From: Candidatus Fusobacterium pullicola
Lineage (GTDB): Bacteria; Fusobacteriota; Fusobacteriia; Fusobacteriales; Fusobacteriaceae
Direction of reading: 5' to 3'
NCBI GenBank assembly: GCA_018883725.1
Contig: JAHLFN010000067.1
Location: forward strand, 1-64,000
Length of the DNA: 64,000 bases
Positions 1 through 64,000 of this stretch are shown here, in pieces. Below the pieces are notes generated by a model. That model ran no database searches and had not been told where the DNA came from. It saw only the letters and a program-made list of their open reading frames with translations. The number at the start of each line of letters is the position of its first letter. Position 1 is the first letter of the stretch. A program made the translations under genes and the position numbers.

Positions 1-4
1 TCAT
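1..4 (-). CDS. 5' end of a gene leaving the window to the left
   Basis: Only the ATG (complement of 2-4) and one further base are inside the window. It is preceded on the minus strand by a strong AGGAGGTG site at 12-19, seven bases from the ATG, which supports a real start. A TATACT hexamer (complement of 40-45) could be its -10 element. The product cannot be inferred. Confidence 0.5.
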
Positions 5-61
5 AATGGTTCACCTCCTAATCAAAAAAGTACTTAAATAGTATATCATATTTTTGGCAAC

Positions 62-107
62 AAAAAAAGACCTTCTTCAAATTTTTTGAAGAAAGTCTTA
101 GTTTTTT
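62..107 (-). terminator. strong intrinsic terminator or attenuator
   Basis: Arms at 67-81 and 85-99 form a 15-bp stem with one mismatch and a three-base loop. On the minus strand it is followed by a run of seven T (62-68), and on the plus strand by TTTTTT, so it could work both ways. It sits only about 60 bases before the start of the gene leaving the window, so it could end speD-speE transcription or attenuate that next gene. Confidence 0.7.
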
Positions 108-178
108 AATTATAGACCTGAGTAGTTACAAATCTGAATTTGATATAGCTTAACTACCTAACTATTAATTTATTTAGG

Positions 179-220
179 AAAGGGAGAGTGCAAATTCTTA
201 AATTGCAAAACTCCCCCTTC
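179..220 (-). terminator. probable terminator after speE
   Basis: GGGAGAGT at 182-189 faces ACTCCCCC at 210-217, with GCAAATT/AATTGC pairing inside. It starts a few bases past the speE stop. The minus-strand T tract is short (CTTTCC), so it may act jointly with the stronger hairpin at 62-107. Between the two, GTAGTTA and TAACTAC (about 122-149) form another inverted repeat of unknown role. Confidence 0.5.
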
Positions 221-225
221 TTTTT

Positions 226-1077
226 CTATTCTTCCAATTTTTTCTTTACATAATTTGGTAATACAAAACAAGCTCTTTGTATTTCTGTATTATAGTATTT
301 TGTTTCTATTCCCAACTTATCCCAATTCTCAGTGCTACAATCCTTTATTGGATCATATTTCTTTGAAGCAAAACCAAATAACCAATGCCCAGAGGCATAA
401 GTTGGCTGATGAAATTGATACACCTTAGCTATCGGAAAAATATGTTTTATTTTATCATGAGCTTTTTTCATCTCTGTAGCATATTTCTCATAATAAGGTG
501 ATTCGTGCTGATTTACTAAGATTCCATCCTCTTTTAAGATTCTAAAGCAATCTTCATAAAATTCCTTACTAAAAAGCCCCTCTCCAACTGAAATCGGATC
601 AGTCGAATCAACTAATATCAAATCATATATTTTATCTTTACACTCTTTTACAAATTTTAATCCATCTTCAAAATAAAGTGTTACTCTCCCATCTGTCAGT
701 TTATCTGCAGTAAAAGGAAGGAATTTCTGTGAAAGTCTAACTACTCTTTCATCTATCTCTACCATATCTATTCTCTCTATTGAAGAGTATCTAGTGAGCT
801 CTCTTACTGTTCCACCATCTCCTCCACCTATTACCAAAACATTTTTTATATTTAAATTAGTGCACATAGGCACATGGGTTATCATCTCATGATAAGAAAA
901 CTCATCTTTCTCCGTTATCATAATAAGTCCATCTAATGTAAAAAATCTTCCATATTCATTAGATACAAAGAAATCTATTTTTTGAAAAGGAGTTTGCTCT
1001 GAATAAATGTGCTCTTTTACCTTTATAGAAAATTTTGTCTCATCTGACCAATTTTCACTATACCATAAATCTAACAT
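226..1077 (-). CDS. speE: spermidine synthase
   Basis: Transfers the aminopropyl group of decarboxylated S-adenosylmethionine to putrescine, giving spermidine in the cytoplasm. The 283 residues match the family length. The aminopropyltransferase nucleotide loop GGGDGG is at residues 84-89, the acidic EID after the next strand at 107-109, and the catalytic-loop DSTDP at 157-161. The N-terminal beta domain is intact (WYSENW, EQTPFQKIDFF). Its start overlaps the 3' end of speD by 7 bases, so the two are translationally coupled and the decarboxylase feeds this enzyme directly. The annotation as spermidine rather than another polyamine synthase follows family resemblance; substrate cannot be proved from sequence. 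Confidence 0.95.
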   Translation of the reverse strand: MLDLWYSENWSDETKFSIKVKEHIYSEQTPFQKIDFFVSNEYGRFFTLDGLIMITEKDEFSYHEMITHVPMCTNLNIKNVLVIGGGDGGTVRELTRYSSIERIDMVEIDERVVRLSQKFLPFTADKLTDGRVTLYFEDGLKFVKECKDKIYDLILVDSTDPISVGEGLFSKEFYEDCFRILKEDGILVNQHESPYYEKYATEMKKAHDKIKHIFPIAKVYQFHQPTYASGHWLFGFASKKYDPIKDCSTENWDKLGIETKYYNTEIQRACFVLPNYVKKKLEE

Positions 1078-1502
1078 ACTTCCTCCTCTACTACCTCTGG
1101 CTTAAAAGTTATCTTTCCTAAATCTCTATGTGAAAAATTCCTAATCTTTTCAACCATTCCTCTTGGAACTTCAATTGACTCACTTCTATCAGCTTCAAAT
1201 ACATCCTCTAAAAATTTAAAAGCTGTCCAAGGATTTATCTTATCTCCACAAGTAAATACATCAACAGCAGCATATCCATACTCAGGCCAAGTGTGTATAG
1301 CTAAATGTGATTCTGAAATTATAACTGCTCCAGATACTCCATACGGGTTAAAATGATGAAATACAGATTGGACTATTGTAGCATTAGCCACCCTTGCTGC
1401 TTCATTCATTCTCTTTTCAATAATTTCAGGATTTTTCATTATCTCCTCATTACAGTTGTAAAATTCAATTAAAATATGTCTTCCAAGTGTTTCTAGTTTC
1501 AA
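1071..1502 (-). CDS. speD: S-adenosylmethionine decarboxylase proenzyme, pyruvoyl type (SpeH class)
   Basis: Makes decarboxylated AdoMet for SpeE. The motif SESHLAIHTWPEYG is the autoprocessing region: cleavage is expected at the Glu-Ser bond just before HLAIHTW, the serine becoming the pyruvoyl group. The His of AIHTW and the Cys of DVFTCG are the usual processing and catalytic residues. About 143 residues fits the short bacterial class 1B family. A longer reading starts at TTG 1514, but that codon lies inside the GGAGGG ribosome binding site (1506-1511). The TTG at 1502, giving MKLETLGRH, is better placed and aligns with family N-termini. Confidence 0.92.
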   Translation of the reverse strand: MKLETLGRHILIEFYNCNEEIMKNPEIIEKRMNEAARVANATIVQSVFHHFNPYGVSGAVIISESHLAIHTWPEYGYAAVDVFTCGDKINPWTAFKFLEDVFEADRSESIEVPRGMVEKIRNFSHRDLGKITFKPEVVEEEVC

Positions 1503-1540
1503 TTTTCCCTCCAATATACCAGTATAATTATAAATTAAAT

Positions 1541-1600
1541 TTTAAAATTAATATATTTAACTTTGTAACAAAAAAATATATTTAAAATTAAATATATTAA
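1541..1600. promoter_or_regulatory. paired direct repeats between speD and the XRE-cupin gene, candidate operators
   Basis: TTTAAAATTAATATATTTAA (1541-1560) recurs as TTTAAAATTAAATATATTAA at 1581-1600. The copies are exactly 40 bases apart, close to four helical turns, in the divergent intergenic region. The first ten bases are identical. This suits cooperative binding by the adjacent regulator, but both copies are pure A/T in an AT-rich spacer, so chance is not excluded. Confidence 0.35.
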
Positions 1601-1638
1601 ACTAAGAATATAATATAATTTTTTTATGAATTTGTCAA

Positions 1639-1667
1639 TTGATTTTTTAGATCAAATAGAATATACT
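1639..1667 (+). promoter_or_regulatory. promoter of the XRE-cupin regulator
   Basis: TTGATT (1639-1644), a 17-base spacer and TATACT (1662-1667). The gene's AGGGAG ribosome site (1685-1690) and ATG at 1699 follow at normal distances. Confidence 0.6.
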
Positions 1668-1698
1668 ATAATTACTCAATATAAAGGGAGATTTTAAT

Positions 1699-2238
1699 AT
1701 GAATATAGGAAAAAAAATAAAAAGATTGAGACAAGAAAAATATCTAACTCAAGATGAACTAGCGAGTCGTTGTGAATTATCAAAAGGATTTATTTCTCAA
1801 GTAGAAAGAGATTTAACTTCTCCATCTATTACAAATTTAGCTGATATTTTAGAGGGATTAGGAACAAATCTTAAGGATTTTTTTAGTGATGATACTGATG
1901 AAAAAATTGTTTTTAATCTTAATGATGCCTTTGAAGTTATTGACTCTAAAATGAAGTATAAAGTTGAATGGATTATTCCAAATGCTCAAAAAAATCAGAT
2001 GGAACCTATTTTACTTACCTTAGAAGAGGGGGGAAGATATAAAGAAGAGATAGCCCATGATGGTCAAGAGTTTGGATATATACTTGAAGGAGAGATTAAT
2101 ATTCATTTAGGAGAAAATATTTTTAAAGCTAAAAAAGGTGAGTCTTTTTATTATAATTCAGGAAAAAATCACTATCTCTCTAATTCTGGAAAAGGAGTTG
2201 CTCAGATCCTTTGGGTTTCTACTCCACCATCTTTTTAA
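1699..2238 (+). CDS. XRE-family regulator with C-terminal cupin domain (PuuR-like)
   Basis: Residues 1-65 form a helix-turn-helix of the XRE type (GKKIKRLRQEKYLTQDELA ... SKGFISQVERD), and about 105-177 a single cupin barrel (EFGYILEGEINIHLGE, GESFYYNSGKNHYL). This architecture is typical of small-molecule-sensing repressors, including PuuR, which controls putrescine use in E. coli. It is divergently transcribed from speD-speE, with repeated A/T-rich blocks in the shared upstream region. Control of polyamine synthesis is therefore the natural inference; the ligand is not known from sequence. The length, 179 residues, is standard for the class. Confidence 0.88.
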   Translation: MNIGKKIKRLRQEKYLTQDELASRCELSKGFISQVERDLTSPSITNLADILEGLGTNLKDFFSDDTDEKIVFNLNDAFEVIDSKMKYKVEWIIPNAQKNQMEPILLTLEEGGRYKEEIAHDGQEFGYILEGEINIHLGENIFKAKKGESFYYNSGKNHYLSNSGKGVAQILWVSTPPSF

Positions 2239-2255
2239 TGTAATTGTAATAACTC

Positions 2256-2312
2256 TCAGCTACTCTTTGTTAAAAAAATTAGAAATTATTTCACATTATA
2301 ATTGGTAGCTGA
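2256..2312. repeat. inverted repeat between convergent genes
   Basis: TCAGCTAC (2256-2263) and GTAGCTGA (2305-2312) are perfect complements separated by 41 bases. It lies between the converging XRE-cupin and MarR genes. It could end both transcripts, but the loop is large and no clear T tract follows. Confidence 0.3.
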
Positions 2313-2336
2313 AAGTATTTACAATTTTATTTTATA

Positions 2337-2948
2337 TTAATCTTGATTATTCCAACTCTCTACTAATTTATTTAATAATCTTTTTAAATCCTCTTTTTCC
2401 TCTTTTGAAAGTCCAGCATAAAGTCTTTCAGCTCTATTTTTACATCCACAGTTAGCTACTTTTTCTCTTCCTAATTCTGTTATTGATATAATAGCTTTTC
2501 TTTTATCCTCTTCCGATTTTGTTCTAACTATCATACCTTTTTCCTCTAATTTAGCCAATAACTCACTGATTGATCCAGATTGAATCTCTAAAATATCTTG
2601 TAGATCTTTTTGTGATATCTCACCTTGCTTTGCTAAAATTTTTAAAATTTTTCCTTGACCTCTTCCCTTATGATGAACTATATAGTGGTTACATTTTCTT
2701 ATTAATTCTGATAATTCATCCATTGGTAGGTGCTCTCTATGCTTTCCACATCCACACCCATGTCCATGGTGATGACCATGATGATGTCCCTCTCCACTTC
2801 CACAACATCCTTTTTTCTCTTCTTTTTCCTCTGTATCACTAGATTTTAATATTTCGAAAAATCTGATACCTCTTCCACACATTAAAGCAGGGATATGACA
2901 CCCTCTTCCACATTGGCTACAATTTGTTATTCCTTTTATATTATCCAT
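2337..2948 (-). CDS. MarR-family regulator with a His/Cys-rich N-terminal metal-binding segment
   Basis: The C-terminal ~125 residues are a winged-helix MarR domain (GEISQKDLQDILEIQSGSISELLAKLEEKGMIVRTKSEEDKR, written here in family order across the recognition helix and wing). The N-terminal ~75 residues are unusual: Cys10, 13, 17 and 24 resemble a zinc knuckle. They are followed by an acidic stretch and a block with His55-57, 59-61 and 63, then Cys65 and Cys67. Metal sensing or storage (Zn, Ni, Cu) is inferred. The longer reading from TTG 2966 contains the AGAAGG ribosome site, so ATG 2948 (MDNIKG) is the start, giving 203 residues. Twin operators in its promoter suggest autoregulation. Confidence 0.85.
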   Translation of the reverse strand: MDNIKGITNCSQCGRGCHIPALMCGRGIRFFEILKSSDTEEKEEKKGCCGSGEGHHHGHHHGHGCGCGKHREHLPMDELSELIRKCNHYIVHHKGRGQGKILKILAKQGEISQKDLQDILEIQSGSISELLAKLEEKGMIVRTKSEEDKRKAIISITELGREKVANCGCKNRAERLYAGLSKEEKEDLKRLLNKLVESWNNQD

Positions 2949-2970
2949 AATACACCTTCTTTTCAAAATT

Positions 2971-3029
2971 TATCTTGGTACCTTGATATTATGATAGCAT
3001 TTTATTTTTAATTTGTCAAGGTACCTTGA
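2971..3029 (-). promoter_or_regulatory. MarR-gene promoter with two operator copies
   Basis: On the minus strand, TTGACA (complement of 3014-3019), a 17-base spacer and TATCAT (complement of 2991-2996) form the promoter. TCAAGGTACCTTGA, a perfect 14-bp palindrome, covers 3016-3029 and overlaps the -35. A second copy, TCTTGGTACCTTGA at 2973-2986, covers the region near +1. Their GGTACC centres are 43 bases apart (about four turns). This is the expected arrangement for repression by a MarR dimer, most simply its own product. Confidence 0.75.
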
Positions 3030-3033
3030 TATT

Positions 3034-3073
3034 AAAAAAAGAGTATGAAACTACAAATAGCAATTTCATACCC
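3034..3073 (-). terminator. terminator after yebC
   Basis: GTATGAAA and TTTCATAC form a stem around a loop of about 13 bases, followed on the minus strand by seven T (3034-3040). It lies immediately after the yebC stop and before the MarR promoter, insulating the two. Confidence 0.8.
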
Positions 3074-3086
3074 TTGAAAATATTAA

Positions 3087-3836
3087 TTAATCTAATTGAG
3101 CTAATATATCATCAGCTATATCAAAGTTTGCATAAACCTCTTGAACGTCATCTAAATCATCTAAAGCATCATAAAGAGCCATTACTTTTTTAGCTGTATC
3201 TAAATCAGTTATCTCTACTTTATTTTCTGGATTCATAGCTATCTCTGCCTCTTCATAGTTATATCCAGCTGCTTTTAAACTTTCTAATACATTTTGGAAC
3301 TCTGTATAATCAGTAATTACTTCAAATACTCCATTTTCTTCAGAAACATCTTCTGCTCCAGCTTCTAAAGCTGCCATCATAAATTCATCTGCATCTATTC
3401 CTTCAGATTTTACTGTAATTACTCCTTGCTTTTTGAACATCCATGCAACAGCACCATCTGTACCTAAGTTTCCACCTTTTCTTGTGAAAGTCATTCTAAG
3501 TTCAGAAGCTGATCTGTTTTTATTATCTGTTACTACGTCAACTATAAAAGCTGTACCTACTGGTCCATATCCTTCATATCTCATCTCTATGAAGTCTACT
3601 CCTTCAAGCTCTCCTGTTCCTTTTTTGATTGCTCTTTCTAATATATCCTTAGGCATATTCCCAGCTTTTGCTTTCTCTATTGCAAGTCTTAATCTTGGGT
3701 TGAAACTAGGATCTCCTCCACCTTCTTTAGCTGCGATTGTTAACTCTCTACCAAATTTAGTGAATAATTTTGCTCTTTTTTTATCTTGAGCTCCTTTTCT
3801 GTGTTGGATATTTGCCCATTTACTATGTCCTGCCAC
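3087..3836 (-). CDS. yebC: YebC/PmpR/TACO1-family protein
   Basis: Begins with the family signature MAGHSKWANIQHRKGAQDKK and keeps KLFTKFGRELTIAAKEGG and the long conserved FNPRLRLAIEKAKAGNMPKD segment. At 249 residues it is full length. Members were long listed as transcriptional regulators; more recent work on bacterial and mitochondrial members supports a role in translation, relieving stalling on proline-rich stretches. The start is GTG 3836 behind AGGAGG. It follows the cyclo-ligase gene after 56 bases on the same strand and is probably the last gene of the walJ operon. Confidence 0.93.
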   Translation of the reverse strand: MAGHSKWANIQHRKGAQDKKRAKLFTKFGRELTIAAKEGGGDPSFNPRLRLAIEKAKAGNMPKDILERAIKKGTGELEGVDFIEMRYEGYGPVGTAFIVDVVTDNKNRSASELRMTFTRKGGNLGTDGAVAWMFKKQGVITVKSEGIDADEFMMAALEAGAEDVSEENGVFEVITDYTEFQNVLESLKAAGYNYEEAEIAMNPENKVEITDLDTAKKVMALYDALDDLDDVQEVYANFDIADDILAQLD

Positions 3837-3892
3837 AATAAACCTCCTAATTTTTTTCTTATATTAGATTTTAACATATTAACTAAGTTTTT

Positions 3893-4444
3893 TCAATACT
3901 TCTTAACTTTTAAAACCTCATTTTTAGTAATTAATATATTTACTTTCATATCATGTTCTTCACTCGGAACTTTTTCAACTAGTTGAATATCAAATATTGG
4001 AGCTATCTTTACAGAATTAGTATGCTGTATAAAAAGTTTGTCATAATACCCTTTTCCATATCCCAGCCTATTTCCATCTCTATCAAAAGCTAATCCAGGG
4101 GTTACTATCAAATCTAACTCACCCATATATATCTCCCCTATAGGCTCTCTTATTCCAAAGGCTCCTATTGAAAAACCAGTTCCATACTCTATCACTGATA
4201 ATGTTCCGTCCTTCTCTACTCTTGGAAGATATAGTTTTTTACCATTTTTCAAAACTTCTTGATTAAAATTTTCAATCTCAATTTCACTTCCAAAATTCAT
4301 AAAGGATAAAATTTTGTTAGCTTTCTTATATTCATCTAATTCTAATAACTTTTTACATATTAATATACTTTGAGATTTTCTTTCACTCTCTGGAAGAGAA
4401 TTTCTAATTTGTTTTATACTTTTTCTTAATGCCTTTTTATCCAT
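3893..4444 (-). CDS. 5-formyltetrahydrofolate cyclo-ligase
   Basis: ATP-dependent conversion of 5-formyl-THF to 5,10-methenyl-THF, salvaging an inhibitory folate. The 183 residues match the family. The nucleotide and substrate loop PGLAFDRDGNRLGYGKGYYDK lies near residues 115-135, with the N-terminal basic KKALRKSIKQIRNSL helix typical of the family. Its start overlaps the upstream uracil-DNA glycosylase-like gene by 8 bases, so the two are translationally coupled. Confidence 0.92.
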   Translation of the reverse strand: MDKKALRKSIKQIRNSLPESERKSQSILICKKLLELDEYKKANKILSFMNFGSEIEIENFNQEVLKNGKKLYLPRVEKDGTLSVIEYGTGFSIGAFGIREPIGEIYMGELDLIVTPGLAFDRDGNRLGYGKGYYDKLFIQHTNSVKIAPIFDIQLVEKVPSEEHDMKVNILITKNEVLKVKKY

Positions 4445-5027
4445 CTATCTTATCCAACTCTTGTTTCAAAATTTTTAAATCATTCCAAAATTCTAAAGCA
4501 GCCCTAGATTTTTTACCATCTTCATTCCTAGATTTTTTTACAAAATTCACATCATATGTAATGAAAAGTTTTATTCCACCAATCCATTCTAAAATCTTTC
4601 CTCTCTCTTCACCCAATTTTACATCTCTACCTAATAAGTTTTCAGCAACTTCAGCCCCTAAGGCAACTATTATCTTCGGTTTTATTAGGGCTATTTGCAT
4701 ATTTAATAGTTCCTTTAATTGCTCTTTCTCCTCATCCATAAACTCTGAAAACTTGCAATCTCTCTTAGCTAAAGTAGTAATATAGTAATTCTCTGGTTCT
4801 ATACCTTCAATATCACAAAGTTTTATTAAAAACTCTCCACTCGAACTAGGTGCAACTTTTAAATCCTCATTTTGATATAAATCTGGGTCATCTCCTATAA
4901 AAAGTATCTTCCCCTCTCTATTTCCACTTCCTACAAGTACCTTTCTCTCTGCTGTATCCCCATATGTTTTTCCTAATATTCCTACTTCAAATTTTATCTC
5001 TTCCCAAAAATTATCTATCTCTTCCAA
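4437..5027 (-). CDS. uracil-DNA glycosylase superfamily protein, degenerate motifs
   Basis: The fold resembles family 4 uracil-DNA glycosylases: ILFIGDDPDLYQNED (41-55) stands where the motif A GEAPG..ED loop should be, and PKIIVALGAEVAENLLG (117-133) matches the conserved central strand. Key features are missing. The four Fe-S cysteines of family 4 are absent (only Cys71 and Cys91 occur), the KCRPPGNR loop reads LAKRDCKF, and the C-terminal HP motif region reads ITYDVNF. Glycosylase activity is therefore doubtful. It could be a divergent family member or one that binds without cutting. It lies in the walJ operon, 11 bases downstream of walJ. Confidence 0.75.
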   Translation of the reverse strand: MEEIDNFWEEIKFEVGILGKTYGDTAERKVLVGSGNREGKILFIGDDPDLYQNEDLKVAPSSSGEFLIKLCDIEGIEPENYYITTLAKRDCKFSEFMDEEKEQLKELLNMQIALIKPKIIVALGAEVAENLLGRDVKLGEERGKILEWIGGIKLFITYDVNFVKKSRNEDGKKSRAALEFWNDLKILKQELDKIDG

Positions 5028-5038
5028 CTTTGCACCTC

Positions 5039-5818
5039 CTATAATTCGAATAATTCAGTAGCCATATCCTGTCTAGCTAATTCGTACTCTACTCTTATTC
5101 TATTAGCTCTTAACTCCTGAGCTACAGTATCTCTTACAATATCTGGATTATTACTATCCTTACTTATATGAGCTAAATATATCTTTTTCAATTTTTCATT
5201 ATACATCTCTTTAATAAATTTAGCTGCTTCATTATTTGATAAATGCCCATTTCTACTTTTAACTCTAGCCTTTAAATCCCAAGGATAACTACAATTCATA
5301 AGCATATTATAATCATAATTACTCTCTATTACCATTATATCTGCCTCTTTAAAGTTTTCTCTCACTATATTATTTACATACCCTATATCTGTAGATATAG
5401 CAGCTATTTTTCCATTTTGAGACTCAATCCTATAACCTACTGTTCTTTGAGCGTCATGCATCACATCAAAGGGCTTTATCAGCAAACTATCATTTATTAT
5501 AAATTTCTTATTATCTATAATTTTTAAATTTTCGGTGGAAATCTTTCCAAGCTTAGCCTCTCCAGCTTTAAAACTCTCCTGAGTAATATAGATTGGTATA
5601 TTATATTTTCTTGATATAATTCCAGCTCCCTGTATATGGTCAATATGCTCATGGGTAATTAAAATTCCATTTATATCCGAAAGTTCTCTTTGAATAGAAT
5701 TTAATCTCTCCTCGATTTTTTTACAACTAAATCCTGCATCAATTAAAATTTTTCCATTTTCACTCTCTATGTATGTGGCATTTCCTCCACTTCCACTTCC
5801 AAGTATCGAAATTTTCAT
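5039..5818 (-). CDS. walJ: MBL-fold metallohydrolase, WalJ/YycJ type
   Basis: Metallo-beta-lactamase fold with the two-metal motif HEHIDH at residues 56-61 and a later LAHIS histidine. The glycine-rich start ILGSGSGGNATYIE is characteristic of YycJ. In Bacillus the gene belongs to the walRK locus and the protein has been linked to DNA mismatch-associated exonuclease work. Here no walRK is adjacent; instead it opens an operon with the glycosylase-like gene and the cyclo-ligase. The 259 residues fit the family. Start ATG 5818. Confidence 0.9.
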   Translation of the reverse strand: MKISILGSGSGGNATYIESENGKILIDAGFSCKKIEERLNSIQRELSDINGILITHEHIDHIQGAGIISRKYNIPIYITQESFKAGEAKLGKISTENLKIIDNKKFIINDSLLIKPFDVMHDAQRTVGYRIESQNGKIAAISTDIGYVNNIVRENFKEADIMVIESNYDYNMLMNCSYPWDLKARVKSRNGHLSNNEAAKFIKEMYNEKLKKIYLAHISKDSNNPDIVRDTVAQELRANRIRVEYELARQDMATELFEL

Positions 5819-5858
5819 CTATTTTTCCCTTCTAAGACTATAAAATCTAAATATTATC

Positions 5859-5886
5859 AATATATAATTTATACCATAAAAAACAA
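5859..5886 (-). promoter_or_regulatory. candidate promoter of the walJ operon
   Basis: TTGTTT (complement of 5881-5886), a 16-base spacer and TATATT (complement of 5859-5864), about 40 bases before the walJ ATG. Confidence 0.45.
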
Positions 5887-6046
5887 CTTTTGAGAATATT
5901 TTAATTTAGCTTGCTATCTTTAAAGCTAAAATATTTCTAGAAATTTTTTCTATTCTGTAGTATAACTTATAATGTAAAAATTTAAAATAATAAGATGTCT
6001 GATTTTTTAAAACTTTTACTATCAAATATATAAGGAGTTATAAAAT

Positions 6047-6727
6047 ATGTTCGGAACAATTGTTAATACTTTAGCTATAATAGCTGGTTGCTTAATAGGG
6101 GGATTTATAAAAAAAGGGATCCCTCAAAAATATGAAGAAGCTATGTTAAATGCTTGTGGTTTAGCTGCTTGTGGTATTGGATTTAGCTCAGTCATATCAA
6201 ATATGAATAAAAGTGGATATCCGGTGCTTTTTATTGTCAGTTTAGTTATTGGATCTGTAATAGGAACAAAATTTGATTTAGATGATAAAATACAAACCCT
6301 TATAAAAAAATATGCTAAGGGAAATCTTGGAGAGGGAATTGTAACAGCAGCTCTTCTTTTCTGTATAGGCTCTCTTTCTATAGTCGGATCTGTAATGGCA
6401 GCCTTAAAAAGTGATTATACATTTTTATTTACTAATGCTTCTTTAGACTTTGTAGGTTCTGTAATATTCTCCTCTACCTATGGAATAGGATTAATTATTG
6501 TAGCACTTATTCTATTTTGTTGGCAAGGAAGTATCTACTTCCTTACTAAATATATTTGCCTAGATTTCTTTAGTGAAGAACTAATAGTGGAGCTTTGTAT
6601 CGTTGGTGGTTTTTTAATTGTTGCAACAGGACTTGGAGTATTAAAAATTAAAAATATAAAAACTTTAAATCTTCTTCCAGCTCTATTGATACCTATTCTA
6701 TTTTTTCTAATTAAAAGATTTTTATAA
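6047..6727 (+). CDS. DUF554 family membrane protein
   Basis: A 226-residue protein with about six or seven hydrophobic segments. It matches the DUF554 (YdfK/YqgA) family by its opening GTIVNTLAIIAGCLIGGFIKKGIP and the later LLFCIGSLSIVGSVMAAL and YGIGLIIVA stretches. Its biochemical role is unknown. AAGGAG precedes ATG 6047. It stands alone between divergent walJ and a convergent esterase gene. A TATAAT at 5968-5973 may be its -10, but the matching -35 is weak. Confidence 0.88.
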   Translation: MFGTIVNTLAIIAGCLIGGFIKKGIPQKYEEAMLNACGLAACGIGFSSVISNMNKSGYPVLFIVSLVIGSVIGTKFDLDDKIQTLIKKYAKGNLGEGIVTAALLFCIGSLSIVGSVMAALKSDYTFLFTNASLDFVGSVIFSSTYGIGLIIVALILFCWQGSIYFLTKYICLDFFSEELIVELCIVGGFLIVATGLGVLKIKNIKTLNLLPALLIPILFFLIKRFL

Positions 6728-6750
6728 ATTTGAAAATTAGCTAAAAATAA

Positions 6751-6810
6751 AATTCAAGAATGACAAAATTCTCTTTTCTTTGAATATAAGTCATTCTTGA
6801 ATTATTTTAA
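6751..6810. terminator. bidirectional terminator
   Basis: AATTCAAGAATGAC (6751-6764) and its perfect complement at 6790-6803 form a 14-bp stem between the convergent DUF554 and esterase genes. A/T-rich tracts on both sides let it serve either strand. Confidence 0.65.
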
Positions 6811-6836
6811 TTTCTTATTCCATCTTTTTTGTTAGC

Positions 6837-7595
6837 TTATTTATACAATCCCAGCTCATATAACCATGTTAATGTTTCTTTTTCCCAAGACTCCTCATTA
6901 TGAGCTCCATCAACCATCATATGTGGAAATACTGTTACTCCTTTTTGAGAAAATATTCTTGTAACTATCATATTTTTTTCAGTTCCTACTGCTAATTGCT
7001 TTTTGGTATGAAATTCATGATTTCCCCAACTTATATAAGCCTTTGTTTTCTTATGAATTTTAAACTTTGAAATATCATCTACTAACTTTTTAAAAATATG
7101 ATCATAAAAAGAAGATACACATATTCCCATTGAGAATATATCTGATCTTGCCGCTAATCCATATACAGACATCAGTCCTCCCATTGAACTACCACCTAAA
7201 GCTGTATACTCTCTTTCCGGTTTTGTAGGAAATTTTTCATCTATATATGGCTTTAATACATTACAAATCCACTCTATAGTAATCTTTCCTAGTCCTGTTA
7301 CCTCTCCAAAAATCTTATCATTAAAAGAGTACGGAGAAAATTCACATAATCTCCTATTTCCTTCATGATTACATTCCAATCCAACAATTATAACTCTTTG
7401 TTTATGATTATCTAATACCTCTTTTATCCCCCATGATTTTCCATATGTAGCATCTGAATCGTAGAACAGATTATGTCCATCAAACATATATATTACCGGA
7501 AATTTTTCATTTAGTTGAATGTCATCTGGTAAATATATGTGAAGCATTCTATGAAGATTGAACGGTTCTATATATATTCTCTCTTTTAATACCAT
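6837..7595 (-). CDS. alpha/beta-hydrolase esterase (putative esterase family, Fes-like fold)
   Basis: Serine hydrolase with the nucleophile elbow G-S-S-M-G at residues 135-139 (Ser137) and a C-terminal DGAHNEESW likely carrying the catalytic His. The N-terminal VIYMFDGHNLFYD segment is typical of the enterochelin-esterase-like family. It has no signal peptide, so it is cytoplasmic. It is the last gene of a three-gene operon: its ribosome site overlaps the stop of the second esterase, which itself follows an ATP-grasp ligase. The substrate is unknown. A role in hydrolysing or transferring an ester or amide product of the ligase is inference. Confidence 0.85.
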   Translation of the reverse strand: MVLKERIYIEPFNLHRMLHIYLPDDIQLNEKFPVIYMFDGHNLFYDSDATYGKSWGIKEVLDNHKQRVIIVGLECNHEGNRRLCEFSPYSFNDKIFGEVTGLGKITIEWICNVLKPYIDEKFPTKPEREYTALGGSSMGGLMSVYGLAARSDIFSMGICVSSFYDHIFKKLVDDISKFKIHKKTKAYISWGNHEFHTKKQLAVGTEKNMIVTRIFSQKGVTVFPHMMVDGAHNEESWEKETLTWLYELGLYK

Positions 7596-7604
7596 AACTA
7601 ACTC

Positions 7605-8357
7605 CTACACTACAAATTTTAAAAAGTAAGGGAATTGTACTTTCCACCAAGGCCAATCATGGTCTACATCATATCCCCAAAAATCTATCCATACTGGAAC
7701 TTGTAATCTATCAAATTCTACTTTTAAATCGGCAGTATCCTTGATACACTCTTCTTCCCATCTTCCTTGACCACAACATAGAATAATATCAGAATTTCTA
7801 TATTTTCCTAAAACCTCATGATTCCAAGGTATATTTCTCATATAATCATTTGGAGAATTTTCATATATTGTTCCATTATTATAGTTTGGGAAGAAATATC
7901 CAGCATGGTATAGTCCACTTAAAGCTATCACTCCATTAAAAACATCTGGACGACGTAAGAAAAAGTTTAAAGCGTGATAAGCTCCCATACTACACCCAGT
8001 AGTCATAAATTGACAGTTATAATCTCCAGTTCTATCTCCATAAATCTGTCTAAATTTTGGTATAGCCTCATCCATTACATATTTGAACCATCTATCATGT
8101 TGAGCTATTCTATTTTCATAGTTTTCTCCTAATCTAGACCAAGACTCACCATCTATACTATCTACACAAAACAGCATAATCTTCCCTTGGTTTATATATT
8201 CAGTTGCTGCATCTACCATTCCAAAATTATAGAAATCATAAAACCTTCCATCTTGAGCTGGAAAAACAACTATTGGTCTTCCACCATGACCATATACTAA
8301 AAATTCCATCTCTCTTCCTAAGTTGTGACTGTAGTGTCTATAATGATTTACATGCAT
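7605..8357 (-). CDS. second esterase-family alpha/beta hydrolase
   Basis: A 250-residue serine hydrolase with the elbow G-C-S-M-G at 121-125 (Ser123) and a His-rich C-terminal YDVDHDWPWW that could supply the catalytic His. The opening HYSHNLGREMEFLVYGHGGRP aligns with the COG4947-type esterase group. It has no signal peptide. It sits between the ATP-grasp gene (16 bases upstream) and the first esterase (9 bases downstream). The two esterases are clearly different subfamilies, not a recent duplication. Substrate unknown. Confidence 0.85.
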   Translation of the reverse strand: MHVNHYRHYSHNLGREMEFLVYGHGGRPIVVFPAQDGRFYDFYNFGMVDAATEYINQGKIMLFCVDSIDGESWSRLGENYENRIAQHDRWFKYVMDEAIPKFRQIYGDRTGDYNCQFMTTGCSMGAYHALNFFLRRPDVFNGVIALSGLYHAGYFFPNYNNGTIYENSPNDYMRNIPWNHEVLGKYRNSDIILCCGQGRWEEECIKDTADLKVEFDRLQVPVWIDFWGYDVDHDWPWWKVQFPYFLKFVV

Positions 8358-8373
8358 AAAACTCCCCCTAATA

Positions 8374-9564
8374 TTACATTTTTTTTAAGTAAAAATCAAT
8401 AAACTCTATAGCTTGATCTTGCTCTGGAAATCTAGCTGTCAACATATCATTTCCCATAGCTCCAGATAATACCTCTGGCATTCTCTCTTTCATTACAATA
8501 TTGTTCCCATATTTACTCAATACACTATCTATACTATGAACATAATTATAACCATCTCTTCTAGCTGCATATACGCAACAATAAGGTCTTGATTCTTTAT
8601 CAAAATACCCCTCATTATATGTTACCATATTTGCCCAAATTTGATATACATCTATATCATTAGCATAGTTCATCATATCTGGTGTATATCCTCCAGGTGG
8701 ACGCATATTCACTTCTAAACCTATAATATCCCCTTTTTTCCCTAATCCTGGCTTATCTTCAAGTAACCTAAAAAATTCACAATGGAAAACTCTACTATTA
8801 GTATCAAAAGTTTGAACAACTTTTCTTCCAGCTTCTTTTAAATCTTCTGGAATCTCTCTATATGAGTAATACATTACATCCATTCCATTATTTACTATAT
8901 CCATTATTGGTACTGGATATACATGAGCTGTTTCAAATATAATTTCTTTATCTCTTCCAGCTATTCCATCATAAGAGAGTAACTCACCATTTACAAACTC
9001 TTCCATGATATACTGTTCTTCTCCTAAATTATCATAGAAAAATTTCATCTCTTCTTCATTTTTTAATTTATAAGTAGCTGCTGCCCCTACCCCATTATCT
9101 GGCTTAACAACTACTGGAAATCCCACTGATTTTATAAACTTTTTCCCCTCTTCAAAAGTTGTTACTAAATGGTATCTAGCTGTTTTTACTCCAGCCTTCT
9201 TATAAAATTCCTTCATTTTGCTCTTGTATTTTATTCCAGCAATTTTATCATTTCTTAATCCTGAAGTAATATTAAAGTCTGTACGTAGTTGTGCATCACG
9301 TAGTAACCAATACTCGTTATTTGACTCTAACCAATCTATCTTTCCATATTTAAACGCAAAGTAAGCACAGGCTCTATACACCTCATCGTAATTTTCTAAT
9401 GAAGATACTTTATAATACTCATTCAACGAACTTTTTAACTCATCACTTAAAAAGTCATATTCTGCATCTCCTATTCCTAAAGTATTAACTCCATTATTTT
9501 TTAATCCTCTACAAAAGTTCCAATAACTTTTTGGAAAATTTGGTGAAATAAAAATAAAATTCAT
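8374..9564 (-). CDS. ATP-grasp carboxylate-amine ligase-like protein
   Basis: A 396-residue ATP-grasp enzyme. After a Rossmann-like preATP-grasp region come the ATP-binding strands VGFPVVVKPDNGVGAAATY (about 147-165), the hinge YIMEEFVNGELLSYDG (about 185-200) and the Mg-binding GLEVNMRPPGGYTPDM near 280. Such enzymes join a carboxylate to an amine, thiol or other nucleophile through an acylphosphate. It heads an operon with two esterases. The substrate cannot be read from sequence; amino-acid ligase or natural-product tailoring roles are possible. AGGGAGGG precedes ATG 9564. Confidence 0.85.
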   Translation of the reverse strand: MNFIFISPNFPKSYWNFCRGLKNNGVNTLGIGDAEYDFLSDELKSSLNEYYKVSSLENYDEVYRACAYFAFKYGKIDWLESNNEYWLLRDAQLRTDFNITSGLRNDKIAGIKYKSKMKEFYKKAGVKTARYHLVTTFEEGKKFIKSVGFPVVVKPDNGVGAAATYKLKNEEEMKFFYDNLGEEQYIMEEFVNGELLSYDGIAGRDKEIIFETAHVYPVPIMDIVNNGMDVMYYSYREIPEDLKEAGRKVVQTFDTNSRVFHCEFFRLLEDKPGLGKKGDIIGLEVNMRPPGGYTPDMMNYANDIDVYQIWANMVTYNEGYFDKESRPYCCVYAARRDGYNYVHSIDSVLSKYGNNIVMKERMPEVLSGAMGNDMLTARFPEQDQAIEFIDFYLKKM

Positions 9565-9610
9565 AAAATCCCTCCCTATTATGTTTATGAATATTTAGTT
9601 ATTAAGATAC

Positions 9611-9655
9611 AATATATCACACTTATTTTATAAAGTAAAGTTAAATTTAACTTTA
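9611..9655 (-). promoter_or_regulatory. promoter and palindromic operator of the ATP-grasp/esterase operon
   Basis: TTTACT (complement of 9634-9639), a 17-base spacer and TATATT (complement of 9611-9616) form the promoter. TAAAGTTAAATTTAACTTTA at 9636-9655 is a perfect 20-bp palindrome overlapping the -35 element, a classic repressor position. No regulator gene lies next to the operon. Confidence 0.55.
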
Positions 9656-9667
9656 AATAAAATTATT

Positions 9668-9710
9668 AAGAGGTTATTACAAGTTCCCACTTATAATAAC
9701 CTCTTTGTTA
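9668..9710 (-). terminator. terminator after sstT
   Basis: AAGAGGTTATTA (9668-9679) pairs perfectly with TAATAACCTCTT (9694-9705) around a 14-base loop, just past the sstT stop. T-rich bases follow on both strands. Confidence 0.75.
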
Positions 9711-9722
9711 TTTTATTAGCTT

Positions 9723-10973
9723 TTATTTAGCTACATTTTCAACCCTTGAAAATGATATCTTTCTTCCCTCTTTTCTCCAGTTAGCATATTCTGCAATACT
9801 TGTAAATAAAACATCTGTAGATGAGTTAAGTGCAGTTTCACAAGAGTCTTGAATAACTCCTATTATAAATCCTACTCCAACAACTTGCATTGCTATATCA
9901 TTAGAGATACCAAATAGACTACATGCTAATGGAATAAGAAGTAATGACCCTCCAGCTACTCCAGAAGCTCCACAAGCACTTATAGCTGATAATATACTTA
10001 ATAATATTGCCGAAAATATATCCACTTGTACTCCCAAAGTATGAGCTGCACTTAGAGCAAATACCGATATTGTAATAGCTGCTCCTGCCATATTTATTGT
10101 TGCTCCTAAAGGAATTGAAACTGAATATACATCTTTATCTAAACCTAATTCTTCACATAAACTCATATTTACTGGTATATTAGCCGCAGAACTTCTTGTA
10201 AAAAAAGCTGTAACTCCACTATATTTTAAACATTTCAATGTTAATGGATATGGGTTTTGTCTAATCATAACCCAAACTATAAGAGGATTTACAACAAAGG
10301 CTACGAAAGCCATACATCCAAGTAATAATAAAATTAACTTTCCATATGCCAATAAACTAGCTAATCCATTTGTACTTAATGAATTAAATATAAGTCCCAT
10401 AATACCTATTGGAGCACACTCAATTACAGTTTTTACAACTTTTAAAATAACCTCTGATATATCAATTACAACACTCTTCGTATTTTCATTTCCCTCTCTC
10501 AAGAAAAATCCAAAAAGAATACTCCAGAAAAGAATTCCTATATAATTTCCTTTAATAAGAGCATTTACTGGATTATCTACTAAGTTCATTAGTAATCCTT
10601 TTAGTACTCCAACTATATTTCCAGGAGGAGCTATACTACTCTCACTGGCTTTTAATATAAGATCTACCGGAAAAATAAAACTTCCTATAACAGCTACAAC
10701 AGCTGCTAAAAATGTTCCTAGTAAATATAACACTATTATTGATTGCATATTTGTCTTTTGTCCTTTCTTATGCTGAACAACAGCAGCTATAACCAAGAAA
10801 AAAACAAGTACTGGAGCAATAGCTTTTAAAGCACTTACAAATAAATCTCCAAATATTACAATTCCACTAGCTTTTTGTGGAGCTACTATAGCAAGAAATA
10901 TTCCTATTACCATACCAACTAGTATTCTCTTTATTAAACTAATTTTAATCCATTTTTCATATAATTTTATCAT
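9723..10973 (-). CDS. sstT: serine/threonine:Na+ symporter
   Basis: Inner-membrane sodium-driven serine and threonine uptake carrier of the DAACS family. It has about eight hydrophobic segments and SstT-type hallmarks: [13 protein letters not shown] in the hairpin loop, [15 protein letters not shown], and [26 protein letters not shown] near the C-terminus. A longer reading begins at GTG 11009, but GAGGAGAG lies between it and ATG 10973, which is therefore the start (416 residues). It has its own promoter and terminator. Serine import fits an amino-acid-fermenting host. Confidence 0.93.
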
Positions 10974-11028
10974 AAAATCTCTCCTCTTATGTCTTCGTTT
11001 TAGAAACACGTGTCTTTATATAAGAAAC

Positions 11029-11057
11029 AATATATCATAAACTTTTAATTTATGCAA
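11029..11057 (-). promoter_or_regulatory. sstT promoter
   Basis: TTGCAT (complement of 11052-11057), a 17-base spacer and TATATT (complement of 11029-11034). AGACACGTGTTT near 11004-11015 is a small palindrome in the leader. Confidence 0.6.
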
Positions 11058-11070
11058 GTAATTTTTATAA

Positions 11071-11127
11071 AAAAAAAGAGAATTATTTTTATATCATCAT
11101 GATATTAGTAATAATCTCTTTTTTTAT
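11071..11127 (-). terminator. terminator after the dicarboxylate/amino-acid symporter
   Basis: AAAAAGAGA.TTATT and AATAATCTCTTTTT flank an inner ATATCA/TGATAT stem, giving a long hairpin with seven T on the minus strand (11071-11077). It separates this transcript from the sstT promoter. Confidence 0.7.
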
Positions 11128-11142
11128 TTTATTTTTTATTAT

Positions 11143-12384
11143 TTATTTTTCTTTTTTAGTTAAATTTTTCTTTAGCCAATCTTTTCCTTCAACCATTCTT
11201 GTAACTAACATTGCTGCGACTGTATCTCCGGTAGCATTTATCATCGTAGCTGGAGGATCTACTAAATATCCTATAGTAGCTATTATTGGAAAAGCTTCTG
11301 GTGGAAACCCATACATAGCAACTATCAACATCTCTCCTATTAGTCCTCCACCTGGTACTCCTGACATAACTACTCCACCTAAAATAGAAAGAAGTAAAGC
11401 ACTTACATACGTTCCTACTCCTTCAAAAGGAATATTAAAAATTCCAAATAAAAAAGATATCTTTAATATTGAACTGAATACTGTTCCATCCATATGAGCT
11501 GTAGCTCCAATTGGTAAAACTATCTCTCTTATATCTTTGGGTACTCCTATCTTCCTAGCTGCCTCTAGGTTTACTGGTAAGGTAGCTATACTACTTTGAG
11601 TAGCTACAGAAGTAATAGCTGGAGAGATTAAGTTTTTCATACTCTTTACTCCCTCTTTTCCAGCTGCTATATATCCATAAATCGGAAACATTATCAGAAA
11701 ATAAGCTAAGCAAAGTGGGTAATATATTATCATAGCTCTCGTATATGAACCTATTAATTCTTGTCCATACTCTCCTACTAATGCTGCAAAATAAGCTCCT
11801 AGTCCTATTGGAGCATAGTACATCAATAGATTTATCATCTTTAAAAATACTTCTGCTAAAGCCTCTAAACCATTAGCTATAATTTTTCCCTTCTCACCTA
11901 TCATATTTATACAAAGTCCAAAAACAATAGAAAATAGTATTAATGGTAACATATTTTCTCTTGATATTAATTCTGGAAAATCTCTAACCGTAATAGCTTT
12001 TACAATTTGATCTCCTGTTTGAAAAGGTTTTAAAGTTTCATTTATAGAAAGATTCAGATTAACTCCTTGAGCTGGTGGAAATATATTTACTACTATAAGA
12101 ATAATTATAGCTGCAATAAATCCTGTTGAAATGAATACTAATAGTAAGTTACTTAATATACTTTTCAATCTTCTCATATCACTCATACTTGAGATAGAAC
12201 TACTTATTGTTGTAAAAACTAATGGTACAACTATTGTAAACATTCCATTTATAAATAAATCCCCCAATGGTTTCAAAACTTTTGCTTTTTCACCAAAATT
12301 AACTCCTATAAAACTTCCAACTACTATAGCTCCAATTAAAATTATTGAAAATCTATATGCTTTCCAAACTTCTTTTTTATCCAT
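11143..12384 (-). CDS. dicarboxylate/amino acid:cation symporter (DAACS, GltP/DctA type)
   Basis: A 413-residue inner-membrane carrier with the glutamate-transporter fold. The first re-entrant loop reads TSVATQSSIATLPVN and the conserved seventh helix IVLPIGATAHMDGTVFSS, where GltPh-type carriers have a related NMDGT motif. GVPGGGLIGEML and the TM8 motif DPPATMINATGDTVAA follow. Glutamate, aspartate or C4-dicarboxylate uptake is expected, but the exact substrate is not determinable. It lies 9 bases downstream of dapF and is probably co-transcribed with it. Confidence 0.9.
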   Translation of the reverse strand: MDKKEVWKAYRFSIILIGAIVVGSFIGVNFGEKAKVLKPLGDLFINGMFTIVVPLVFTTISSSISSMSDMRRLKSILSNLLLVFISTGFIAAIIILIVVNIFPPAQGVNLNLSINETLKPFQTGDQIVKAITVRDFPELISRENMLPLILFSIVFGLCINMIGEKGKIIANGLEALAEVFLKMINLLMYYAPIGLGAYFAALVGEYGQELIGSYTRAMIIYYPLCLAYFLIMFPIYGYIAAGKEGVKSMKNLISPAITSVATQSSIATLPVNLEAARKIGVPKDIREIVLPIGATAHMDGTVFSSILKISFLFGIFNIPFEGVGTYVSALLLSILGGVVMSGVPGGGLIGEMLIVAMYGFPPEAFPIIATIGYLVDPPATMINATGDTVAAMLVTRMVEGKDWLKKNLTKKEK

Positions 12385-12393
12385 TATACTCTC

Positions 12394-13230
12394 CTATAAT
12401 AAAAATTCTCCTGTACAGATGGTTTCAGCACTTCCCTTCATCAGAATATTATAGTTACTATCTAACTCGACAAAGACCTCTCCACCCTCTGTTATCATTT
12501 TTACTCTATTTCCATTTATTTTTCCTAATCTATGAGCTATTGCTGCTGCTGAACAACATCCTGTTCCACACCCCAATGTTCTTCCAGCCCCTCTTTCCCA
12601 TGTTTTTATAATAATATTTTCATCATCTATTACTTGAATAAAATTCACATTTGTTTTTTTAGGAAATATATCTGTTCTATACTCTATAATCTTACCTAAT
12701 TTATCTATATCATATCCCTTATAATCATCTACTAAGATCACAGTATGTGGTACTCCCATTAATACAGATGATATCTCAAGCTCTCTTCCTTCAACTTCTA
12801 CTCTCTCCTCTAATACATGCTCCTTTGCTATATTACAAGGTATTACTTCCGGTCTGAAATCTACCTTTCCCATATCCACAGAGATATATTTTACCTTTCC
12901 ATTTTCTATTGTTAAATTTATATACTTTATTCCAGCATCAGTTTCAACAGAGAATTGCTCTTTCTTTACAATACCATTATCATAGATAAACTTTGAGAAA
13001 CATCTGATTCCATTTCCACACATCTCTCCTCTTGATCCATCAGAGTTGTAATAATTCATCTTTATATCTGCAACCTTACTCTCCTCACAAGTCATCATTC
13101 CATCAGCACCAATACCAAAATGTCTATCACATACTTTTTTAGCTGTGCTACTTAACTCTAACTCTCTATACTCTAAACCATTTATTAAAATGAAGTCATT
13201 TCCTGCTGCTTGTAACTTTGAAAATCTCAT
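12394..13230 (-). CDS. dapF: diaminopimelate epimerase
   Basis: Interconverts LL- and meso-diaminopimelate for lysine and peptidoglycan. The two catalytic cysteines are present: Cys71 in GEMCGNGIRC and Cys221 in GCGTGCC, the pair that acts as acid and base. The length of 278 residues matches the family. It precedes a DAACS transporter gene in the same direction and follows lysA after 180 bases. Some fusobacteria put lanthionine in place of DAP in the wall, so retention of dapF beside lysA says DAP or lysine synthesis is active here, though not which crosslink is used. Confidence 0.95.
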   Translation of the reverse strand: MRFSKLQAAGNDFILINGLEYRELELSSTAKKVCDRHFGIGADGMMTCEESKVADIKMNYYNSDGSRGEMCGNGIRCFSKFIYDNGIVKKEQFSVETDAGIKYINLTIENGKVKYISVDMGKVDFRPEVIPCNIAKEHVLEERVEVEGRELEISSVLMGVPHTVILVDDYKGYDIDKLGKIIEYRTDIFPKKTNVNFIQVIDDENIIIKTWERGAGRTLGCGTGCCSAAAIAHRLGKINGNRVKMITEGGEVFVELDSNYNILMKGSAETICTGEFLL

Positions 13231-13263
13231 ATTTTCCTTCCCTCTCTTCTCTCCATAATTAAT

Positions 13264-13310
13264 AAACTCTATTAATCTTACTATAATATTTTAATAGAGT
13301 TTCTCTTTTT
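13264..13310. repeat. hairpin between lysA and dapF
   Basis: AAACTCTATTAA (13264-13275) and TTAATAGAGTTT (13291-13302) form a perfect 12-bp stem with a 15-base loop. The T tract follows on the plus strand, whereas both flanking genes are on the minus strand. It may be a leaky terminator for lysA, or a 5' structure of the dapF message. Confidence 0.45.
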
Positions 13311-13410
13311 TTACTATTATTCAATTTTTTTATTTTTTCATTCATATTTTTTACAATTAAATTTATTAAATAAAGGATTTTTATTATATTTAATATTCAT
13401 AATTATAGAA

Positions 13411-14715
13411 TTACAACTCTATAGCTAAATCATTTTTTACTAAATCTTCAAAACTTTCTCTTCTAATTGCTAAAGAGCATTTACCATTTTTTACAAATAC
13501 CACTGCTGGTCTCACTATCTTATTGTAATTACTTGACATTGAATATCCATAAGCTCCAGTTGTTGATACTAATAGTAAATCCCCTCTCTCTGCCTTAGGC
13601 AGAGTTTTCTCTTTTATAATCAGATCCCCTGATTCACAACACTTTCCAGCAACTGTTACTACCTCTTTTTCCTCTCCATCTAGTCTATTAGCAATAGTTG
13701 CTTCATATTCGGCTTGATATAGAGCTGGTCTTATATTATCTGTCATTCCACCATCTATAAACATATACTTTATTCCACCATATGTCTGCTTTACTCCTCC
13801 AACAGTATATAATGTACTTCCAGCATTTCCAACTATACTTCTTCCTGGTTCTATTGAAACTTTTTCTATGTCCAGATTATACTTTTCTAAACTCGCCTCC
13901 AAATGTTCTATCATACTTCTCATAAAGTTTTCAATATCTACCTCTACATCATTCTCTGTATAATAAACTCCAAATCCTCCTCCTAAATTTATCTCTGGTA
14001 TCTTCACACCTAAAAGCTTAGATATTCTCTTTGTCTCTAATATCATTGTTTCAATCCCTTCATAAAAAGCCTTTGTATCAAATATTTGTGACCCTATATG
14101 GCAGTGAAATCCTAAAAATTCTATATTTTTATCTTTAACTATTTTTTCAACAATATCTACTATTTTTTCATCAAAAATTGATTCTCCAAACTTTGATGAG
14201 TGTTTAGATGTTTTTATATACTCATGAGTATGAGCATCTATCCCAATATTAATTCTCAACAAAGCTTTTATCTTTTTTTCTTTTCTTTTACAAACTTCAG
14301 ATAGATTATCTATCTCTAATTCATTATCTATTATTATACTTCCAATTCCATACTCGACACACATCTCTAACTCATCTATAGATTTATTATTTCCATGCAT
14401 ATGTACCCTTTGCATATCAATTCCACTAGCCTTTATAGTATATAGCTCTCCACCTGATACTGCATCTATATCCATATCATATTTTTCTACTAATTGACAC
14501 ATTGCCTTTGCTAAAAAAGCCTTTGAAGCATAAACTATCTGTGTCTTGAATTTTTCACTTCTAAAGTTCTTTTTGTATTTTCTCATATTCTCTTCAACCA
14601 ATTCTTGATCCATTATATATAATGGAGTTCCATACTTCTGTGCAAGTTCTGTTACTTTTACTCCTCCTATTGATAAAACTCCATTTTCATCTCTCATTGT
14701 TCCAAAAAATCTCAT
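13411..14715 (-). CDS. lysA: diaminopimelate decarboxylase
   Basis: PLP enzyme converting meso-DAP to lysine. The PLP lysine lies in YASKAFLAKA (residue 65 from the chosen start), the GGGFG and EPGRS phosphate-binding loops are intact, and the catalytic cysteine region reads GKCCESGD. A reading from TTG 14727 would include the GGAGG ribosome site, so ATG 14715 is the start (434 residues). A lysine riboswitch with a terminator lies between its promoter and the gene, so expression should fall when lysine is plentiful. Confidence 0.96.
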   Translation of the reverse strand: MRFFGTMRDENGVLSIGGVKVTELAQKYGTPLYIMDQELVEENMRKYKKNFRSEKFKTQIVYASKAFLAKAMCQLVEKYDMDIDAVSGGELYTIKASGIDMQRVHMHGNNKSIDELEMCVEYGIGSIIIDNELEIDNLSEVCKRKEKKIKALLRINIGIDAHTHEYIKTSKHSSKFGESIFDEKIVDIVEKIVKDKNIEFLGFHCHIGSQIFDTKAFYEGIETMILETKRISKLLGVKIPEINLGGGFGVYYTENDVEVDIENFMRSMIEHLEASLEKYNLDIEKVSIEPGRSIVGNAGSTLYTVGGVKQTYGGIKYMFIDGGMTDNIRPALYQAEYEATIANRLDGEEKEVVTVAGKCCESGDLIIKEKTLPKAERGDLLLVSTTGAYGYSMSSNYNKIVRPAVVFVKNGKCSLAIRRESFEDLVKNDLAIEL

Positions 14716-14771
14716 ATTTTCCTCCAAGTTTTTTATGTATTTGATTCTATCTAACCAACTATTTTTATAAA

Positions 14772-14847
14772 CTAAAAAGGATAGCTTTATTAAAAATTAA
14801 TTTGAGTTAAAATACTCTCTTTAATTTTTAATATCTGCTATCCTTTT
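14772..14847 (-). terminator. lysine-riboswitch expression platform (regulated terminator)
   Basis: On the minus strand GGATAGC (14843-14837) and GCTATCC (14785-14779) close a long stem extended by ATTAAAAATTAA/TTAATTTTTAAT, followed by TTTTTAG (14778-14772). The 5' arm GATAGC is also complementary to GCTATC at the 3' end of the aptamer (14924-14919). This gives an antiterminator that competes with both P1 and the terminator. Confidence 0.85.
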
Positions 14848-14918
14848 ACTTTTTAAATAATTTTTTAATAAATAAAAAAATATATAATATTTATTATAAT
14901 TAATTTATAATAGTATTA

Positions 14919-15081
14919 GATAGCTCTCCATTGAAATTTTCAATGACAGTAAAGCAGATCTTATCTGAATTACCAACAAAAATCCTTTGACCTTGATTTT
15001 CATTTCGGCAATCTCCCCTTTCATATCTCCTCAAAGTCTGTCAAACTCCGAGATACTACTTATGTCAATTGCACCTCTATC
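14919..15081 (-). ncRNA. lysine riboswitch aptamer (L box)
   Basis: Read on the minus strand, the RNA starts GATAGAGGTGCAA, carries AGTAGT, GGGGAGATTGCCGAA and CTGTCATTGAAAA, and ends GGAGAGCTATC. These are the conserved blocks of the lysine aptamer in the correct order and spacing. GATAG and CTATC close P1. It is about 163 nt long and lies upstream of lysA, the decarboxylase making lysine. Confidence 0.95.
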
Positions 15082-15090
15082 ATTTTTGCT

Positions 15091-15119
15091 ATTATATAAC
15101 ATATAATATTTCAAGTAAA
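15091..15119 (-). promoter_or_regulatory. promoter of the lysine riboswitch-lysA transcript
   Basis: TTTACT (complement of 15114-15119), a 17-base spacer and TATAAT (complement of 15091-15096). The predicted start point is only a few bases before the aptamer begins at 15081. Confidence 0.65.
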
Positions 15120-15142
15120 ATATATTTTATATATATATTATT

Positions 15143-16279
15143 TTACTTTTTATAAATATTTATTACTCTTCCTAGACTTTCACTCGCATATTCTATATTT
15201 TCTTTACCATTCAAAATTGCATTCTCTAAAGTTTCTACTCTCGGAAGTATTGGTAATATAGCCGTAAATCCATATTCATAAAGAAGATTTACATCACTTC
15301 CTATATTTCCTGCAAAGGCTATTACTGGAATATCATATCTTTGAGCAACTTTAGCTACTCCATATGGTGTTTTTCCAAATCTAGTTTGACCATCTATGCT
15401 TCCCTCTCCAGTTATAACTAAATTTGCTCCTTGAAGTTTCTCTTCTAGTTTGCTATACTCTATAACTATATCTATACCTTTTCTTAATTCTGCTGATAGA
15501 AAAGCCATTAATCCAGCTCCTAGTCCCCCTGCAGCTCCTGCTCCTGCTATATTTTCTATATCTACTCCTACATCTCTTCTAATTATTTCAGCATACTGTT
15601 TCAAATTGTTATCCAATATTTCTCTTTGTTCTTCATTAGCTCCCTTTTGTTTTCCAAAAATATGAGATGCTCCTGTAGGACCAGTCAATGGATTTTGTAC
15701 ATCACAAGCCACTATTATTTTTGTATTCTTCAATCTTTTATCTAAATTAGAAATATCTATTTTATCTAATTTAGATAAGGCTCCTCCACCAAATCCTATC
15801 TCTTTACCATCTATATCTAAAAGTTTTCCACCAAGAGCTTGTATCATACCTGCTCCTCCATCATTGGTTGCACTTCCTCCTATTCCTATTAAGATAGTCT
15901 CTACATTTCTATCTAAAGCCGCTTTTATTAACTCTCCTGTTCCATATGTAGTAGTTATCATAGCATCTCTTTTGTCTCTTGGAACTAATTCCAAACCACT
16001 TGCTGCTGCCATTTCTAAAACTGCTATTTTTTTATCTCCAAGTATTCCAAAACGTGCCTTTCTCTTTTCTCCTAATGGTCCAGTTACTTCTGTTATATAA
16101 AACTCTCCACCTGTTGCATCAACTAATGATTGAGTTGTTCCCTCTCCTCCATCTGCCATAGGAACTAACACACATTCTAAATTTGGAATAACCTTTCTCA
16201 ATCCTTTTTCTATTGCTATACAACACTCATTTGCTGTCATACTCTCTTTAAATGAATCTGGTGCTAATACTATCTTCAT
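15143..16279 (-). CDS. glycerate kinase (GK1 family)
   Basis: Phosphorylates D-glycerate. Family signatures are MKIVLAPDSFKESMTA at the start, PMADGGEGT, IGIGGSATNDGGAGM in the middle and ITGEGSIDGQT near residue 290. The length of 378 residues matches. Longer readings back to 16309 are possible, but AAGAGGGAGAG just precedes the ATG pair at 16282 and 16279; the second gives the family N-terminus and better spacing. It lies 13 bases downstream of a GntP-family permease, which likely imports glycerate or a related sugar acid. Confidence 0.93.
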   Translation of the reverse strand: MKIVLAPDSFKESMTANECCIAIEKGLRKVIPNLECVLVPMADGGEGTTQSLVDATGGEFYITEVTGPLGEKRKARFGILGDKKIAVLEMAAASGLELVPRDKRDAMITTTYGTGELIKAALDRNVETILIGIGGSATNDGGAGMIQALGGKLLDIDGKEIGFGGGALSKLDKIDISNLDKRLKNTKIIVACDVQNPLTGPTGASHIFGKQKGANEEQREILDNNLKQYAEIIRRDVGVDIENIAGAGAAGGLGAGLMAFLSAELRKGIDIVIEYSKLEEKLQGANLVITGEGSIDGQTRFGKTPYGVAKVAQRYDIPVIAFAGNIGSDVNLLYEYGFTAILPILPRVETLENAILNGKENIEYASESLGRVINIYKK

Positions 16280-16292
16280 CATACTCTCCCTC

Positions 16293-17549
16293 TTAGAATA
16301 ATACTCCATAAATTATTGCTGATACAACTGCTAAACTAAGTCCAACTAATGATTCAAATGGTATTAATGCTAACCTCTCTTTCATCTCCATATTCACACT
16401 TCCACCTGTTGCATGGAAAAAACTTCCATGTGGTAAATGATCCAAAACAGTTGCTCCTGAATGTATCATTGCTGCAGCATTTACAGGTAATATTCCTAAA
16501 CTTAATATTGTTGGTCCAAAAACTTGACTTGCAACAGCTGTTCCTGAAGTAGTTGAAGCAGTTGCTCCACTCATTAATATTCCAGATAGTGAAGCAAGTA
16601 AATATGCTGGTGCTCCTGTAGATGTTAAAAAATTTGTTAATACATCTTTCAATCCTGAATTTGCTATTATTCCTGATATAGTTCCAGTTCCTATTAATAA
16701 AATTGCTACTCCTACCATTTTCCCTAATCCAAATACACAGTAACTATTAAAGTATTTTATTTTTCCCATAGCTAGACATCCTATTAATCCACCTATAGGT
16801 AAAGCTACTAAAGGATCTATTGATATCCCAGCTACTGGTCTTAAAGCTAAAAGAAATATAGCAACAACTGGACCAATAATTGCACTTATAAAGCTTGGTC
16901 CTTCCTCTATCTTTTTATTACCTAAATCATCATCTGATATTTGGCTTCCCTTCTTAGAAAGAGCTTTAGCTATAATAACACTCACTATTATCCCAAATAT
17001 AGCTGGAATAATTCCTGCTATCATAACTGAAGTTAAAGGAATATTAAAAGCATCCGCTGCTGCTATTGCATTAGGATTTGGAGACATTATATTTCCAGCT
17101 TTCCCTCCACCTACCATAGCTATTAAAACTCCTGTTCTTGAAAGATTTGTTCTCTTTGCTATTGCCATAGCAATTGGTGCTACAGTTATTACAGATACAT
17201 CTATAAATACCCCTACCATTGTAAGTATCATAGTTGATAAAACTATAGCAATTATAGCTTTTGATTCTCCTAATTTTTCTATAATTGTTTCCGCAATTTT
17301 ACTAGCTGCACCTGTTTCTATTAAAACTCCAGCCAAAACTCCAGCTGTAATTATCCTTAATATTGCAGGTATCATACCTTGAGCTCCTGTTATCATCAAA
17401 GAAACTGTCTCAGAGATATTAGCTCCTCCTACTAAACCACCTATAATTGATCCTAAAATTAATGAGTATGCTGGGTTTATCTTTTTTATAATTAGTATTA
17501 TTGCTACTCCAAGCCCAACAACTGCTCCTAAAGCTGATATTGTTATCAT
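16293..17549 (-). CDS. GntP-family permease (gluconate/glycerate type)
   Basis: A 418-residue inner-membrane transporter with about ten to twelve hydrophobic segments. It shows the GntP pattern: GAVVGLGVAIILIIKKINPAY at the start, LVGGGKAGN-like MVGGGKAGNIMSPNPNAIAAA in the middle, and ATASTTSGTAVASQ with IHSGATVLDHLPHGSFFH near the end. AAAGGAGGAAAAG precedes ATG 17549. Pairing with glycerate kinase and a CdaR-type regulator gene suggests glycerate or a sugar-acid substrate. The exact substrate is inference. Confidence 0.9.
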   Translation of the reverse strand: MITISALGAVVGLGVAIILIIKKINPAYSLILGSIIGGLVGGANISETVSLMITGAQGMIPAILRIITAGVLAGVLIETGAASKIAETIIEKLGESKAIIAIVLSTMILTMVGVFIDVSVITVAPIAMAIAKRTNLSRTGVLIAMVGGGKAGNIMSPNPNAIAAADAFNIPLTSVMIAGIIPAIFGIIVSVIIAKALSKKGSQISDDDLGNKKIEEGPSFISAIIGPVVAIFLLALRPVAGISIDPLVALPIGGLIGCLAMGKIKYFNSYCVFGLGKMVGVAILLIGTGTISGIIANSGLKDVLTNFLTSTGAPAYLLASLSGILMSGATASTTSGTAVASQVFGPTILSLGILPVNAAAMIHSGATVLDHLPHGSFFHATGGSVNMEMKERLALIPFESLVGLSLAVVSAIIYGVLF

Positions 17550-17674
17550 TCTTTTCCTCCTTTTTTTATATATTTAGATTATTTTACATACATTATATTT
17601 ATATATTATAAAATAAAAATATAAATAACAATATTATATAAAACAAATTTTTAAACATTTTATGCATTTTTATT

Positions 17675-17688
17675 TGTTATATATAACA
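17675..17688. promoter_or_regulatory. palindrome between the cdaR-like gene and gntP, candidate operator
   Basis: TGTTATATATAACA is a perfect 14-bp palindrome six bases past the regulator's stop and upstream of the gntP promoter region. The regulator of the adjacent glycerate genes is the obvious candidate ligand-responsive binder. All A/T apart from the ends, so evidence is modest. Confidence 0.3.
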
Positions 17689-17693
17689 TTTTT

Positions 17694-18771
17694 TTATTTC
17701 AACATAAACCCTATTTTAATTTTGGTAAAATCTTCATATTTTCTCATATCTAAATTTATTTTATCTGAAAATTTATTTAATTTATATTGAAGTGTATTGA
17801 TATGAATAAATAAAGCTTTCGCTATTTTTTGAAGAGATCCATTATTTTTTTCATACAGTAAAAATATTTCTTTAAGCTCTTGCAATTCTTTTTCTGTTAA
17901 ATTTTTAAAAATTTTCTTTCTATATACTTTTACTAATTCCTCTGATATATTCATTACAATAAGTTCTAAGTCTAGTTCTCTATAAAAAGTAATTTTTTCT
18001 TTATTTTTAGTTCCCCATTCTAAGGCTTCTTTTCCCTCATAATATGAATCTTTTAGTGCTCCTATTTGAGTTTTTATCTCTCCTATTCCAAATATAATTT
18101 CTTCCTCTTTTTCAAATTCTGAAATAAAATCTTCTATTTTCTCTTTAGTTTTACAAAGTATCAATATTATCATCAAATTTTGATTGATCATCATATATCC
18201 ATTATTTTTTTTACTTTTACTCTAACCTTTTCATAAAATTGTTTTACAAACTCTAATTCATATCTTTTTTTTAATTTTCCTACTATTACTACTCCACTTC
18301 TTATTGCTTCTAAAACTTCTAAATCTTTAGAAAAAATATTTGGATTATATAAATAATTATTTTGAAAAAGTAATCCCTCTAAAAATAACTTTTCTTTTTC
18401 ATTTTCCTCTTCATTTTTCTTTAAAATATATGCCTCTTTTATCAAAATTTCTGACATTCTTTTTATAATTTGTCCATATTTTTCAACTTCGTTAGTTTCT
18501 CCAGAAATTCCAATTACTCCGATTAACTCCCCGTTAAATTTAAGTGGTAAATTTATCCCTTTTTTAGCTCCTATATATTCTTCATCTCTAGTAACTTTTA
18601 CAATATCATTTTTTAATACTACCTGTTTCCCTCCTTCATGATAACTTCCTATTCTTTTATCATCTGTACTAGCAATTATTATTCCATTACTATCTATAAA
18701 ATTCAAATCTTTCTCTATAATTTTTTTCATTTCAAAAACAATACTTTGTGCTATTTTTTTGATATCTCCAT
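17694..18771 (-). pseudogene. cdaR: CdaR-family sugar-diacid regulator, broken by two frameshifts
   Basis: Three reading-frame pieces add up to one regulator. A start at ATG 18771 gives MEISKK, then a stop. Restoring one base in the seven-A run (T at 18754-18760) continues IAQSIVFE into MKKIIEKDLNFIDSNG, the sugar-diacid recognition domain (18730-18191). Restoring one base in the eight-A run (T at 18205-18212) joins that to the C-terminal part (18194-17694), which ends in a PucR-type helix-turn-helix, NGSLQKIAKALFIHINTL. Both lesions are single-base losses in homopolymers, so real decay and consensus error are both possible. Its targets would be gntP and glycerate kinase next door. Confidence 0.75.
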
Positions 18772-18799
18772 TATAATTAATTCCCCCACTAATTTCTTA

Positions 18800-18856
18800 T
18801 AAATATATAAAAAACTACATCTATTACTTTAGATTATCTAAGTTTTAAGATGTAGT
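18800..18856 (-). terminator. terminator after gmhA
   Basis: ACTACATCT (18814-18822) and AGATGTAGT (18848-18856) form a 9-bp stem with a 25-base loop. On the minus strand it is followed by TTTTTTATATATTTAT. Confidence 0.65.
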
Positions 18857-18881
18857 ATAAATTTATCTATTCACTTTTATT

Positions 18882-19457
18882 TTAATAATTCTCAGGAAAC
18901 ATTATTCTCTCCACACCTTCAATTATAATGTGAAGTATCATCATATGTATCTCTTGTACTCTATCTGAAGTTTTACCTGGGATTATAAACTCATAATCAC
19001 ACATTCCTTTAAGTTTTCCTCCATCTTTACCTAACAGAACACATGTTTTCATTCCCATTGCTTTTGCTACTTCTACAGCTTTTATAACATTTGAAGAATT
19101 TCCACTTGTAGAGATACCGAAGAACATATCTCCCTCTTTTCCGTATGCTTCTACTCCTCTAGAGAAAATATAATCAAATCCATAATCATTTCCTACACAT
19201 GTAATATGTGATGAATCTGAAATAGCTATAGCTGGTAATGCTCTTCTATCCCCTCTAAATCTACCTGTAAACTCTTCAGCAAAATGTAATGCATCACAGT
19301 TACTTCCACCATTTCCACATATTAAAACCTTATTTCCTTTTAAAAACGTATCTGCTAGTGCTTTAGCAACCTTTTCTGTTTCTCTTCTCTCCTCTTCCTC
19401 TTTTATAAAATTTTCTAAAAGAGTTAACTCAGTCTTATATGATCCCAATAAATTCAT
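18882..19457 (-). CDS. gmhA: D-sedoheptulose-7-phosphate isomerase
   Basis: First step toward ADP-heptose for lipopolysaccharide inner core. The SIS-domain enzyme keeps the GmhA signature CGNGGSNCDALHFAEEFTGR, AIAISDSSHITCVGNDYGFD, ISTSGNSSNVIKA and the C-terminal RVQEIHMMILHI that supplies the metal-binding His. At 191 residues it matches E. coli GmhA closely. It supports an outer-membrane (diderm) organism. No other LPS gene is adjacent; the gene follows a LysR regulator after only 9 bases, or 10 counting the ribosome site. Confidence 0.93.
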   Translation of the reverse strand: MNLLGSYKTELTLLENFIKEEEERRETEKVAKALADTFLKGNKVLICGNGGSNCDALHFAEEFTGRFRGDRRALPAIAISDSSHITCVGNDYGFDYIFSRGVEAYGKEGDMFFGISTSGNSSNVIKAVEVAKAMGMKTCVLLGKDGGKLKGMCDYEFIIPGKTSDRVQEIHMMILHIIIEGVERIMFPENY

Positions 19458-19466
19458 AAAAACCTC

Positions 19467-20339
19467 CTAAAATTGAATCTTATAATCTTGTATAAAATTA
19501 ATGAATTTTATTATCTGTATCAAACTTTTCTTATCCTTTGTAATAACAGCTTGATATCCATCTTTTATATCATTAACCTTATATATTACTTTAAACTCTC
19601 CCTTTTCTATCTCCTTATGTGCAGCATAATAAGGTAAAATTACATTTCCAATCTCTTCTCTTACCATACCTTTTATTACTTCCAAGCTTCCATTTACATT
19701 TATTTTTGTATTAAAAGCTACTCTATATTTATCTTCAATAGCTGCTATTGCTTCATTATTATTAGGAATATTTTTTCTTGTTATTAGAGGATCTTTTGCA
19801 ACACTTTCCATACTGTGATATTCCTTTGTACTTACAAGAACATATGGCATTTTCTCAATAGTTATCACTTCTAAATTTGGATCATTTATATGCTCTTCAT
19901 CTATGATAAGTATATCTAAATCTCCCTCTTTTAAAAGTTTTAATAACCAATTTTTATCACCGATTGTAAGCTCATACTCTATCTCTTCATGTGCCTTTGA
20001 AAACCCTTTCATCAATCTAGGAATTAACGGTTCTCCTATCACTGAAGTTGCTCCTATTGAAATCTTAGCTCTATCTAGATCAATTATCCTTGCTATCTCT
20101 TTTTCTGCTCTTTTCACTTTATCAAAAATATCTTCTGCCATTTTATATAAAGCTTCACCAGTATATGTTAACTTTATCTTTTTTGAACTTCTATCAAAAA
20201 GTTTGGCATTTAATATCTCTTCAAATTTTTTAACTTGAATAGAGACAGCAGATTGGTTTATATATAATTTACTCGCAGCTTTTGTAAAACTCTTCTCTTT
20301 AGCTACTTCATAAAATATTTTTAGGTAATGTAAATCCAA
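19467..20339 (-). CDS. LysR-family transcriptional regulator
   Basis: The N-terminal winged helix (DLHYLKIFYEVAKEKSFTKA, KLYINQSAVSIQVKKFEE) and effector-binding domain are complete at about 290 residues. The start chosen is TTG 20339, nine bases after GGGGAG; an upstream TTG at 20348 touches the ribosome site. It is co-directional and nearly contiguous with gmhA, so the two are probably one transcript. Target genes and ligand are unknown. Confidence 0.88.
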   Translation of the reverse strand: MDLHYLKIFYEVAKEKSFTKAASKLYINQSAVSIQVKKFEEILNAKLFDRSSKKIKLTYTGEALYKMAEDIFDKVKRAEKEIARIIDLDRAKISIGATSVIGEPLIPRLMKGFSKAHEEIEYELTIGDKNWLLKLLKEGDLDILIIDEEHINDPNLEVITIEKMPYVLVSTKEYHSMESVAKDPLITRKNIPNNNEAIAAIEDKYRVAFNTKINVNGSLEVIKGMVREEIGNVILPYYAAHKEIEKGEFKVIYKVNDIKDGYQAVITKDKKSLIQIIKFINFIQDYKIQF

Positions 20340-20459
20340 AGCTACCAACTCCCCAAACTCAAAATTATATATATAATCAATGAAGATTATATAATATATT
20401 CTATCATAAAATCTCTTTAAAGTATAATAATTTATTAAATTACACCCTCATTTTATATC

Positions 20460-21245
20460 TTATTCTATTACATTAAAATGTTTTAATGCATTTAAAACCC
20501 CATCATTATCTACCGATGTTGTAACATAGTCAGCTATCTCTTTTACATCCTCATTAGCATTTCCCATTGCAATACCTATTCCTGCTATCATAAGCATTGT
20601 TTTATCGTTTCCACCATCACCAAAAGCCATTATCTCATCTTTTTTATAGCCATAATACTCCATTATTTTTTGAATAGCTACATGTTTTCCACCACCAGCT
20701 GGAATTACATCAATAAATGTTGGACTCCATCTTGTTGCTTCACAATTAGGTAAAACCTTCATAACCTCTGCTTCAAATTCTACAGGAATATATGGATTTA
20801 ATTGAAATACCTTTCCATCTTTTGCTCTCTCTATATCCTCAATTGGAGGCAATGGTACATTTACACTTTTTAAAAGATTTACTACTACATCATCAATATA
20901 GTTCATATAGGTATCTCTATCCTCTACAAAGGCACATGGAAATCTATTTTCTTTTAAAAATTCTAAAAGAGCTACAATATCCTCTCTACAAATATTATTT
21001 TCATATATAACTTTTCTATCCTTTGTAAAGCAATACTGTCCATTCAATGTTACAAATCCATCAAAATCTATCTCATGAACATTATTCCCTTCAGTAAGAA
21101 TTGAAGCATGTCTTCCAGTTGCTACAAATACCTTTATTCCTTTTGCTTGTAATTTTTTTATAGCTTCTAATGTACTTTGAGGAACTCTATGAGTTTTAAA
21201 ACTAACTAATGTTCCATCTACATCAAAAAATACAGCTTTTATCAT
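20460..21245 (-). CDS. Cof-type HAD-superfamily phosphatase
   Basis: Has HAD motif I VFFDVDGTLVSF (residues 5-16), motif II VATGRHAS and motif IV GDGGNDKTMLMIAG with a C2-type cap between, as in YidA/Cof sugar-phosphate and FMN phosphatases. The 261 residues match the subfamily. It stands alone between the LysR gene and the valS terminator. The natural substrate is not predictable. Confidence 0.88.
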   Translation of the reverse strand: MIKAVFFDVDGTLVSFKTHRVPQSTLEAIKKLQAKGIKVFVATGRHASILTEGNNVHEIDFDGFVTLNGQYCFTKDRKVIYENNICREDIVALLEFLKENRFPCAFVEDRDTYMNYIDDVVVNLLKSVNVPLPPIEDIERAKDGKVFQLNPYIPVEFEAEVMKVLPNCEATRWSPTFIDVIPAGGGKHVAIQKIMEYYGYKKDEIMAFGDGGNDKTMLMIAGIGIAMGNANEDVKEIADYVTTSVDNDGVLNALKHFNVIE

Positions 21246-21257
21246 AATCCCTCCACT

Positions 21258-21304
21258 ATTTTTAAAAATTTGGGCTGCTGCAAATTTTAAATTGCAACAG
21301 CCCC
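21258..21304 (-). terminator. terminator after valS
   Basis: GGGCTGCTGCAAATT (21272-21286) faces AATTGCAACAGCCC (21290-21303) with a single wobble, followed on the minus strand by AAATTTTTAAAAA. It closes the clpP-clpX-lon-engB-valS transcript. Confidence 0.75.
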
Positions 21305-21386
21305 TTTATTAATCTTTATTCTTTTTAAATATTCTAACAATATTTGAATAATTTTTAGATTCTATAAAGTTCCTTTATATTGTATC

Positions 21387-24047
21387 CTATTGAAAGTTCT
21401 TTAAATTTTCAGTTAATTTATCCATCTTATCTTGATACTCTTTTTGAATTCTTCTTTCTCTTTCTAAGATATGAGCTGGAGCTTTAGAAGTAAATCTCTC
21501 ATCTGCTAATTTAGCATTTACTTTATCTAGATCTTTTTGAACTTTTTCTATTTGCTCTGTAATTTTCTTAATTTCAGCTTCCACATTTAAAAGTCCAGTA
21601 AGTATCATATATACTTCTGAATTTCCAGTTACTCTAAATCCACTTTGATCTGGTTTAGCAACATCTTTACCATAAGTCATCTCTTCTATTTTAGCTAACT
21701 TTGTGATAAATAGATAGTTATCCTCTAAAGTTTTTAATTCATTTTCATCAGAAGTTTTTATAACTACTTTTACCTCTTTAGCTGGAGATATTCCCATTTC
21801 AGCTTTTATATTTCTTAGAGAAGATATTACTCCTTGAATATATTTGAACGAGTTTACTACTTCAGTGTTAATTTGTGTTTCATCAACAACTGGGAATTGA
21901 GATAACATTATTGTTTCTCCCTCTACTTTTATCTTTTGCCAAATTTCCTCTGTTATAAATGGCATAAATGGGTGTAGAAGTTTTAATCCAGCTTCTAATA
22001 CTGTCCATAACACATATTGTGCTGTTAATTTAGACTCTTTTCCAGACTCCTCATTGTTATATAGTCTTACTTTTGCAAGCTCTACATACCAGTCACAGAA
22101 ATCTCCTCTTAAGAACTCATATACAGCTTTAGCTGCATCATCAAGTTGGAATTTATCAAGATTTGCATGAACCTCTTTAGTTGTTTCATTTAATCTTGAG
22201 AATATCCATTTATCCACTAATTCAAGTTTTAACTCATCTTTATTTACAGATTTTACATCAAATCCTTCTAAGTTCATTATAACGAATCTAGCAACGTTCC
22301 AAATTTTATTTCCAAAGTTTCTTCCCATTTCTAAAAGTTTTTCAGAGAAGTGAACATCTTGTCCTTGAGAAGTATTATAGATCATTGAGAATCTTATTGC
22401 ATCTGCTCCATACTCTTCTATTAAGTTTAATGGATCTGGAGAGTTTCCTAAAGATTTAGACATCTTTCTTCCAATTTCATCTCTAACTATTCCATGGAAG
22501 AACACATTTTTAAATGGAATCTCCTTCATTTCATATAATCCGAACATTATCATTCTAGCTACCCAGAAGAATATGATATCTGCTCCTGTTACTAGTGTTG
22601 ATGTTGGATAGAAAGTTTCAAGCTCTTTTGTTTTTTCAGGCCAACCCATAGTTGAAAATGGCCATAATGCTGATGAGAACCAAGTATCTAATACATCTTC
22701 CTCTTGTACTAATTCTACATCTTTTCCATAGTGAGCTTTTGCTTGACCATATGCTTCCTCTTCTGACATAGCTACAAACATATGATTATCTGGTCCATAC
22801 CATGCAGGTATTCTGTGTCCCCACCATAATTGTCTAGAGATACACCAGTCTCTTATATTTTCTAACCAGTTAAAATATATTTTTTCCATTCTTTTTGGTA
22901 TGATTTTTATCTCACCAGTTCTTACTACTTCTAAAGCTTTTTTAGCTAATGGTTCCATCTTTACAAACCATTGCTTAGAAACTCTTGGTTCAACAACAGT
23001 TGAACATCTATAACAGTGCCCTACATTGTGTTTTATATTTTCTATCTTTACAAGAACTCCACTCTCTTCTAACTCTTTAACTATTACTTTTCTAGCTTCA
23101 AATCTATCCATTCCAGCATATTTAGGATAGTCATCAACTATATTTCCTTCTGGAGTAAGCATATTTATGATAGGTAGGTCATATTTTTTACCTAAGTTGA
23201 AGTCATTTGGGTCATGAGCTGGAGTTATTTTTAAAGCTCCTGTACCAAATTCCATCTCTACATACTCATCTGCTATTACTGGAATCTCTCTTCCTACTAA
23301 TGGAAGAATTAATTTTTTACCAACTAGGTGTTTATATCTTTCATCTTCAGGATGTACTGCTACAGCTACGTCAGCAAGCATAGTTTCAGGTCTTGATGTA
23401 GCTATTATAATATACTCATCAGAATCTTTTACTGGATATTTTAAATGCCATAGATTTCCATCTTTTTCAGCGTGGTCAACTTCATCATCAGCTAGAGCTG
23501 TTCCACATCTAGGACACCAGTTTACCATGTATTCCCCTTGATAAATTAATCCATCATTGTATAGGTCAACAAATATTTTTCTAACTGCTTTAGAAAGTCC
23601 TTCGTCCATAGTAAATCTTTCTCTATCCCAATCTAGAGAAGCTCCTATTTTTCTAAGTTGGTTAGTGATTATTCCACCATATTTTTCTTTCCATTTCCAA
23701 GTCTCTTCTAAGAACTTTTCTCTTCCTAAATCCTCTTTTGATATCCCTTGTTCAGCTAGCATTCTTTCAACTTTGTTTTGAGTTGCTATACCAGCATGGT
23801 CACATCCAGGTACCCAAAGAGTGTTAAATCCACACATTCTCTTATATCTTATTAACGTATCTTGTATTGAGTTATCTAATATGTGCCCCATATGAAGGAT
23901 TCCAGTTACATTTGGAGGAGGTATAACTATTGAATAGCTCTCTTTCCCTTCTTCCATTTTCCCAGCAAAATACTTAGAATCTTCCCATATTTTGTACCAT
24001 TTAGACTCTATCTCTCTAGGAGAATATGTCTTATTTAACTCTTCCAT
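21387..24047 (-). CDS. valS: valyl-tRNA synthetase
   Basis: Charges tRNA-Val. Class I motifs HMGH (residues 52-55, in PPPNVTGILHMGH) and KMSKS (in GRKMSKSLGNS) are intact, with the editing domain between them and a C-terminal coiled coil (EIKKITEQIEKVQKDLDKV onward) typical of ValS. At 886 residues it is full length. Its ATG follows the engB stop immediately, so it is the last gene of the protease-engB operon. No T-box leader is present before it. Confidence 0.98.
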   Translation of the reverse strand: MEELNKTYSPREIESKWYKIWEDSKYFAGKMEEGKESYSIVIPPPNVTGILHMGHILDNSIQDTLIRYKRMCGFNTLWVPGCDHAGIATQNKVERMLAEQGISKEDLGREKFLEETWKWKEKYGGIITNQLRKIGASLDWDRERFTMDEGLSKAVRKIFVDLYNDGLIYQGEYMVNWCPRCGTALADDEVDHAEKDGNLWHLKYPVKDSDEYIIIATSRPETMLADVAVAVHPEDERYKHLVGKKLILPLVGREIPVIADEYVEMEFGTGALKITPAHDPNDFNLGKKYDLPIINMLTPEGNIVDDYPKYAGMDRFEARKVIVKELEESGVLVKIENIKHNVGHCYRCSTVVEPRVSKQWFVKMEPLAKKALEVVRTGEIKIIPKRMEKIYFNWLENIRDWCISRQLWWGHRIPAWYGPDNHMFVAMSEEEAYGQAKAHYGKDVELVQEEDVLDTWFSSALWPFSTMGWPEKTKELETFYPTSTLVTGADIIFFWVARMIMFGLYEMKEIPFKNVFFHGIVRDEIGRKMSKSLGNSPDPLNLIEEYGADAIRFSMIYNTSQGQDVHFSEKLLEMGRNFGNKIWNVARFVIMNLEGFDVKSVNKDELKLELVDKWIFSRLNETTKEVHANLDKFQLDDAAKAVYEFLRGDFCDWYVELAKVRLYNNEESGKESKLTAQYVLWTVLEAGLKLLHPFMPFITEEIWQKIKVEGETIMLSQFPVVDETQINTEVVNSFKYIQGVISSLRNIKAEMGISPAKEVKVVIKTSDENELKTLEDNYLFITKLAKIEEMTYGKDVAKPDQSGFRVTGNSEVYMILTGLLNVEAEIKKITEQIEKVQKDLDKVNAKLADERFTSKAPAHILERERRIQKEYQDKMDKLTENLKNFQ

Positions 24048-24653
24048 CTATGCCTCCTCTTTTATCTCCTCTTTAATAAGAAGAGAATCTATATAATTTA
24101 AAATCTCATCTTTTCCTATATCATTAAGTGATGAGTGGAAAAACACATCATCATTGTGAAATTCCACTTTTTTTCTTATATCTTTTAAACATCTAAACTT
24201 TTCATTATTAGATACTTTGTCCATTTTCGTAAAGATTATCTTGAATGGTATATCATGATGATCTAACCAAACAAGCATTTCCATATCCTCTTCACTTGGA
24301 ACTCTTCTTATATCTAATAGAACAAAAACAAGTTTTTTTCTATCACTTGCTACATATCTTTCCATTGTTTTTCCCCATTCAGCCTTCATCTCTTTGGGTA
24401 CTTTTGCAAATCCATATCCAGGTAAATCAACTATATAAAACTCATTATTTACTTTGAAATAGTTTATAAGTTGTGTTCTTCCTGGTGTCTTACTTGTTTT
24501 TGCAAGTTTTTTTCTTCCAGTTATACTATTTATAAGAGAAGATTTCCCTACATTTGAACGACCTACAAAAGCAAACTCCATATTATTAAGTTCCATTGGA
24601 TAATCTTTCTCATAAACTGCAGATTTTACAAATTCAGCTTGTTTTATCTTCAT
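24048..24653 (-). CDS. engB: ribosome-biogenesis GTPase EngB (YihA/YsxC)
   Basis: Small GTPase needed for 50S assembly. G1 GRSNVGKSSL near residue 31, G3 DLPGYG, and G4 TKMDK are present; FVGRSNVGKSSLINSI and KTPGRTQLINYF are diagnostic of the subfamily. The length of 201 residues fits. It is 15 bases downstream of lon and abuts valS. The lon-engB pairing is common in bacteria. Confidence 0.96.
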   Translation of the reverse strand: MKIKQAEFVKSAVYEKDYPMELNNMEFAFVGRSNVGKSSLINSITGRKKLAKTSKTPGRTQLINYFKVNNEFYIVDLPGYGFAKVPKEMKAEWGKTMERYVASDRKKLVFVLLDIRRVPSEEDMEMLVWLDHHDIPFKIIFTKMDKVSNNEKFRCLKDIRKKVEFHNDDVFFHSSLNDIGKDEILNYIDSLLIKEEIKEEA

Positions 24654-24668
24654 AATCTCTCACACTCA

Positions 24669-26975
24669 CTATTCAGCAAAAACTAGCTTTTCTACATCTT
24701 CATAAGTAGTAGCAAAATGTATTTTCATCTCTTTTGCTATCTCTGCTGGAATTTCATCTTTATCTATTCTATTATCTTCAGGTAAGATTACCTCTTTTAT
24801 ACCTGCTCTATGAGCTCCTATAACCTTCTCTTTAACTCCTCCAATAGCTAAAACCTCTCCTGTAATTGTAATCTCTCCAGTCATAGCTATATCTTGTCTT
24901 ATCTTTCTACCAGTAAGCACAGATATTATAGCAGAAGTTATAGTTATTCCTGCTGATGGACCATCTTTTGGTGTAGCTCCCTCTGGGAAGTGTAAGTGAA
25001 TTGCTTTTTTCTCAAAGAAATCCTCTTGAAGTGGCTTATATTTATCTATATTTGCTTTAACAAAAGTGTAAGCAACTTGAGCAGATTCCTTCATAACATT
25101 TCCTAAAGTTCCTGTTAAAGAGATCTCTCCTTTTCCTGGGATAGCAACTCCTTGAACCTCTAAAGTTACTCCTCCTACAGCTGTCCATGCAAGTCCATTT
25201 ACAACTCCAACTTTAGGTTCTTTCTCTTTTTGTTTCTCAGGTCTAAATTTAGGTTTTCCTAAATATTTTTCAAGAGTATTTGTCTTAACAATTATTTTTT
25301 TCTTTTTATCCTCTACAACCTCTCTAGCTGCTTTTCTACATAGAGTGATAATCTCTCTTTTTAGATTTCTAACTCCAGCTTCTCTTGTATACTCATCTAT
25401 AATTTTTAAAATTACATTATCAGATAGAGAAAGTTCTACATTTTTAAGACCATTTTCCTCTTTAGCTTGCTTAATTAAGTAGTTTTTAGCTATATGTAAT
25501 TTTTCAAACTCTGTGTAAGAAGATATATTTACTATCTCCATTCTATCTCTTAAAGGTGCTGATATTGTTCTTAAATCATTAGCAGTCGCCACAAAGAATA
25601 CCTTTGATAAATCAAATGGCATATCTACATAGTGATCTTCAAAATGGCTGTTTTGCTCTGGATCTAGAACCTCTAGCATAGCTGAAGATGGATCTCCTTT
25701 ATAATCATTAGACATTTTATCAATCTCATCTAATAATATAACTGGATTTTTTGTTCCAGCTTCTTTTATAGCTTTAATAAGTTTCCCTGGCATAGATCCT
25801 ATATAAGTTCTTCTATGTCCTCTTATCTCAGCTTCATCTCTTACTCCTCCAAGAGATACTCTTACAAATTTTCTTCCCATAGCATCAGCTATTGATCTAA
25901 CAAGAGAGGTTTTTCCTATTCCTGGTGGTCCTGCAAGACAAAGAATACTTCCTTTCATATTAGGATTTAATTTCTTAACTGCTAAGAAATCCAACACTTT
26001 ATTTTTTGCATCCTTTAATCCATAGTGATCTCTCTCTAATATTTCACTAGCTTTTTTTAGATCAACTATATCCTTTGTTGTTTTATCCCAAGGAAGCTCT
26101 ATTATAGTTTCAATATAGTTTCTTGATACTGTAGCTTCGGCAGAGAATGGTGGCATCTTAGATAACTTCTTCATCTCACTATCTATTTTAGCCTTAACAT
26201 CTTTAGGTAACTTTGCCTTCTTTACTTTCTCTACTAATTCAAGTATATCATCATCTTGAGAATAGTCGCCTAACTCTTCTTTCATAGCATTGATTTTCTC
26301 TTTTATAAAGTAATTCTTTTGAGCTTCATTCATCTTTGCCTTTACTTTATCATCAATTTTTTTCTCAAGAGAAGCTATCTCCATCTCTGTAGTTAAAAGC
26401 TCTAGTATCTTTATCCCTCTTTCACTAACATCTAAAACTTCTAAAAGCTCCTGTTTCTTATCACTTTTTAGAGGAAGATTCGCAGATATAATATCCATAG
26501 CACTATTTACATTTTTTATCCCTTTTAAGTTTACTAAAAGTTCTGAAGATACTTTTCCTGTTATTCCAACATATTTTTCAAATACTCCTAAAACTTTTCT
26601 ATAAATAGCCTCAGCCTCTTTTGTTGTTCCGTTTATACATTTTAGTACTTTATACTCTGCTTTATATATATCCTCTTCAATAGTAGCACTCTCAATCTCT
26701 ACTCTATCTTCAGCTTCTACTAATACTTTAATATTATTATTTGGCATCTTTACTATTTGTAATATATTAGCAACAACACCAATATTATTTATATCCTTCG
26801 ATAAATCTGGTTCCTCTTTAGAAGCATCTTTTTGCATTCCAAGTACAAGTTTTCCCTTTGTACTTACTGCTGCTTCTAGCGTATTAATACTTTTTAGTCT
26901 ACCTACATAAAGAGGGGTTACTATCCCTGGGAATATTATAAGATCCCTAGTAGGTAAAAAGAATGTTTTACTCAT
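24669..26975 (-). CDS. lon: ATP-dependent protease Lon
   Basis: Cytoplasmic AAA+ serine protease. It has an N-terminal substrate domain, Walker A GPPGIGKTS, Walker B VILLDEIDKM, and a C-terminal protease domain with the Ser of PKDGPSAGIT and the Lys of GGVKEKVIGAHRAG forming the dyad. At 768 residues it is the usual length. The reading from ATG 26990 includes the GGAGGG ribosome site, so ATG 26975 (MSKTFF) is taken as the start. It lies just after clpX, so two ATP-dependent proteases share the operon. Confidence 0.97.
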   Translation of the reverse strand: MSKTFFLPTRDLIIFPGIVTPLYVGRLKSINTLEAAVSTKGKLVLGMQKDASKEEPDLSKDINNIGVVANILQIVKMPNNNIKVLVEAEDRVEIESATIEEDIYKAEYKVLKCINGTTKEAEAIYRKVLGVFEKYVGITGKVSSELLVNLKGIKNVNSAMDIISANLPLKSDKKQELLEVLDVSERGIKILELLTTEMEIASLEKKIDDKVKAKMNEAQKNYFIKEKINAMKEELGDYSQDDDILELVEKVKKAKLPKDVKAKIDSEMKKLSKMPPFSAEATVSRNYIETIIELPWDKTTKDIVDLKKASEILERDHYGLKDAKNKVLDFLAVKKLNPNMKGSILCLAGPPGIGKTSLVRSIADAMGRKFVRVSLGGVRDEAEIRGHRRTYIGSMPGKLIKAIKEAGTKNPVILLDEIDKMSNDYKGDPSSAMLEVLDPEQNSHFEDHYVDMPFDLSKVFFVATANDLRTISAPLRDRMEIVNISSYTEFEKLHIAKNYLIKQAKEENGLKNVELSLSDNVILKIIDEYTREAGVRNLKREIITLCRKAAREVVEDKKKKIIVKTNTLEKYLGKPKFRPEKQKEKEPKVGVVNGLAWTAVGGVTLEVQGVAIPGKGEISLTGTLGNVMKESAQVAYTFVKANIDKYKPLQEDFFEKKAIHLHFPEGATPKDGPSAGITITSAIISVLTGRKIRQDIAMTGEITITGEVLAIGGVKEKVIGAHRAGIKEVILPEDNRIDKDEIPAEIAKEMKIHFATTYEDVEKLVFAE

Positions 26976-26990
26976 TAGTTGTCCCTCCAT

Positions 26991-28229
26991 CTATTCTTTT
27001 TCTATAATAGCTTTACTTGAATCAAGAACTGCTTCTTCTCCTATTACTACCTTTTGAATAGTTTCATCTGATGGTACTTCATACATTAACTCTAACATTG
27101 TTTGCTCTATTATAGCTCTTAATCCTCTAGCACCTATTCTTCTTTCTAATGCAAGTTTAGCTATCTTTCTTAATGCTTCTGGTGTAAACTCTAATTCTAC
27201 TCCCTCTATATCAAATAGTTTTTTATACTGTTTGATAATTGCATTTTTAGGTTCTATTAAAATTTTAATTAATGCTTCTTCATCTAAATCTTGAAGTGTA
27301 GTTATTATAGGTAATCTTCCTACAAGCTCAGGTATAATTCCCTGTCTTACTAAGTCTTCAGGTAAAACTTTAGCAAATACTTCTCCTACTCTCTCCTCTT
27401 TTTCTTTAGATATTTCTGCACCAAATCCTATAACTTTTTTATTTGTTCTAGATTTTATAACTTTTTCTAATCCCTCAAAAGCTCCTCCTACAATAAATAG
27501 GATATTACTTGTGTCTATCTCTATTAGCTCTTGATTTGGATGTTTTCTTCCACCTTGAGGTGGAACTTGTGATTTAGTTCCCTCTATTATTTTCAATAAA
27601 GCTTGTTGAACTCCTTCACCAGATACATCTCTTGTTATAGAAACATTTTCTGATTTTCTAGCAATTTTATCTATCTCATCTATGTAGATTATTCCCTTCT
27701 CTGCTGCCTCAACATCATAATCCGCTGCTTGTAAAAGTCTTACTAGTACATTCTCTACGTCATCTCCTACATAACCAGCTTCAGTTAATGTTGTCGCATC
27801 AGCTATTGCAAAAGGAACTTTTAAACTTCTTGCTAAAGTCTGAGCAAGAAGAGTTTTTCCAGACCCAGTAGGCCCTATTAATAAAACATTTGATTTTTGT
27901 AATTCTACTGCATTCTCATCTGTTCTCTCTGCATTATCTAAAATTCTTTTATAGTGGTTGTAAACAGCTACTGCAAGTATTTTTTTTGTCTCATCTTGCC
28001 CTATTACATACTCATCTAATCTCTCTTTTATCTCTTTTGGTGTAAGTAAAGTTTCCTCTGATAACTCACCTGGAAGAGCCACTTTTACATGCTCCTTTGA
28101 TAATTCCAGTATATTAAAGCAACTTTCTATACATCTATCACATATAAGTGCTCCATCTATTCCACTAAATAGCTTTGAAACCTCATTTTCACTACTTCCG
28201 CAGAAAGAACATCTAGCTCTTTTACTCAT
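26991..28229 (-). CDS. clpX: ClpX, ATPase subunit of ClpXP
   Basis: Unfoldase feeding ClpP. The N-terminal zinc knuckle uses Cys7, Cys10, Cys30 and Cys33; Walker A is GPTGSGKT, Walker B YIDEIDKI, and the ClpX pore and sensor motifs follow ([16 protein letters not shown]). At 412 residues it is standard. It lies 15 bases downstream of clpP, as in many bacteria. Confidence 0.97.
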
Positions 28230-28243
28230 CTTTTTTCTCCTTT

Positions 28244-28819
28244 CTACTTCTTAAATACTTGGTCTATTAAACCATATTCTACTGCCTCTTGAGCTGACAT
28301 ATAGTTATCTCTTTCAGTATCTCTTAAAATCTCTTCAACTGATTTTCCACTTACATCAGCTAAAATTTGAGATAGCATCTCTTTCATTCTTAAAATCTCT
28401 TTAGCTTGTATCTCTATATCTGTAGCTTGTCCTCTAGCCCCTCCTAATGGTTGGTGTATCATAATTCTAGAGTGCTCTAATGCAAATCTTTTTCCCTTTG
28501 CTCCAGCTGATAGAAGAAGTGCTCCCATACTTGCTGCTTGACCTATACATACAGTTTGTACATCTGGTTTAATATAGTTCATAGTATCATATATTGCCAT
28601 TCCCGCAGTTACTACTCCTCCAGGACTATTTATATACATGATTATATCCTTCTCTGGATCTTCAGCTTCTAAAAATAGAAGTTGAGCCACTATTGCATTG
28701 GCAACATTATCATCTATCTCTGTACCCAAAAATATTATTCTATCTTTTAGTAATCTTGAATATATATCGTAGGCTCTCTCTGACCTACCATTATTCTCTA
28801 TAACAGTTGGATTATACAT
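28244..28819 (-). CDS. clpP: ClpP, protease subunit of ClpXP
   Basis: Serine protease ring. The triad Ser97 (GQAASMG) and His122 (IMIHQPLGG) are visible, with Asp downstream in the C-terminal DRDNYMS region. The start is ATG 28819 behind AAGGAGGT; a longer reading to 28867 adds residues upstream of that site. The 191-residue product fits the family. It heads clpP-clpX-lon-engB-valS. A TATAAA about 40 bases upstream may be a -10 element, but the -35 is weak. Confidence 0.96.
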
Positions 28820-28900
28820 ATCTACCTCCTTAAATAAATAATTCAAAAATATCTTTATACTTCTCAATTATTTACTTAAAAAATCTAGATTATTTTAAGG

Positions 28901-28930
28901 GTATAGGAAGCAGAATTCTGCTTCCTATAC
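28901..28930 (-). terminator. perfect 30-base hairpin after tig
   Basis: Two 15-base arms, the left reading GTATAGGAAGCAGAA, meet without a spacer, so the whole is a perfect palindrome. It lies 9 bases past the tig stop. The minus-strand tail is CCCTTAAAATAATC, with few T, so release may be partial and read-through to clpP possible. Confidence 0.65.
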
Positions 28931-28939
28931 TTTTAATAA

Positions 28940-30226
28940 CTATTTTGCATTATTTACTATTACATCAATAGCTTTTTGCATTAAGCATTCACCTTTAACT
29001 GTCATTCTGAAGTTATCATAGTTTTTATGCTTATTTAATTCCTCTTCTAATTTAGCTAAATCCATTCCATACATTTTAGCTATTTCAGTCATTTTTTCTT
29101 TTATTTCATCTTCTGAAACTTCTATTCCTTCAGCTTTTGCTATTGCTTCAAGTATTAAATCAGCTTTTACTTTTGCAGCTGCCATTGGAGCTATTTGAGC
29201 TTCTAATTTAGCTCTGTTCATTCCTGTCATTTGCATATACATATCGAATCCGATACCTTGAGCTGCTAATTGTTGTTCCATTTCAGCTATTCTAGCTCTT
29301 ACTTCATTAGCTATCATAGATACTGGTACTTCTACAGTACTTGTTGATGAAACTTTATCTAATAACTTTCCAATGTACTGATTTTTTACTCTTTCTTCTT
29401 CTCTTGTTTTGATTCTTTCTTCTGTTTTAGCTTTCATATCTGCAACATTTTCAAATCCAAACTCTTTTGCTAACTCATCGTTTAATTCAGGAGTTACTAA
29501 TTTTTTTATGCTGTTTACTTTTACTTTGAATACAGCAGGTTTTCCAGCTAAATTAGCTGCGTGATACTCAGCTGGGAAAGTTACATTTACTTCTCCCTCT
29601 TGTCCAGCTTCATATCCTACTAATTGATCTTCAAAAGTATCTATGAACATTTTAGATCCTAATTTTAATACGTGAGAGTCTGATTTTCCACCTTCGAATG
29701 CTACACCATCTACAAATCCTTCAAATGCTAAATCTACTGTATCTCCCATTTGAGCTTTGTATCCAGGTTCTGTTTCTTCTAATCTAGATTTGCTGTTTAC
29801 CATCATAGTTATTTCAGCATCTAATTTTTCTGGAGTCATTTCGAAAGTTTCTTTTTCAACTTCTAATCCTTTATATTCTCCTAAAGTTACTTCTGGATAT
29901 ACATCTACTGTGAAAGTTACGTCGAACTCTTCTCCTAAGTTAGATTTTACACTGTTAATATAGCTGATAGGCATAATATTTTCAGCTTTTATTACTTCTT
30001 CATAATATTTATGTAATACTTTATCTGTTACTTCTTCTTTTACTGCATCTTTAAATTGAGTTTCTACAGTACTTACAGGTACATGTCCTTTTCTGAATCC
30101 AGGTACTTCTACCTTTTTAGATAGTTGTTTTAAAACCTCTTCTTTAACTGGTTTTACTTCTTCAGCAGTAAGACAAATTTTGATCTCAACTGCAGAGTTT
30201 GCAATTTTTTTTAATTCGTGTTTCAT
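28940..30226 (-). CDS. tig: trigger factor
   Basis: Ribosome-bound chaperone with peptidyl-prolyl isomerase activity. The ribosome-docking signature appears as VPGFRKGHVP near residue 40, the FKBP-type domain spans about 160-245 (GDTVDLAFEGFVDGVAFEGG), and a long helical C-terminal region follows. At 428 residues it is full length. It is 15 bases after recJ, so it ends the rimP operon, and is followed by clpP and clpX. The tig-clpP-clpX order is conserved across bacteria. Confidence 0.97.
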   Translation of the reverse strand: MKHELKKIANSAVEIKICLTAEEVKPVKEEVLKQLSKKVEVPGFRKGHVPVSTVETQFKDAVKEEVTDKVLHKYYEEVIKAENIMPISYINSVKSNLGEEFDVTFTVDVYPEVTLGEYKGLEVEKETFEMTPEKLDAEITMMVNSKSRLEETEPGYKAQMGDTVDLAFEGFVDGVAFEGGKSDSHVLKLGSKMFIDTFEDQLVGYEAGQEGEVNVTFPAEYHAANLAGKPAVFKVKVNSIKKLVTPELNDELAKEFGFENVADMKAKTEERIKTREEERVKNQYIGKLLDKVSSTSTVEVPVSMIANEVRARIAEMEQQLAAQGIGFDMYMQMTGMNRAKLEAQIAPMAAAKVKADLILEAIAKAEGIEVSEDEIKEKMTEIAKMYGMDLAKLEEELNKHKNYDNFRMTVKGECLMQKAIDVIVNNAK

Positions 30227-30241
30227 TTTTCCTCCTTAAAT

Positions 30242-31960
30242 CTATTTAGTAAAAATTTCATAGAAATCATCTTTTATTTTTATATCTTTTATCCTTATTT
30301 GGATAATCTCTTCACCTTTATATATAACCTTTTCTAGATAATATACTATATCAAACTTTTGTATTTTTGCTTCTAACTCATTTATCTTATGTCCCATATC
30401 AAAGGCTACCATATGATAACCTCTTCCATTTTTCTTGATAATTCCATTAAAATGTCTATCATTAACTCCAAACTTTTTAATATGGTCAAAAGAAAGATTT
30501 TTGTCTATAAAAAGTGGGTGAGGATTATCTAATCCAAATGGTGCTAAACTCTCCATTGCTTCAAATACTCTATTATCTACCTGTTCAACTGGTAGTTCCA
30601 TATCTATCTTTAAAGCTTTTTTCTCTTGTTCAGCCTTTATCTCATCAATATTCTCTTTAAATATTCTTTCAACATCTTTAAGATTTTCCTGTTTAACTAT
30701 AAATCCAGAGGCTAAGTCATGTCCTCCAAAACGCACAAGCTTATCTCTCATAGTATGAAAAATATTAAATACACTGACACCTTTTATACTTCTACATGAA
30801 GCTTTTCCAATATTATCTCTTAACGCTACTAAAGCTATTGGCATATTATACTTTACACTAAGCCTTGATGATACAACACCGATTACTCCAGGATGCCATT
30901 TTTTAGAATATAAAAAAGCACATCTCAAACTTTTTTTATCCATTTTTTTTATTTTATGGTCAGCCTCTTCATATATAGCTTTTTCTAATTCTCTTCTTTT
31001 TTTATTAGATTTTTTCATCTCCTCAATGATGTTATATATTTCAAATTCATCATTTTTTAAAAAGAAATCAGCTCCCATTTTAGATATACCAATTCTTCCC
31101 AAAGAATTAATAAGTGGAGAGATAAAGTAACTTACATCTGTTGTATTTATTTCCTTATTTTGAAATTTTAAATATTTTAAAAGATACATTAAGCCCTTAA
31201 CCTTTGTATTTCTAAGAACCTTTAATCCCTCTTTTATTATTATTCTATTTTCATCAACCATCGGAACAACATCTGCTACAGTTCCTATCATTACTATATC
31301 CATATATTGATATAGCTTTTCTTTATCAGCATTTAATTTTTTATATACACCTTGTGCTACTTTCAAAGCAACACCAGCTCCAGATAAATACTTAAACTCA
31401 TAAGTTTCACTCAGTTTTGGATTCAGTAAAAGTAACTCATCATCCTCCTTATCCTTAGTAGATTTGTGATGATCAGTTACAATTACATCTATTCCTAAAC
31501 TTTCAGCGTATCTTACATCCTCTATAGAGTTTACGCCTGTATCTACTGTTATTACTAATTTACAGCCTCTTTTTTTCATGAAGTCTATGGCTTTTTTGTC
31601 CAAGCCATATCCCTCTTCCATCCTATTAGGGATATAGTAATCTACTTCTATTCCTATCTCACTAAATACCTTTACTAAAAAAACTGCTGCTGTGATACCA
31701 TCAACATCATAATCTCCATAGATAAATATTTTTTCTTTTTTTTCTCTTTTTTCCAATATTTTATCTACTACACTTGTCATTTTTTCAAACTTAAAAGGAT
31801 CTCTAAAATCAGAAATTTTAGGATTAATAAATTCATCAACACCTTTTTCATCTGAAAATCCTCTATTTAATAATAAGGTAGTTAGTAGTTTATCTTTTTT
31901 CCATTGTATAGCTTTAGTATCAATTAGAGATTGAGGTAGTGAACTATATTCCCATTGCAT
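30242..31960 (-). CDS. recJ: single-strand DNA exonuclease RecJ
   Basis: 5'-3' exonuclease for recombination and mismatch repair. DHH-family motifs are FIYGDYDVDGITAAVFL near residue 80, VTDHHKS near 160 and the DHHA1 region FGGHDLASGFIV near 410. The length of 572 residues is typical. It lies 7 bases past rbfA within the rimP operon, an unusual but not rare place for recJ. Confidence 0.96.
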   Translation of the reverse strand: MQWEYSSLPQSLIDTKAIQWKKDKLLTTLLLNRGFSDEKGVDEFINPKISDFRDPFKFEKMTSVVDKILEKREKKEKIFIYGDYDVDGITAAVFLVKVFSEIGIEVDYYIPNRMEEGYGLDKKAIDFMKKRGCKLVITVDTGVNSIEDVRYAESLGIDVIVTDHHKSTKDKEDDELLLLNPKLSETYEFKYLSGAGVALKVAQGVYKKLNADKEKLYQYMDIVMIGTVADVVPMVDENRIIIKEGLKVLRNTKVKGLMYLLKYLKFQNKEINTTDVSYFISPLINSLGRIGISKMGADFFLKNDEFEIYNIIEEMKKSNKKRRELEKAIYEEADHKIKKMDKKSLRCAFLYSKKWHPGVIGVVSSRLSVKYNMPIALVALRDNIGKASCRSIKGVSVFNIFHTMRDKLVRFGGHDLASGFIVKQENLKDVERIFKENIDEIKAEQEKKALKIDMELPVEQVDNRVFEAMESLAPFGLDNPHPLFIDKNLSFDHIKKFGVNDRHFNGIIKKNGRGYHMVAFDMGHKINELEAKIQKFDIVYYLEKVIYKGEEIIQIRIKDIKIKDDFYEIFTK

Positions 31961-31967
31961 TATATCA

Positions 31968-32330
31968 CTATCCTTTTAAGTCATTTAAAAGTTTTGATAT
32001 TTTTATTGCATGCTCAATAGAATCATCTAGTTTAACTCTTATTTCTGGTATATATCTTATCTCTATTTCTTCAGCTACTCTTTTTCTTAGATACCCTTTT
32101 ATTTGATTTAATCCTTCTAAAACAGTTTCTTTATCAACTGCTTTTTCACCATTCATCTGTCCAGACATTATACTAAAGTATACATCTGCAAATTTTAAAT
32201 CCTCTGTTACTCTTATATTTGTAACAGAAACCAATCCTCTTATTTTAGGATTTTTTATCTCTTCAAATAGAACTTGAGATATTACTCTACTCATCTCTTT
32301 TTCTATTCCTGCTAATCTTTGTCTTTTCAT
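31968..32330 (-). CDS. rbfA: 30S ribosome-binding factor RbfA
   Basis: Assists 16S 5' end maturation. The 120 residues carry the KH-like core: R..RV..EM.R.I..VL (QRLAGIEKEMSRVISQVLFEE), VSVTNIRVTEDLKFADVYFS and the C-terminal RYIPEIRVKLDDSIEHA. It follows infB after 29 bases, the usual order. Confidence 0.95.
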   Translation of the reverse strand: MKRQRLAGIEKEMSRVISQVLFEEIKNPKIRGLVSVTNIRVTEDLKFADVYFSIMSGQMNGEKAVDKETVLEGLNQIKGYLRKRVAEEIEIRYIPEIRVKLDDSIEHAIKISKLLNDLKG

Positions 32331-32359
32331 AAAATAGTCACTCCTTCATATCTTAAAGA

Positions 32360-34540
32360 TTATTTTAGAGTTCTTTTTACCTCTTGCATTTCGAAAGCTT
32401 CTACTATATCTCCATCTTTGATATCATTAAAGTTTTCAATTCCAAGTCCACACTCTTGACCTGCAACAACCTCTTTTGCATCATCTTTAAATCTCTTAAG
32501 TGATGCAAGTTTTCCTTCGTACATTACGATTCCATTTCTAAGTAATCTGATGTTAGCGTCATTTCTTACTTTTCCGTCAACAACTACACAACCAGCAACA
32601 TTTCCAACTTTAGAAACTTTAAACACTTTTTTGATCTCAATTCTTCCTAAATAGATCTCTCTGTATTCTGGATCTAGCATACCAGTTAGAGCTTTTTCTA
32701 TATCCTCAGTAATGTGGTAAATTATGTTAGAAGTTCTAATCTCTACTCCATTAGCTTCTGCTTCTTTGATAGCTTTTGTCGTAGGTCTTACATTAAATCC
32801 TATTATGATTGCATTAGATACCTCTGCAAGTTTTACGTCACTTTCTGTAATAGCCCCTGATGCAGCTTGAATAATATTTACTGCAACTTCATTAGTTGAA
32901 AGTTTTAATAAAGATTCTCTTAAAGCATCTACCGAACCTCTAGAATCTGCTCTTAATACAAGATTTAACTCTTTTAAATTTTCATTATCAAATTGCTCAG
33001 ATAGAGACTCAAGAGTTATAGTTTTCTTACTTATTTCAGATAATTTTCTCTCTTTAGCTACCTCTTCTACAATTCTTTTTGCATGTTGTTCATTTTGGAT
33101 TACATACATAGTATCTCCAGCTTGAGGTACTTGGTTAAATCCAATTATTTCAGCTGGTTGAGAAAGTTCTACTCTATCAACTCTCTCTCCTCTATCGTTT
33201 ACTAGAGCTCTTACTTTTCCATAAGTTTCTCCAGCTACTATTACATCTCCTATTTTTAATGTTCCCTCTTGAACAAGTATATCTGCTATTGGTCCTACTT
33301 TAGGGTCAAGTCTTGACTCTAATACTACCCCTTTAGCTCTTTTCTTAGGGTTAGCTTTTAACTCTAATATTTCAGCTGTTATTAATATTGTATCTAAAAG
33401 ATCATCTAAATGTAATTTTTGTTTAGCTGATACCTCTACAAACTCAGTTTCTCCTCCCCATTCTACTGAAACAAGTCCATGTTCCATTAGCTCTTGTTTT
33501 ACTCTCATTGGGTTAGCTTCTGGTTTATCTATTTTATTTACAGCTACAATTATTGGTACATTTGCTGCTTTAGCATGTGATAATGCTTCTATTGTTTGAG
33601 GCATTACTCCATCATCTGCAGCAACAACTAATATAGCTATATCAGTTACTTGCGCTCCTCTTGCTCTCATATCCGTAAAAGCTTCGTGTCCAGGAGTATC
33701 TACGAAAGTTATTTTCTTTCCATTTTTAACTATTTGATAAGCTCCTATTTTTTGAGTGATTCCTCCAGCTTCTCCATCAACTACATTACTTGCTCTGATA
33801 GCATCAAGTAAAGATGTTTTTCCATGGTCAACGTGTCCCATAATTGTAATTACAGGTGGTCTCTCTTGTAAATCTTCCTCTCTATCCTCTACTTCAAGAG
33901 CAAATTTTTCTCCAAACTCTAATTCTATCTCTTCCTCTTGTTCTACTAACGCATCATAGTCCATAGCTATCTCTTCTACTGTTTCTATTGATAGAGGACT
34001 ATTTATTGTTAACATCTGTCCTTTTAAGAAAAGTTTCTTTATTATTTCTGAGCTTGATACTCCTAATCTTTCAGCAAAATCTCCAAGAGTTATCTCTCCT
34101 CTTATTTTAATTATTTTCATTCCATCTTCTTCGATAGTTTCAGATCCTGCTGCTTCAACAGTTTTCATAACGAAATCTGTTCTTCTACCTTTTTTCTTTT
34201 TATTTTTTTTACTTTTCTCTTCATCATTTCCATCAAATGATTCTTTTTTGTTTACATGTTTTTTGTTATTTTTCTTTCCTTTTCTTGAAGTCATTTCCTC
34301 TTCAAAAATTTCATCTTCTTCTAAAAGTTTCTTATTCAAAGCTACTCCTTTTTCCTCTTTCACAATCTCTTTTGGGGCAGTCATATTTTCAAAATACTCT
34401 TTTACCCTCTCAACATCACTATCATCTAAACCAGAAAGGTTCGATGCAACATCCAAATTTATCTCATCTCTTAGTAAATTTAAAAAATCTTTACTATTCA
34501 TTCTATACTCTTTTGCTAACTCATGTACTCTCTTTTTCAT
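32360..34540 (-). CDS. infB: translation initiation factor IF-2
   Basis: GTPase delivering fMet-tRNA to the 30S. It has an N-terminal IF2_N domain (residues 1-53), a lysine-rich linker (85-120), a second IF2_N domain (about 140-195), G1 GHVDHGKT (235-242), G3 DTPGHEAF and G4 NKID, then the IF2 C-terminal domains. At 726 residues it is a shorter IF-2 than in enterobacteria because the linker is short. It lies in the nusA operon. Confidence 0.97.
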
Positions 34541-34563
34541 TAAGATACCTCCTAAATTATAGG

Positions 34564-35091
34564 TTAATCTATGAGTCCACGGGCCATCTTCTTACTTTTT
34601 ACAGCAATTACACTAACTTCATCTTTACCAAAGACTTCACCAAGTTGATTTTTACTACCAAAATACACAAATTTTATATTTAACTCTTTCGCTTTAGTTA
34701 GTAGCTTTCTCTCATTTTTTTCGCTTATATCCTCTGCTAAGACTAAAAAATGTGTATGTTCAATATCTTCTAAAACCATATTCATTCCAAAAGACAAAGC
34801 CTGTGAATTTTTCATTGCCTTCAAAATATTTAAATAGTCCTTTTCACCTTTTTTCAATAGATTTAACATTTTCATTAAATCATCTGTACTCATTTTTATT
34901 TTTTTATGCTTAGCTAATCTCTTTAAGCACTCATGAGATTTACAAACATAGTATCCTCTACTTTGTGCCCTTTGTTTTTCATCAAAACTATACTTATCTT
35001 CACCCTGTTTTACCAGTCTAAATAGATCCTTCTTCTCTTTTTTCTCTCTACATATAAGACAAGTTCTCTCATGAATAATAGCAGTTTCCAA
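34564..35091 (-). CDS. YlxR-YlxQ fusion: DUF448 domain plus L7Ae-type RNA-binding domain
   Basis: Residues about 9-75 match YlxR (RTCLICREKKEKKDLFRLVK, GRGYYV-like SRGYYVCKSHECLKRL), including the paired cysteines. Residues about 80-170 match the L7Ae/YlxQ fold (AMKNSQALSFGMNMVLEDIEHTHFLVLAEDISEKNERKL). In Bacillus these are two separate genes, ylxR and ylxQ, between nusA and infB; here one 175-residue frame carries both. YlxR has been reported to modulate RNase P. It is coupled to nusA, with one base between. Confidence 0.88.
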   Translation of the reverse strand: METAIIHERTCLICREKKEKKDLFRLVKQGEDKYSFDEKQRAQSRGYYVCKSHECLKRLAKHKKIKMSTDDLMKMLNLLKKGEKDYLNILKAMKNSQALSFGMNMVLEDIEHTHFLVLAEDISEKNERKLLTKAKELNIKFVYFGSKNQLGEVFGKDEVSVIAVKSKKMARGLID

Positions 35092-35092
35092 C

Positions 35093-36157
35093 TTATTCTC
35101 CCTCTTTAATACTATCTGCAGTTTTTATATCTACTCTCATTCCAGTTAGTTTTGCTGCAAGTCTTGCATTTTGTCCATTCTTTCCTATTGCTAATGAAAG
35201 TTGTGAACTATCTACAATTACTCTTGCTGTATTTTCTTCCTCTTCTACTTCTACACTTACAACTTTTGCTGGACTTAAAACAGCTGATACAAACTCTTCA
35301 ACTGATTCTTTCCAAATAACTATATCAATTTTTTCTCCATTTAACTCATTAACTATATTTTTTATTCTAAGACCTTTTTGTCCGATACAAGCTCCTACAG
35401 TATCGATATTAGGGTCTTGTGAATAAACTGCAACTTTTGCTCTTGATCCAGCTTCTCTAGCTACAGCTTTTATCTCAATAAGTCCTGAAGTTATTTCTGG
35501 AATCTCTAATTCAAATAATTTTCTTAATAATCCCTCATGTTTTCTAGAGATAACTATTTTAGGGAATTTATTTGTTTTTTCAACCTCAGCTAAATAAACC
35601 TTAATTCTTTCTCCAACTCTATATGTATCAGCTGGTGATTGCTCGATAGGTGGTAATATAGCCTCTATTCCATCGAATTCAATAAATACATTTTTTCTCT
35701 CATCAATTCTTCTAATGATTCCATTTATGATATCATGTTCTTTTATTTTAAATCTATCATAAATATACTCTCTTTCAGCTTCTCTTACTTTTTGGATAAC
35801 TATTTGCTTTCCATTTTGAATAGCGTTTCTTCTAAACTCTTCACAGTTTACCTCTATTCTGATAACATCTCCTATTTTTACTCTCTTTTTAATCTCTAGA
35901 GCATCATCATAGGCAATTTCAACAGCAGCATCATATAGGTCTTCAGTAGGAACAACAGTTTTTACTTCATAGATTTTTACATCCCCAGTTTCTCTGTCAA
36001 TCTCTACTTCTACATTTTCCTCTTCTCCATAGTTCTTTTTATAAGCAGCTAATAAAGCTTGCTCAACAGTTAAAAGAAGATTTTCTTTGCTTATACCTTT
36101 TTCTTTTTCTAACTCTTCCAAAGCCTCTAAAAATATTTTAGCGTCTTTACTCTTCAT
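35093..36157 (-). CDS. nusA: transcription termination/antitermination factor NusA
   Basis: RNA-polymerase-binding factor. It shows the N-terminal RNAP-binding domain (ALEELEKEKGISKENLLLTV), the S1 domain near 135-200 and two KH domains at about 230-345 (ACIGQKGLRIKNIVNEL, LAIGKNGQNARLAAKLTG). At 354 residues it lacks the extra acidic repeats of enterobacterial NusA, as expected outside proteobacteria. The operon and leader below contain several termination-sensitive hairpins. Confidence 0.96.
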   Translation of the reverse strand: MKSKDAKIFLEALEELEKEKGISKENLLLTVEQALLAAYKKNYGEEENVEVEIDRETGDVKIYEVKTVVPTEDLYDAAVEIAYDDALEIKKRVKIGDVIRIEVNCEEFRRNAIQNGKQIVIQKVREAEREYIYDRFKIKEHDIINGIIRRIDERKNVFIEFDGIEAILPPIEQSPADTYRVGERIKVYLAEVEKTNKFPKIVISRKHEGLLRKLFELEIPEITSGLIEIKAVAREAGSRAKVAVYSQDPNIDTVGACIGQKGLRIKNIVNELNGEKIDIVIWKESVEEFVSAVLSPAKVVSVEVEEEENTARVIVDSSQLSLAIGKNGQNARLAAKLTGMRVDIKTADSIKEGE

Positions 36158-36180
36158 TTATTTCCCTCCTGAAACTTCTT

Positions 36181-36663
36181 CTAAATTTCATCAAATTCAT
36201 AAACAATATTTGCTTTTCTAATTTCTGAAAAAGGAATTTCTACTATTTCTCCCTCTTCAACTTCTAAGTAGATTGTATTATCTTTGCATTCTGTTAAAAC
36301 TCCCTCAAAGTTTTTCTTATCTTCAAGTTTATGTTTTAAACTTACTTTTATCTTTTCTCCCTTAAATCTTATAAAGTCCTCTATTTTCTTTAAAGGTCTC
36401 TCTATACCTGGAGAAGAAACCTCTAGGAAAAATCTTTGGTCTATTAATCTGTCTACATCTTCATCTATTTTATTACTTATAGTTGCACACTCTTCTAGTG
36501 TTATTTCACCATTTAAATTCTCTACATAGATTCTAACATACCAGTAACCACCATCTTGCATATATTCGATATCAACTAAAGATAGATTCATCTCTTGAAC
36601 AACTGGTGTAACTATCTCTTCTATCTTTTTTATTATTCTTTCTTGATTATCAATTTTTTCCAT
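36181..36663 (-). CDS. rimP: ribosome maturation factor RimP
   Basis: Aids 30S assembly. The 160 residues contain the N-terminal alpha/beta domain (LVDIEYMQDGGYWYVRIYVE), the conserved ISNKIDEDVD and LEVSSPGIERPLKK motifs, and the Sm-like C-terminal domain. It starts the operon rimP-nusA-ylxRQ-infB-rbfA-recJ-tig at ATG 36663 behind AGAGGTG. Confidence 0.95.
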   Translation of the reverse strand: MEKIDNQERIIKKIEEIVTPVVQEMNLSLVDIEYMQDGGYWYVRIYVENLNGEITLEECATISNKIDEDVDRLIDQRFFLEVSSPGIERPLKKIEDFIRFKGEKIKVSLKHKLEDKKNFEGVLTECKDNTIYLEVEEGEIVEIPFSEIRKANIVYEFDEI

Positions 36664-36699
36664 ATTTTCACCTCTTTTCTAAAATCTTACTACTAAAGA

Positions 36700-36728
36700 G
36701 GGAGTGGACAAAAAATCCACTCCCTTTT
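36700..36728 (-). promoter_or_regulatory. leader hairpin of the rimP-nusA operon
   Basis: GGGAGTGGA (36700-36708) and TCCACTCCC (36716-36724) form a 9-bp GC-rich stem around a 7-base loop, between the promoter and rimP. Downstream on the minus strand is CTCTTTAGTAG, a poor T tract, and on the plus strand TTTT. It may be an attenuator responding to NusA, or a message-stabilising structure. Confidence 0.5.
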
Positions 36729-36755
36729 AAACTAGCATACTACTTTATTCAAGTT

Positions 36756-36784
36756 ATTATACCATACCTTTTTAAAAAAATCAA
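36756..36784 (-). promoter_or_regulatory. promoter of the rimP-nusA-infB operon
   Basis: TTGATT (complement of 36779-36784), a 17-base spacer and a perfect TATAAT (complement of 36756-36761). The 338-base gap 36664-37001 holds this promoter, the leader hairpin and the divergent glutamate-mutase promoter; nothing else stands out in its middle. Confidence 0.75.
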
Positions 36785-36918
36785 TTATTTATCAGAATTT
36801 CTCTAACTCATCCCTCGTTTTTCTTTAAATTTTTTATTAAATCCTTTGATCTGTTTTTCTCTATTCAATATATTAAATTAAGCTCCTATATATTTAACAT
36901 TCATTTTTTATATAATAG

Positions 36919-36946
36919 TTGATTTTTATATTTTTTGTAGTATATT
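36919..36946 (+). promoter_or_regulatory. promoter of the glutamate mutase operon
   Basis: TTGATT (36919-36924), a 16-base spacer and TATATT (36941-36946), about 55 bases before the first ATG at 37002, which follows TTAGGAGG. Confidence 0.55.
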
Positions 36947-37001
36947 ATTATCAAAGGTTTAAATTTAATACATTTATTTGGAAAATTAGGAGGTTTTTTC
37001 T

Positions 37002-37421
37002 ATGAATAAAAATGGAAAAAAAGTTGTAATTGGAGTTATTGGTTCAGACTGTCATGCTGTCGGGAATAAAATAATTCATCACGTTTTAGAAGCAAATGGA
37101 TTTGATGTTATAAATATTGGAGTTCTTTCTCCTCAAGCTGATTTTATAAATGCTGCTGTTGAAACAGATGCAGATGCTATAATTGTTTCTTCTCTATACG
37201 GGCATGGAGAATTAGATTGTCAAGGTATGAGAGAAAAATGTAAAGAAGCTGGCCTTGATAATATCTTGCTATATGTTGGTGGAAATATAGTAGTCGGAAA
37301 ACAAGTTTGGGAAGATGTAGAGAAAAGATTCAAAGCAATGGGATTTGATAGAGTATACAAACCTGGAACTCCTATTGAAGAAACAACCGAAGATCTAAAA
37401 AAAGACCTCGGTATCAATTAA
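37002..37421 (+). CDS. glmS: methylaspartate (glutamate) mutase, small B12-binding subunit
   Basis: Binds adenosylcobalamin for rearrangement of L-glutamate to (2S,3S)-3-methylaspartate. The cobalamin-ligand motif D-x-H-x-x-G is Asp16-Cys-His18-Ala-Val-Gly21, with SLYGHGE and [10 protein letters not shown] completing the B12 fold. The 139 residues match Clostridium MutS/GlmS. It opens an operon with the ATPase-like MutL and the catalytic MutE. (The name should not be confused with glucosamine synthase or mismatch repair MutS.). Confidence 0.95.
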
Positions 37422-37449
37422 TTTAAATTAAAAAAGAGAGTTGATAACT

Positions 37450-38856
37450 ATGAATGCTTATTTAGCTATAGATTTTGGAAGCACTTATACTAAACTAACT
37501 GCTATTGATTTAGATAATGAAACTATTTTAGCTACTGCTAAAGATATTACTACTGTTGAAGATGATATAATGATAGGATTTAATAAAGCCTTTGAAAATT
37601 TAAAGATTGAGATTAACAAAAAAATAGATTTTAATAAAGTTAATTTTGTCAATAAGACAGCTTGTTCCTCTGCAGCAGGTGGTTTAAAAATGATAGCTAT
37701 AGGATTGGTTCCAGAACTCACGGCAGAAGCTGCAAAAAAAGCTGCTTTGGGAGCAGGAGCTAGAGTTATCAAAACCTACGCTTATGAACTTAATCATCGA
37801 GAACTTGAAGAGATAAAAAATACTCCTTTGGATATTATTTTACTTGCTGGTGGAACTGATGGTGGAAATAAAGATTGTATTATTCACAACGCTGAAATGT
37901 TAGCTGAATTTAAAATAGATGTTCCTGTTGTAGTTGCTGGAAATAAAGCTGCCATAGATGAGGTTGAAAACATTTTAAAAAATGCTAATATAGATTATTA
38001 CATTACTGATAACGTAATGCCTTTTATTAATAAGCTCAATGTTGAACCTTCAAGAGAGGAAATAAGAAAAGTTTTTATGAATAAAATTGTAGAAGCTAAA
38101 GGAATGAAAAAAGCTGAAGAATTTATTCAAGGTATTCTTATGCCTACTCCTGCTTCTGTTCTCAAAGCCTCAGAAATTCTAGCAATTGGAACTGATGAAG
38201 AAGACGGATTAGGAGATCTTATAGTCGTTGATATCGGTGGAGCTACAACTGATATACACTCTATTGCTAAGGGAGAGCCTACCAAACCCTCTGTTATAAT
38301 AAAAGGTTTAGAAGAACCCTATGCTAAAAGAACTGTAGAGGGTGATTTAGGAATGAGATACTCCGCTTTAGCTCTTTTAGAAGCTGCTGGAACAAAAACG
38401 ATTCGGAACTATTTACATGATTCTTTAAAACAGATTGACATTAAATCTCAATGCCTTTATAGACATAATAATATAAAGATGGTTCCACAAACTGAAGATG
38501 AGATAAAATTTGATGAAGCTATGGCTAAAGCAGCTACAGAGTTAGCAATGACTCGCCATTGTGGTGTATTAGAGTGTGTATATACTCCAATGGGAACTAT
38601 GTTTAATCAAAATGGAAAAGATTTAACAGAAACGCCTTATGTTATTGGAACTGGAGGAGTTATTATTCACAGTTTAAATCCTCACGAGATTTTAAAAGCA
38701 GGTAATTTTAATCAAGAGGATCCCATTCATCTTAAACCAGTTAATCCAAAATTTTTAATTGATAAAACTTATATTTTATCAGCTATGGGACTTTTAGCCC
38801 AAGAATATCCAAATATAGCTATAAGAATAATGAAAAAATTTTTAGTTGAAGCTTAA
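37450..38856 (+). CDS. glmL: glutamate mutase-associated MutL, ASKHA-family ATPase
   Basis: Conserved partner gene of glutamate mutase, likely a reactivation or assembly chaperone. It carries the actin/hexokinase-type phosphate 1 loop DFGSTYTK (residues 7-14) and phosphate 2 loop VDIGGATTDIH near 258. At 468 residues it is standard. A reading from TTG 37441 is possible, but GAGAG sits nine bases before ATG 37450. It lies between the two mutase subunit genes, as in Clostridium tetanomorphum. Confidence 0.92.
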   Translation: MNAYLAIDFGSTYTKLTAIDLDNETILATAKDITTVEDDIMIGFNKAFENLKIEINKKIDFNKVNFVNKTACSSAAGGLKMIAIGLVPELTAEAAKKAALGAGARVIKTYAYELNHRELEEIKNTPLDIILLAGGTDGGNKDCIIHNAEMLAEFKIDVPVVVAGNKAAIDEVENILKNANIDYYITDNVMPFINKLNVEPSREEIRKVFMNKIVEAKGMKKAEEFIQGILMPTPASVLKASEILAIGTDEEDGLGDLIVVDIGGATTDIHSIAKGEPTKPSVIIKGLEEPYAKRTVEGDLGMRYSALALLEAAGTKTIRNYLHDSLKQIDIKSQCLYRHNNIKMVPQTEDEIKFDEAMAKAATELAMTRHCGVLECVYTPMGTMFNQNGKDLTETPYVIGTGGVIIHSLNPHEILKAGNFNQEDPIHLKPVNPKFLIDKTYILSAMGLLAQEYPNIAIRIMKKFLVEA

Positions 38857-38894
38857 ACTTTATTTAAAGAATATTTAAGGAGGATTAATTATAT

Positions 38895-40352
38895 ATGAAA
38901 CTTAGATTTAAAAAATGGACAGAAGAGGAATTCTTTCAAATGAGAGAAGAGGTTTTAAAAGGTTGGCCTACTGGTAAAGATGTAGACCTTGAAGAGGCTA
39001 TTAAATACCACAAATCATTACCTGAGTCAAAAAGCTTCTCTAAAAAATTAATAGATGCTAAAAAAGCCGGAATTACTTTAGCACAACCTAGAGCAGGGGT
39101 AGCTTTAATTGATCAGCATATTGAGCTTCTAAACTTTCTTGATAAAGAGGGAGGAGCTGATTTATTACCTAGCACTATAGACTCTTATACTAGACAAAAT
39201 AAGTATGAAAATTGTGAAAAGGGGATAGAGGAATCTATAAAAGCTGGCAGATCACTTCTTAATGGTTTTCCCGGAGTAAATCATGGAGTAGCTGGATGTA
39301 GAAAAGTTGTTGAAGCCACTAGCCTTCCGCTTCAATTAAGACATGGAACTCCAGATGCTAGACTTCTTTCAGAAATAATGATTGCTGCTGGATTTACTTC
39401 AGATGAGGGAGGAGGAATTAGTTATAACGTTCCCTATGCTAAGTCTGTTTCTTTAGAAAAAACTCTTATTGATTGGCAATATGTAGATAGACTTGTTGGA
39501 TGGTATGAAGAGCATGGAGTTTCTATAAACAGAGAACCTTTTGGACCTTTAACTGGTACTTTAGTTCCACCTTCAATGTCCAATGCTGTTGGAATCTTGG
39601 AAGGATTAATGGCTGCTGAACAAGGGGTTAAAAATCTCACTTTAGGTTATGGTCAATGTGGAAACCTAATTCAAGACGTGGCTGCAATAAGAGCTCTTGA
39701 AACTCAAGCTGAAGATTATTTTAAAAAATTTGGATATAACGATATCCAATTGACTACTGTATTCCACCAATGGATGGGTGGTTTCCCTGAAGATGAAGCT
39801 AAAGCCTTCGGTGTTATCTCTAACGGAGCCTCAGCTGCTGCCTTAGCTGGAGCTACTAAAGTTATTGTTAAAACTCCTCACGAGGCTATTGGAGTTCCTA
39901 CAAAAGAGGCTAATGCTGCTGGTATTAGAGCTACAAAAATGGTTTTAAATCTACTTAAAGGACAAAAATTATCTACCTCTCCAGAATTAGAAAAAGAGAT
40001 TGAAATAATCAAAGCTGAAACTAAATGTATTTTAGATAAAGTATATGAGCTTGGAAATGGAGATTGGGCTATCGGTATAGTAAAAGCCTTTGAACAAGGT
40101 GTTCTTGATGTTCCGTTTGCCCCATCAATCTATAATGCCGGTAAAATGATGCCAGCTAGAGATAATGTTGGTAAAGTTAGATATCTTGCTGTAGGAAATG
40201 TTCCACTTAGTAAGGAGTTAGTTGATTACAATATGGCTCAATTAGAGGAAAGAGCTAAATTTGAAGGAAGACCTGTAACTTTCCAAATGACTGTAGATGA
40301 TATTTTTGCAGTTGGAAAAGGAACTTTAATTGGAAGACCAGAAAATAAATAA
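38895..40352 (+). CDS. glmE: methylaspartate (glutamate) mutase, large catalytic subunit
   Basis: TIM-barrel subunit carrying out the radical carbon-skeleton rearrangement with GlmS-bound B12. Conserved stretches include [34 protein letters not shown] and [16 protein letters not shown], which line the glutamate site. The 485 residues match the family. AAGGAGG precedes ATG 38895. It is followed by the ammonia-lyase that uses its product. Confidence 0.96.
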
Positions 40353-40411
40353 TTGTTATTTTTAATTATAATATTTAAGAAATTTAGGTTAAAAATTAGG
40401 AGGAATATATT

Positions 40412-41659
40412 ATGAAAATTGTAGATGTAGTTTGCTCAGCAGGAAAAACAGGATTCTATTTCGATGACCAAAGAGCTATAAAAGCTGGAGCTGGACATGA
40501 TGGAATGTTTTATTTAGGAAAATCAGTCACTCCAGGATTTGAAACTATTAGACAATCTGGTGAATCTATCTCTGTTCAATTAATATTAGAAGATGGACAG
40601 GTTGCTTTTGGAGACTGTGCTGCCGTTCAATATTCAGGTGCTGGTGGAAGAGATCCTCTATTTTTAGCAAAGGATTTTATTCCAGTTATCGAAAAGAATA
40701 TAGCTCCAAAATTGATAGGAAGAGATTTAGATAATTTTAAGACTTTAGCTGAAGAGTTTGATTCGATGCAAATTGAGGGTAAAAGATTACATACAGCTAT
40801 AAGATATGGAATTACTCAAGCTCTATTAGATGCCGTTGCTAAAGCAAGAAAAGTTACTATGGCTGAGGTAATTCAAAAAGATTATAATACTGGAATTGAA
40901 ATTTCAAAAAGACCAATATTTACTCAATCTGGTGATGATAGATATATTAATGCAGATAAGATGATAATCAAAGGAGCTGATGTCCTTCCTCATGCTTTAA
41001 TTAACAATGTTAAAGAAAAATTGGGAGAACGTGGTGAAATTTTATTTGACTATGTTAAATGGCTTAGAGATAGAATCCTATCAAAAAGAGTAAATTCTGA
41101 ATACTATCCTATATTCCACATTGATGTATATGGAACTATTGGAGCAGCATTTGACTGCGATACAGCAAAAATGGCTGATTACATATCTACATTAGTTGAA
41201 GCAGCAAAACCTTTCAAGTTAAGAATAGAAGGTCCTATGGATGTTGAAGACAGAGATAAACAGATTGAAGCTTTAGCGGCTCTAACAACTGAAGTAGACA
41301 AAAGAGGAATCGAAGTTGAACTTGTAGCAGACGAATGGTGTAACACTTTAGAAGATATTAAACTTTTTGCTGATAAAAAAGCTGGTCATGTAGTTCAAAT
41401 TAAGACTCCAGATCTAGGGGGAGTTAATAATATTGCTGATGCTATTCTTTACTGTAATAAAGTAGGAATAGGTTCTTATTGCGGAGGAACTTGTAACGAA
41501 ACAAATAGATCTGCTGAGGTTACAACAAATATTGCAATGGCCTGTGGAGCACTTCAAGTTTTAGCTAAACCAGGAATGGGTGTTGATGAAGGGTTTATGA
41601 TAGTATTTAATGAAATGGCTAGAGTTGAAGCCTTAGTTAACAGAAGAAAAAATAGATAA
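40412..41659 (+). CDS. mal: methylaspartate ammonia-lyase
   Basis: Enolase-superfamily enzyme removing ammonia from 3-methylaspartate to give mesaconate. Catalytic and metal residues of the Clostridium tetanomorphum enzyme are all at the same numbers: His194, Gln329 and Lys331 (VVQIK), and metal ligands Asp238, Glu273 and Asp307. The 415 residues match. It follows glmE after 59 bases and precedes a hairpin that separates it from citD. Confidence 0.97.
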   Translation: MKIVDVVCSAGKTGFYFDDQRAIKAGAGHDGMFYLGKSVTPGFETIRQSGESISVQLILEDGQVAFGDCAAVQYSGAGGRDPLFLAKDFIPVIEKNIAPKLIGRDLDNFKTLAEEFDSMQIEGKRLHTAIRYGITQALLDAVAKARKVTMAEVIQKDYNTGIEISKRPIFTQSGDDRYINADKMIIKGADVLPHALINNVKEKLGERGEILFDYVKWLRDRILSKRVNSEYYPIFHIDVYGTIGAAFDCDTAKMADYISTLVEAAKPFKLRIEGPMDVEDRDKQIEALAALTTEVDKRGIEVELVADEWCNTLEDIKLFADKKAGHVVQIKTPDLGGVNNIADAILYCNKVGIGSYCGGTCNETNRSAEVTTNIAMACGALQVLAKPGMGVDEGFMIVFNEMARVEALVNRRKNR

Positions 41660-41676
41660 TTTAATAACCTTAGGAT

Positions 41677-41716
41677 AAAGTGACTGTTGTTAAAATACAA
41701 CAGCCACTTTTCCTTT
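41677..41716 (+). terminator. terminator-like hairpin inside the glutamate operon
   Basis: AAAGTGACTGTTGT (41677-41690) pairs with ACAACAGCCACTTT (41697-41710) with one mismatch and a six-base loop, followed by TTTCCTTTAATTTTT. Because citD starts only about 25 bases later, with no room for a promoter, it probably causes partial termination or 3' end protection, setting a lower level of citDEF. Confidence 0.6.
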
Positions 41717-41739
41717 AATTTTTAAAGAGGGTGAAATAT

Positions 41740-42000
41740 ATGACGTTAAAAAAAGCTACTAAATGTGGGACACTAGAATCAAATGATATATTCTTAATTC
41801 TTACCCCCACAAATGATGGTATAGAGATAGATTTAGAAAGTACTGTCCAAAAACAATTTGGTGAACATATAAAAGAATTGATAAAAAGCAAATTGCTAGA
41901 GCTAGGAATTGATAGTGTACATGTACAAGCTCAAGATAAAGGGGCTCTTGATTATACTATAAGGGCTAGAGTTGAAGCTGCTGTTATAAGAGGTTTATAA
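41740..42000 (+). CDS. citD: citrate/citramalate lyase acyl carrier protein (gamma subunit)
   Basis: Carries the phosphoribosyl-dephospho-CoA prosthetic group on Ser14 in the motif GTLESND, where GTLESSD is usual. The 86-residue length fits. The start is ATG 41740; the GTG at 41731 lies inside the AGAGGGTG ribosome site. It precedes citE and citF. In a methylaspartate operon the expected substrate of the complex is citramalate, not citrate. Confidence 0.93.
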   Translation: MTLKKATKCGTLESNDIFLILTPTNDGIEIDLESTVQKQFGEHIKELIKSKLLELGIDSVHVQAQDKGALDYTIRARVEAAVIRGL

Positions 42001-42030
42001 TATATTCTTAAGATAAGAGGTGTATTTATA

Positions 42031-42903
42031 GTGAAATTAAGAAGAACTATGTTATTTATGCCAGGAAATAATCCTGGTATGTTACAAACAGCAGCTGTAT
42101 TTGGTTCAGATGCTGTGATATTTGATTTAGAAGATGCTGTTGCTTTAACTGAAAAAGATGCAGCTAGAATATTAGTAAGTGAAGCTTTAAAAAATATAGA
42201 ATATAATGATGTTGAAGTTGTTGTTAGAATAAATCCTTTGGCTACACCTTTTGCTAATAAAGATATTGAGGTTATTGCTAGACTCAAACCAGATGCTATT
42301 CTTTTACCAAAATCTTGTCCTGAAGATATAGCTGAATTGGATAAAAGATTAAATGCAATAGAAGAAGAAGAGGGCTTTGAAGCTGGAAGCATAAAAATTC
42401 ACCCATTAGTTGAAACAACTTATGGAGTTGAAAAAGTATATGAAACTATTAAAGCTAGTCCAAGAGTTATCTCTGTTTTACTTGGAGGAGAGGATTTAGC
42501 TGTAGATTTGGGTGTAAAAAGAACTAAAAATTCCGACGAACTTCTTTATGCTAGAACTAAAATTATAAATGCTTGTAAAGCTTGTAAAGTAGATGCAATT
42601 GATACTCCTTTCACTGACACGAACGATTATGAAGGGTTGATGGCTGATACATTAAAAGCTAAAATGCTTGGTTTTACAGGTAAACTAAGCATAAATCCTA
42701 GACAAATAGACACCATACATAGAGCCTACACTCCATCAAATGATGAAATCAATCATGCTTTAAGAGTTATGGCGGCAAAAGATGAAGCGGATAAACAAGG
42801 ACTTGGTGTCTTCTCTTTAGATGGTAAAATGGTTGATCTTCCTATCATTAACAGAGCTATCCATACTTTAGACATGGCAAGACTAATGGGACTTATTGAT
42901 TAA
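42031..42903 (+). CDS. citE: citrate/citramalate lyase beta subunit
   Basis: Cleaves the acyl-S-ACP intermediate to pyruvate (from citramalate) or oxaloacetate (from citrate), leaving acetyl-ACP. The TIM-barrel family signature MLFMPGNNPGMLQTA, DAVIFDLEDAV and GGEDLAVDLGVKRT are clear. It starts at GTG 42031 behind AAGAGGTG. The 290-residue length is usual. Substrate preference is inferred from neighbours. Confidence 0.93.
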   Translation: MKLRRTMLFMPGNNPGMLQTAAVFGSDAVIFDLEDAVALTEKDAARILVSEALKNIEYNDVEVVVRINPLATPFANKDIEVIARLKPDAILLPKSCPEDIAELDKRLNAIEEEEGFEAGSIKIHPLVETTYGVEKVYETIKASPRVISVLLGGEDLAVDLGVKRTKNSDELLYARTKIINACKACKVDAIDTPFTDTNDYEGLMADTLKAKMLGFTGKLSINPRQIDTIHRAYTPSNDEINHALRVMAAKDEADKQGLGVFSLDGKMVDLPIINRAIHTLDMARLMGLID

Positions 42904-42926
42904 TTATTAAGGCGAGGTGTTTTTAA

Positions 42927-44468
42927 ATGAAAAATATATTAGGAAGAGAGATTCCTGATTTTATAGAGGGATATGGTAAGGTCACTCATTACAATGGTTA
43001 TCTTGCTAATAAAATGGGAACTATAAAAAAAGATTTTAATTTTAAATCTATTAATCCCTATGATAATAAACTATATACTGATATTTCAAAGTTAATGGAT
43101 GTTCTTCCACTCAAAGATGGAATGACACTCTCTTTTCATCATCACCTAAGAAATGGTGACTACGTTTTAAATTTTGTTATGAAAGAAATTGCTCAAAGAG
43201 GATATAAAAATATCACTATAGTTGCTAGCTCAATATTTCCTTGTCATAAACCTATTGTTGAATATATTGAAAAAGGAGTTATTACACAAATTTATGCTGG
43301 CTATATATCTGGACCTGTGGCACAGGCTATTTCTGAAGGTAAACTTCAAAAGCCCGCTATCATGCACACCCATGGAGGACGTGCTAGATTGATGGAGACA
43401 GGAGAAGTAAAAGTAGACATTGCTTTTGTTGCAGCTCCTACCTCTGATGAATATGGAAATATCAATGGAGTTGAAGGAAAATCAGCTTGTGGTGCTTTAG
43501 GATATGCTCACTCTGATGTTGAAAATGCTCATTTAGTTGTGGCTATTACTGATAATCTTGTTTCTTTCCCAAATCCAATAATAGAGATAAATCAAACTTT
43601 GATTGATTATGTTTTGGTTGTAGAAGCTATTGGAGATCCTAAAGGAATTGTATCTGGAACTACACAGATAACTAAAAACCCAATTGGTTTAAAAGTTGCT
43701 AACTTAACAGCTAAATTTATTGAACAATCCGGCTACCTAAAAGATGGAGTAAGCTTTCAAACTGGTGCTGGTGGAATATCTTTAGCTGTTGCTGCTGAAG
43801 TTAAAAATTTAATGAAAAACAAGAATATAGTTGGTAGTTTCGCTGCTGGAGGAATTACTGGATATATTGTTGATATGTATAAAGAAGGGCTTTTTAAAGC
43901 TTTATTCGATGTTCAATGCTTTGATTTAGAGGCAATAAAGTCAGCTAAAGAAAATCCTAATCATATAAAAATGTCAGCTTCAATGTATGCTAACTGCAAT
44001 AATAAAGGAGCTGTTGTAAACAAACTCGATATTGTTATCTTAGGTGCTACAGAGATAGATACAGCTTTTAATGTTAATGTTACTACAGGTTCTGATGGTA
44101 TTATCATGGGTGGATCTGGTGGACATAGTGATACTGCTGCTGGCTCTAAACTTTGCATCATTGTTTCTCAATTAGTAAATGCCAGAATATCTGTTCTTAA
44201 AGAAAAAATAACTACTATTACAACTCCTGGTGAAACTGTAGATGTCCTAGTAACTGAAAGAGGAATCGCTATAAATCCTTTAAGAGAAGATTTAATTGAA
44301 AAATTTAAAAACTCTAATCTTCCTATTAGGACAATTGAAGAGTTAAAAGAGATTGCTGAAAAAATGACTGGAAAAGAAAAACCTATTGAATTTGAAGAGA
44401 AAATAGTAGCTATTGTACAATATCGGGATGGTTCTGTTGTAGATGTAGTAAAACAGATAAAAAAATAA
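42927..44468 (+). CDS. citF: citrate/citramalate lyase alpha subunit (CoA-transferase)
   Basis: Exchanges the acetyl group of acetyl-ACP for the incoming acid, freeing acetate. The CitF features LSFHHHLRNGDYVLN, HGGRARLMETGE and FQTGAGGISLAVA are present, and the 513 residues match CitF. It starts 24 bases after citE. No citC, citG or citX follows, so activation of the acyl carrier protein must be encoded elsewhere. Confidence 0.94.
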   Translation: MKNILGREIPDFIEGYGKVTHYNGYLANKMGTIKKDFNFKSINPYDNKLYTDISKLMDVLPLKDGMTLSFHHHLRNGDYVLNFVMKEIAQRGYKNITIVASSIFPCHKPIVEYIEKGVITQIYAGYISGPVAQAISEGKLQKPAIMHTHGGRARLMETGEVKVDIAFVAAPTSDEYGNINGVEGKSACGALGYAHSDVENAHLVVAITDNLVSFPNPIIEINQTLIDYVLVVEAIGDPKGIVSGTTQITKNPIGLKVANLTAKFIEQSGYLKDGVSFQTGAGGISLAVAAEVKNLMKNKNIVGSFAAGGITGYIVDMYKEGLFKALFDVQCFDLEAIKSAKENPNHIKMSASMYANCNNKGAVVNKLDIVILGATEIDTAFNVNVTTGSDGIIMGGSGGHSDTAAGSKLCIIVSQLVNARISVLKEKITTITTPGETVDVLVTERGIAINPLREDLIEKFKNSNLPIRTIEELKEIAEKMTGKEKPIEFEEKIVAIVQYRDGSVVDVVKQIKK

Positions 44469-44507
44469 TCTTTCTTAATATTTCTCAAAAAATATAAATT
44501 TTTTCTA

Positions 44508-44536
44508 TTGACAAAATTTATAAATAATCTTAAAAT
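44508..44536 (+). promoter_or_regulatory. promoter of the acetate transporter gene
   Basis: A consensus TTGACA (44508-44513), a 17-base spacer and TAAAAT (44531-44536). It gives the transporter independent expression in addition to any read-through from citF. Confidence 0.7.
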
Positions 44537-44581
44537 GTCTCTTGGACAAAATTTTTATAGATTTAAAGGAGAAATATTAAA

Positions 44582-45202
44582 ATGAATCAAAATAATCATG
44601 TTAAAATTGAAGTTGCAGATCCTTCTGCACTAGGACTTTTAGGACTTGCTATTGTTACTTTAGTAGCTTCAGCTAGTAAATTTGGAATTATTAGTAGTGT
44701 ATCTTTAGTTATTCCTTGGGCAATTTTCTTAGGAGCTTTTGTACAATTAATCGCATGTTTAAACGATATTAAACATGGAAATGTATTTGGAACAACTGCT
44801 TTTGGTGGATATGCTTTCTTCTGGTTTGGAATGGCTATGAGTTGGATGATTCAACTTGGTGTATTTGGAGAAGCTATGAGAGCTGCTGCAGATCCTAAAA
44901 CTTTTGGATTTGCATTTATAGGTTACTTAATCTTTACTCTATATATGACAATCGGAGCTGTTGAAACTAATAAGACACTACTTGTTATATTTATACTAAT
45001 TGATTTCCTATTTATTGGACTAGCTCTTTCATCTTTTGGAATAGCTTACCACTTTACTCACTTTTTAGCTGCTCTAGCTGAGTTATTAATAGCTTTAGTT
45101 TCATTTTATGCTTCAGCAGCAAATGTTTTAAATAAGACATTTGGTAGAGAGTTTTTACCTCTAGGTAAACCACTTGGAATATTTAAAAATCACGCAAAAT
45201 AA
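44582..45202 (+). CDS. satP: acetate/succinate transporter, GPR1/FUN34/SatP family
   Basis: A six-helix membrane channel-like carrier of 206 residues. The family motif NPAPLGL appears as DPSALGLLGLA near residue 15, with FGGYAFFWFGMAMSW in the centre. The six hydrophobic segments are evenly spaced. It follows the operon whose end products are pyruvate and acetate, so acetate export or uptake is the natural role. Confidence 0.9.
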   Translation: MNQNNHVKIEVADPSALGLLGLAIVTLVASASKFGIISSVSLVIPWAIFLGAFVQLIACLNDIKHGNVFGTTAFGGYAFFWFGMAMSWMIQLGVFGEAMRAAADPKTFGFAFIGYLIFTLYMTIGAVETNKTLLVIFILIDFLFIGLALSSFGIAYHFTHFLAALAELLIALVSFYASAANVLNKTFGREFLPLGKPLGIFKNHAK

Positions 45203-45246
45203 ATTTTTGTCAACTTATTTTCATACTAATTTCAGAAAATAAATTA

Positions 45247-45275
45247 TTGACTTTTTTAGTATTAAATGATATAAT
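45247..45275 (+). promoter_or_regulatory. promoter of the SAM riboswitch-metK transcript
   Basis: TTGACT (45247-45252), a 17-base spacer and TATAAT (45270-45275), about 25 bases before the aptamer. Confidence 0.75.
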
Positions 45276-45298
45276 TTCATGGAAATTTAAAATGTTAA

Positions 45299-45439
45299 CC
45301 ATCAAGAGAGATTGAGGGACTGGCCCTATGACATCTCAGCAACCTGCTTTTCAAAAGTGTGGTGCTAACTCCTGATAGATGGATGAAAACTTGGACTTGA
45401 TTTATGAGCCCTTCATCTATCTAGGTGAAGGGATTTTTT
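45299..45439 (+). ncRNA. SAM-I (S-box) riboswitch with terminator
   Basis: The aptamer (45299-45382) has CCATCAAGAGAG, GAGGGACTGGCCCTATGA, CAGCAACC and GGTGCTAACTCCTG, the conserved S-box order; CCATC and GATGG close P1. The terminator is CCCTTCA (45409-45415) with TGAAGGG (45426-45432) and TTTTTT. GATAGATG (45374-45381) can instead pair with CATCTATC (45414-45421), giving an antiterminator when SAM is scarce. It controls metK, the SAM-making enzyme, which should be shut off by its product. Confidence 0.97.
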
Positions 45440-45479
45440 ATTAATATTTTTGTTAAAATTTTAGGAGGATAATAAACAA

Positions 45480-46634
45480 ATGAAAAATTTAACTTATTTT
45501 ACATCTGAATTCGTATCACCTGGACATCCTGATAAAGTATCTGACCAAATATCTGATGCTGTATTAGATGCTTGTCTTGCTGATGACCCTAATTCTAGAG
45601 TAGCTTGTGAAGTTTTCTGTACTACTGGGCAAGTTATCGTTGGAGGAGAGATTACTACTTCTACTTACATTGATATCCAAGATATCGTTAGAAGAAAAAT
45701 TGATGAAATTGGATATAGAGAAGGTATGGGATTTGACTCTAACTGTGGAGTATTAAATGCTATACATGCTCAATCACCTGATATCGCTATGGGAGTAGAT
45801 GTTGGTGGAGCTGGAGACCAAGGAATAATGTTTGGTGGAGCTGTTAAAGAAACTCCTGAACTTATGCCATTAGCTCTAGTATTAGCAAGAGAAATATTAG
45901 TAAAACTTACTAAAATGACTAGAAGTAAAGAGTTAGTTTGGGCTAGACCTGATGCTAAAGCTCAAGTAACATTAGCTTATGATGAAAATGGAAAAATAGA
46001 TCACGTTGATACAATAGTATTATCAGTACAACACAATCCAGATGTAACACAAGAACAAATAAAAGCTGATGTAAAAGAAAGAGTAATAAAACCAGTATTA
46101 GAAGCATATAACTTAAATCCAGCTGATGTAAAAAAATATCATATCAACCCAACAGGAAGATTTGTTATAGGAGGACCTCACGGAGATACTGGGCTTACAG
46201 GAAGAAAGATAATAGTAGATACTTATGGTGGATACTTTAGACATGGTGGAGGAGCTTTCTCAGGAAAAGACCCTTCAAAAGTGGATAGATCAGCAGCTTA
46301 TGCAGCAAGATGGGTAGCAAAAAATATAGTAGCGGCAGATTTAGCATATAAATGTGAAGTTCAACTATCATATGCAATAGGAGTAGTAGAGCCAACATCT
46401 GTAAAAGTAGATACATTTGGAACAGGAAAAGTAAGTGAGATAGAACTTGCTGAAGCAGTTAAAAAGGTATTTGATTTAACACCTAGAGGAATAGAAAGAT
46501 CACTAGAATTAAGAAGTGGAAAATTCAAATATCAAGATTTAGCAGCATTTGGACATATTGGAAGAACTGATTTAGATATTCCTTGGGAAAAAACAAATAA
46601 AGTTGAAGAATTAAAAGCTGCATTAAATAAATAA
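45480..46634 (+). CDS. metK: S-adenosylmethionine synthetase
   Basis: Makes SAM from methionine and ATP. Signature motifs are [16 protein letters not shown] at the start, [10 protein letters not shown] and [19 protein letters not shown]. The 384 residues match. AGGAGG precedes ATG 45480. Its SAM also feeds speD, the decarboxylase at the left end of the window. Confidence 0.98.
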
Positions 46635-46642
46635 TATATTTT

Positions 46643-46690
46643 AAAGAAGTTATAAGATTATGTACTATATTTTTATAACTTCTTTTTTTC
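46643..46690 (+). terminator. terminator after metK
   Basis: AAAGAAGTTATAA (46643-46655) and TTATAACTTCTTT (46673-46685) form a perfect 13-bp stem running into TTTTTTT. Confidence 0.8.
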
Positions 46691-46725
46691 TTTCATAAAA
46701 TTAAAAATATTTTTTCAAAAAAGTG

Positions 46726-46754
46726 TTGACTTTTTTATTAAAAAGGTGTATCCT
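46726..46754 (+). promoter_or_regulatory. promoter of the asnA leader
   Basis: TTGACT (46726-46731), a 17-base spacer and TATCCT (46749-46754). Transcription would begin near 46761, about 28 bases before the leader peptide start. Confidence 0.65.
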
Positions 46755-46788
46755 TAACACATAGATTTTAAATTTTATGGAGGCAGAT

Positions 46789-46863
46789 ATGAGATTTCAC
46801 ATTTTTGGTTTGACTGCACAATTTAATAATAACAATAATAATATGTCGAGGTTTGGACTTTAA
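46789..46863 (+). CDS. asnA leader peptide with six consecutive Asn codons
   Basis: A 24-codon frame behind GGAGG (46779-46783, five bases from ATG). It begins MRFHIFGLTAQF, then six Asn codons in a row at 46825-46842 (five AAT, one AAC), then MSRFGL and TAA. It lies upstream of asparagine synthetase and ahead of competing hairpins and a terminator. That is the layout of amino-acid attenuators such as those of his, trp and phe operons, with asparagine as the sensed residue. The peptide itself probably has no other function. Confidence 0.88.
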   Translation: MRFHIFGLTAQFNNNNNNMSRFGL

Positions 46864-46967
46864 GTAGTATATGTTTTTCTACTTGTGGTACAAATCTTTT
46901 TCGAGTTTAACTGATTTGTACCCGACCTTGTTTATAAGCCATTCGGGTACACCGAATGGCTTTTTTA
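46850..46967 (+). promoter_or_regulatory. asparagine attenuator: competing hairpins and terminator upstream of asnA
   Basis: Segment 1 GGTACAAATC (46887-46896) pairs perfectly with segment 2 GATTTGTACC (46913-46922). Segment 2 also gives TGTACCCGA (46917-46925), a perfect complement of segment 3 TCGGGTACA (46943-46951). Segment 3 overlaps the 5' arm of the terminator AAGCCATTCGG (46936-46946) / CCGAATGGCTT (46952-46962) plus T tract. Segment 0, GGTTTGGACT (46850-46859), inside the leader-peptide end, can pair with segment 1 at nine of ten positions, two of them G-U. Stalling at Asn codons would leave 0:1 and 2:3 formed and so allow read-through. Confidence 0.82.
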
Positions 46968-46998
46968 TGTAATAAATAACTGTTAAGGAGTGATATAT

Positions 46999-47994
46999 AT
47001 GACAAAAACTTATGAGTGTAAATTGGATCTATTTGAAACAGAGGTAGCTATAAAAAAAGTTAAAGACTTTTTTGAAAGAGCTTTAGCTTATGAATTAAAT
47101 TTAACTAGGGTATCTGCACCACTTTATGTAAGAAAATCTTCTGGGCTAAATGACGATTTAAGTGGAATTGAGAGACCTGTTAACTTCGATACTCACTGGG
47201 ATAGAGATGAAGAGTATCAAATTATACATTCATTAGCAAAATGGAAAAGAATGGCTCTTAAAAGATATAAATTCCCTGTACATACTGGACTTTATACAGA
47301 TATGAATGCAATTAGAAGAGATGAGGATTTAGATAATATTCACTCTATGTATGTTGACCAATGGGACTGGGAGCTTATTATAAATAAAGAAGAGAGAACA
47401 ACTGAAACTCTTAAAGCTATTGTTAAAGATATCTATAAAGCACTTAGAAAAACAGAGGAGTTCATCAATAGAGAATATCCTGTATTTACAACAAAGCTAC
47501 CAGAAGATATTTTCTTCATAACTTCTCAAGAGTTAGAAGATGCTTATCCTGAACTTACAGCAAAGCAAAGAGAAAATGAGATCTGTAGAGTGCACAAGGC
47601 AGTATTTATTTCTCAAATTGGTAAAACTTTAAGATCAGGTAAAAAACATGATGGAAGAGCTCCAGACTATGATGACTGGGAATTAAACGGAGATATATTA
47701 GTATGGAACCCTGTACTAGAACAAGGATTTGAACTTTCATCTATGGGAATTAGAGTAAGTGAGGAGAGCTTACAACTTCAATTAAAACTTGATGGTAAAG
47801 AGGAGAGAAAAGAACTTCCTTTCCATAAATCACTTTTAGCTAAAAAGCTTCCATATACAGTTGGAGGAGGAATCGGGCAATCTAGAATCTGTATGTTCTT
47901 CCTTGAAAAACTTCATATCGGAGAAGTACAAGCTTCTATTTGGCCAGAAGAAATGGTTGAAAAATTTGCTAAAATTGGAGCTCATTTCCTATAA
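46999..47994 (+). CDS. asnA: asparagine synthetase A (ammonia-dependent)
   Basis: Makes asparagine from aspartate, ammonia and ATP. The family signature includes SGLNDDLSGIERPV, QWDWE, GKKHDGRAPDYDDWELNGDI and the C-terminal GGGIGQSRICMFFLEK. At 331 residues it matches E. coli AsnA. The start is ATG 46999; the GTG at 46990 sits inside the AAGGAGTG ribosome site. Its leader (46789-46967) carries the asparagine attenuator. Confidence 0.97.
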   Translation: MTKTYECKLDLFETEVAIKKVKDFFERALAYELNLTRVSAPLYVRKSSGLNDDLSGIERPVNFDTHWDRDEEYQIIHSLAKWKRMALKRYKFPVHTGLYTDMNAIRRDEDLDNIHSMYVDQWDWELIINKEERTTETLKAIVKDIYKALRKTEEFINREYPVFTTKLPEDIFFITSQELEDAYPELTAKQRENEICRVHKAVFISQIGKTLRSGKKHDGRAPDYDDWELNGDILVWNPVLEQGFELSSMGIRVSEESLQLQLKLDGKEERKELPFHKSLLAKKLPYTVGGGIGQSRICMFFLEKLHIGEVQASIWPEEMVEKFAKIGAHFL

Positions 47995-48007
47995 GAATTT
48001 CTAAATG

Positions 48008-48037
48008 ACTGCTCAGCTGTGCTGAGCAGTTTTTTTA
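48008..48037 (+). terminator. terminator after asnA
   Basis: ACTGCTCAGC and GCTGAGCAGT form a perfect 10-bp stem with a three-base loop, then TTTTTTT. It lies between asnA and the convergent ThrE-type genes. Confidence 0.9.
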
Positions 48038-48063
48038 AAATCAAAATATACCTAAATGATTAC

Positions 48064-48516
48064 TTATTTTCTTGTATTCTCTTTAAAAATTCTCATAATA
48101 TTAGTTGCAGTAAATATTCCAACAGCCATAGCTCCTGCTATAATAAATGTACTTATTCCCTTTTCTAGTGCTAATGGATAATTCTTATTTATAAGGTTAT
48201 ACATCATATAATATATTCCTCCTCCTGGTGCAAGGGGGATAAGAGCAGCTATTAGTATAGTTGTAACTGGAGTTTTCAATTTTCTTGCTACTATCTCCGA
48301 ATACATTGATAAACATAGAGTAGCTAAAAAATAATTTGGTCCATCTGTCAATCCATAATTTTTTCCTAAAAGGTATACAGCCCAACTTATTCCTCCTGCT
48401 ATTCCCGTATGAAATAGATTTCTATTTCTAATATTAAACATTATTCCAAAACCAATAGTAGTTATTATTGATGCAACTATCTGTACTATCCAATTACTAA
48501 AATAGATATCTATCAT
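48064..48516 (-). CDS. ThrE-type exporter subunit, small (YjjB/ThrE_2)
   Basis: Integral membrane protein of 150 residues with about four to five hydrophobic segments, matching the ThrE_2 (DUF3815) domain. Its ATG overlaps the stop of the larger subunit gene by 4 bases. In Corynebacterium ThrE both parts form one protein that exports threonine and serine; in E. coli the split YjjP-YjjB pair has been reported to export succinate. Which applies here is unknown. Confidence 0.88.
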   Translation of the reverse strand: MIDIYFSNWIVQIVASIITTIGFGIMFNIRNRNLFHTGIAGGISWAVYLLGKNYGLTDGPNYFLATLCLSMYSEIVARKLKTPVTTILIAALIPLAPGGGIYYMMYNLINKNYPLALEKGISTFIIAGAMAVGIFTATNIMRIFKENTRK

Positions 48517-49280
48517 ATTGTTCCTCCTAATTTTAAGAAAATATTAAGTGCTACCCCTGAACCAACTGCAATAGAGGTTCCTATCATTACTACTTCCATC
48601 AGTCTTGACATTCCTGTAACCAAATCTCCGGCAAATATATCTCTCATAGAGTTAATAAAAGCCACCCCTGGAACCAATATCATCAAAGTTGAGATAATTG
48701 TAATCGAAGCATCCGAGGTAAAACCTGTATGGTAAAAAAAATAAGCTGCTACTGTTGCCATAAATCCACACAATAAATTAGTAAAAAAAGTTCCTAAGTT
48801 TAATTTATCTGATATTTTTGAAAAAATTGCTACAACCAATCCAGATAAAAAAGAAGCTATAAAATCATTCATATTTCCAAGAAAAAGTATTGAGAAAAAA
48901 GAGGCTCCTATACAATTCCCAGCAGTATTTAATATAAAGGAGTACGGTGCTTCTCTTCGTATCTCTTGTAATTTTTCTTCTAAAATTTCTACATCATAAT
49001 TCTCAATATTTTTAATTAAAGAGAAAACCTTATATACCTTATCTAAATTAGTACTTCTTGATTTTACTCTTCTTACTAAAGATATTATCTCCCCATTAGA
49101 ATTCTCTAATGTTATAATTATACAAGTAAGAGTAGCAAAACATTGAGGATAAAATCCAAAATACTCTGCCACCGTACACACACTATTCTCTACTCTATAT
49201 ACTTCTGAACCACTCTCTAAAAGGGCTTCTCCCACATCACCAGCAAGGTTTAATACCCTATACTCAAATTGTTTTTCCAT
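48513..49280 (-). CDS. ThrE-type exporter subunit, large (YjjP/ThrE_1)
   Basis: A 255-residue protein with the ThrE_1 (DUF1212) pattern: an N-terminal cytoplasmic region containing ESGSEVYRVENSV and RVKSRSTNLDKV, then five or so membrane helices. It partners the small subunit encoded immediately downstream. The N-terminal catalytic-like motif is intact. Export of amino acids or dicarboxylates is expected. Confidence 0.88.
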   Translation of the reverse strand: MEKQFEYRVLNLAGDVGEALLESGSEVYRVENSVCTVAEYFGFYPQCFATLTCIIITLENSNGEIISLVRRVKSRSTNLDKVYKVFSLIKNIENYDVEILEEKLQEIRREAPYSFILNTAGNCIGASFFSILFLGNMNDFIASFLSGLVVAIFSKISDKLNLGTFFTNLLCGFMATVAAYFFYHTGFTSDASITIISTLMILVPGVAFINSMRDIFAGDLVTGMSRLMEVVMIGTSIAVGSGVALNIFLKLGGTI

Positions 49281-49353
49281 AGTTAACTCCTCTTTAATAA
49301 TTTATCCAATTGATTATATCATAGGATATTTAGAAATAAAAGATAGTTTATAT

Positions 49354-49395
49354 AAAAAAAGAAGTTGCTGTAAATTATAGTTACAACAACCTCTA
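49354..49395 (-). terminator. terminator after the oligopeptidase gene
   Basis: GAGGTTGTTGTAA and TTACAGCAACTTC (minus strand) pair with a few wobbles around a 7-base loop, followed by TTTTTTT (49354-49360). Confidence 0.7.
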
Positions 49396-49402
49396 ATTAT
49401 AT

Positions 49403-51349
49403 CTATTTCTCTAATTTATTTAGTTCTTCCTCTAGTATATTCAGAAGTCTATCAAATTCAACTGCTACAGCATGGAAGCTTTCCTCTTTCTCTAAATCAA
49501 CCCCAGCCTTTTTTAGTTGAGACATTGGGTGGTCATTTCCACCAGATTTTAAAAGCGTTAAATATGCTTCCTTAGCACTTTCTCTCTCTTCAACTGAATA
49601 TTTTTCATTAGTTATTCTATCATATAGATTTGCTGATGAAGCAAAGCTAGTAGCATACTGATATACATAGTAAGGTGAGTTAAAGAAATGTGGAATTCTT
49701 GCCCATATTATTTTTTGTAACTCGTCCATAGTTATTGTATCTCCAAAATACTCTTTAAATAGATTATCCATTATTCCACTAAGTACATCTGGAGTAACTG
49801 CTTTTCCTTCTTCTATTAATTTATGAGCTTGATACTCATAGTTTGCAAATAGAGTTTGAATATAGAAAGTTCCTACTATATTCCCTAAAGCTTGCTCTAT
49901 CAATGCTATTTTTTCAATAGGATCATTTGAATTTTTTATCATATAATCAAGAAGTAATCTCTCATTGAATGTAGATGCCACTTCAGCTACAAATATTGTA
50001 TAATTGTGTGTAGCATATGGTTGATTTTCATTAGAAAGCATAGTATGTAAAGTATGTCCTAATTCATGTGCCAATGTAAATACATCATCTAAAGTAGATT
50101 GATAGTTCAATAACATATATGGATGTACATCATATACTCCTATAGAGTAAGCTCCACTTCTTTTATTTTCAGTTTCAAATACATCTATCCATCCTTCACT
50201 TATAGCTGTATTCATCTTTTTAGAGTAATCTTCTCCCAATGGAGCTACTGAATTATATACCATCTCCTTAGCTACATCATAATCAAAATTTTTATCATAT
50301 TCAACTATATTTATACTGTTGTCATAGTAGTGATACTCTTTCAGTCCTAAGGCTTTCTTTCTTAAATTAACGTATCTTTGTAGAGGGGCATTATTATCTA
50401 TTGCCGATTTTAGTAAAGTCGTATATACCTCTGTTGGTACATTTTTAGGTTCAAGAGCTTTTTCTAAGCTTGAACTATAGTTTCTTCCTTTAGCTGAAGC
50501 TACATCTCTTTGAAGTAGTGCTCTATAGATAGCACCATAAGTATTTTTGTTATTATTAAAAGCTCCATATAAAGCTTCAAAAGCTTTCTTTCTATCCTCT
50601 TGATTTCTATTAGTAGCTAAAACCTTTGAATAAACACCATTTGTTACAGGTCCCTCATAACCATCAGATAATTTTACCTCATTCCATTTCATATCTGAAA
50701 TAGATAGTTCAGCATATATATCATGTGGAGCTCCCATATATTGTCCATAATAAGATAGAAGTTTCTCCTTTCCTTCATCTAATACATGTCCTTGTAATCT
50801 ATATATCTCCATAAGTCCAAATCTTTGATCTTTTAATTCTGGATTTTCCTCTATCCATTTTTCCATAGTAGCTTGTGGAATCTCTAATATCTCTGGTGTT
50901 ATCCAAGCTGCACTTACAGAATACTCTGTATAAACCGATTGAATCTCTTGAAGTTTTACTGAAGATGTTTCATCTTTAGAATCTAAATCTTTTAACATAT
51001 ATACATATACGTATAGTTTATCTAATAACCTTCCCATTTTTTCTTCTAATTGAATAAGCTCTATAAACTTCTTAGAGTCCTCTTTTATCTTTCCTTTGTA
51101 TTGAGGAATCTCTTTCATCATTGCTTTTAGTTCCTCTAGTTCTCTATCCCACTCTAACCAATCTGAATAGAAATCATTCATATTCCATTTATATTTATTA
51201 TCAATCTCACTTCTTTTTAACACTTTACTCTCCTTCTCAAGTGGTTTAATAATCTCATTTTTTACTACTTCTTTTTTCTCTCTCTTTTCATTAGTGAAAT
51301 AGAGTCCAGCTAATGCTGCGATAAATCCAATAATTATGAGATTTTTCAT
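49403..51349 (-). CDS. pepF: membrane-anchored oligoendopeptidase F
   Basis: M3-family metallopeptidase cutting short peptides. The zinc site is His428-Glu429-x-x-His432 in LAHELGHTLH, with the third ligand expected in the FVAEVASTFNE helix near 455. The family start is preceded by an extra hydrophobic segment, residues 3-18 (NLIIIGFIAALAGLYF), followed by a charged linker. PepF proteins are usually cytosolic, so this copy is probably tethered outside the inner membrane to digest imported peptides. The length of 648 residues exceeds the usual ~600 by that extension. Confidence 0.92.
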   Translation of the reverse strand: MKNLIIIGFIAALAGLYFTNEKREKKEVVKNEIIKPLEKESKVLKRSEIDNKYKWNMNDFYSDWLEWDRELEELKAMMKEIPQYKGKIKEDSKKFIELIQLEEKMGRLLDKLYVYVYMLKDLDSKDETSSVKLQEIQSVYTEYSVSAAWITPEILEIPQATMEKWIEENPELKDQRFGLMEIYRLQGHVLDEGKEKLLSYYGQYMGAPHDIYAELSISDMKWNEVKLSDGYEGPVTNGVYSKVLATNRNQEDRKKAFEALYGAFNNNKNTYGAIYRALLQRDVASAKGRNYSSSLEKALEPKNVPTEVYTTLLKSAIDNNAPLQRYVNLRKKALGLKEYHYYDNSINIVEYDKNFDYDVAKEMVYNSVAPLGEDYSKKMNTAISEGWIDVFETENKRSGAYSIGVYDVHPYMLLNYQSTLDDVFTLAHELGHTLHTMLSNENQPYATHNYTIFVAEVASTFNERLLLDYMIKNSNDPIEKIALIEQALGNIVGTFYIQTLFANYEYQAHKLIEEGKAVTPDVLSGIMDNLFKEYFGDTITMDELQKIIWARIPHFFNSPYYVYQYATSFASSANLYDRITNEKYSVEERESAKEAYLTLLKSGGNDHPMSQLKKAGVDLEKEESFHAVAVEFDRLLNILEEELNKLEK

Positions 51350-51361
51350 CTTACCACCTCT

Positions 51362-52618
51362 CTAATCTAAGTTTTTTAATTTTATCTCTCTATCTTGAGG
51401 AAGAATCTTATTTAAAACTACTCCAGCAAAAGCTGCTAAAGCTAATCCTGAAACTGAAACAGTTTGCCAAATAACAATATTATCCACAGCTATTCCTAAT
51501 ACAAATATTATAGATGCTATTATTAGATTTCTTGAATTTGAAAAATCAAGTCTTGCATCAACTACAGTTCTTACTCCAACAGAGGCTATCATACCGAAAA
51601 GTATAACCGATACTCCTCCCATTACTGGTAAAGGTATTGTTTGTAGTAATATTCCAAATTTACCTATAAATCCTAAAATTATCGCATAACAAGCCGCTAT
51701 TCTTAATATTGCAGGATCATAAATCTTTGTTACTGCTAATACTCCAGTATTCTCTCCATAAGTAGTATTTGCTGGTCCACCTAAAAGCCCTGCCGCTATT
51801 GTAGCAAGTCCATCCCCTAAAAGAGTTCTATGTATTCCTGGATCTTTAAAGAAATCCTTTCCTACTACCGCTCCATTAGTTGTAATATCTCCTATATGCT
51901 CTATAAATACTACTAAAGCTATTGGAGCTATTGCTATTATTCCAGTAAGTGACATCTTTGGAATTGTAAATAAATCATTTGCTGCCTCTGCTGATAATCC
52001 TATCCATTTAGCTTGAGATACAACACTAAAATCTACCATTCCTAAAAAAGTTGCTACTATATATCCTACTATTACAGCACTTAATATTGGAATAAGTCTT
52101 AGGAAAGATTTTTTCATCATAGTTATAGATACCATTGTTACAATTACTGCAAAAGCTACGATTAAACTTTTTGTATCAAATTTTCCATTAGCATAACCAG
52201 CCATATTTAAAGCTGTTGGACTCATTCTAAGTCCTATCAACATGATAATAGGTCCTGTTACTATTGGAGGAAAGAATGATTTTACTCTCTCTACTCCAAA
52301 AGTTTTTACTAAGTAAGACATAAGAACATATATAAATCCCGCTGCTATTACTCCACCCTTTATAGCTCCAATTCCTTCATTTTTTAAAACTAAAGTCAAA
52401 GCTCCTATAAAGGCAAAAGATGAACCTAAAAATACTGGTACTATTCTCTTAGTGCAGAAGTGGAAAATTAAAGTTCCTACTCCAGCAGCTATCAAAGCTA
52501 ATGATGGATTTAATCCAGTCAAGAATGGGACTAACACCGTAGCTCCAAACATAGCAAGTACATGCTGTATTCCCAGAATAAATTTTGTTTTTCTTGTTAC
52601 AATTTCTTTGTTTTCCAT
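51362..52618 (-). CDS. uraA: uracil permease (UraA/PyrP, NCS2 family)
   Basis: Uracil:proton symporter. About 12 to 14 hydrophobic segments, with the uracil-binding glutamates in FIEHIGDI (about 240) and GENTGV (about 289), matching Glu241 and Glu290 of E. coli UraA. LGIQHVLAMFGATVLVP is the family start. An earlier ATG at 52636 has GGAGG inside its coding region; ATG 52618, eleven bases after it, is preferred but not certain. It lies 12 bases from pepF. Confidence 0.9.
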   Translation of the reverse strand: MENKEIVTRKTKFILGIQHVLAMFGATVLVPFLTGLNPSLALIAAGVGTLIFHFCTKRIVPVFLGSSFAFIGALTLVLKNEGIGAIKGGVIAAGFIYVLMSYLVKTFGVERVKSFFPPIVTGPIIMLIGLRMSPTALNMAGYANGKFDTKSLIVAFAVIVTMVSITMMKKSFLRLIPILSAVIVGYIVATFLGMVDFSVVSQAKWIGLSAEAANDLFTIPKMSLTGIIAIAPIALVVFIEHIGDITTNGAVVGKDFFKDPGIHRTLLGDGLATIAAGLLGGPANTTYGENTGVLAVTKIYDPAILRIAACYAIILGFIGKFGILLQTIPLPVMGGVSVILFGMIASVGVRTVVDARLDFSNSRNLIIASIIFVLGIAVDNIVIWQTVSVSGLALAAFAGVVLNKILPQDREIKLKNLD

Positions 52619-52648
52619 TTTTTTAATTTCCTCCATATATTTTTAATT

Positions 52649-53278
52649 TTATTTTATTACAACTCCCATTAACTTTCCTTTACTAAAAGAAACAACACAT
52701 CTGTCCTCAATAGCTATATTACTCATACAGATACTATCCCCTTGATGTAAAGTATACTCTTTAAGCGGATATTTAAATCCCTCTAAAGTTAATCCTTCAA
52801 CCTTCTCTGAAAAAGGTATAAAAGATATTATTTTTCCCTTTGCTCCTATAAACTCTTTATACTTCTCTATTGCAAAAATCTCCTCTTTTTCAGTTAAGAA
52901 GCTTAGATTTTTAAATTTGAACATCAAATTTAAATTAGTTAATTCATGGTCTTTTCTTCCACCTAATCCACCAATTATAATAATTTTTTCATATTTTTTC
53001 TCTGTTATATATTGTAATATTAACTCCCCATCAGTATAATCCTTATCTTTTGGGAATTTTTTTATTACTACTCTATTCTCTCTATACTTATCTAATATTT
53101 CCTCCGACACAGAATCAAAGTCTCCCCAAATCTCTTTTGGGAATAGTTTTAACTCCTCTAATAGATTTGCTCCACCATCTGCACAGTAGATATCTCCCCT
53201 ATCTTTTTCCAAAATATTTAAATAATACTCCTTACTTCCCAAAAATTCTCCATTAAAAAAAACATATGCTACTCTCAT
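52649..53278 (-). CDS. thiN: thiamine pyrophosphokinase
   Basis: Transfers pyrophosphate from ATP to thiamine to give TPP. The ThiN signature appears as IYCADGGANLL near residue 30, IWGDFDSVS near 50, FPKDKDYTDGELIL near 75 and IIGGLGGRKDHELTNLNLM near 100. At 209 residues it matches. No TPP riboswitch is visible upstream. It runs with uraA and the nuclease gene on the minus strand, spaced by 30 and 8 bases. Confidence 0.94.
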   Translation of the reverse strand: MRVAYVFFNGEFLGSKEYYLNILEKDRGDIYCADGGANLLEELKLFPKEIWGDFDSVSEEILDKYRENRVVIKKFPKDKDYTDGELILQYITEKKYEKIIIIGGLGGRKDHELTNLNLMFKFKNLSFLTEKEEIFAIEKYKEFIGAKGKIISFIPFSEKVEGLTLEGFKYPLKEYTLHQGDSICMSNIAIEDRCVVSFSKGKLMGVVIK

Positions 53279-53286
53279 ATTTACCT

Positions 53287-54111
53287 CTAATCATCATCAA
53301 ACTCAGTATCAACAACTATAAATATTGGGAGATGATCTGAAACTTTATCCTTCATCACTCTATACTGTTTTTTTGTGAAATCTAATGCTCCGCTCTTTCC
53401 CTTAAACTCACTAGTATATATCTTAGATAAAAACATATTGTCATATGAGTTAGCTAGTTTATCCTTACCTAAAGTTGTTTTTATTCTTGGAGAAATAGCA
53501 TATCCTATATCATCACTATGATTTAACAACTTTTCAAAAGATTCATCATAAGCACTTAAATTAAAGTCTCCTGCTATTATTATATCATTCTCATTTTCAT
53601 CTAACCCTTGAAAATAATCATATACGCTATCCATAGCAAAAGCCTCAGCTCTTCTTTCAGACTCTTTCTTTCCAAACTTAGAGTGAACTAGAATAAAAGT
53701 AAAGTCAAAATTATCTATCTTAAAATCAGCTCCATAAGGTGGTCTTTCAAAACCTTTTACCTCATCTGGATAGAACCCTCTCGCCTCTAGAAATTCAACT
53801 CTATCACTCTTCCAAATATATGCAAAATACTCTTTATAACTCGTACTTCCAACGGCATATGGAGATATATGATATCTCCAAGTAGTCCCACTCTCTTTTT
53901 CTAGCTCTTTTACTAATTTTTCAACCCCTACCGGGTTCATTACCTCTATTAGTCCTATTATATCAAACTCCTTTAAAACTTTACTCATATAGTTAAAGTC
54001 TTTCTGAGCTTTTCCTAATCTCAAAGTATTAAAAGAAGCTATATACCCTTCCTGAGCAAACATTGTAACTATCATCAATAGATATATAATAAAAAATCTT
54101 ATCTTTTTCAT
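53287..54111 (-). CDS. secreted endonuclease/exonuclease/phosphatase-family protein
   Basis: DNase-I-like fold: GLIEVMNPVG (first metal ligand Glu), ILVHSKFG, AGDFNLS and the final SDHLPIFIV carrying Asp and His. A signal peptide is evident in residues 1-19 (KKIRFFIIYLLMIVTMF then AQ), so it acts in the periplasm or outside. At 274 residues it is near the bacterial secreted nuclease length. DNase, RNase or phosphodiesterase activity is not distinguishable. Confidence 0.85.
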   Translation of the reverse strand: MKKIRFFIIYLLMIVTMFAQEGYIASFNTLRLGKAQKDFNYMSKVLKEFDIIGLIEVMNPVGVEKLVKELEKESGTTWRYHISPYAVGSTSYKEYFAYIWKSDRVEFLEARGFYPDEVKGFERPPYGADFKIDNFDFTFILVHSKFGKKESERRAEAFAMDSVYDYFQGLDENENDIIIAGDFNLSAYDESFEKLLNHSDDIGYAISPRIKTTLGKDKLANSYDNMFLSKIYTSEFKGKSGALDFTKKQYRVMKDKVSDHLPIFIVVDTEFDDD

Positions 54112-54239
54112 TCTTCCTCCCTAATTTATATCTTTAGATATTATACCATCTATTTTAAAAATTCTCTATTATATTATTTAAATTTAAAAACTTTTTAATT
54201 TTTATCTCTATTTCTTTTCTTTATTATCCAAGATAACAT

Positions 54240-54268
54240 TTGACTTTTTTTTATTTTTCAACTATAAT
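54240..54268 (+). promoter_or_regulatory. promoter of the HAD-IB gene
   Basis: TTGACT (54240-54245), a 17-base spacer and TATAAT (54263-54268). The rest of the 54112-54319 spacer is AT-rich and otherwise featureless. Confidence 0.75.
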
Positions 54269-54319
54269 TTTTCTAATATAAATACAATAATATCTATAAT
54301 TTTAAAGGAGGGTATGATT

Positions 54320-55051
54320 ATGATTGCAGCTTTTTTTGATATTGATGGTACTATTTTTAGAAACTCTCTTTTGACTGAACATTTTAAAAAACTGATAAAG
54401 TATGATTTATTAGATTTTAGTGAATATGATAGAAGAGTTAAAGAGGCTTTCAAACTTTGGGATGAAAGAGTTGGAAATTATGATAATTACTTAGGAGATC
54501 TTACTGGTACATATGTTGATGCTATCAAAGGACTTCCTACGAAATATAATGACTTTGTAGCTGACAAAGTAGTAGAATTAAAAGGAAATAAGGTATATGC
54601 TTATACTAGAAAAATGATAAAATGGCATAAAGAGCAAGGACATCTTGTTATTTTTATATCTGGAAGCCCTGATTTTTTAGTTTCAAGAATGGCAAAAAAA
54701 TGGGGAGCAGATGACTTTTGTGGCTCTACTTACCACACCGATGAAAAAGGGGCTCTTACTGGTGAAATATCGCCAATGTGGGATTCTAAAAATAAATTAA
54801 AATCAATAAATAAATTTTGTGAAAAATATACAATTGATTTGGAGAAAAGCTATGCCTATGGAGATACCCATGGAGATATAACTATGCTAGAGTTAGTTGG
54901 TAATCCAAAAGCTATCAATCCTAGCTTAGAACTTATTAATACTATAAAAAATGATGAAAACTTAAAAGCAAAAACAGAAATCATTATTGAAAGAAAAGAT
55001 GTGATCTACTCTGTAAATGCTGATGTTAAAATTTTAAATCCTAATTTTTAG
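54320..55051 (+). CDS. HAD-IB (SerB-like) phosphatase
   Basis: HAD motif I FFDIDGTIF (residues 5-13), motif II ISGSPDFLV near 113 and motif IV AYGDTHGDITMLE near 185, with a small C1 cap, as in phosphoserine phosphatase-like HAD-IB enzymes. The start is ATG 54320, eight bases after GGAGG; ATG 54314 is too close. The 243-residue length fits. It precedes a small secreted protein and the giant activase fusion, possibly as one transcript. The substrate is unknown. Confidence 0.88.
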   Translation: MIAAFFDIDGTIFRNSLLTEHFKKLIKYDLLDFSEYDRRVKEAFKLWDERVGNYDNYLGDLTGTYVDAIKGLPTKYNDFVADKVVELKGNKVYAYTRKMIKWHKEQGHLVIFISGSPDFLVSRMAKKWGADDFCGSTYHTDEKGALTGEISPMWDSKNKLKSINKFCEKYTIDLEKSYAYGDTHGDITMLELVGNPKAINPSLELINTIKNDENLKAKTEIIIERKDVIYSVNADVKILNPNF

Positions 55052-55086
55052 ATTTTTATTCTTATGAAATTGAGGAGGAAAGAAAA

Positions 55087-55425
55087 GTGGTGAAAAAATT
55101 CATTTACTTTATCGTTTCAACTCTACTTCTGTTTTTTAGTTCAAGTATCAATCCTAAGATGGATGTAAATAGCTTTTATGATAAAAATCAAGCTATCTAT
55201 ATGATACGTACTAACGATAATACAGAAAGTTACGGTTTTATCCAACTTAATAAGGTAGAAATTTTTGCTAAAAATATTATTAGAACTGGAACACCCTTAA
55301 ATTCCTTTGAGATAAAACCTGTAGTTGAAAAAGTTATAGAGATTAAAGAGAGAACACCTCATCTCTATAAAATTGGAGACTATACAATTTTAACTCGATA
55401 TGAGTCCCGCATACTACTCATTTAA
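55087..55425 (+). CDS. small exported protein of unknown function
   Basis: A 112-residue protein I do not recognise. It opens with a signal peptide or signal anchor (KKFIYFIVSTLLLFFSSSI), then a mature part of mixed charge with no cysteine. Two GTG codons in a row (55087, 55090) may start it, behind GAGGAGG. It follows the HAD-IB gene after 36 bases and precedes the activase gene after 55. A lipobox is absent, so periplasmic or membrane-anchored is likelier than lipoprotein. Confidence 0.6.
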   Translation: MVKKFIYFIVSTLLLFFSSSINPKMDVNSFYDKNQAIYMIRTNDNTESYGFIQLNKVEIFAKNIIRTGTPLNSFEIKPVVEKVIEIKERTPHLYKIGDYTILTRYESRILLI

Positions 55426-55479
55426 AACTTCTTAATTTTTACTAAAAATATTTTAAAGTAAATTTTAAGGAGTTATATT

Positions 55480-58400
55480 ATGAGAAATTTTTTTATTGGT
55501 ACTGACGTTGGTTCAACAACTGTTAAAATTGTTTGTTTGGATGAGGAAAAAAATATTGTCTATTCTATTTATCAAAGACATCTTTCAAATGTAAGAGAGA
55601 CTACTAAAAATATGTTTGATGAATTTTTTAAATTTATCAAAGAAAAATATGGAGAAGATATCAGTTTTAAGATAAATCTCACAGGTTCTAGTGGTATGGG
55701 AATTGCTAGTTGGATTGGAACAGAGTTTGTACAAGAAGTTATTGCTTGTATAAAAGCTATTGAAGTGGTGATTCCTGAAACAGATGTAGCTATTGAACTT
55801 GGTGGAGAGGATGCTAAAATTACTTTCTTAAAAAATGATATGGACCAAAGAATGAATGGTAGCTGTGCTGGAGGAACTGGTGCTTTTATTGATCAAATAG
55901 CAGCTCTTCTCAATACAGATGCAAGTGGTTTAAATGAGTTAGCAAAGGATTATGACACAATCTATCCTATTGCTGCTAGATGTGGAGTATTTGCTAAAAC
56001 AGATATTCAACCTCTTGTTAATGAAGGAGTAAAAAAAGGAAACATAGCTGTATCAGTTTTTCAAGCAGTAGTAAATCAGACTATTACTGGACTTGCTTGT
56101 GGTAAAAAAATTACTGGGAAAGTAGCTTTCTTAGGAGGACCTCTTTTCTTTTTAAGTGAACTTAGAAAAAGATTCATTGAAACTTTAGAGTTATCTCCTG
56201 AAGATGTGATTTTTCCCAAAAATTCTCAAATTTTTGTAGCACAAGGAGCAGCACTACTTTCCGAAGAAAATAGTAACTCTTATTCTTTAGATGAACTTAA
56301 GAATAAGTTCTTAAAATTAAATGAAAAGGATACTTCTGAAACTTCAAGGCTTCAACCACTATTCAATAACAAAGAGGAAATTGAAGAGTTTTATTCTAGA
56401 CATGAGAAAGAGAAGATAGAAAATAGAGATATTGCCAGTTATTCTGGAAATGCCTATCTCGGTATTGATGCTGGTTCTACTACAATAAAAATAGTACTCA
56501 TTTCAGAAGAGAAAGAGATACTTTACTCTTTCTATTCTCACAATAAAGGAAATCCTTTAGATAATATAATTAGTAACTTAAAAACTCTTTATTCTAAACT
56601 ACATGATGGTATTAAAATTAAGGGTTCTTGTGTAACTGGATATGGTGAAAATCTTATAAAGTCTGCTCTTAAAGTTGATAAAGGTGTTGTTGAAACCATC
56701 GCTCACTACAAAGGAGCTCAACACTTTCAACCTCAAGTTGATTTTATACTTGATATTGGTGGACAAGATATGAAGTGTTTAAGAATAGAAGATGGTGTCA
56801 TTACCTCTATTCTACTTAATGAAGCTTGCTCATCGGGCTGTGGTTCATTCCTAGAAACTTTTGCAAACTCCCTTGGAATGGATATAAAGGAATTTGCAAA
56901 ACTTGGACTTACATCTAAATCCCCTGCAGACTTAGGTACTAGATGTACAGTTTTTATGAACTCAAAAGTAAAACAAGCTCAAAAAGATGGAGTTGAAGTA
57001 GCTGATATATCTGCTGGTTTATCTTACTCTGTTGTGAAAAACACACTGTTTAAAGTAATAAAAATTAAAAATAAAGAGGAGCTTGGAAACTATATAGTAG
57101 TACAAGGTGGAACATTCCTAAATGACTGTGTTTTAAGAGCCTTTGAAAAAGTTTCTGAAAGAGAGGTAATAAGACCTAATATTGCTGGACTTATGGGAGC
57201 TTTTGGAGCAGCTCTTATTGCCCTAGAAGAAGCTGGAGAAAAATCTACACTTATGAATATGAAAGAGCTTGATAACTTCCATTACACTACTAGTCTTACT
57301 CGTTGTGGAATGTGTACTAATAAATGCCTATTAACTATTCATAAGTTTGAAAATGGTGAAAATTTTATTTCGGGAAACAGATGTGATAACCCTGTTGCCA
57401 AGATGAAGAAAAAACATGCTCCAAATATGTTTGAATACAAATACAACAGATTATTTAACTATGCACCATTAGAATTATCTCAAGCTACTAGAGGAGAGAT
57501 TGGAATACCTAGAGTTCTAAATTTCTACGACTCTTATCCATTCTGGTTTACTCTACTTACTGAGCTTGGATTTAGAGTTATCCTATCTGATGACTCTTCT
57601 AAGAAACTATATGAGAGTGGAATAGATACTATAACTTCAGATTCTATCTGTTATCCAGCCAAACTAGTTCATGGACATATTATGAATCTTGTTAATAAGG
57701 GAGTAAATAGAATTTTTTACCCTTGTGTAATATTTGAAGAGAAAGAGGATAAAAAATCTCAAAATCAATTTAACTGCCCTATTGTTATGTCATATCCTGA
57801 AGTTATAAAAAATAATATGGATATTATCAAAGAGAAAAATATTGATATGATGATTCCTGTATTCTCCTTTGAAAATAGAGAAGTTCTTTACAAAACTGTA
57901 ATGGAAGAGTTTTCTAAATTTGGTGTTACAAAACCTGAAGTTAAATCTGCTGTAGATAAGGCACTTGAAGAAAAATATAATTTTAGAAAAGATATGCAAA
58001 ATAGAGCTAAAGAGATTATTGAAGAACTTGAAAGAACAGATAAAATAGGTGTTGTCCTTTGTGGAAGACCTTATCACTGTGATAAAGAGATACATCATGG
58101 TATACCTAATATCATTAACTCTTTTGGGATAGCTGTATTAACTGGTGATGCTGTAGCAAGCCTTGGTTCTATTGATGAAGAGTTAAGAGTTATTGATCAA
58201 TGGACTTACCATTCTAGACTCTATAGAGCAGCTACAGTTGTAGGAAAAACTCCTAATCTTGAACTTATTGAACTGAATAGTTTTAGTTGTGGTATAGATG
58301 CTGTCACTACTGACCAAGTTAATGAGATTTTAACTAACCATGGAAAAGTACATACTCTTTTAAAAATAGATGAGATCAGTAATCTTGGAGCTATTAAAAT

Positions 58401-59715
58401 TAGAATTAGAAGCTTACTTGCTGCTCTTGAATATAAGAAAAACTCTGTAACAAATAGTATTAAACATAAAATAGAGTATAAAAAAGCTGAGTTTACAAAA
58501 GCTATGAAAAAAGATTATACAATATTAGCTCCACAAATGGCTCCTATGCACTTTGATCTAATAAAACATGCCTTTAAAGCTCAAGGCTATAATCTTGAAA
58601 TCCTTCCAGAAACTCAAGAAGCTCTTGACTGTGGATTAAAATATGTAAATAATGATGCTTGCTATCCGTCTATTCTTGTAATTGGAGAGCTTGTTTCTGC
58701 TCTTCAATCTGGAAAATATGATTTAGATAAGACTGCAGTTATGATATCTCAAACTGGTGGAAGTTGTAGGGCAACTAACTATCTTGGTTTCCTTAAAAAA
58801 GCTATCAAAGATGCTGGATTTGAAAAGGTACCTATAATCTCATTAAATGCTAATGGTTTTGAAAAACAAGAGGGATTTTCATTGTCACTTCCCCTTATTC
58901 ACAAAGCTTTAATAGCTGTATCATATGGGGATCTATTGATGAAACTTCTATATCACACTAGACCTTATGAACTAAAGAAAGGTGAAAGTGAAGCTCTCTA
59001 TACAAAATGGAAGCAACAAGTTATTAGTAATGTTCATAATGGAAACTTTTCAGAATTTAAAAGAAATTGTGAGTTAATTGTTGATGAGTTTTCAAAAATA
59101 GCAATTAGTAATGAGAAAAAAGTCAAAGTTGGTATTGTAGGAGAGATCTTAGTTAAATTCAGTCCTTTTGCTAATAATAATTTAGCTAATTTTATTGAGC
59201 AAGAGGGTGGAGAAGTCTATACTTCATCCCTTATGAACTTCATCAAATACTGTATCTACAGTGACATCTTCCTTGCTGAAAAATTTAAAGGAAAAATGGC
59301 TGGATTAAAATTAAGAGGGGCACTATGGGTACTAGATAGATATACAGCTATACTTAATAATGCTATATCTAAACATGCTAGATTTATGAGAGAGATCTCT
59401 ATACAGGAAACTGCTAAGAAAACTTCTGAATTTATCTCGATTGGTCATCAATCTGGTGAGGGATGGTTCTTGATGGGAGAGATGATTGATTTTATTGAAC
59501 ATGGTGTTCCTAATATTGTTTGTGTTCAACCATTTGGTTGTCTTCCTAATCATATTACTGGAAAAGGTATGATTAAAAGACTTAGAGAGGAGTATGAAAA
59601 TGTAAATATCACTCCTATAGATTATGATCCAGCTTACTCTGAAGTAAATCAACTTAATAGAATTAAACTAATGCTATCAGTAGCTAAGAAAAACATGGAT
59701 CAAAAAATATCTTAA
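55480..59715 (+). CDS. giant acyl-CoA dehydratase activase / dehydratase-like fusion
   Basis: A 1411-residue protein with two tandem BcrAD_BadFG ATPase domains (about 1-270 and 325-580), a DUF2229 region (about 600-950) and a C-terminal HgdB-like dehydratase domain (about 1000-1400). The first ATPase keeps Cys129 and Cys168, matching the bridging [4Fe-4S] ligands of 2-hydroxyglutaryl-CoA dehydratase activase (Cys127, Cys166). The second has EACSSGCGSF and GTRCTVF. A four-cysteine CGMCTNKC...NRCDNP block follows. Family members are widespread in anaerobes, related to double-cubane cluster proteins. ATP-driven low-potential electron transfer is likely; the substrate is unknown. Confidence 0.9.
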   Translation: MRNFFIGTDVGSTTVKIVCLDEEKNIVYSIYQRHLSNVRETTKNMFDEFFKFIKEKYGEDISFKINLTGSSGMGIASWIGTEFVQEVIACIKAIEVVIPETDVAIELGGEDAKITFLKNDMDQRMNGSCAGGTGAFIDQIAALLNTDASGLNELAKDYDTIYPIAARCGVFAKTDIQPLVNEGVKKGNIAVSVFQAVVNQTITGLACGKKITGKVAFLGGPLFFLSELRKRFIETLELSPEDVIFPKNSQIFVAQGAALLSEENSNSYSLDELKNKFLKLNEKDTSETSRLQPLFNNKEEIEEFYSRHEKEKIENRDIASYSGNAYLGIDAGSTTIKIVLISEEKEILYSFYSHNKGNPLDNIISNLKTLYSKLHDGIKIKGSCVTGYGENLIKSALKVDKGVVETIAHYKGAQHFQPQVDFILDIGGQDMKCLRIEDGVITSILLNEACSSGCGSFLETFANSLGMDIKEFAKLGLTSKSPADLGTRCTVFMNSKVKQAQKDGVEVADISAGLSYSVVKNTLFKVIKIKNKEELGNYIVVQGGTFLNDCVLRAFEKVSEREVIRPNIAGLMGAFGAALIALEEAGEKSTLMNMKELDNFHYTTSLTRCGMCTNKCLLTIHKFENGENFISGNRCDNPVAKMKKKHAPNMFEYKYNRLFNYAPLELSQATRGEIGIPRVLNFYDSYPFWFTLLTELGFRVILSDDSSKKLYESGIDTITSDSICYPAKLVHGHIMNLVNKGVNRIFYPCVIFEEKEDKKSQNQFNCPIVMSYPEVIKNNMDIIKEKNIDMMIPVFSFENREVLYKTVMEEFSKFGVTKPEVKSAVDKALEEKYNFRKDMQNRAKEIIEELERTDKIGVVLCGRPYHCDKEIHHGIPNIINSFGIAVLTGDAVASLGSIDEELRVIDQWTYHSRLYRAATVVGKTPNLELIELNSFSCGIDAVTTDQVNEILTNHGKVHTLLKIDEISNLGAIKIRIRSLLAALEYKKNSVTNSIKHKIEYKKAEFTKAMKKDYTILAPQMAPMHFDLIKHAFKAQGYNLEILPETQEALDCGLKYVNNDACYPSILVIGELVSALQSGKYDLDKTAVMISQTGGSCRATNYLGFLKKAIKDAGFEKVPIISLNANGFEKQEGFSLSLPLIHKALIAVSYGDLLMKLLYHTRPYELKKGESEALYTKWKQQVISNVHNGNFSEFKRNCELIVDEFSKIAISNEKKVKVGIVGEILVKFSPFANNNLANFIEQEGGEVYTSSLMNFIKYCIYSDIFLAEKFKGKMAGLKLRGALWVLDRYTAILNNAISKHARFMREISIQETAKKTSEFISIGHQSGEGWFLMGEMIDFIEHGVPNIVCVQPFGCLPNHITGKGMIKRLREEYENVNITPIDYDPAYSEVNQLNRIKLMLSVAKKNMDQKIS

Positions 59716-59763
59716 TTAAATATTATCAATACAAAAATACAATAACTACTTAGTTATTCTTTG

Positions 59764-59805
59764 AAGAGAATCTACCTCTTATTTGAAGTAGATTCTCTTT
59801 TATTA
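59764..59805. terminator. bidirectional terminator
   Basis: AAGAGAATCTAC (59764-59775) and GTAGATTCTCTT (59788-59799) form a perfect 12-bp stem between the converging activase and ROK genes, with T-rich tails on both strands. Confidence 0.8.
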
Positions 59806-60960
59806 TTTCTTAAATATCAGATAATTCCCTAAAGCAAGAGGAGCAATCTCATAAATTTTTTCATAAAATTTAGATCTTTTTATCTGATAGTTCTGCTCAT
59901 CTAAGGTTATCTTTCCTATCTCATTTAGTAAAGATTTAAAAATATATTTATTTTGGAAAAACTCTCCATAAAGGATTATTTTTTCTGGATTGATTACAGA
60001 GATTATCATATCTAGAGCATAAGCTATATATTGTATAGCCTCCCCTACTACAGAAAGAGACAGCATATCTTTCTCCTCTACTCCCTCTAATACATCTTTT
60101 ATCTCTAACTTTTTACCCTCATCTAATACTTTTTTTAGTGAGCTATATTGATTATTTATTCTAATTTGAGCCATAATCTTTTTTATGATAGCCCTATTGG
60201 AAACTTCCGTTTCTAGGCAACCTTTTTTACCACAAGAGCATTTTTCTAAACTATTTCTTTTAACTACCATATGACCTAACTCTCCAGACATAGAGCCGTA
60301 ACCATGGTACAACATATCATTTAAATATATACTTCCCCCTACTCCCTCTTCTACATTGAGTACAACAAAATTTTGGTTATCCCTACACTCACCAAATACC
60401 TTCTCTACAAGTGCCATTACCCTAACATCATTCTCTAAATAGACTTTTTTTCTAAACTTTTTTTGAAATCTTTCAACAATAGAAATATTTTTTGTATTGT
60501 AATGTGGTGAAAAAATCGATACTCCTCTTTCACTGTCTACAAGTCCATTCATGACAACAGAGATTACCTCTATATCTTTATTCTTAGTTAACTCCTTCTC
60601 TATAATCTCCTCTGTACTTCCTACTATATCCCCTCCTAGATCTCCCAATCTATATCTTCTAGTTGAAATAATATTCCCATCTATATCTCCAATAGTTACT
60701 TGAACAAACATAGGTGCAAAATATACCCCTAAAATATTTCCTATCTTATCTTTATTGATATTTAAAAGAGATGGTTTTCTTCCACCACTAGATTCTCCTT
60801 CTCTCTCTTCTATTATAATCTTTTTCTCTAAAAATTCATTTATCACCTTTCCAACTGCTGCTGGTGTTATTCCAAACTCTCTTGAAATATCTATTCTAGA
60901 TATTCCATTCTTAGCTTTTATCAATTCCAGTATCTTTAATTTTAAATTCTCTATTTTCAA
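59803..60960 (-). CDS. ROK-family transcriptional repressor
   Basis: N-terminal winged helix (GISRIDISREFGITPAAVGKVINEF, residues 19-43) fused to a ROK sugar-kinase-like domain. The zinc motif of ROK regulators, GHMVVKRNSLEKCSCGKKGCLE, is intact. The 385-residue length fits NagC/XylR-type regulators. The start is TTG 60960 behind AAGGGGGG. It is divergent from galK-galT-galE, so control by galactose or a related sugar is a reasonable inference. Confidence 0.9.
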   Translation of the reverse strand: MKIENLKLKILELIKAKNGISRIDISREFGITPAAVGKVINEFLEKKIIIEEREGESSGGRKPSLLNINKDKIGNILGVYFAPMFVQVTIGDIDGNIISTRRYRLGDLGGDIVGSTEEIIEKELTKNKDIEVISVVMNGLVDSERGVSIFSPHYNTKNISIVERFQKKFRKKVYLENDVRVMALVEKVFGECRDNQNFVVLNVEEGVGGSIYLNDMLYHGYGSMSGELGHMVVKRNSLEKCSCGKKGCLETEVSNRAIIKKIMAQIRINNQYSSLKKVLDEGKKLEIKDVLEGVEEKDMLSLSVVGEAIQYIAYALDMIISVINPEKIILYGEFFQNKYIFKSLLNEIGKITLDEQNYQIKRSKFYEKIYEIAPLALGNYLIFKK

Positions 60961-61025
60961 AGTATCCCCCCTTACTATCTACATATATTTTATCCTATTT
61001 CTCTATAAAACTCCAAACTTATTTT

Positions 61026-61045
61026 AAAAAGTAAAATAACTTTTT
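61026..61045. promoter_or_regulatory. inverted repeat before the gal promoter, candidate ROK operator
   Basis: AAAAAGT (61026-61032) and ACTTTTT (61039-61045) are perfect complements spaced by six bases, between the ROK gene and the galK promoter. It is A/T-rich, so it may be chance. Confidence 0.35.
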
Positions 61046-61065
61046 GAATTTTTTATGTTTTTTTC

Positions 61066-61093
61066 TTGATTATATGTAAAAATATTATATACT
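61066..61093 (+). promoter_or_regulatory. promoter of galK-galT-galE
   Basis: TTGATT (61066-61071), a 16-base spacer and TATACT (61088-61093). The galK CGGAGG site and ATG at 61132 follow. Confidence 0.65.
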
Positions 61094-61131
61094 AGTGATA
61101 AGTAAATAGATAAATTAATCGGAGGTTAAAC

Positions 61132-62307
61132 ATGATAAAAAATCTAATAAAAGAGTTTAAAAAAGTTTTCAACTATGAGGGAAAGGTAGATGTTTTCTTT
61201 TCTCCTGGTAGAGTAAATCTTATTGGTGAACATACTGATTACAATGGTGGATTTGTTTTCCCATGTGCTCTTGATTTTGGAACTTATGGAGTTGCTGTTA
61301 AAAGAGATGATAATAAATTTAGAATGTACTCATTAAACTTTGTAAAAGAGGGAATAAAAGAGTTTTCTTTAGATGAGTTAGTAAATAAAAAAGAGGATAA
61401 CTGGGCTAACTATCCAAAAGGGGTTATCAAAACTTTTATAGATGCTGGATACAAAATTGATTCTGGATTTGATATCTTAATTAACGGAACTATCCCTAAT
61501 GGAGCTGGACTTTCATCTTCTGCTTCACTAGAACTTTTAACTTCTGTTGTTTTAAAAGATTTCTTTAATTTAGATATAGATATGGTTGATATGGTTAAAC
61601 TATCACAAAAAGCTGAAAACCAATTTATCGGAGTAAATTGTGGAATTATGGATCAATTTGCTATTGGAATGGGTAAAAAAGACCATGCTATCCTACTTGA
61701 TTGTAACTCACTTAACTACCAATATGCACCTATCTCATTAAATGGAGCATCTGTAGTTATTGCTAATACTAATAAAAAGAGAGGTCTTGCTGATTCTAAA
61801 TATAATGAAAGAAGAGCATCTTGTGAAGCTGCTGTAAAGGTATTAAATAAGCATGGAATAAATATCAAATATTTAGGAGAACTTTCTGTTGAGAAATTCA
61901 ATGAAGTTAAACATTTTATAACTGATGAAGAGCAATTAAAAAGAGCTACTCATGCTGTTTCAGAAAATGCAAGAACAGTTGAAGCTGTACAAAAATTAAA
62001 AGAGGGAGATATCAAAGCTTTTGGAGAGCTTATGAACCAATCTCACATATCTTTAAGAGATGACTATGAAGTTACTGGTTTTGAGCTTGATTCTTTAGTT
62101 GAAGCTGCTTGGGAAGCTAAAGGAGTAATAGGAGCTCGTATGACTGGAGCTGGATTTGGTGGTTGTACAGTTAGTATAGTAAAAGATGAAAATATAGATG
62201 AATTTATAAAATCAGTTGGGGAAAAATATACAGCTAAAACAGGACTTGTAGCTGACTTCTATGTAGCAAAAATCGGAGATGGAAGTAGAAAGTTAGGTGA
62301 ATTTTAA
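61132..62307 (+). CDS. galK: galactokinase
   Basis: First Leloir step, galactose to galactose-1-phosphate. GHMP-kinase motifs: galactose-binding GRVNLIGEHTDYNGGFVFP near residue 30, ATP loop GAGLSSSASLE near 125 and GARMTGAGFGG near 345. The 391 residues match. Its TAA stop shares a base with the galT ATG, indicating translational coupling. Confidence 0.97.
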   Translation: MIKNLIKEFKKVFNYEGKVDVFFSPGRVNLIGEHTDYNGGFVFPCALDFGTYGVAVKRDDNKFRMYSLNFVKEGIKEFSLDELVNKKEDNWANYPKGVIKTFIDAGYKIDSGFDILINGTIPNGAGLSSSASLELLTSVVLKDFFNLDIDMVDMVKLSQKAENQFIGVNCGIMDQFAIGMGKKDHAILLDCNSLNYQYAPISLNGASVVIANTNKKRGLADSKYNERRASCEAAVKVLNKHGINIKYLGELSVEKFNEVKHFITDEEQLKRATHAVSENARTVEAVQKLKEGDIKAFGELMNQSHISLRDDYEVTGFELDSLVEAAWEAKGVIGARMTGAGFGGCTVSIVKDENIDEFIKSVGEKYTAKTGLVADFYVAKIGDGSRKLGEF

Positions 62308-63827
62308 TGAATATATTTAAAGATATAAAGCTTTTACTTGCTTTTGGATTAAAAAATAATCTAATTGGAAAATATGATAAAATAATTGCTAGAAATGAGA
62401 TACTACACCTATTAAAATTAGATGAATGGGAAGATGTAGAGTATAGCGAAGCTGAAATTCCTGAATACCCTACTGAAATTTTAAATAGAATGTGTGATTA
62501 TGCAGTAGAAAAAGGTATCATCGAGGATACAATCACTATGAGAGATCTTTTTGATACTGAAATTATGGGAAAATTAACTCCTACTGCTACTCAAATTATA
62601 GAAAAATTTGAAAAAATCTCTCAAGATAAGGGAGTAGAAGAAGCTACTAATTTCTATTATGACTTTGCTCAAAAATCTAACTATATTAGAATGGATAGAA
62701 TAGCAAAGAACATGCACTGGTACTCAGCTACTGAGTATGGTGATATGGAAATAACAGTAAATCTTTCTAAACCTGAAAAAGACCCTAGAGATATTGCTAA
62801 AGAGAGATTAATGCCTCAGTCTTCATACCCAAAATGCCTACTTTGTTATGAGAATGTGGGATACTCTGGTAGGGTAAATCACCCTGCTCGTCAAAATCAT
62901 AGAGTTATTCCACTAACTCTAACAAATGAGCCTTGGTTTATTCAATATTCTCCATATGTATATTACAATGAACATGCCATTGTATTCTCTGGAGAACACA
63001 GACCTATGAAAATTACAAAGGAAGCTCTTGATAGACTTACAAGTTTTACAGAGCAAGTTCCACACTATTTCCTAGGTTCAAATGCAGATCTACCAATAGT
63101 TGGAGGTTCTATCCTTAGCCACGACCACTATCAAGGTGGACACCATGAATTTCCTATGGCTAAAGCTCCTGTAGAGAAGGAAGTTATTTTCAAAGGATAT
63201 GAAGATATAAAAGCTGGAATTGTAAAATGGCCTATGTCTGTACTTAGAATAACTGGAAAAGATAGAGCTAAATTAGTTGAATTAGCTGATAAAATTTTAA
63301 AATCTTGGAGAGAATACAGTGATGAATCTCTTGGAATATTTGCTTATTCAAAGGATACTCCTCACAACACTATCACTCCAATAGCTAGAAGAAGAGGAGA
63401 AAACTTCGAATTAGATTTAGTTCTTAGAAATAATAGAACTAGTGAAGAGCATCCACTTGGAATATTCCACCCTCATGCTGATGTTCATAATATTAAAAAG
63501 GAAAATATTGGACTTATTGAGGTAATGGGACTTGCTGTTCTACCTGGAAGATTAAAAGAAGAATTAGAGATTTTAAGTGAATATATCGTTGCTTCTAACT
63601 ATGAAGAAAAGATAAAAAATGATAGTAAAGTTGAGAAGCATTTAGATTGGATAAAAAATATTATGAAAAAACATGAAAAAATATCTTCTCAAAATGCTCA
63701 TGATATATTAAAATCTGAAGTAGGAATTACTTTCTCTAGAGTTCTTGAAGATGCTGGTGTCTATAAAAGAGATGAGAAAGGACAAGCTGGTTTAATAAGA
63801 TTTGTTGACCATGTAAATAGTATTTAA
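62307..63827 (+). CDS. galT: galactose-1-phosphate uridylyltransferase (type 2)
   Basis: Exchanges UDP-glucose with galactose-1-phosphate. At 506 residues it belongs to the longer GalT family found in Firmicutes and relatives. The histidines are in HPARQNHRVIPL near 195 and SHDHYQGGHHEF near 275, the latter being the HxHxQ-type active site. It follows galK with one-base overlap and precedes galE. Confidence 0.96.
   Translation: MNIFKDIKLLLAFGLKNNLIGKYDKIIARNEILHLLKLDEWEDVEYSEAEIPEYPTEILNRMCDYAVEKGIIEDTITMRDLFDTEIMGKLTPTATQIIEKFEKISQDKGVEEATNFYYDFAQKSNYIRMDRIAKNMHWYSATEYGDMEITVNLSKPEKDPRDIAKERLMPQSSYPKCLLCYENVGYSGRVNHPARQNHRVIPLTLTNEPWFIQYSPYVYYNEHAIVFSGEHRPMKITKEALDRLTSFTEQVPHYFLGSNADLPIVGGSILSHDHYQGGHHEFPMAKAPVEKEVIFKGYEDIKAGIVKWPMSVLRITGKDRAKLVELADKILKSWREYSDESLGIFAYSKDTPHNTITPIARRRGENFELDLVLRNNRTSEEHPLGIFHPHADVHNIKKENIGLIEVMGLAVLPGRLKEELEILSEYIVASNYEEKIKNDSKVEKHLDWIKNIMKKHEKISSQNAHDILKSEVGITFSRVLEDAGVYKRDEKGQAGLIRFVDHVNSI

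Positions 63828-64000
<173 letters not shown>

Follow-up and report, generated by a model that had tools for sequence, protein, structure and literature searches.

In Candidatus Fusobacterium pullicola, three consecutive genes encode an ATP-grasp ligase (LIG) and two α/β-hydrolases related to esterases (EST2 and EST1). We judge it about evenly balanced that LIG and EST2, joined here by EST1, constitute a short pathway in the cytoplasm that makes or remodels a single small metabolite of the amide type. This reading is based on the fold, on conserved catalytic residues, on genetic linkage and on co-occurrence across genomes, all of which were obtained directly. The genes lie in a 64,000-nucleotide stretch of contig JAHLFN010000067.1 (assembly GCA_018883725.1; hereafter the window), with the following features:

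6735..6819, no strand assigned: imperfect inverted repeat in the gap separating EST1 from the convergent DUF554 gene, possibly a shared terminator
6837..7595, minus strand: EST1, second PF00756 α/β-hydrolase, 252 aa (GSS137MGG; conserved E194 and H232), the optional third part
7605..8357, minus strand: EST2, PF00756 α/β-hydrolase, 250 aa (nucleophile elbow GCS123MG; conserved E201 and H233), the usual partner of LIG
8374..9564, minus strand: LIG, ATP-grasp ligase, 396 aa, whose nearest solved folds are L-amino-acid ligases (RizA, BacD/YwfE)
9611..9639, minus strand: promoter-like site TTTACT-17-(TG)TATATT 5' of LIG, a consensus match only, similar in near relatives
9668..9705, minus strand: terminator-like hairpin of 17 pairs between LIG and the upstream sstT (2 such sites in the region, 0.7 expected)

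The three genes are intact ORFs separated by 16 (LIG/EST2) and 9 (EST2/EST1) bases, and the ORF coordinates and Pfam matches bear out the original prediction of a ligase closely packed with two serine hydrolases. Good ribosome-binding sites can be read directly at all three starts (AGGGAGGG, AGGGGGAG and AGGAG). The upstream neighbour on the same strand is sstT, encoding a serine/threonine symporter (model score 635 bits), while a convergent DUF554 gene lies downstream of EST1. The proposal that one promoter serves all three genes is in keeping with the promoter-like site (read from 9639 to 9611) and the hairpin upstream of it, but since AT-rich sequence of this kind yields such matches at close to the chance rate (28 extended -10 matches, compared with 18.9 ± 5.2 in shuffles), a single promoter is a plausible arrangement rather than an established one. 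Riboswitch control was rejected, as an Rfam search returned no element at threshold and only sub-threshold eukaryotic families. A hydrophobic N-terminal stretch was sought in LIG, EST2 and EST1 and found in none of the three, in agreement with the predicted absence of signal peptides. Relative to the nearest relative, dN/dS is 0.072 for LIG, 0.074 for EST2 and 0.065 for EST1, and all three genes therefore look functional and under purifying selection. A Fusobacterium mortiferum contig carries the whole trio at 98-99% identity (99% for LIG), which places the host, a gut bacterium, in that species or very near it. In another congener (L029, 7171-9911), stops and frameshifts break LIG and EST2 and leave EST1 intact, reflecting either decay or an assembly error.

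In Pfam, LIG passes general ATP-grasp models only, and among the 25 NCBIfam families listed, none of the curated cut-offs is reached. Identification as a housekeeping ligase of the PurD/PurK/CarB type was rejected with the curated models (purK, 34.5 bits against a cut-off of 318; purD, 33.2 against 288). The predicted structure (pLDDT 89) finds its best Foldseek matches in the PDB in RizA (4wd3), BacD/YwfE (3wnz) and a Bacillus licheniformis ligase (3vot). The residues H261-x-E263 and E284-x-N286-x-R288-x-x-G291 are 99-100% conserved across 147 LIG sequences, and in a profile alignment these motifs fall on the HLE and E-x-x-x-R-x-x-G-G motifs of RizA. LIG thus shares with the L-amino-acid ligases the ATP-grasp fold with its conserved ATP/Mg residues and the HxE and E-x-(N)-x-R-x-x-G motifs, but differs from them in showing at most 19% identity in structural alignments, and it reaches no curated model of a named ligase (23.4 bits with the BacD model, cut-off 850), so that we do not claim membership in this group. 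Unlike in systems of the BacD or RizA type, no bacilysin or rhizocticin genes were seen near LIG. A further difference lies in the stretch E80-S-N-N-E84-Y-W86, which is nearly invariant in LIG and aligns with the RizA stretch VSTTEKS that holds T81, K83 and S84, positions of the RizA acceptor pocket (PMC9321006). Near-invariance together with unlikeness to RizA suggests, from the alignment, that a single acceptor may be common to the whole LIG family and differ from that of RizA. LIG is a separate family with a dipeptide-ligase-like fold and catalytic residues and its own conserved acceptor pocket.

A LIG tree (quick method, no bootstrap) contains three ligase clades. The main clade consists of ligases accompanied by EST2, the second of ligases encoded as the third gene in many Erysipelotrichaceae loci, and the third includes the second ligase of Holdemania and ligases adjacent to EST1. 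Most solo LIG genes, many of them from small-genome Bacilli, group in a single 33-row clade. A distant relative (30%) in Massilia litorea (L099, 6878-10179) is accompanied by a class III aminotransferase and a methyltransferase, with no EST2.

The two esterases score 55.7 and 38.9 bits in PF00756 (cut-off 22), and both combine a score above the gathering threshold with the conserved Ser, acid and His of this family. In the alignments these residues are 97-100% conserved (S123/E201/H233 in EST2; S137/E194/H232 in EST1), giving predicted triads assigned by sequence and not by coordinates. The predicted structure of EST2 (pLDDT 95) is nearest in fold to feruloyl esterases, S-formylglutathione hydrolases and antigen 85, members of PF00756 with which EST2 and EST1 share the fold and the conserved Ser, Glu and His; the profile matches of EST1 are to feruloyl and siderophore-type esterases. 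Curated PF00756 subfamily models were not reached (18.1 bits with the enterochelin esterase model, cut-off 222; 15.2 bits with that for S-formylglutathione hydrolase, cut-off 281.7). An enterobactin-type siderophore esterase system was rejected, given the failure of the enterochelin esterase model and the absence of siderophore genes nearby. The two esterases are only remotely related (14% identity; hhalign 93%), in line with the expectation that they represent different subfamilies.

The neighbours of EST2 relatives give some indication of the reaction. Outside LIG operons, such relatives share an operon with xylose isomerase and xylulokinase genes (xylA-xylB) in five loci (L133, L138, L165, L167, L184), a context that hints at a cytoplasmic sugar-ester esterase. 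In two loci (L139, L141) they lie directly 3' of the serine acetyltransferase gene cysE, once with a 4-base overlap, and in L101 one is found with an AXE1 acetyl-xylan esterase gene. Together these contexts point to cleavage of O-acyl esters in the cytoplasm. EST2 relatives from xylA-xylB and cysE contexts group as one nested clade (support 100/100), whose genomes keep LIG elsewhere, in an EST2 tree that has the LIG-linked state spread over its entire extent.

Linkage of the two genes is retained through extensive rearrangement. Loci with LIG relatives numbered 49 in a first scan; Bacillota and Fusobacteriota account for nearly all of them and Bacteroidota for one. EST2 adjoins LIG in nearly all of the 49, frequently with overlaps of 1-4 bases. 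The gene order is LIG-EST2-EST1 in Fusobacterium and Traorella, EST1-EST2-LIG in Lachnospiraceae, LIG-EST2-LIG' (LIG' being a second ligase) in many Erysipelotrichaceae, and LIG-EST2-EST1-LIG' in Holdemania, while LIG-EST2 occurs alone in Solobacterium and in the sister family within the order of Fusobacterium (putative Leptotrichiaceae). The pair is also present in plasmid records of Peptoclostridium and of the Rhizobiaceae Pararhizobium and Sinorhizobium. Across the fetched loci, a set biased by selection on LIG or EST2 and including some repeats, EST2 touches LIG in 97 of 118 cases, EST1 being present in 30 of these and a second LIG in 19. The LIG-EST2 pair forms the conserved core, with EST1 or a second LIG paralogue as an optional third part; the trio as such was not upheld as the unit, EST1 being absent from most LIG-EST2 loci and replaceable by a second ligase. 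Copies from Fusobacterium and from the putative Leptotrichiaceae occupy different parts of both the LIG and the EST2 trees, which suggests two acquisitions. In two genomes (L221, 4942-9327; L222, 5060-8830), a locus with LIG and EST1 but no EST2 is flanked by genes for a NUDIX hydrolase and a metallophosphoesterase.

Presence and absence of the two genes also agree across genomes. In Fusobacteriota, LIG and EST2 are found in the identical 30 of 98 genomes and are adjacent every time, counting as EST2 any match above 100 bits (the remaining matches are below 45 bits). A sample of 392 genomes of Bacillota, the phylum of Traorella, contains EST2 (above 130 bits) in 52 and LIG in 100, and LIG is present in 50 of the 52 EST2 genomes (Fisher 1.7e-32, a p-value that overstates independence, as these statistics ignore shared ancestry). 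Strong EST1 matches (at least 235 bits) occur in 31 genomes of this sample, 27 with EST2 and 28 with LIG, often at another locus. The bit-score thresholds were picked after the score gap had been seen, and the better argument for linkage is the variety of gene orders, rather than the p-values. LIG-EST2 linkage in other phyla is far above chance. The prospect that the genes would prove unlinked in most relatives was not borne out for LIG and EST2 by the neighbourhood survey (adjacent in 30/30 Fusobacteriota and 34/52 Bacillota), and the idea of one cytoplasmic functional unit gains from a linkage that persists in different phyla even where the gene order has changed, and from gene co-occurrence.

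ATP-grasp ligases phosphorylate a carboxylate and then condense it with an amine (PMC12568646; PMC9321006). By analogy, LIG very probably does the same: ATP would activate the carboxylate as an acyl phosphate, which would then be joined to an amine as in dipeptide-forming ATP-grasp enzymes, giving an amide rather than an ester or thioester. EST2, and in some lineages EST1, would cut an O-acyl ester on a building block or on the product of this presumably shared pathway. This step may come before or after ligation; the originally proposed order, in which a conjugate is built and then trimmed or transferred, is not favoured, as esterase action before ligation fits equally well. Several findings count against a pathway of this kind. 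LIG stands without an adjoining esterase in the 33-row clade, which indicates that EST2 is not always needed, and 18 of the 52 EST2 genes in Bacillota are found apart from LIG. Nor does any further pathway gene recur next to the pair among the 80 tightly spaced flanking genes listed, in agreement with the earlier remark that no recognised pathway gene sits alongside.

The strongest alternative, a possibility we hold distinctly less likely than the pathway above, is that the esterases free an acid from an imported plant or host ester, and that LIG then attaches the acid to an amine or an amino acid, giving a conjugate to be used, stored or exported. The resemblance of both EST1 and EST2 to feruloyl/CE1-type esterases in sequence and fold would suit such a role, as would the occurrence of an EST2 subclade in xylose and acetyl-transfer operons. 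ABC half-transporters are encoded 3' of EST2, as a pair in most putative Leptotrichiaceae loci and singly in two Erysipelotrichaceae loci (L051, L168), and export of the product, also in the pathway favoured above, is a possible, weakly supported extension; however, ABC transporters are common and the neighbourhood could reflect chance or vertical inheritance, and neither an importer nor a degradative gene recurs next to the pair.

Some ATP-grasp ligases form ester bonds, as the D-Ala-D-Lac ligases do. LIG might accordingly make an ester or depsipeptide-type bond that EST2 or EST1 hydrolyses, in a signal or storage compound that is made and unmade, and a dedicated esterase partner would fit an ester product. 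The nearest folds to LIG are nevertheless amide-forming dipeptide ligases, and a futile cycle within one operon would need separate control, of which none is visible. We regard this reading as improbable. Slightly more so is the view that general house-cleaning enzymes have become neighbours by chance, with no pathway in common: some loci hold LIG or EST2 by itself, and in others LIG or EST1 adjoins NUDIX, HAD and phosphoesterase genes, but adjacency in several phyla with different gene orders and identical presence and absence in Fusobacteriota are hard to obtain by chance. Modification of a protein or ribosomal peptide by LIG, edited by the esterases in a graspetide- or tag-like manner, has a precedent in the ATP-grasp enzymes of graspetides (PMC8939145) but is very unlikely, given intergenic gaps too small for a precursor, the lack of a recurring short gene alongside (among ORFs above about 66 aa) and a LIG fold of the small-substrate ligase type.

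The amide pathway has close parallels in NRPS-independent peptide pathways (dapdiamide DdaF, tabtoxin TabS and E-64 Cp1B; PMC12568646), in which stand-alone ATP-grasp enzymes form amides between small substrates, as proposed for LIG. These pathways contain further synthases, whereas LIG pairs with an esterase; neither esterase nor hydrolase appears as a word in PMC12568646. A literature search, incomplete in its coverage, found no description of the LIG-EST2 pair. We tentatively raise the possibility, to which we give rather less than even weight, that LIG and EST2 represent an undescribed pathway of two enzymes that is widely shared among host-associated anaerobes and serves a new small amide metabolite. 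Bacillota and Fusobacteriota living in the gut, the rumen or the mouth commonly carry the pair. Even Bacilli with ~1 Mb genomes keep the ligase, and its product there, if the proposal is true, would be near a core metabolite; for these reasons the product may be a metabolite of such anaerobes that has been overlooked. Such strict pairing offers a direct handle, namely two soluble, easily expressed enzymes expected to share a substrate or product.

Two other identities were rejected: an anti-phage defence system, as no PADLOC model matches LIG, EST2 or EST1, and a phage origin, for which the sole matches are three short 'phage' contigs that lack annotation, come from human faeces and are probably bacterial fragments. 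Elsewhere in the same genome, contig C84 (L226, 105-6380) encodes, closely packed on one strand, a MATE efflux protein, an ATP-grasp ligase, a radical SAM enzyme, an aminotransferase and a second ATP-grasp ligase, a group that, with gene functions read by eye, resembles a cluster for the biosynthesis of a small molecule or peptide.

Follow-up and report, generated by a model that had tools for sequence, protein, structure and literature searches.

A candidate asparagine-sensing leader-peptide attenuator upstream of asnA in fusobacteria, and its possible kinship with the trpB motif

The window, a stretch of 64,000 nucleotides from Candidatus Fusobacterium pullicola, carries on its forward strand the gene for aspartate--ammonia ligase, asnA (46999-47994). 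The identity given to this gene in the original prediction is borne out by domain searches: its product matches PF03590 with an E-value of 4.7e-110 and reaches the equivalog cut-off of TIGR00669 (349.7 vs 292.8 bits). Next upstream of the asnA leader is an ORF at 45480 that by eye resembles S-adenosylmethionine synthetase, and it lies behind a SAM riboswitch at 45296-45385 (+, 73.8 bits). The window also contains a lysine riboswitch at 14913-15087 (-, 118.9 bits).

The features described next all lie on the plus strand upstream of asnA. A promoter-like site, TTGACT-17-TATCCT, occupies 46726-46754 (TTGACT 46726-46731, a 17-nt spacer, TATCCT 46749-46754; 9/12 consensus matches). The predicted promoter is thus present in letters, but it is a weak lead, because the scan returned 7 such sites against 2.6 expected. 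A Shine-Dalgarno sequence, GGAGG (46779-46783), precedes a short ORF at 46789-46863 (ATG 46789-46791, TAA 46861-46863) that reads MRFHIFGLTAQFNNNNNNMSRFGL*. The predicted leader peptide can be written as MRFHIFGLTAQF-NNNNNN-MSRFGL, with codons 13-18 (46825-46842) forming six consecutive Asn codons, and a second in-frame ATG at 46777 overlaps the Shine-Dalgarno sequence. The ribosome-binding site, start codon and six-Asn frame of the original prediction can accordingly be read directly in the sequence.

Behind the Asn run follows a chain of segments with alternative partners. The tail of the leader frame, AGGTTTGGAC (46849-46858), can pair at 9 of 10 positions with GTACAAATCT (46888-46897), as had been proposed for the end of the frame and segment 1. 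An inner hairpin spans the leader stop codon (46862-46884, with 46862-46867 paired to 46879-46884). Segment 1, GGTACAAATC (46887-46896), can form 10 bp with GATTTGTACC (46913-46922) in segment 2 (46913-46925), which can instead use TGTACCCGA (46917-46925) to form 9 bp with segment 3, TCGGGTACA (46943-46951). This last segment, the antiterminator partner, overlaps the 5' arm of an intrinsic terminator at 46936-46966 (stem 46936-46962, 11 bp; T run 46961-46966), the only terminator between 46600 and 47050, where shuffles lead one to expect 0.1. The competing helices of the original prediction were therefore all found at the lengths it gave. The 178-nt leader RNA folds better than 200/200 shuffles (z -3.27). 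Its full-length minimum-energy fold contains both the segment 1:2 helix and the terminator, and also places the leader tail in a rival pairing with GACCTTG (46924-46930). Neither this rival pairing nor the hairpin over the stop codon had been mentioned before.

The run before asnA looks like more than chance. In the whole 1.94-Mb genome, AAY x5 (a string of five Asn codons) turns up at 5 places (7 overlapping matches; the reversed pattern gives 5 matches), and at the other 4 places the frames lack an ATG-started short ORF. The genome encodes AsnRS, and inspection by eye of 415 nt upstream of its asnS showed no Asn-run leader. A covariance-model scan of the genome returned no T-box match, and searches of Rfam with the Asn leader site returned chance-level matches only and no riboswitch family.

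We found AsnA in 78 of 98 genomes of the phylum, at 80 places, and examined the upstream DNA of all 80. An Asn-run leader is present at 36 of these loci, in eight genera (g1, g2, g3, g5, g11, g13, g14 and g29). In 34 cases a complete leader lies no more than 500 nt upstream. The other two counted are a leader truncated by a contig end with its Asn run still visible (L055), and that of G019 (L202 and L026, on C8), whose Asn leader and terminator are intact but lie about 740 bp upstream of asnA; leader and gene have apparently been split there by an insertion, and part of the intervening stretch reads N. No leader was found within 500 nt at 44 of the 80 loci: 30/30 in family f4, 6/12 in g1, 1/2 in g2, 3/3 in g4, 2/2 in g6 and 2/3 in g11. 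Eight Asn-containing ORFs (L004, L006, L009, L013, L028, L037, L048 and L051) were left uncounted; they have TTG or GTG starts and no terminator was seen between them and asnA. Some of these discarded ORFs begin within TTGAC promoter-like boxes.

A terminator was sought for 32 of the 36 leaders, leaving aside the near duplicate L030, L055, L065 and G019, and stands 48-90 nt after the leader stop in 32/32. At L065 (G056) no terminator is in view and the leader stop is 33 nt from asnA, which reflects either a natural loss of the terminator or an assembly collapse. Across the same 32 leaders, the window's among them, the Asn codons comprise 309 AAT and 38 AAC (347 in total) and the longest unbroken run varies from 3 to 12. 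Since run length varies and 38/347 codons are AAC, it is the peptide, not the repeat, that seems to be kept, as the predicted conservation of the Asn run called for.

This bears on a much simpler account, in which the run is a functionless AT-rich repeat, (AAT)n, and the terminator merely ends another transcript. Such runs are common, AAY x5 being found in 93 of the 98 genomes of the phylum, but those before asnA are in frame with a Shine-Dalgarno sequence and an ATG across the eight genera, and they are interrupted by AAC and other codons. Helices that co-vary downstream of the runs, and sister leaders that use other amino acids (both below), also speak against it, and we hold this account to be scarcely credible, the least probable of those considered.

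The helices were assessed on an alignment (A2) of 20 class I leaders from g1, g5, g13 and g14, comprising 19 distinct rows; the statistics of the covariation and swap tests that follow ignore relatedness. In the terminator, 100% of the cells are paired and 35 are changed on both sides (0/500 shuffles for pairing, for cells and for covariation score), with both-side changes at 6 of its 8 pairs (2/500). The tail:segment 1 helix is 89.5% paired (1/500 shuffles; covariation score 7/500), against at most 50.9% for slid versions; its number of pairs with both-side changes (137/500) and its pair types (489/500) are not significant. The inner hairpin, at 61.5% paired, is not clearly above its slid versions, and its both-side changes, at 6 pairs, deserve little weight because they come from L075 and one cell of L035. 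Segment 1:2 is 76.8% paired with weak statistics (20, 32 and 48 of 500 shuffles), and segment 2:3, at 74.0%, is not significant.

Because MAFFT places g14 poorly in that region, 1:2 and 2:3 were recounted on a smaller alignment (A3) of 14 of the 20 rows, chosen after the A2 result and lacking g14 and the near-duplicate L030. On A3 the antiterminator 2:3 is 92.7% paired (0/500 shuffles for pairing and covariation score; 78/500 for the number of pairs), and segment 1:2 is 89.3% paired with covariation that is not significant (76/500). A partner-swap test, which is free of alignment and includes g14, was run on the 20 leaders: the true partners of the inner hairpin, 1:2, 2:3 and the terminator beat 20,000/20,000 permutations, and for the tail 378/20,000 permutations reach the true value. 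The comparative test suggested in the original prediction thus comes out in its favour, with the expected compensatory change seen for the terminator and, on A3 without g14, for the antiterminator, but not for segment 1:2. Separately, a stretch after segment 1, CAAATCCATTTT (A2 columns 67-77), is strongly conserved, more than pairing demands; a polymerase pause site would fit there.

We then asked of the folding model whether the position of the ribosome could set the outcome. With the leading edge of the ribosome at 13 nucleotides past the A site, the RNA from that edge to the terminator loop was folded and scored for how far upstream RNA holds the 5' arm of the terminator. In the 19 class I leaders the mean is 0.48 when the ribosome stands on the first Asn codon of the longest run and 0.28 when it stands on the stop codon, the former being higher by more than 0.2 in 10/19 and lower in none; equilibrium folding does not separate the two positions by 0.2 in the remaining 9. 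The 12 class II leaders give 0.61 and 0.16 (higher by more than 0.2 in 11/12, lower in none), and the g29 leader 0.66 and 0.60, a difference below 0.2. When the ribosome is placed at the last Asn instead, the family averages a difference of 0.305, and none of 40 shuffled sets exceeds 0.139; in this comparison L035 is slightly reversed, and the value of the window's leader alone is reached by 6/40 shuffles. The modelled folding supports the predicted stall and stop logic as a family average, not for every member.

From these models and the sequences we would put the probability at about 0.9 that the element controls asnA by ribosome-mediated transcription attenuation in response to charged tRNA-Asn. 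It has a short leader ORF with a Shine-Dalgarno sequence, a codon run matched to the product, a terminator before the gene and a conserved antiterminator exclusive with it. When Asn-tRNA is scarce, the ribosome would stall on the Asn run, so that the leader tail, with the inner hairpin, would stay free and hold segment 1; segment 2 could then pair with the terminator 5' arm, and RNA polymerase would continue into asnA. With ample Asn-tRNA, the ribosome would reach the stop codon and cover the tail, upon which segments 1 and 2 would pair, the terminator would form and asnA would stay off. Class II folds show the terminator arm paired directly with the leader tail or with sequence at the stop, and the class II Asn leaders (g2, g3 and g11) seem in these models to use this shorter route.

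Because a stall would expose, not mask, the first pairing arm, an untranslated leader should lean to read-through. The means without a ribosome are 0.42 for class I, 0.57 for class II and 0.12 for g29, which suggests read-through by default for classes I and II. The full-length minimum-energy fold has 1:2 and the terminator, so read-through would have to arise kinetically. Control of another sort through the same hairpins, for example by a protein-bound antiterminator or a Rho effect, draws some force from this, since an untranslated full-length RNA can form the terminator and the attenuator reading is built on sequence and folding. We nevertheless think it very improbable, as it leaves unexplained both the Asn run and the presence of a pairing tail right behind it.

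As a control, we collected 80 asnA loci by protein search, largely from Clostridia, 78 of which had enough upstream DNA (77 of them non-fusobacterial). No short ORF containing NNN occurs in the 450 nt upstream at any of the 78, and a T-box precedes asnA in 10 of 20 comparison loci scanned. The original prediction left this task to T-boxes in Firmicutes; it was incomplete, as some fusobacteria have Asn T-boxes too. Strict filters gave T-box matches in 20 of the 98 genomes of the phylum, 2 over the cut-off, and in 10 genomes a match falls no more than 440 nt from where the asnS match begins. Three further T-box loci that we read (L171, L172 and L175) precede asparagine synthase genes (PF00733); in L171 and L172 two T-boxes stand in tandem there, and both genomes also carry an asnS T-box. 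What we take to be the specifier position, assigned from general T-box anatomy, is AAC in 8 alignments. Before fusobacterial asnA, 20 of the 44 leaderless loci were scanned without a T-box match at E up to 0.1, and none of the 40 of 80 loci scanned has one over the cut-off. Some fusobacteria therefore do have Asn T-boxes; those that we read precede asnS and asparagine synthase genes, not asnA. Five genomes (G053, G054, G055, G057 and G059) have a T-box near asnS together with an asnA Asn leader, and these seem to hold both kinds of Asn-tRNA sensor.

A covariance model built from A2 and run on the genomes of the phylum returned 45 matches in 31 genomes. The 21 matches of at least 97 bits all lie before asnA; 20 of them are in the model and that of G019 is new. 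The other 24 score 38-50 bits (E 1e-4 to 0.01 per genome), and in 19/19 of those inspected the leader is rich in one kind of codon. Leaders of this set, which the original prediction had not anticipated, include a His leader before an amino-acid ABC binding protein; Met leaders before metG, a MetN-like ATPase and an O-acetylhomoserine sulfhydrylase; Ile leaders before ilvD and a BASS-type transporter; a mixed aromatic leader before DAHP synthase; and a Pro leader (3 codons) before putP. Representatives of metG, the sulfhydrylase, ilvD, DAHP synthase and putP pass their NCBIfam cut-offs. The MetN, His binding protein and BASS carrier genes are below theirs, so their substrates are not settled, and no gene was seen after the leader at two loci (L196 and L201).

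In 32 hand-chosen leaders of mixed kind, the true partners outdo 20,000/20,000 permutations for each of the four helices (31 rows for the tail). The switch scan covered 61 of 62 other leaders, omitting L249, where no terminator was found, and some of the terminators it used are located poorly; here stall exceeds stop by over 0.2 in 26 and the reverse holds in 1, with means of 0.62 and 0.44, a weaker separation than in the Asn set. Without a ribosome these 61 leaders have a mean of 0.33, leaning the opposite way from classes I and II. The asnA leader is the only match of the A2 model in the window's own genome. That genome has a second similar attenuator (L206, G000:C13:30960-31075), found as an RF04312 match, whose leader, MKREFILLNLATIHHHHHG, contains five His codons and which precedes an amino-acid ABC binding protein gene.

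RF04312 is the trpB motif, described as a strong riboswitch candidate with over 900 members in Firmicutes and Fusobacteria and with ligand unknown; its authors add that it could still be a classic attenuator (Narunsky et al. 2024, PMC11109978). Six of 15 sister-attenuator loci match RF04312, below its cut-off. The model does not match 5 Asn loci at E up to 0.1, nor the window's leader at E up to 10. Run on fusobacteria at E up to 0.001, it finds 46 places, spread over 38 of the 98 genomes and all below the gathering cut-off (0/98 genomes over). We read 20 of the 46: 19 have a fitting leader (His, Tyr or Trp), and one (L221) is false, being the end of a rubredoxin-like gene with no leader. The His leaders stand before a binding protein gene or hisZ (the best match of 7 genes, though below its cut-off), the Tyr leaders before tyrS, which passes its cut-off in 2/2, or an AgcS carrier gene, and the Trp leaders (L217 and L218, with only one or two Trp codons) before TrpX. 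Of 48 genomes that hold outside asnA loci, 3 match RF04312, at 6 places in all; the leaders there are His, Tyr or Phe-rich.

Further matches come from a sample of 398 genomes of one class, by inference Bacilli, in which 9 candidates per genome were scored. At least 19 genomes match and at least 10 do so over the cut-off. All 11 of the above-cut-off matches listed (L232-L241 and L251) follow a Trp-codon leader, and 10 of these 11 leaders have W-x-x-W, for example WQNWRR, two codons before the stop. Of 21 matches listed in this sample, 17 follow a leader preceded by a Shine-Dalgarno sequence, one (L245) follows a leader without a clear one, and three (L247, L248 and L250) were set aside as leaderless. 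Fifteen of the 17 Trp leaders are followed by a gene of at least 200 codons, and 15/15 of these genes pass the TrpX cut-off (NF041285); the other two (L234 and L238) lack one in the next 900 nt. L245 tells against a perfect fit, with a Tyr/Phe-rich leader (YYFSYF) before a TrpX-type protein that scores 384.2 against a cut-off of 390.

Given that 11/11 of those Bacilli matches follow a Trp-codon leader, the riboswitch candidate RF04312 is probably a leader-peptide attenuator. If the asnA element were a metabolite-binding riboswitch, as the describers of the related trpB motif guessed for that motif, its short ORF would be incidental. The filing of RF04312 as a strong riboswitch candidate (PMC11109978), and conserved segments such as the one after segment 1, count in favour of that view, but no riboswitch family matches at the Asn leader site, and the codon run tracks the downstream gene (Asn with asnA, Tyr with tyrS, Trp with trpX, Pro with putP, Met with metG) while the chain of helices stays. 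For the asnA element a riboswitch is thus highly unlikely in our judgement. The Trp members of the trpB motif and the fusobacterial His, Tyr and Trp leaders share with this element the succession of tail, segment 1, segment 2 and terminator, although the model of the motif misses the window's leader and the link runs via intermediate leaders. We lean towards the view that Fusobacteriota and Firmicutes have one modular chassis whose codon run can be swapped (Asn, His, Met, Tyr, Trp, Ile, Pro, Phe or mixed aromatic), with the trpB motif as its Trp version and hence no riboswitch. The least certain part of this proposal is that the untranslated leader leans to read-through, unlike that of E. coli trp.

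The kind of control proposed for asnA, ribosome-mediated attenuation, is already known. In the classic trp attenuator the control codons lie inside segment 1, which a stalled ribosome masks. The asnA element resembles the trp- and his-type attenuators of Proteobacteria in its leader peptide with a product codon run, its mutually exclusive helices and its terminator before the gene, and differs in its Asn specificity. The classic trp geometry does not apply, as the first pairing arm comes after the Asn run, so that a stall would expose it and completion would mask it. T-boxes bind tRNA directly and have no ORF. An Asn T-box (RF00230) likewise senses tRNA-Asn and ends in a terminator; the asnA element has a leader ORF instead and is unmatched by RF00230. 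A published parallel, from Naville and Gautheret 2010 (PMC2965389), is a His leader before hisZ/hisS* in bacilli, with switching between T-box and leader peptide. It too is a leader peptide outside Proteobacteria and Actinobacteria that replaces a T-box, but for His and in bacilli; the words 'fusobacteri' and 'asparagine' are absent from the accessible text of that paper. The available portions of PMC8632094, PMC4833913, PMC5009743 and PMC10989985 hold nothing on Asn control. We found no earlier report of an asparagine attenuator or of fusobacterial leader attenuators in the open literature, most subscription papers lying outside the search. Three things are new as far as we searched: the specificity for Asn, the geometry with an exposed tail, and the connection with a modular family to which the trpB motif belongs.

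The anatomy set out in the original prediction is confirmed, and the function it proposed, judged from sequence and modelled folding, is most likely right. If so, asparagine joins the amino acids sensed by leader-peptide attenuation, and fusobacteria give to leader peptides a task for which many Clostridia have T-boxes. An orphan RNA motif from the literature, with its more than 900 members, would gain a testable identity, and the family as a whole suggests an exchangeable sensor, in which swapping the codon run would swap the amino acid that is sensed.
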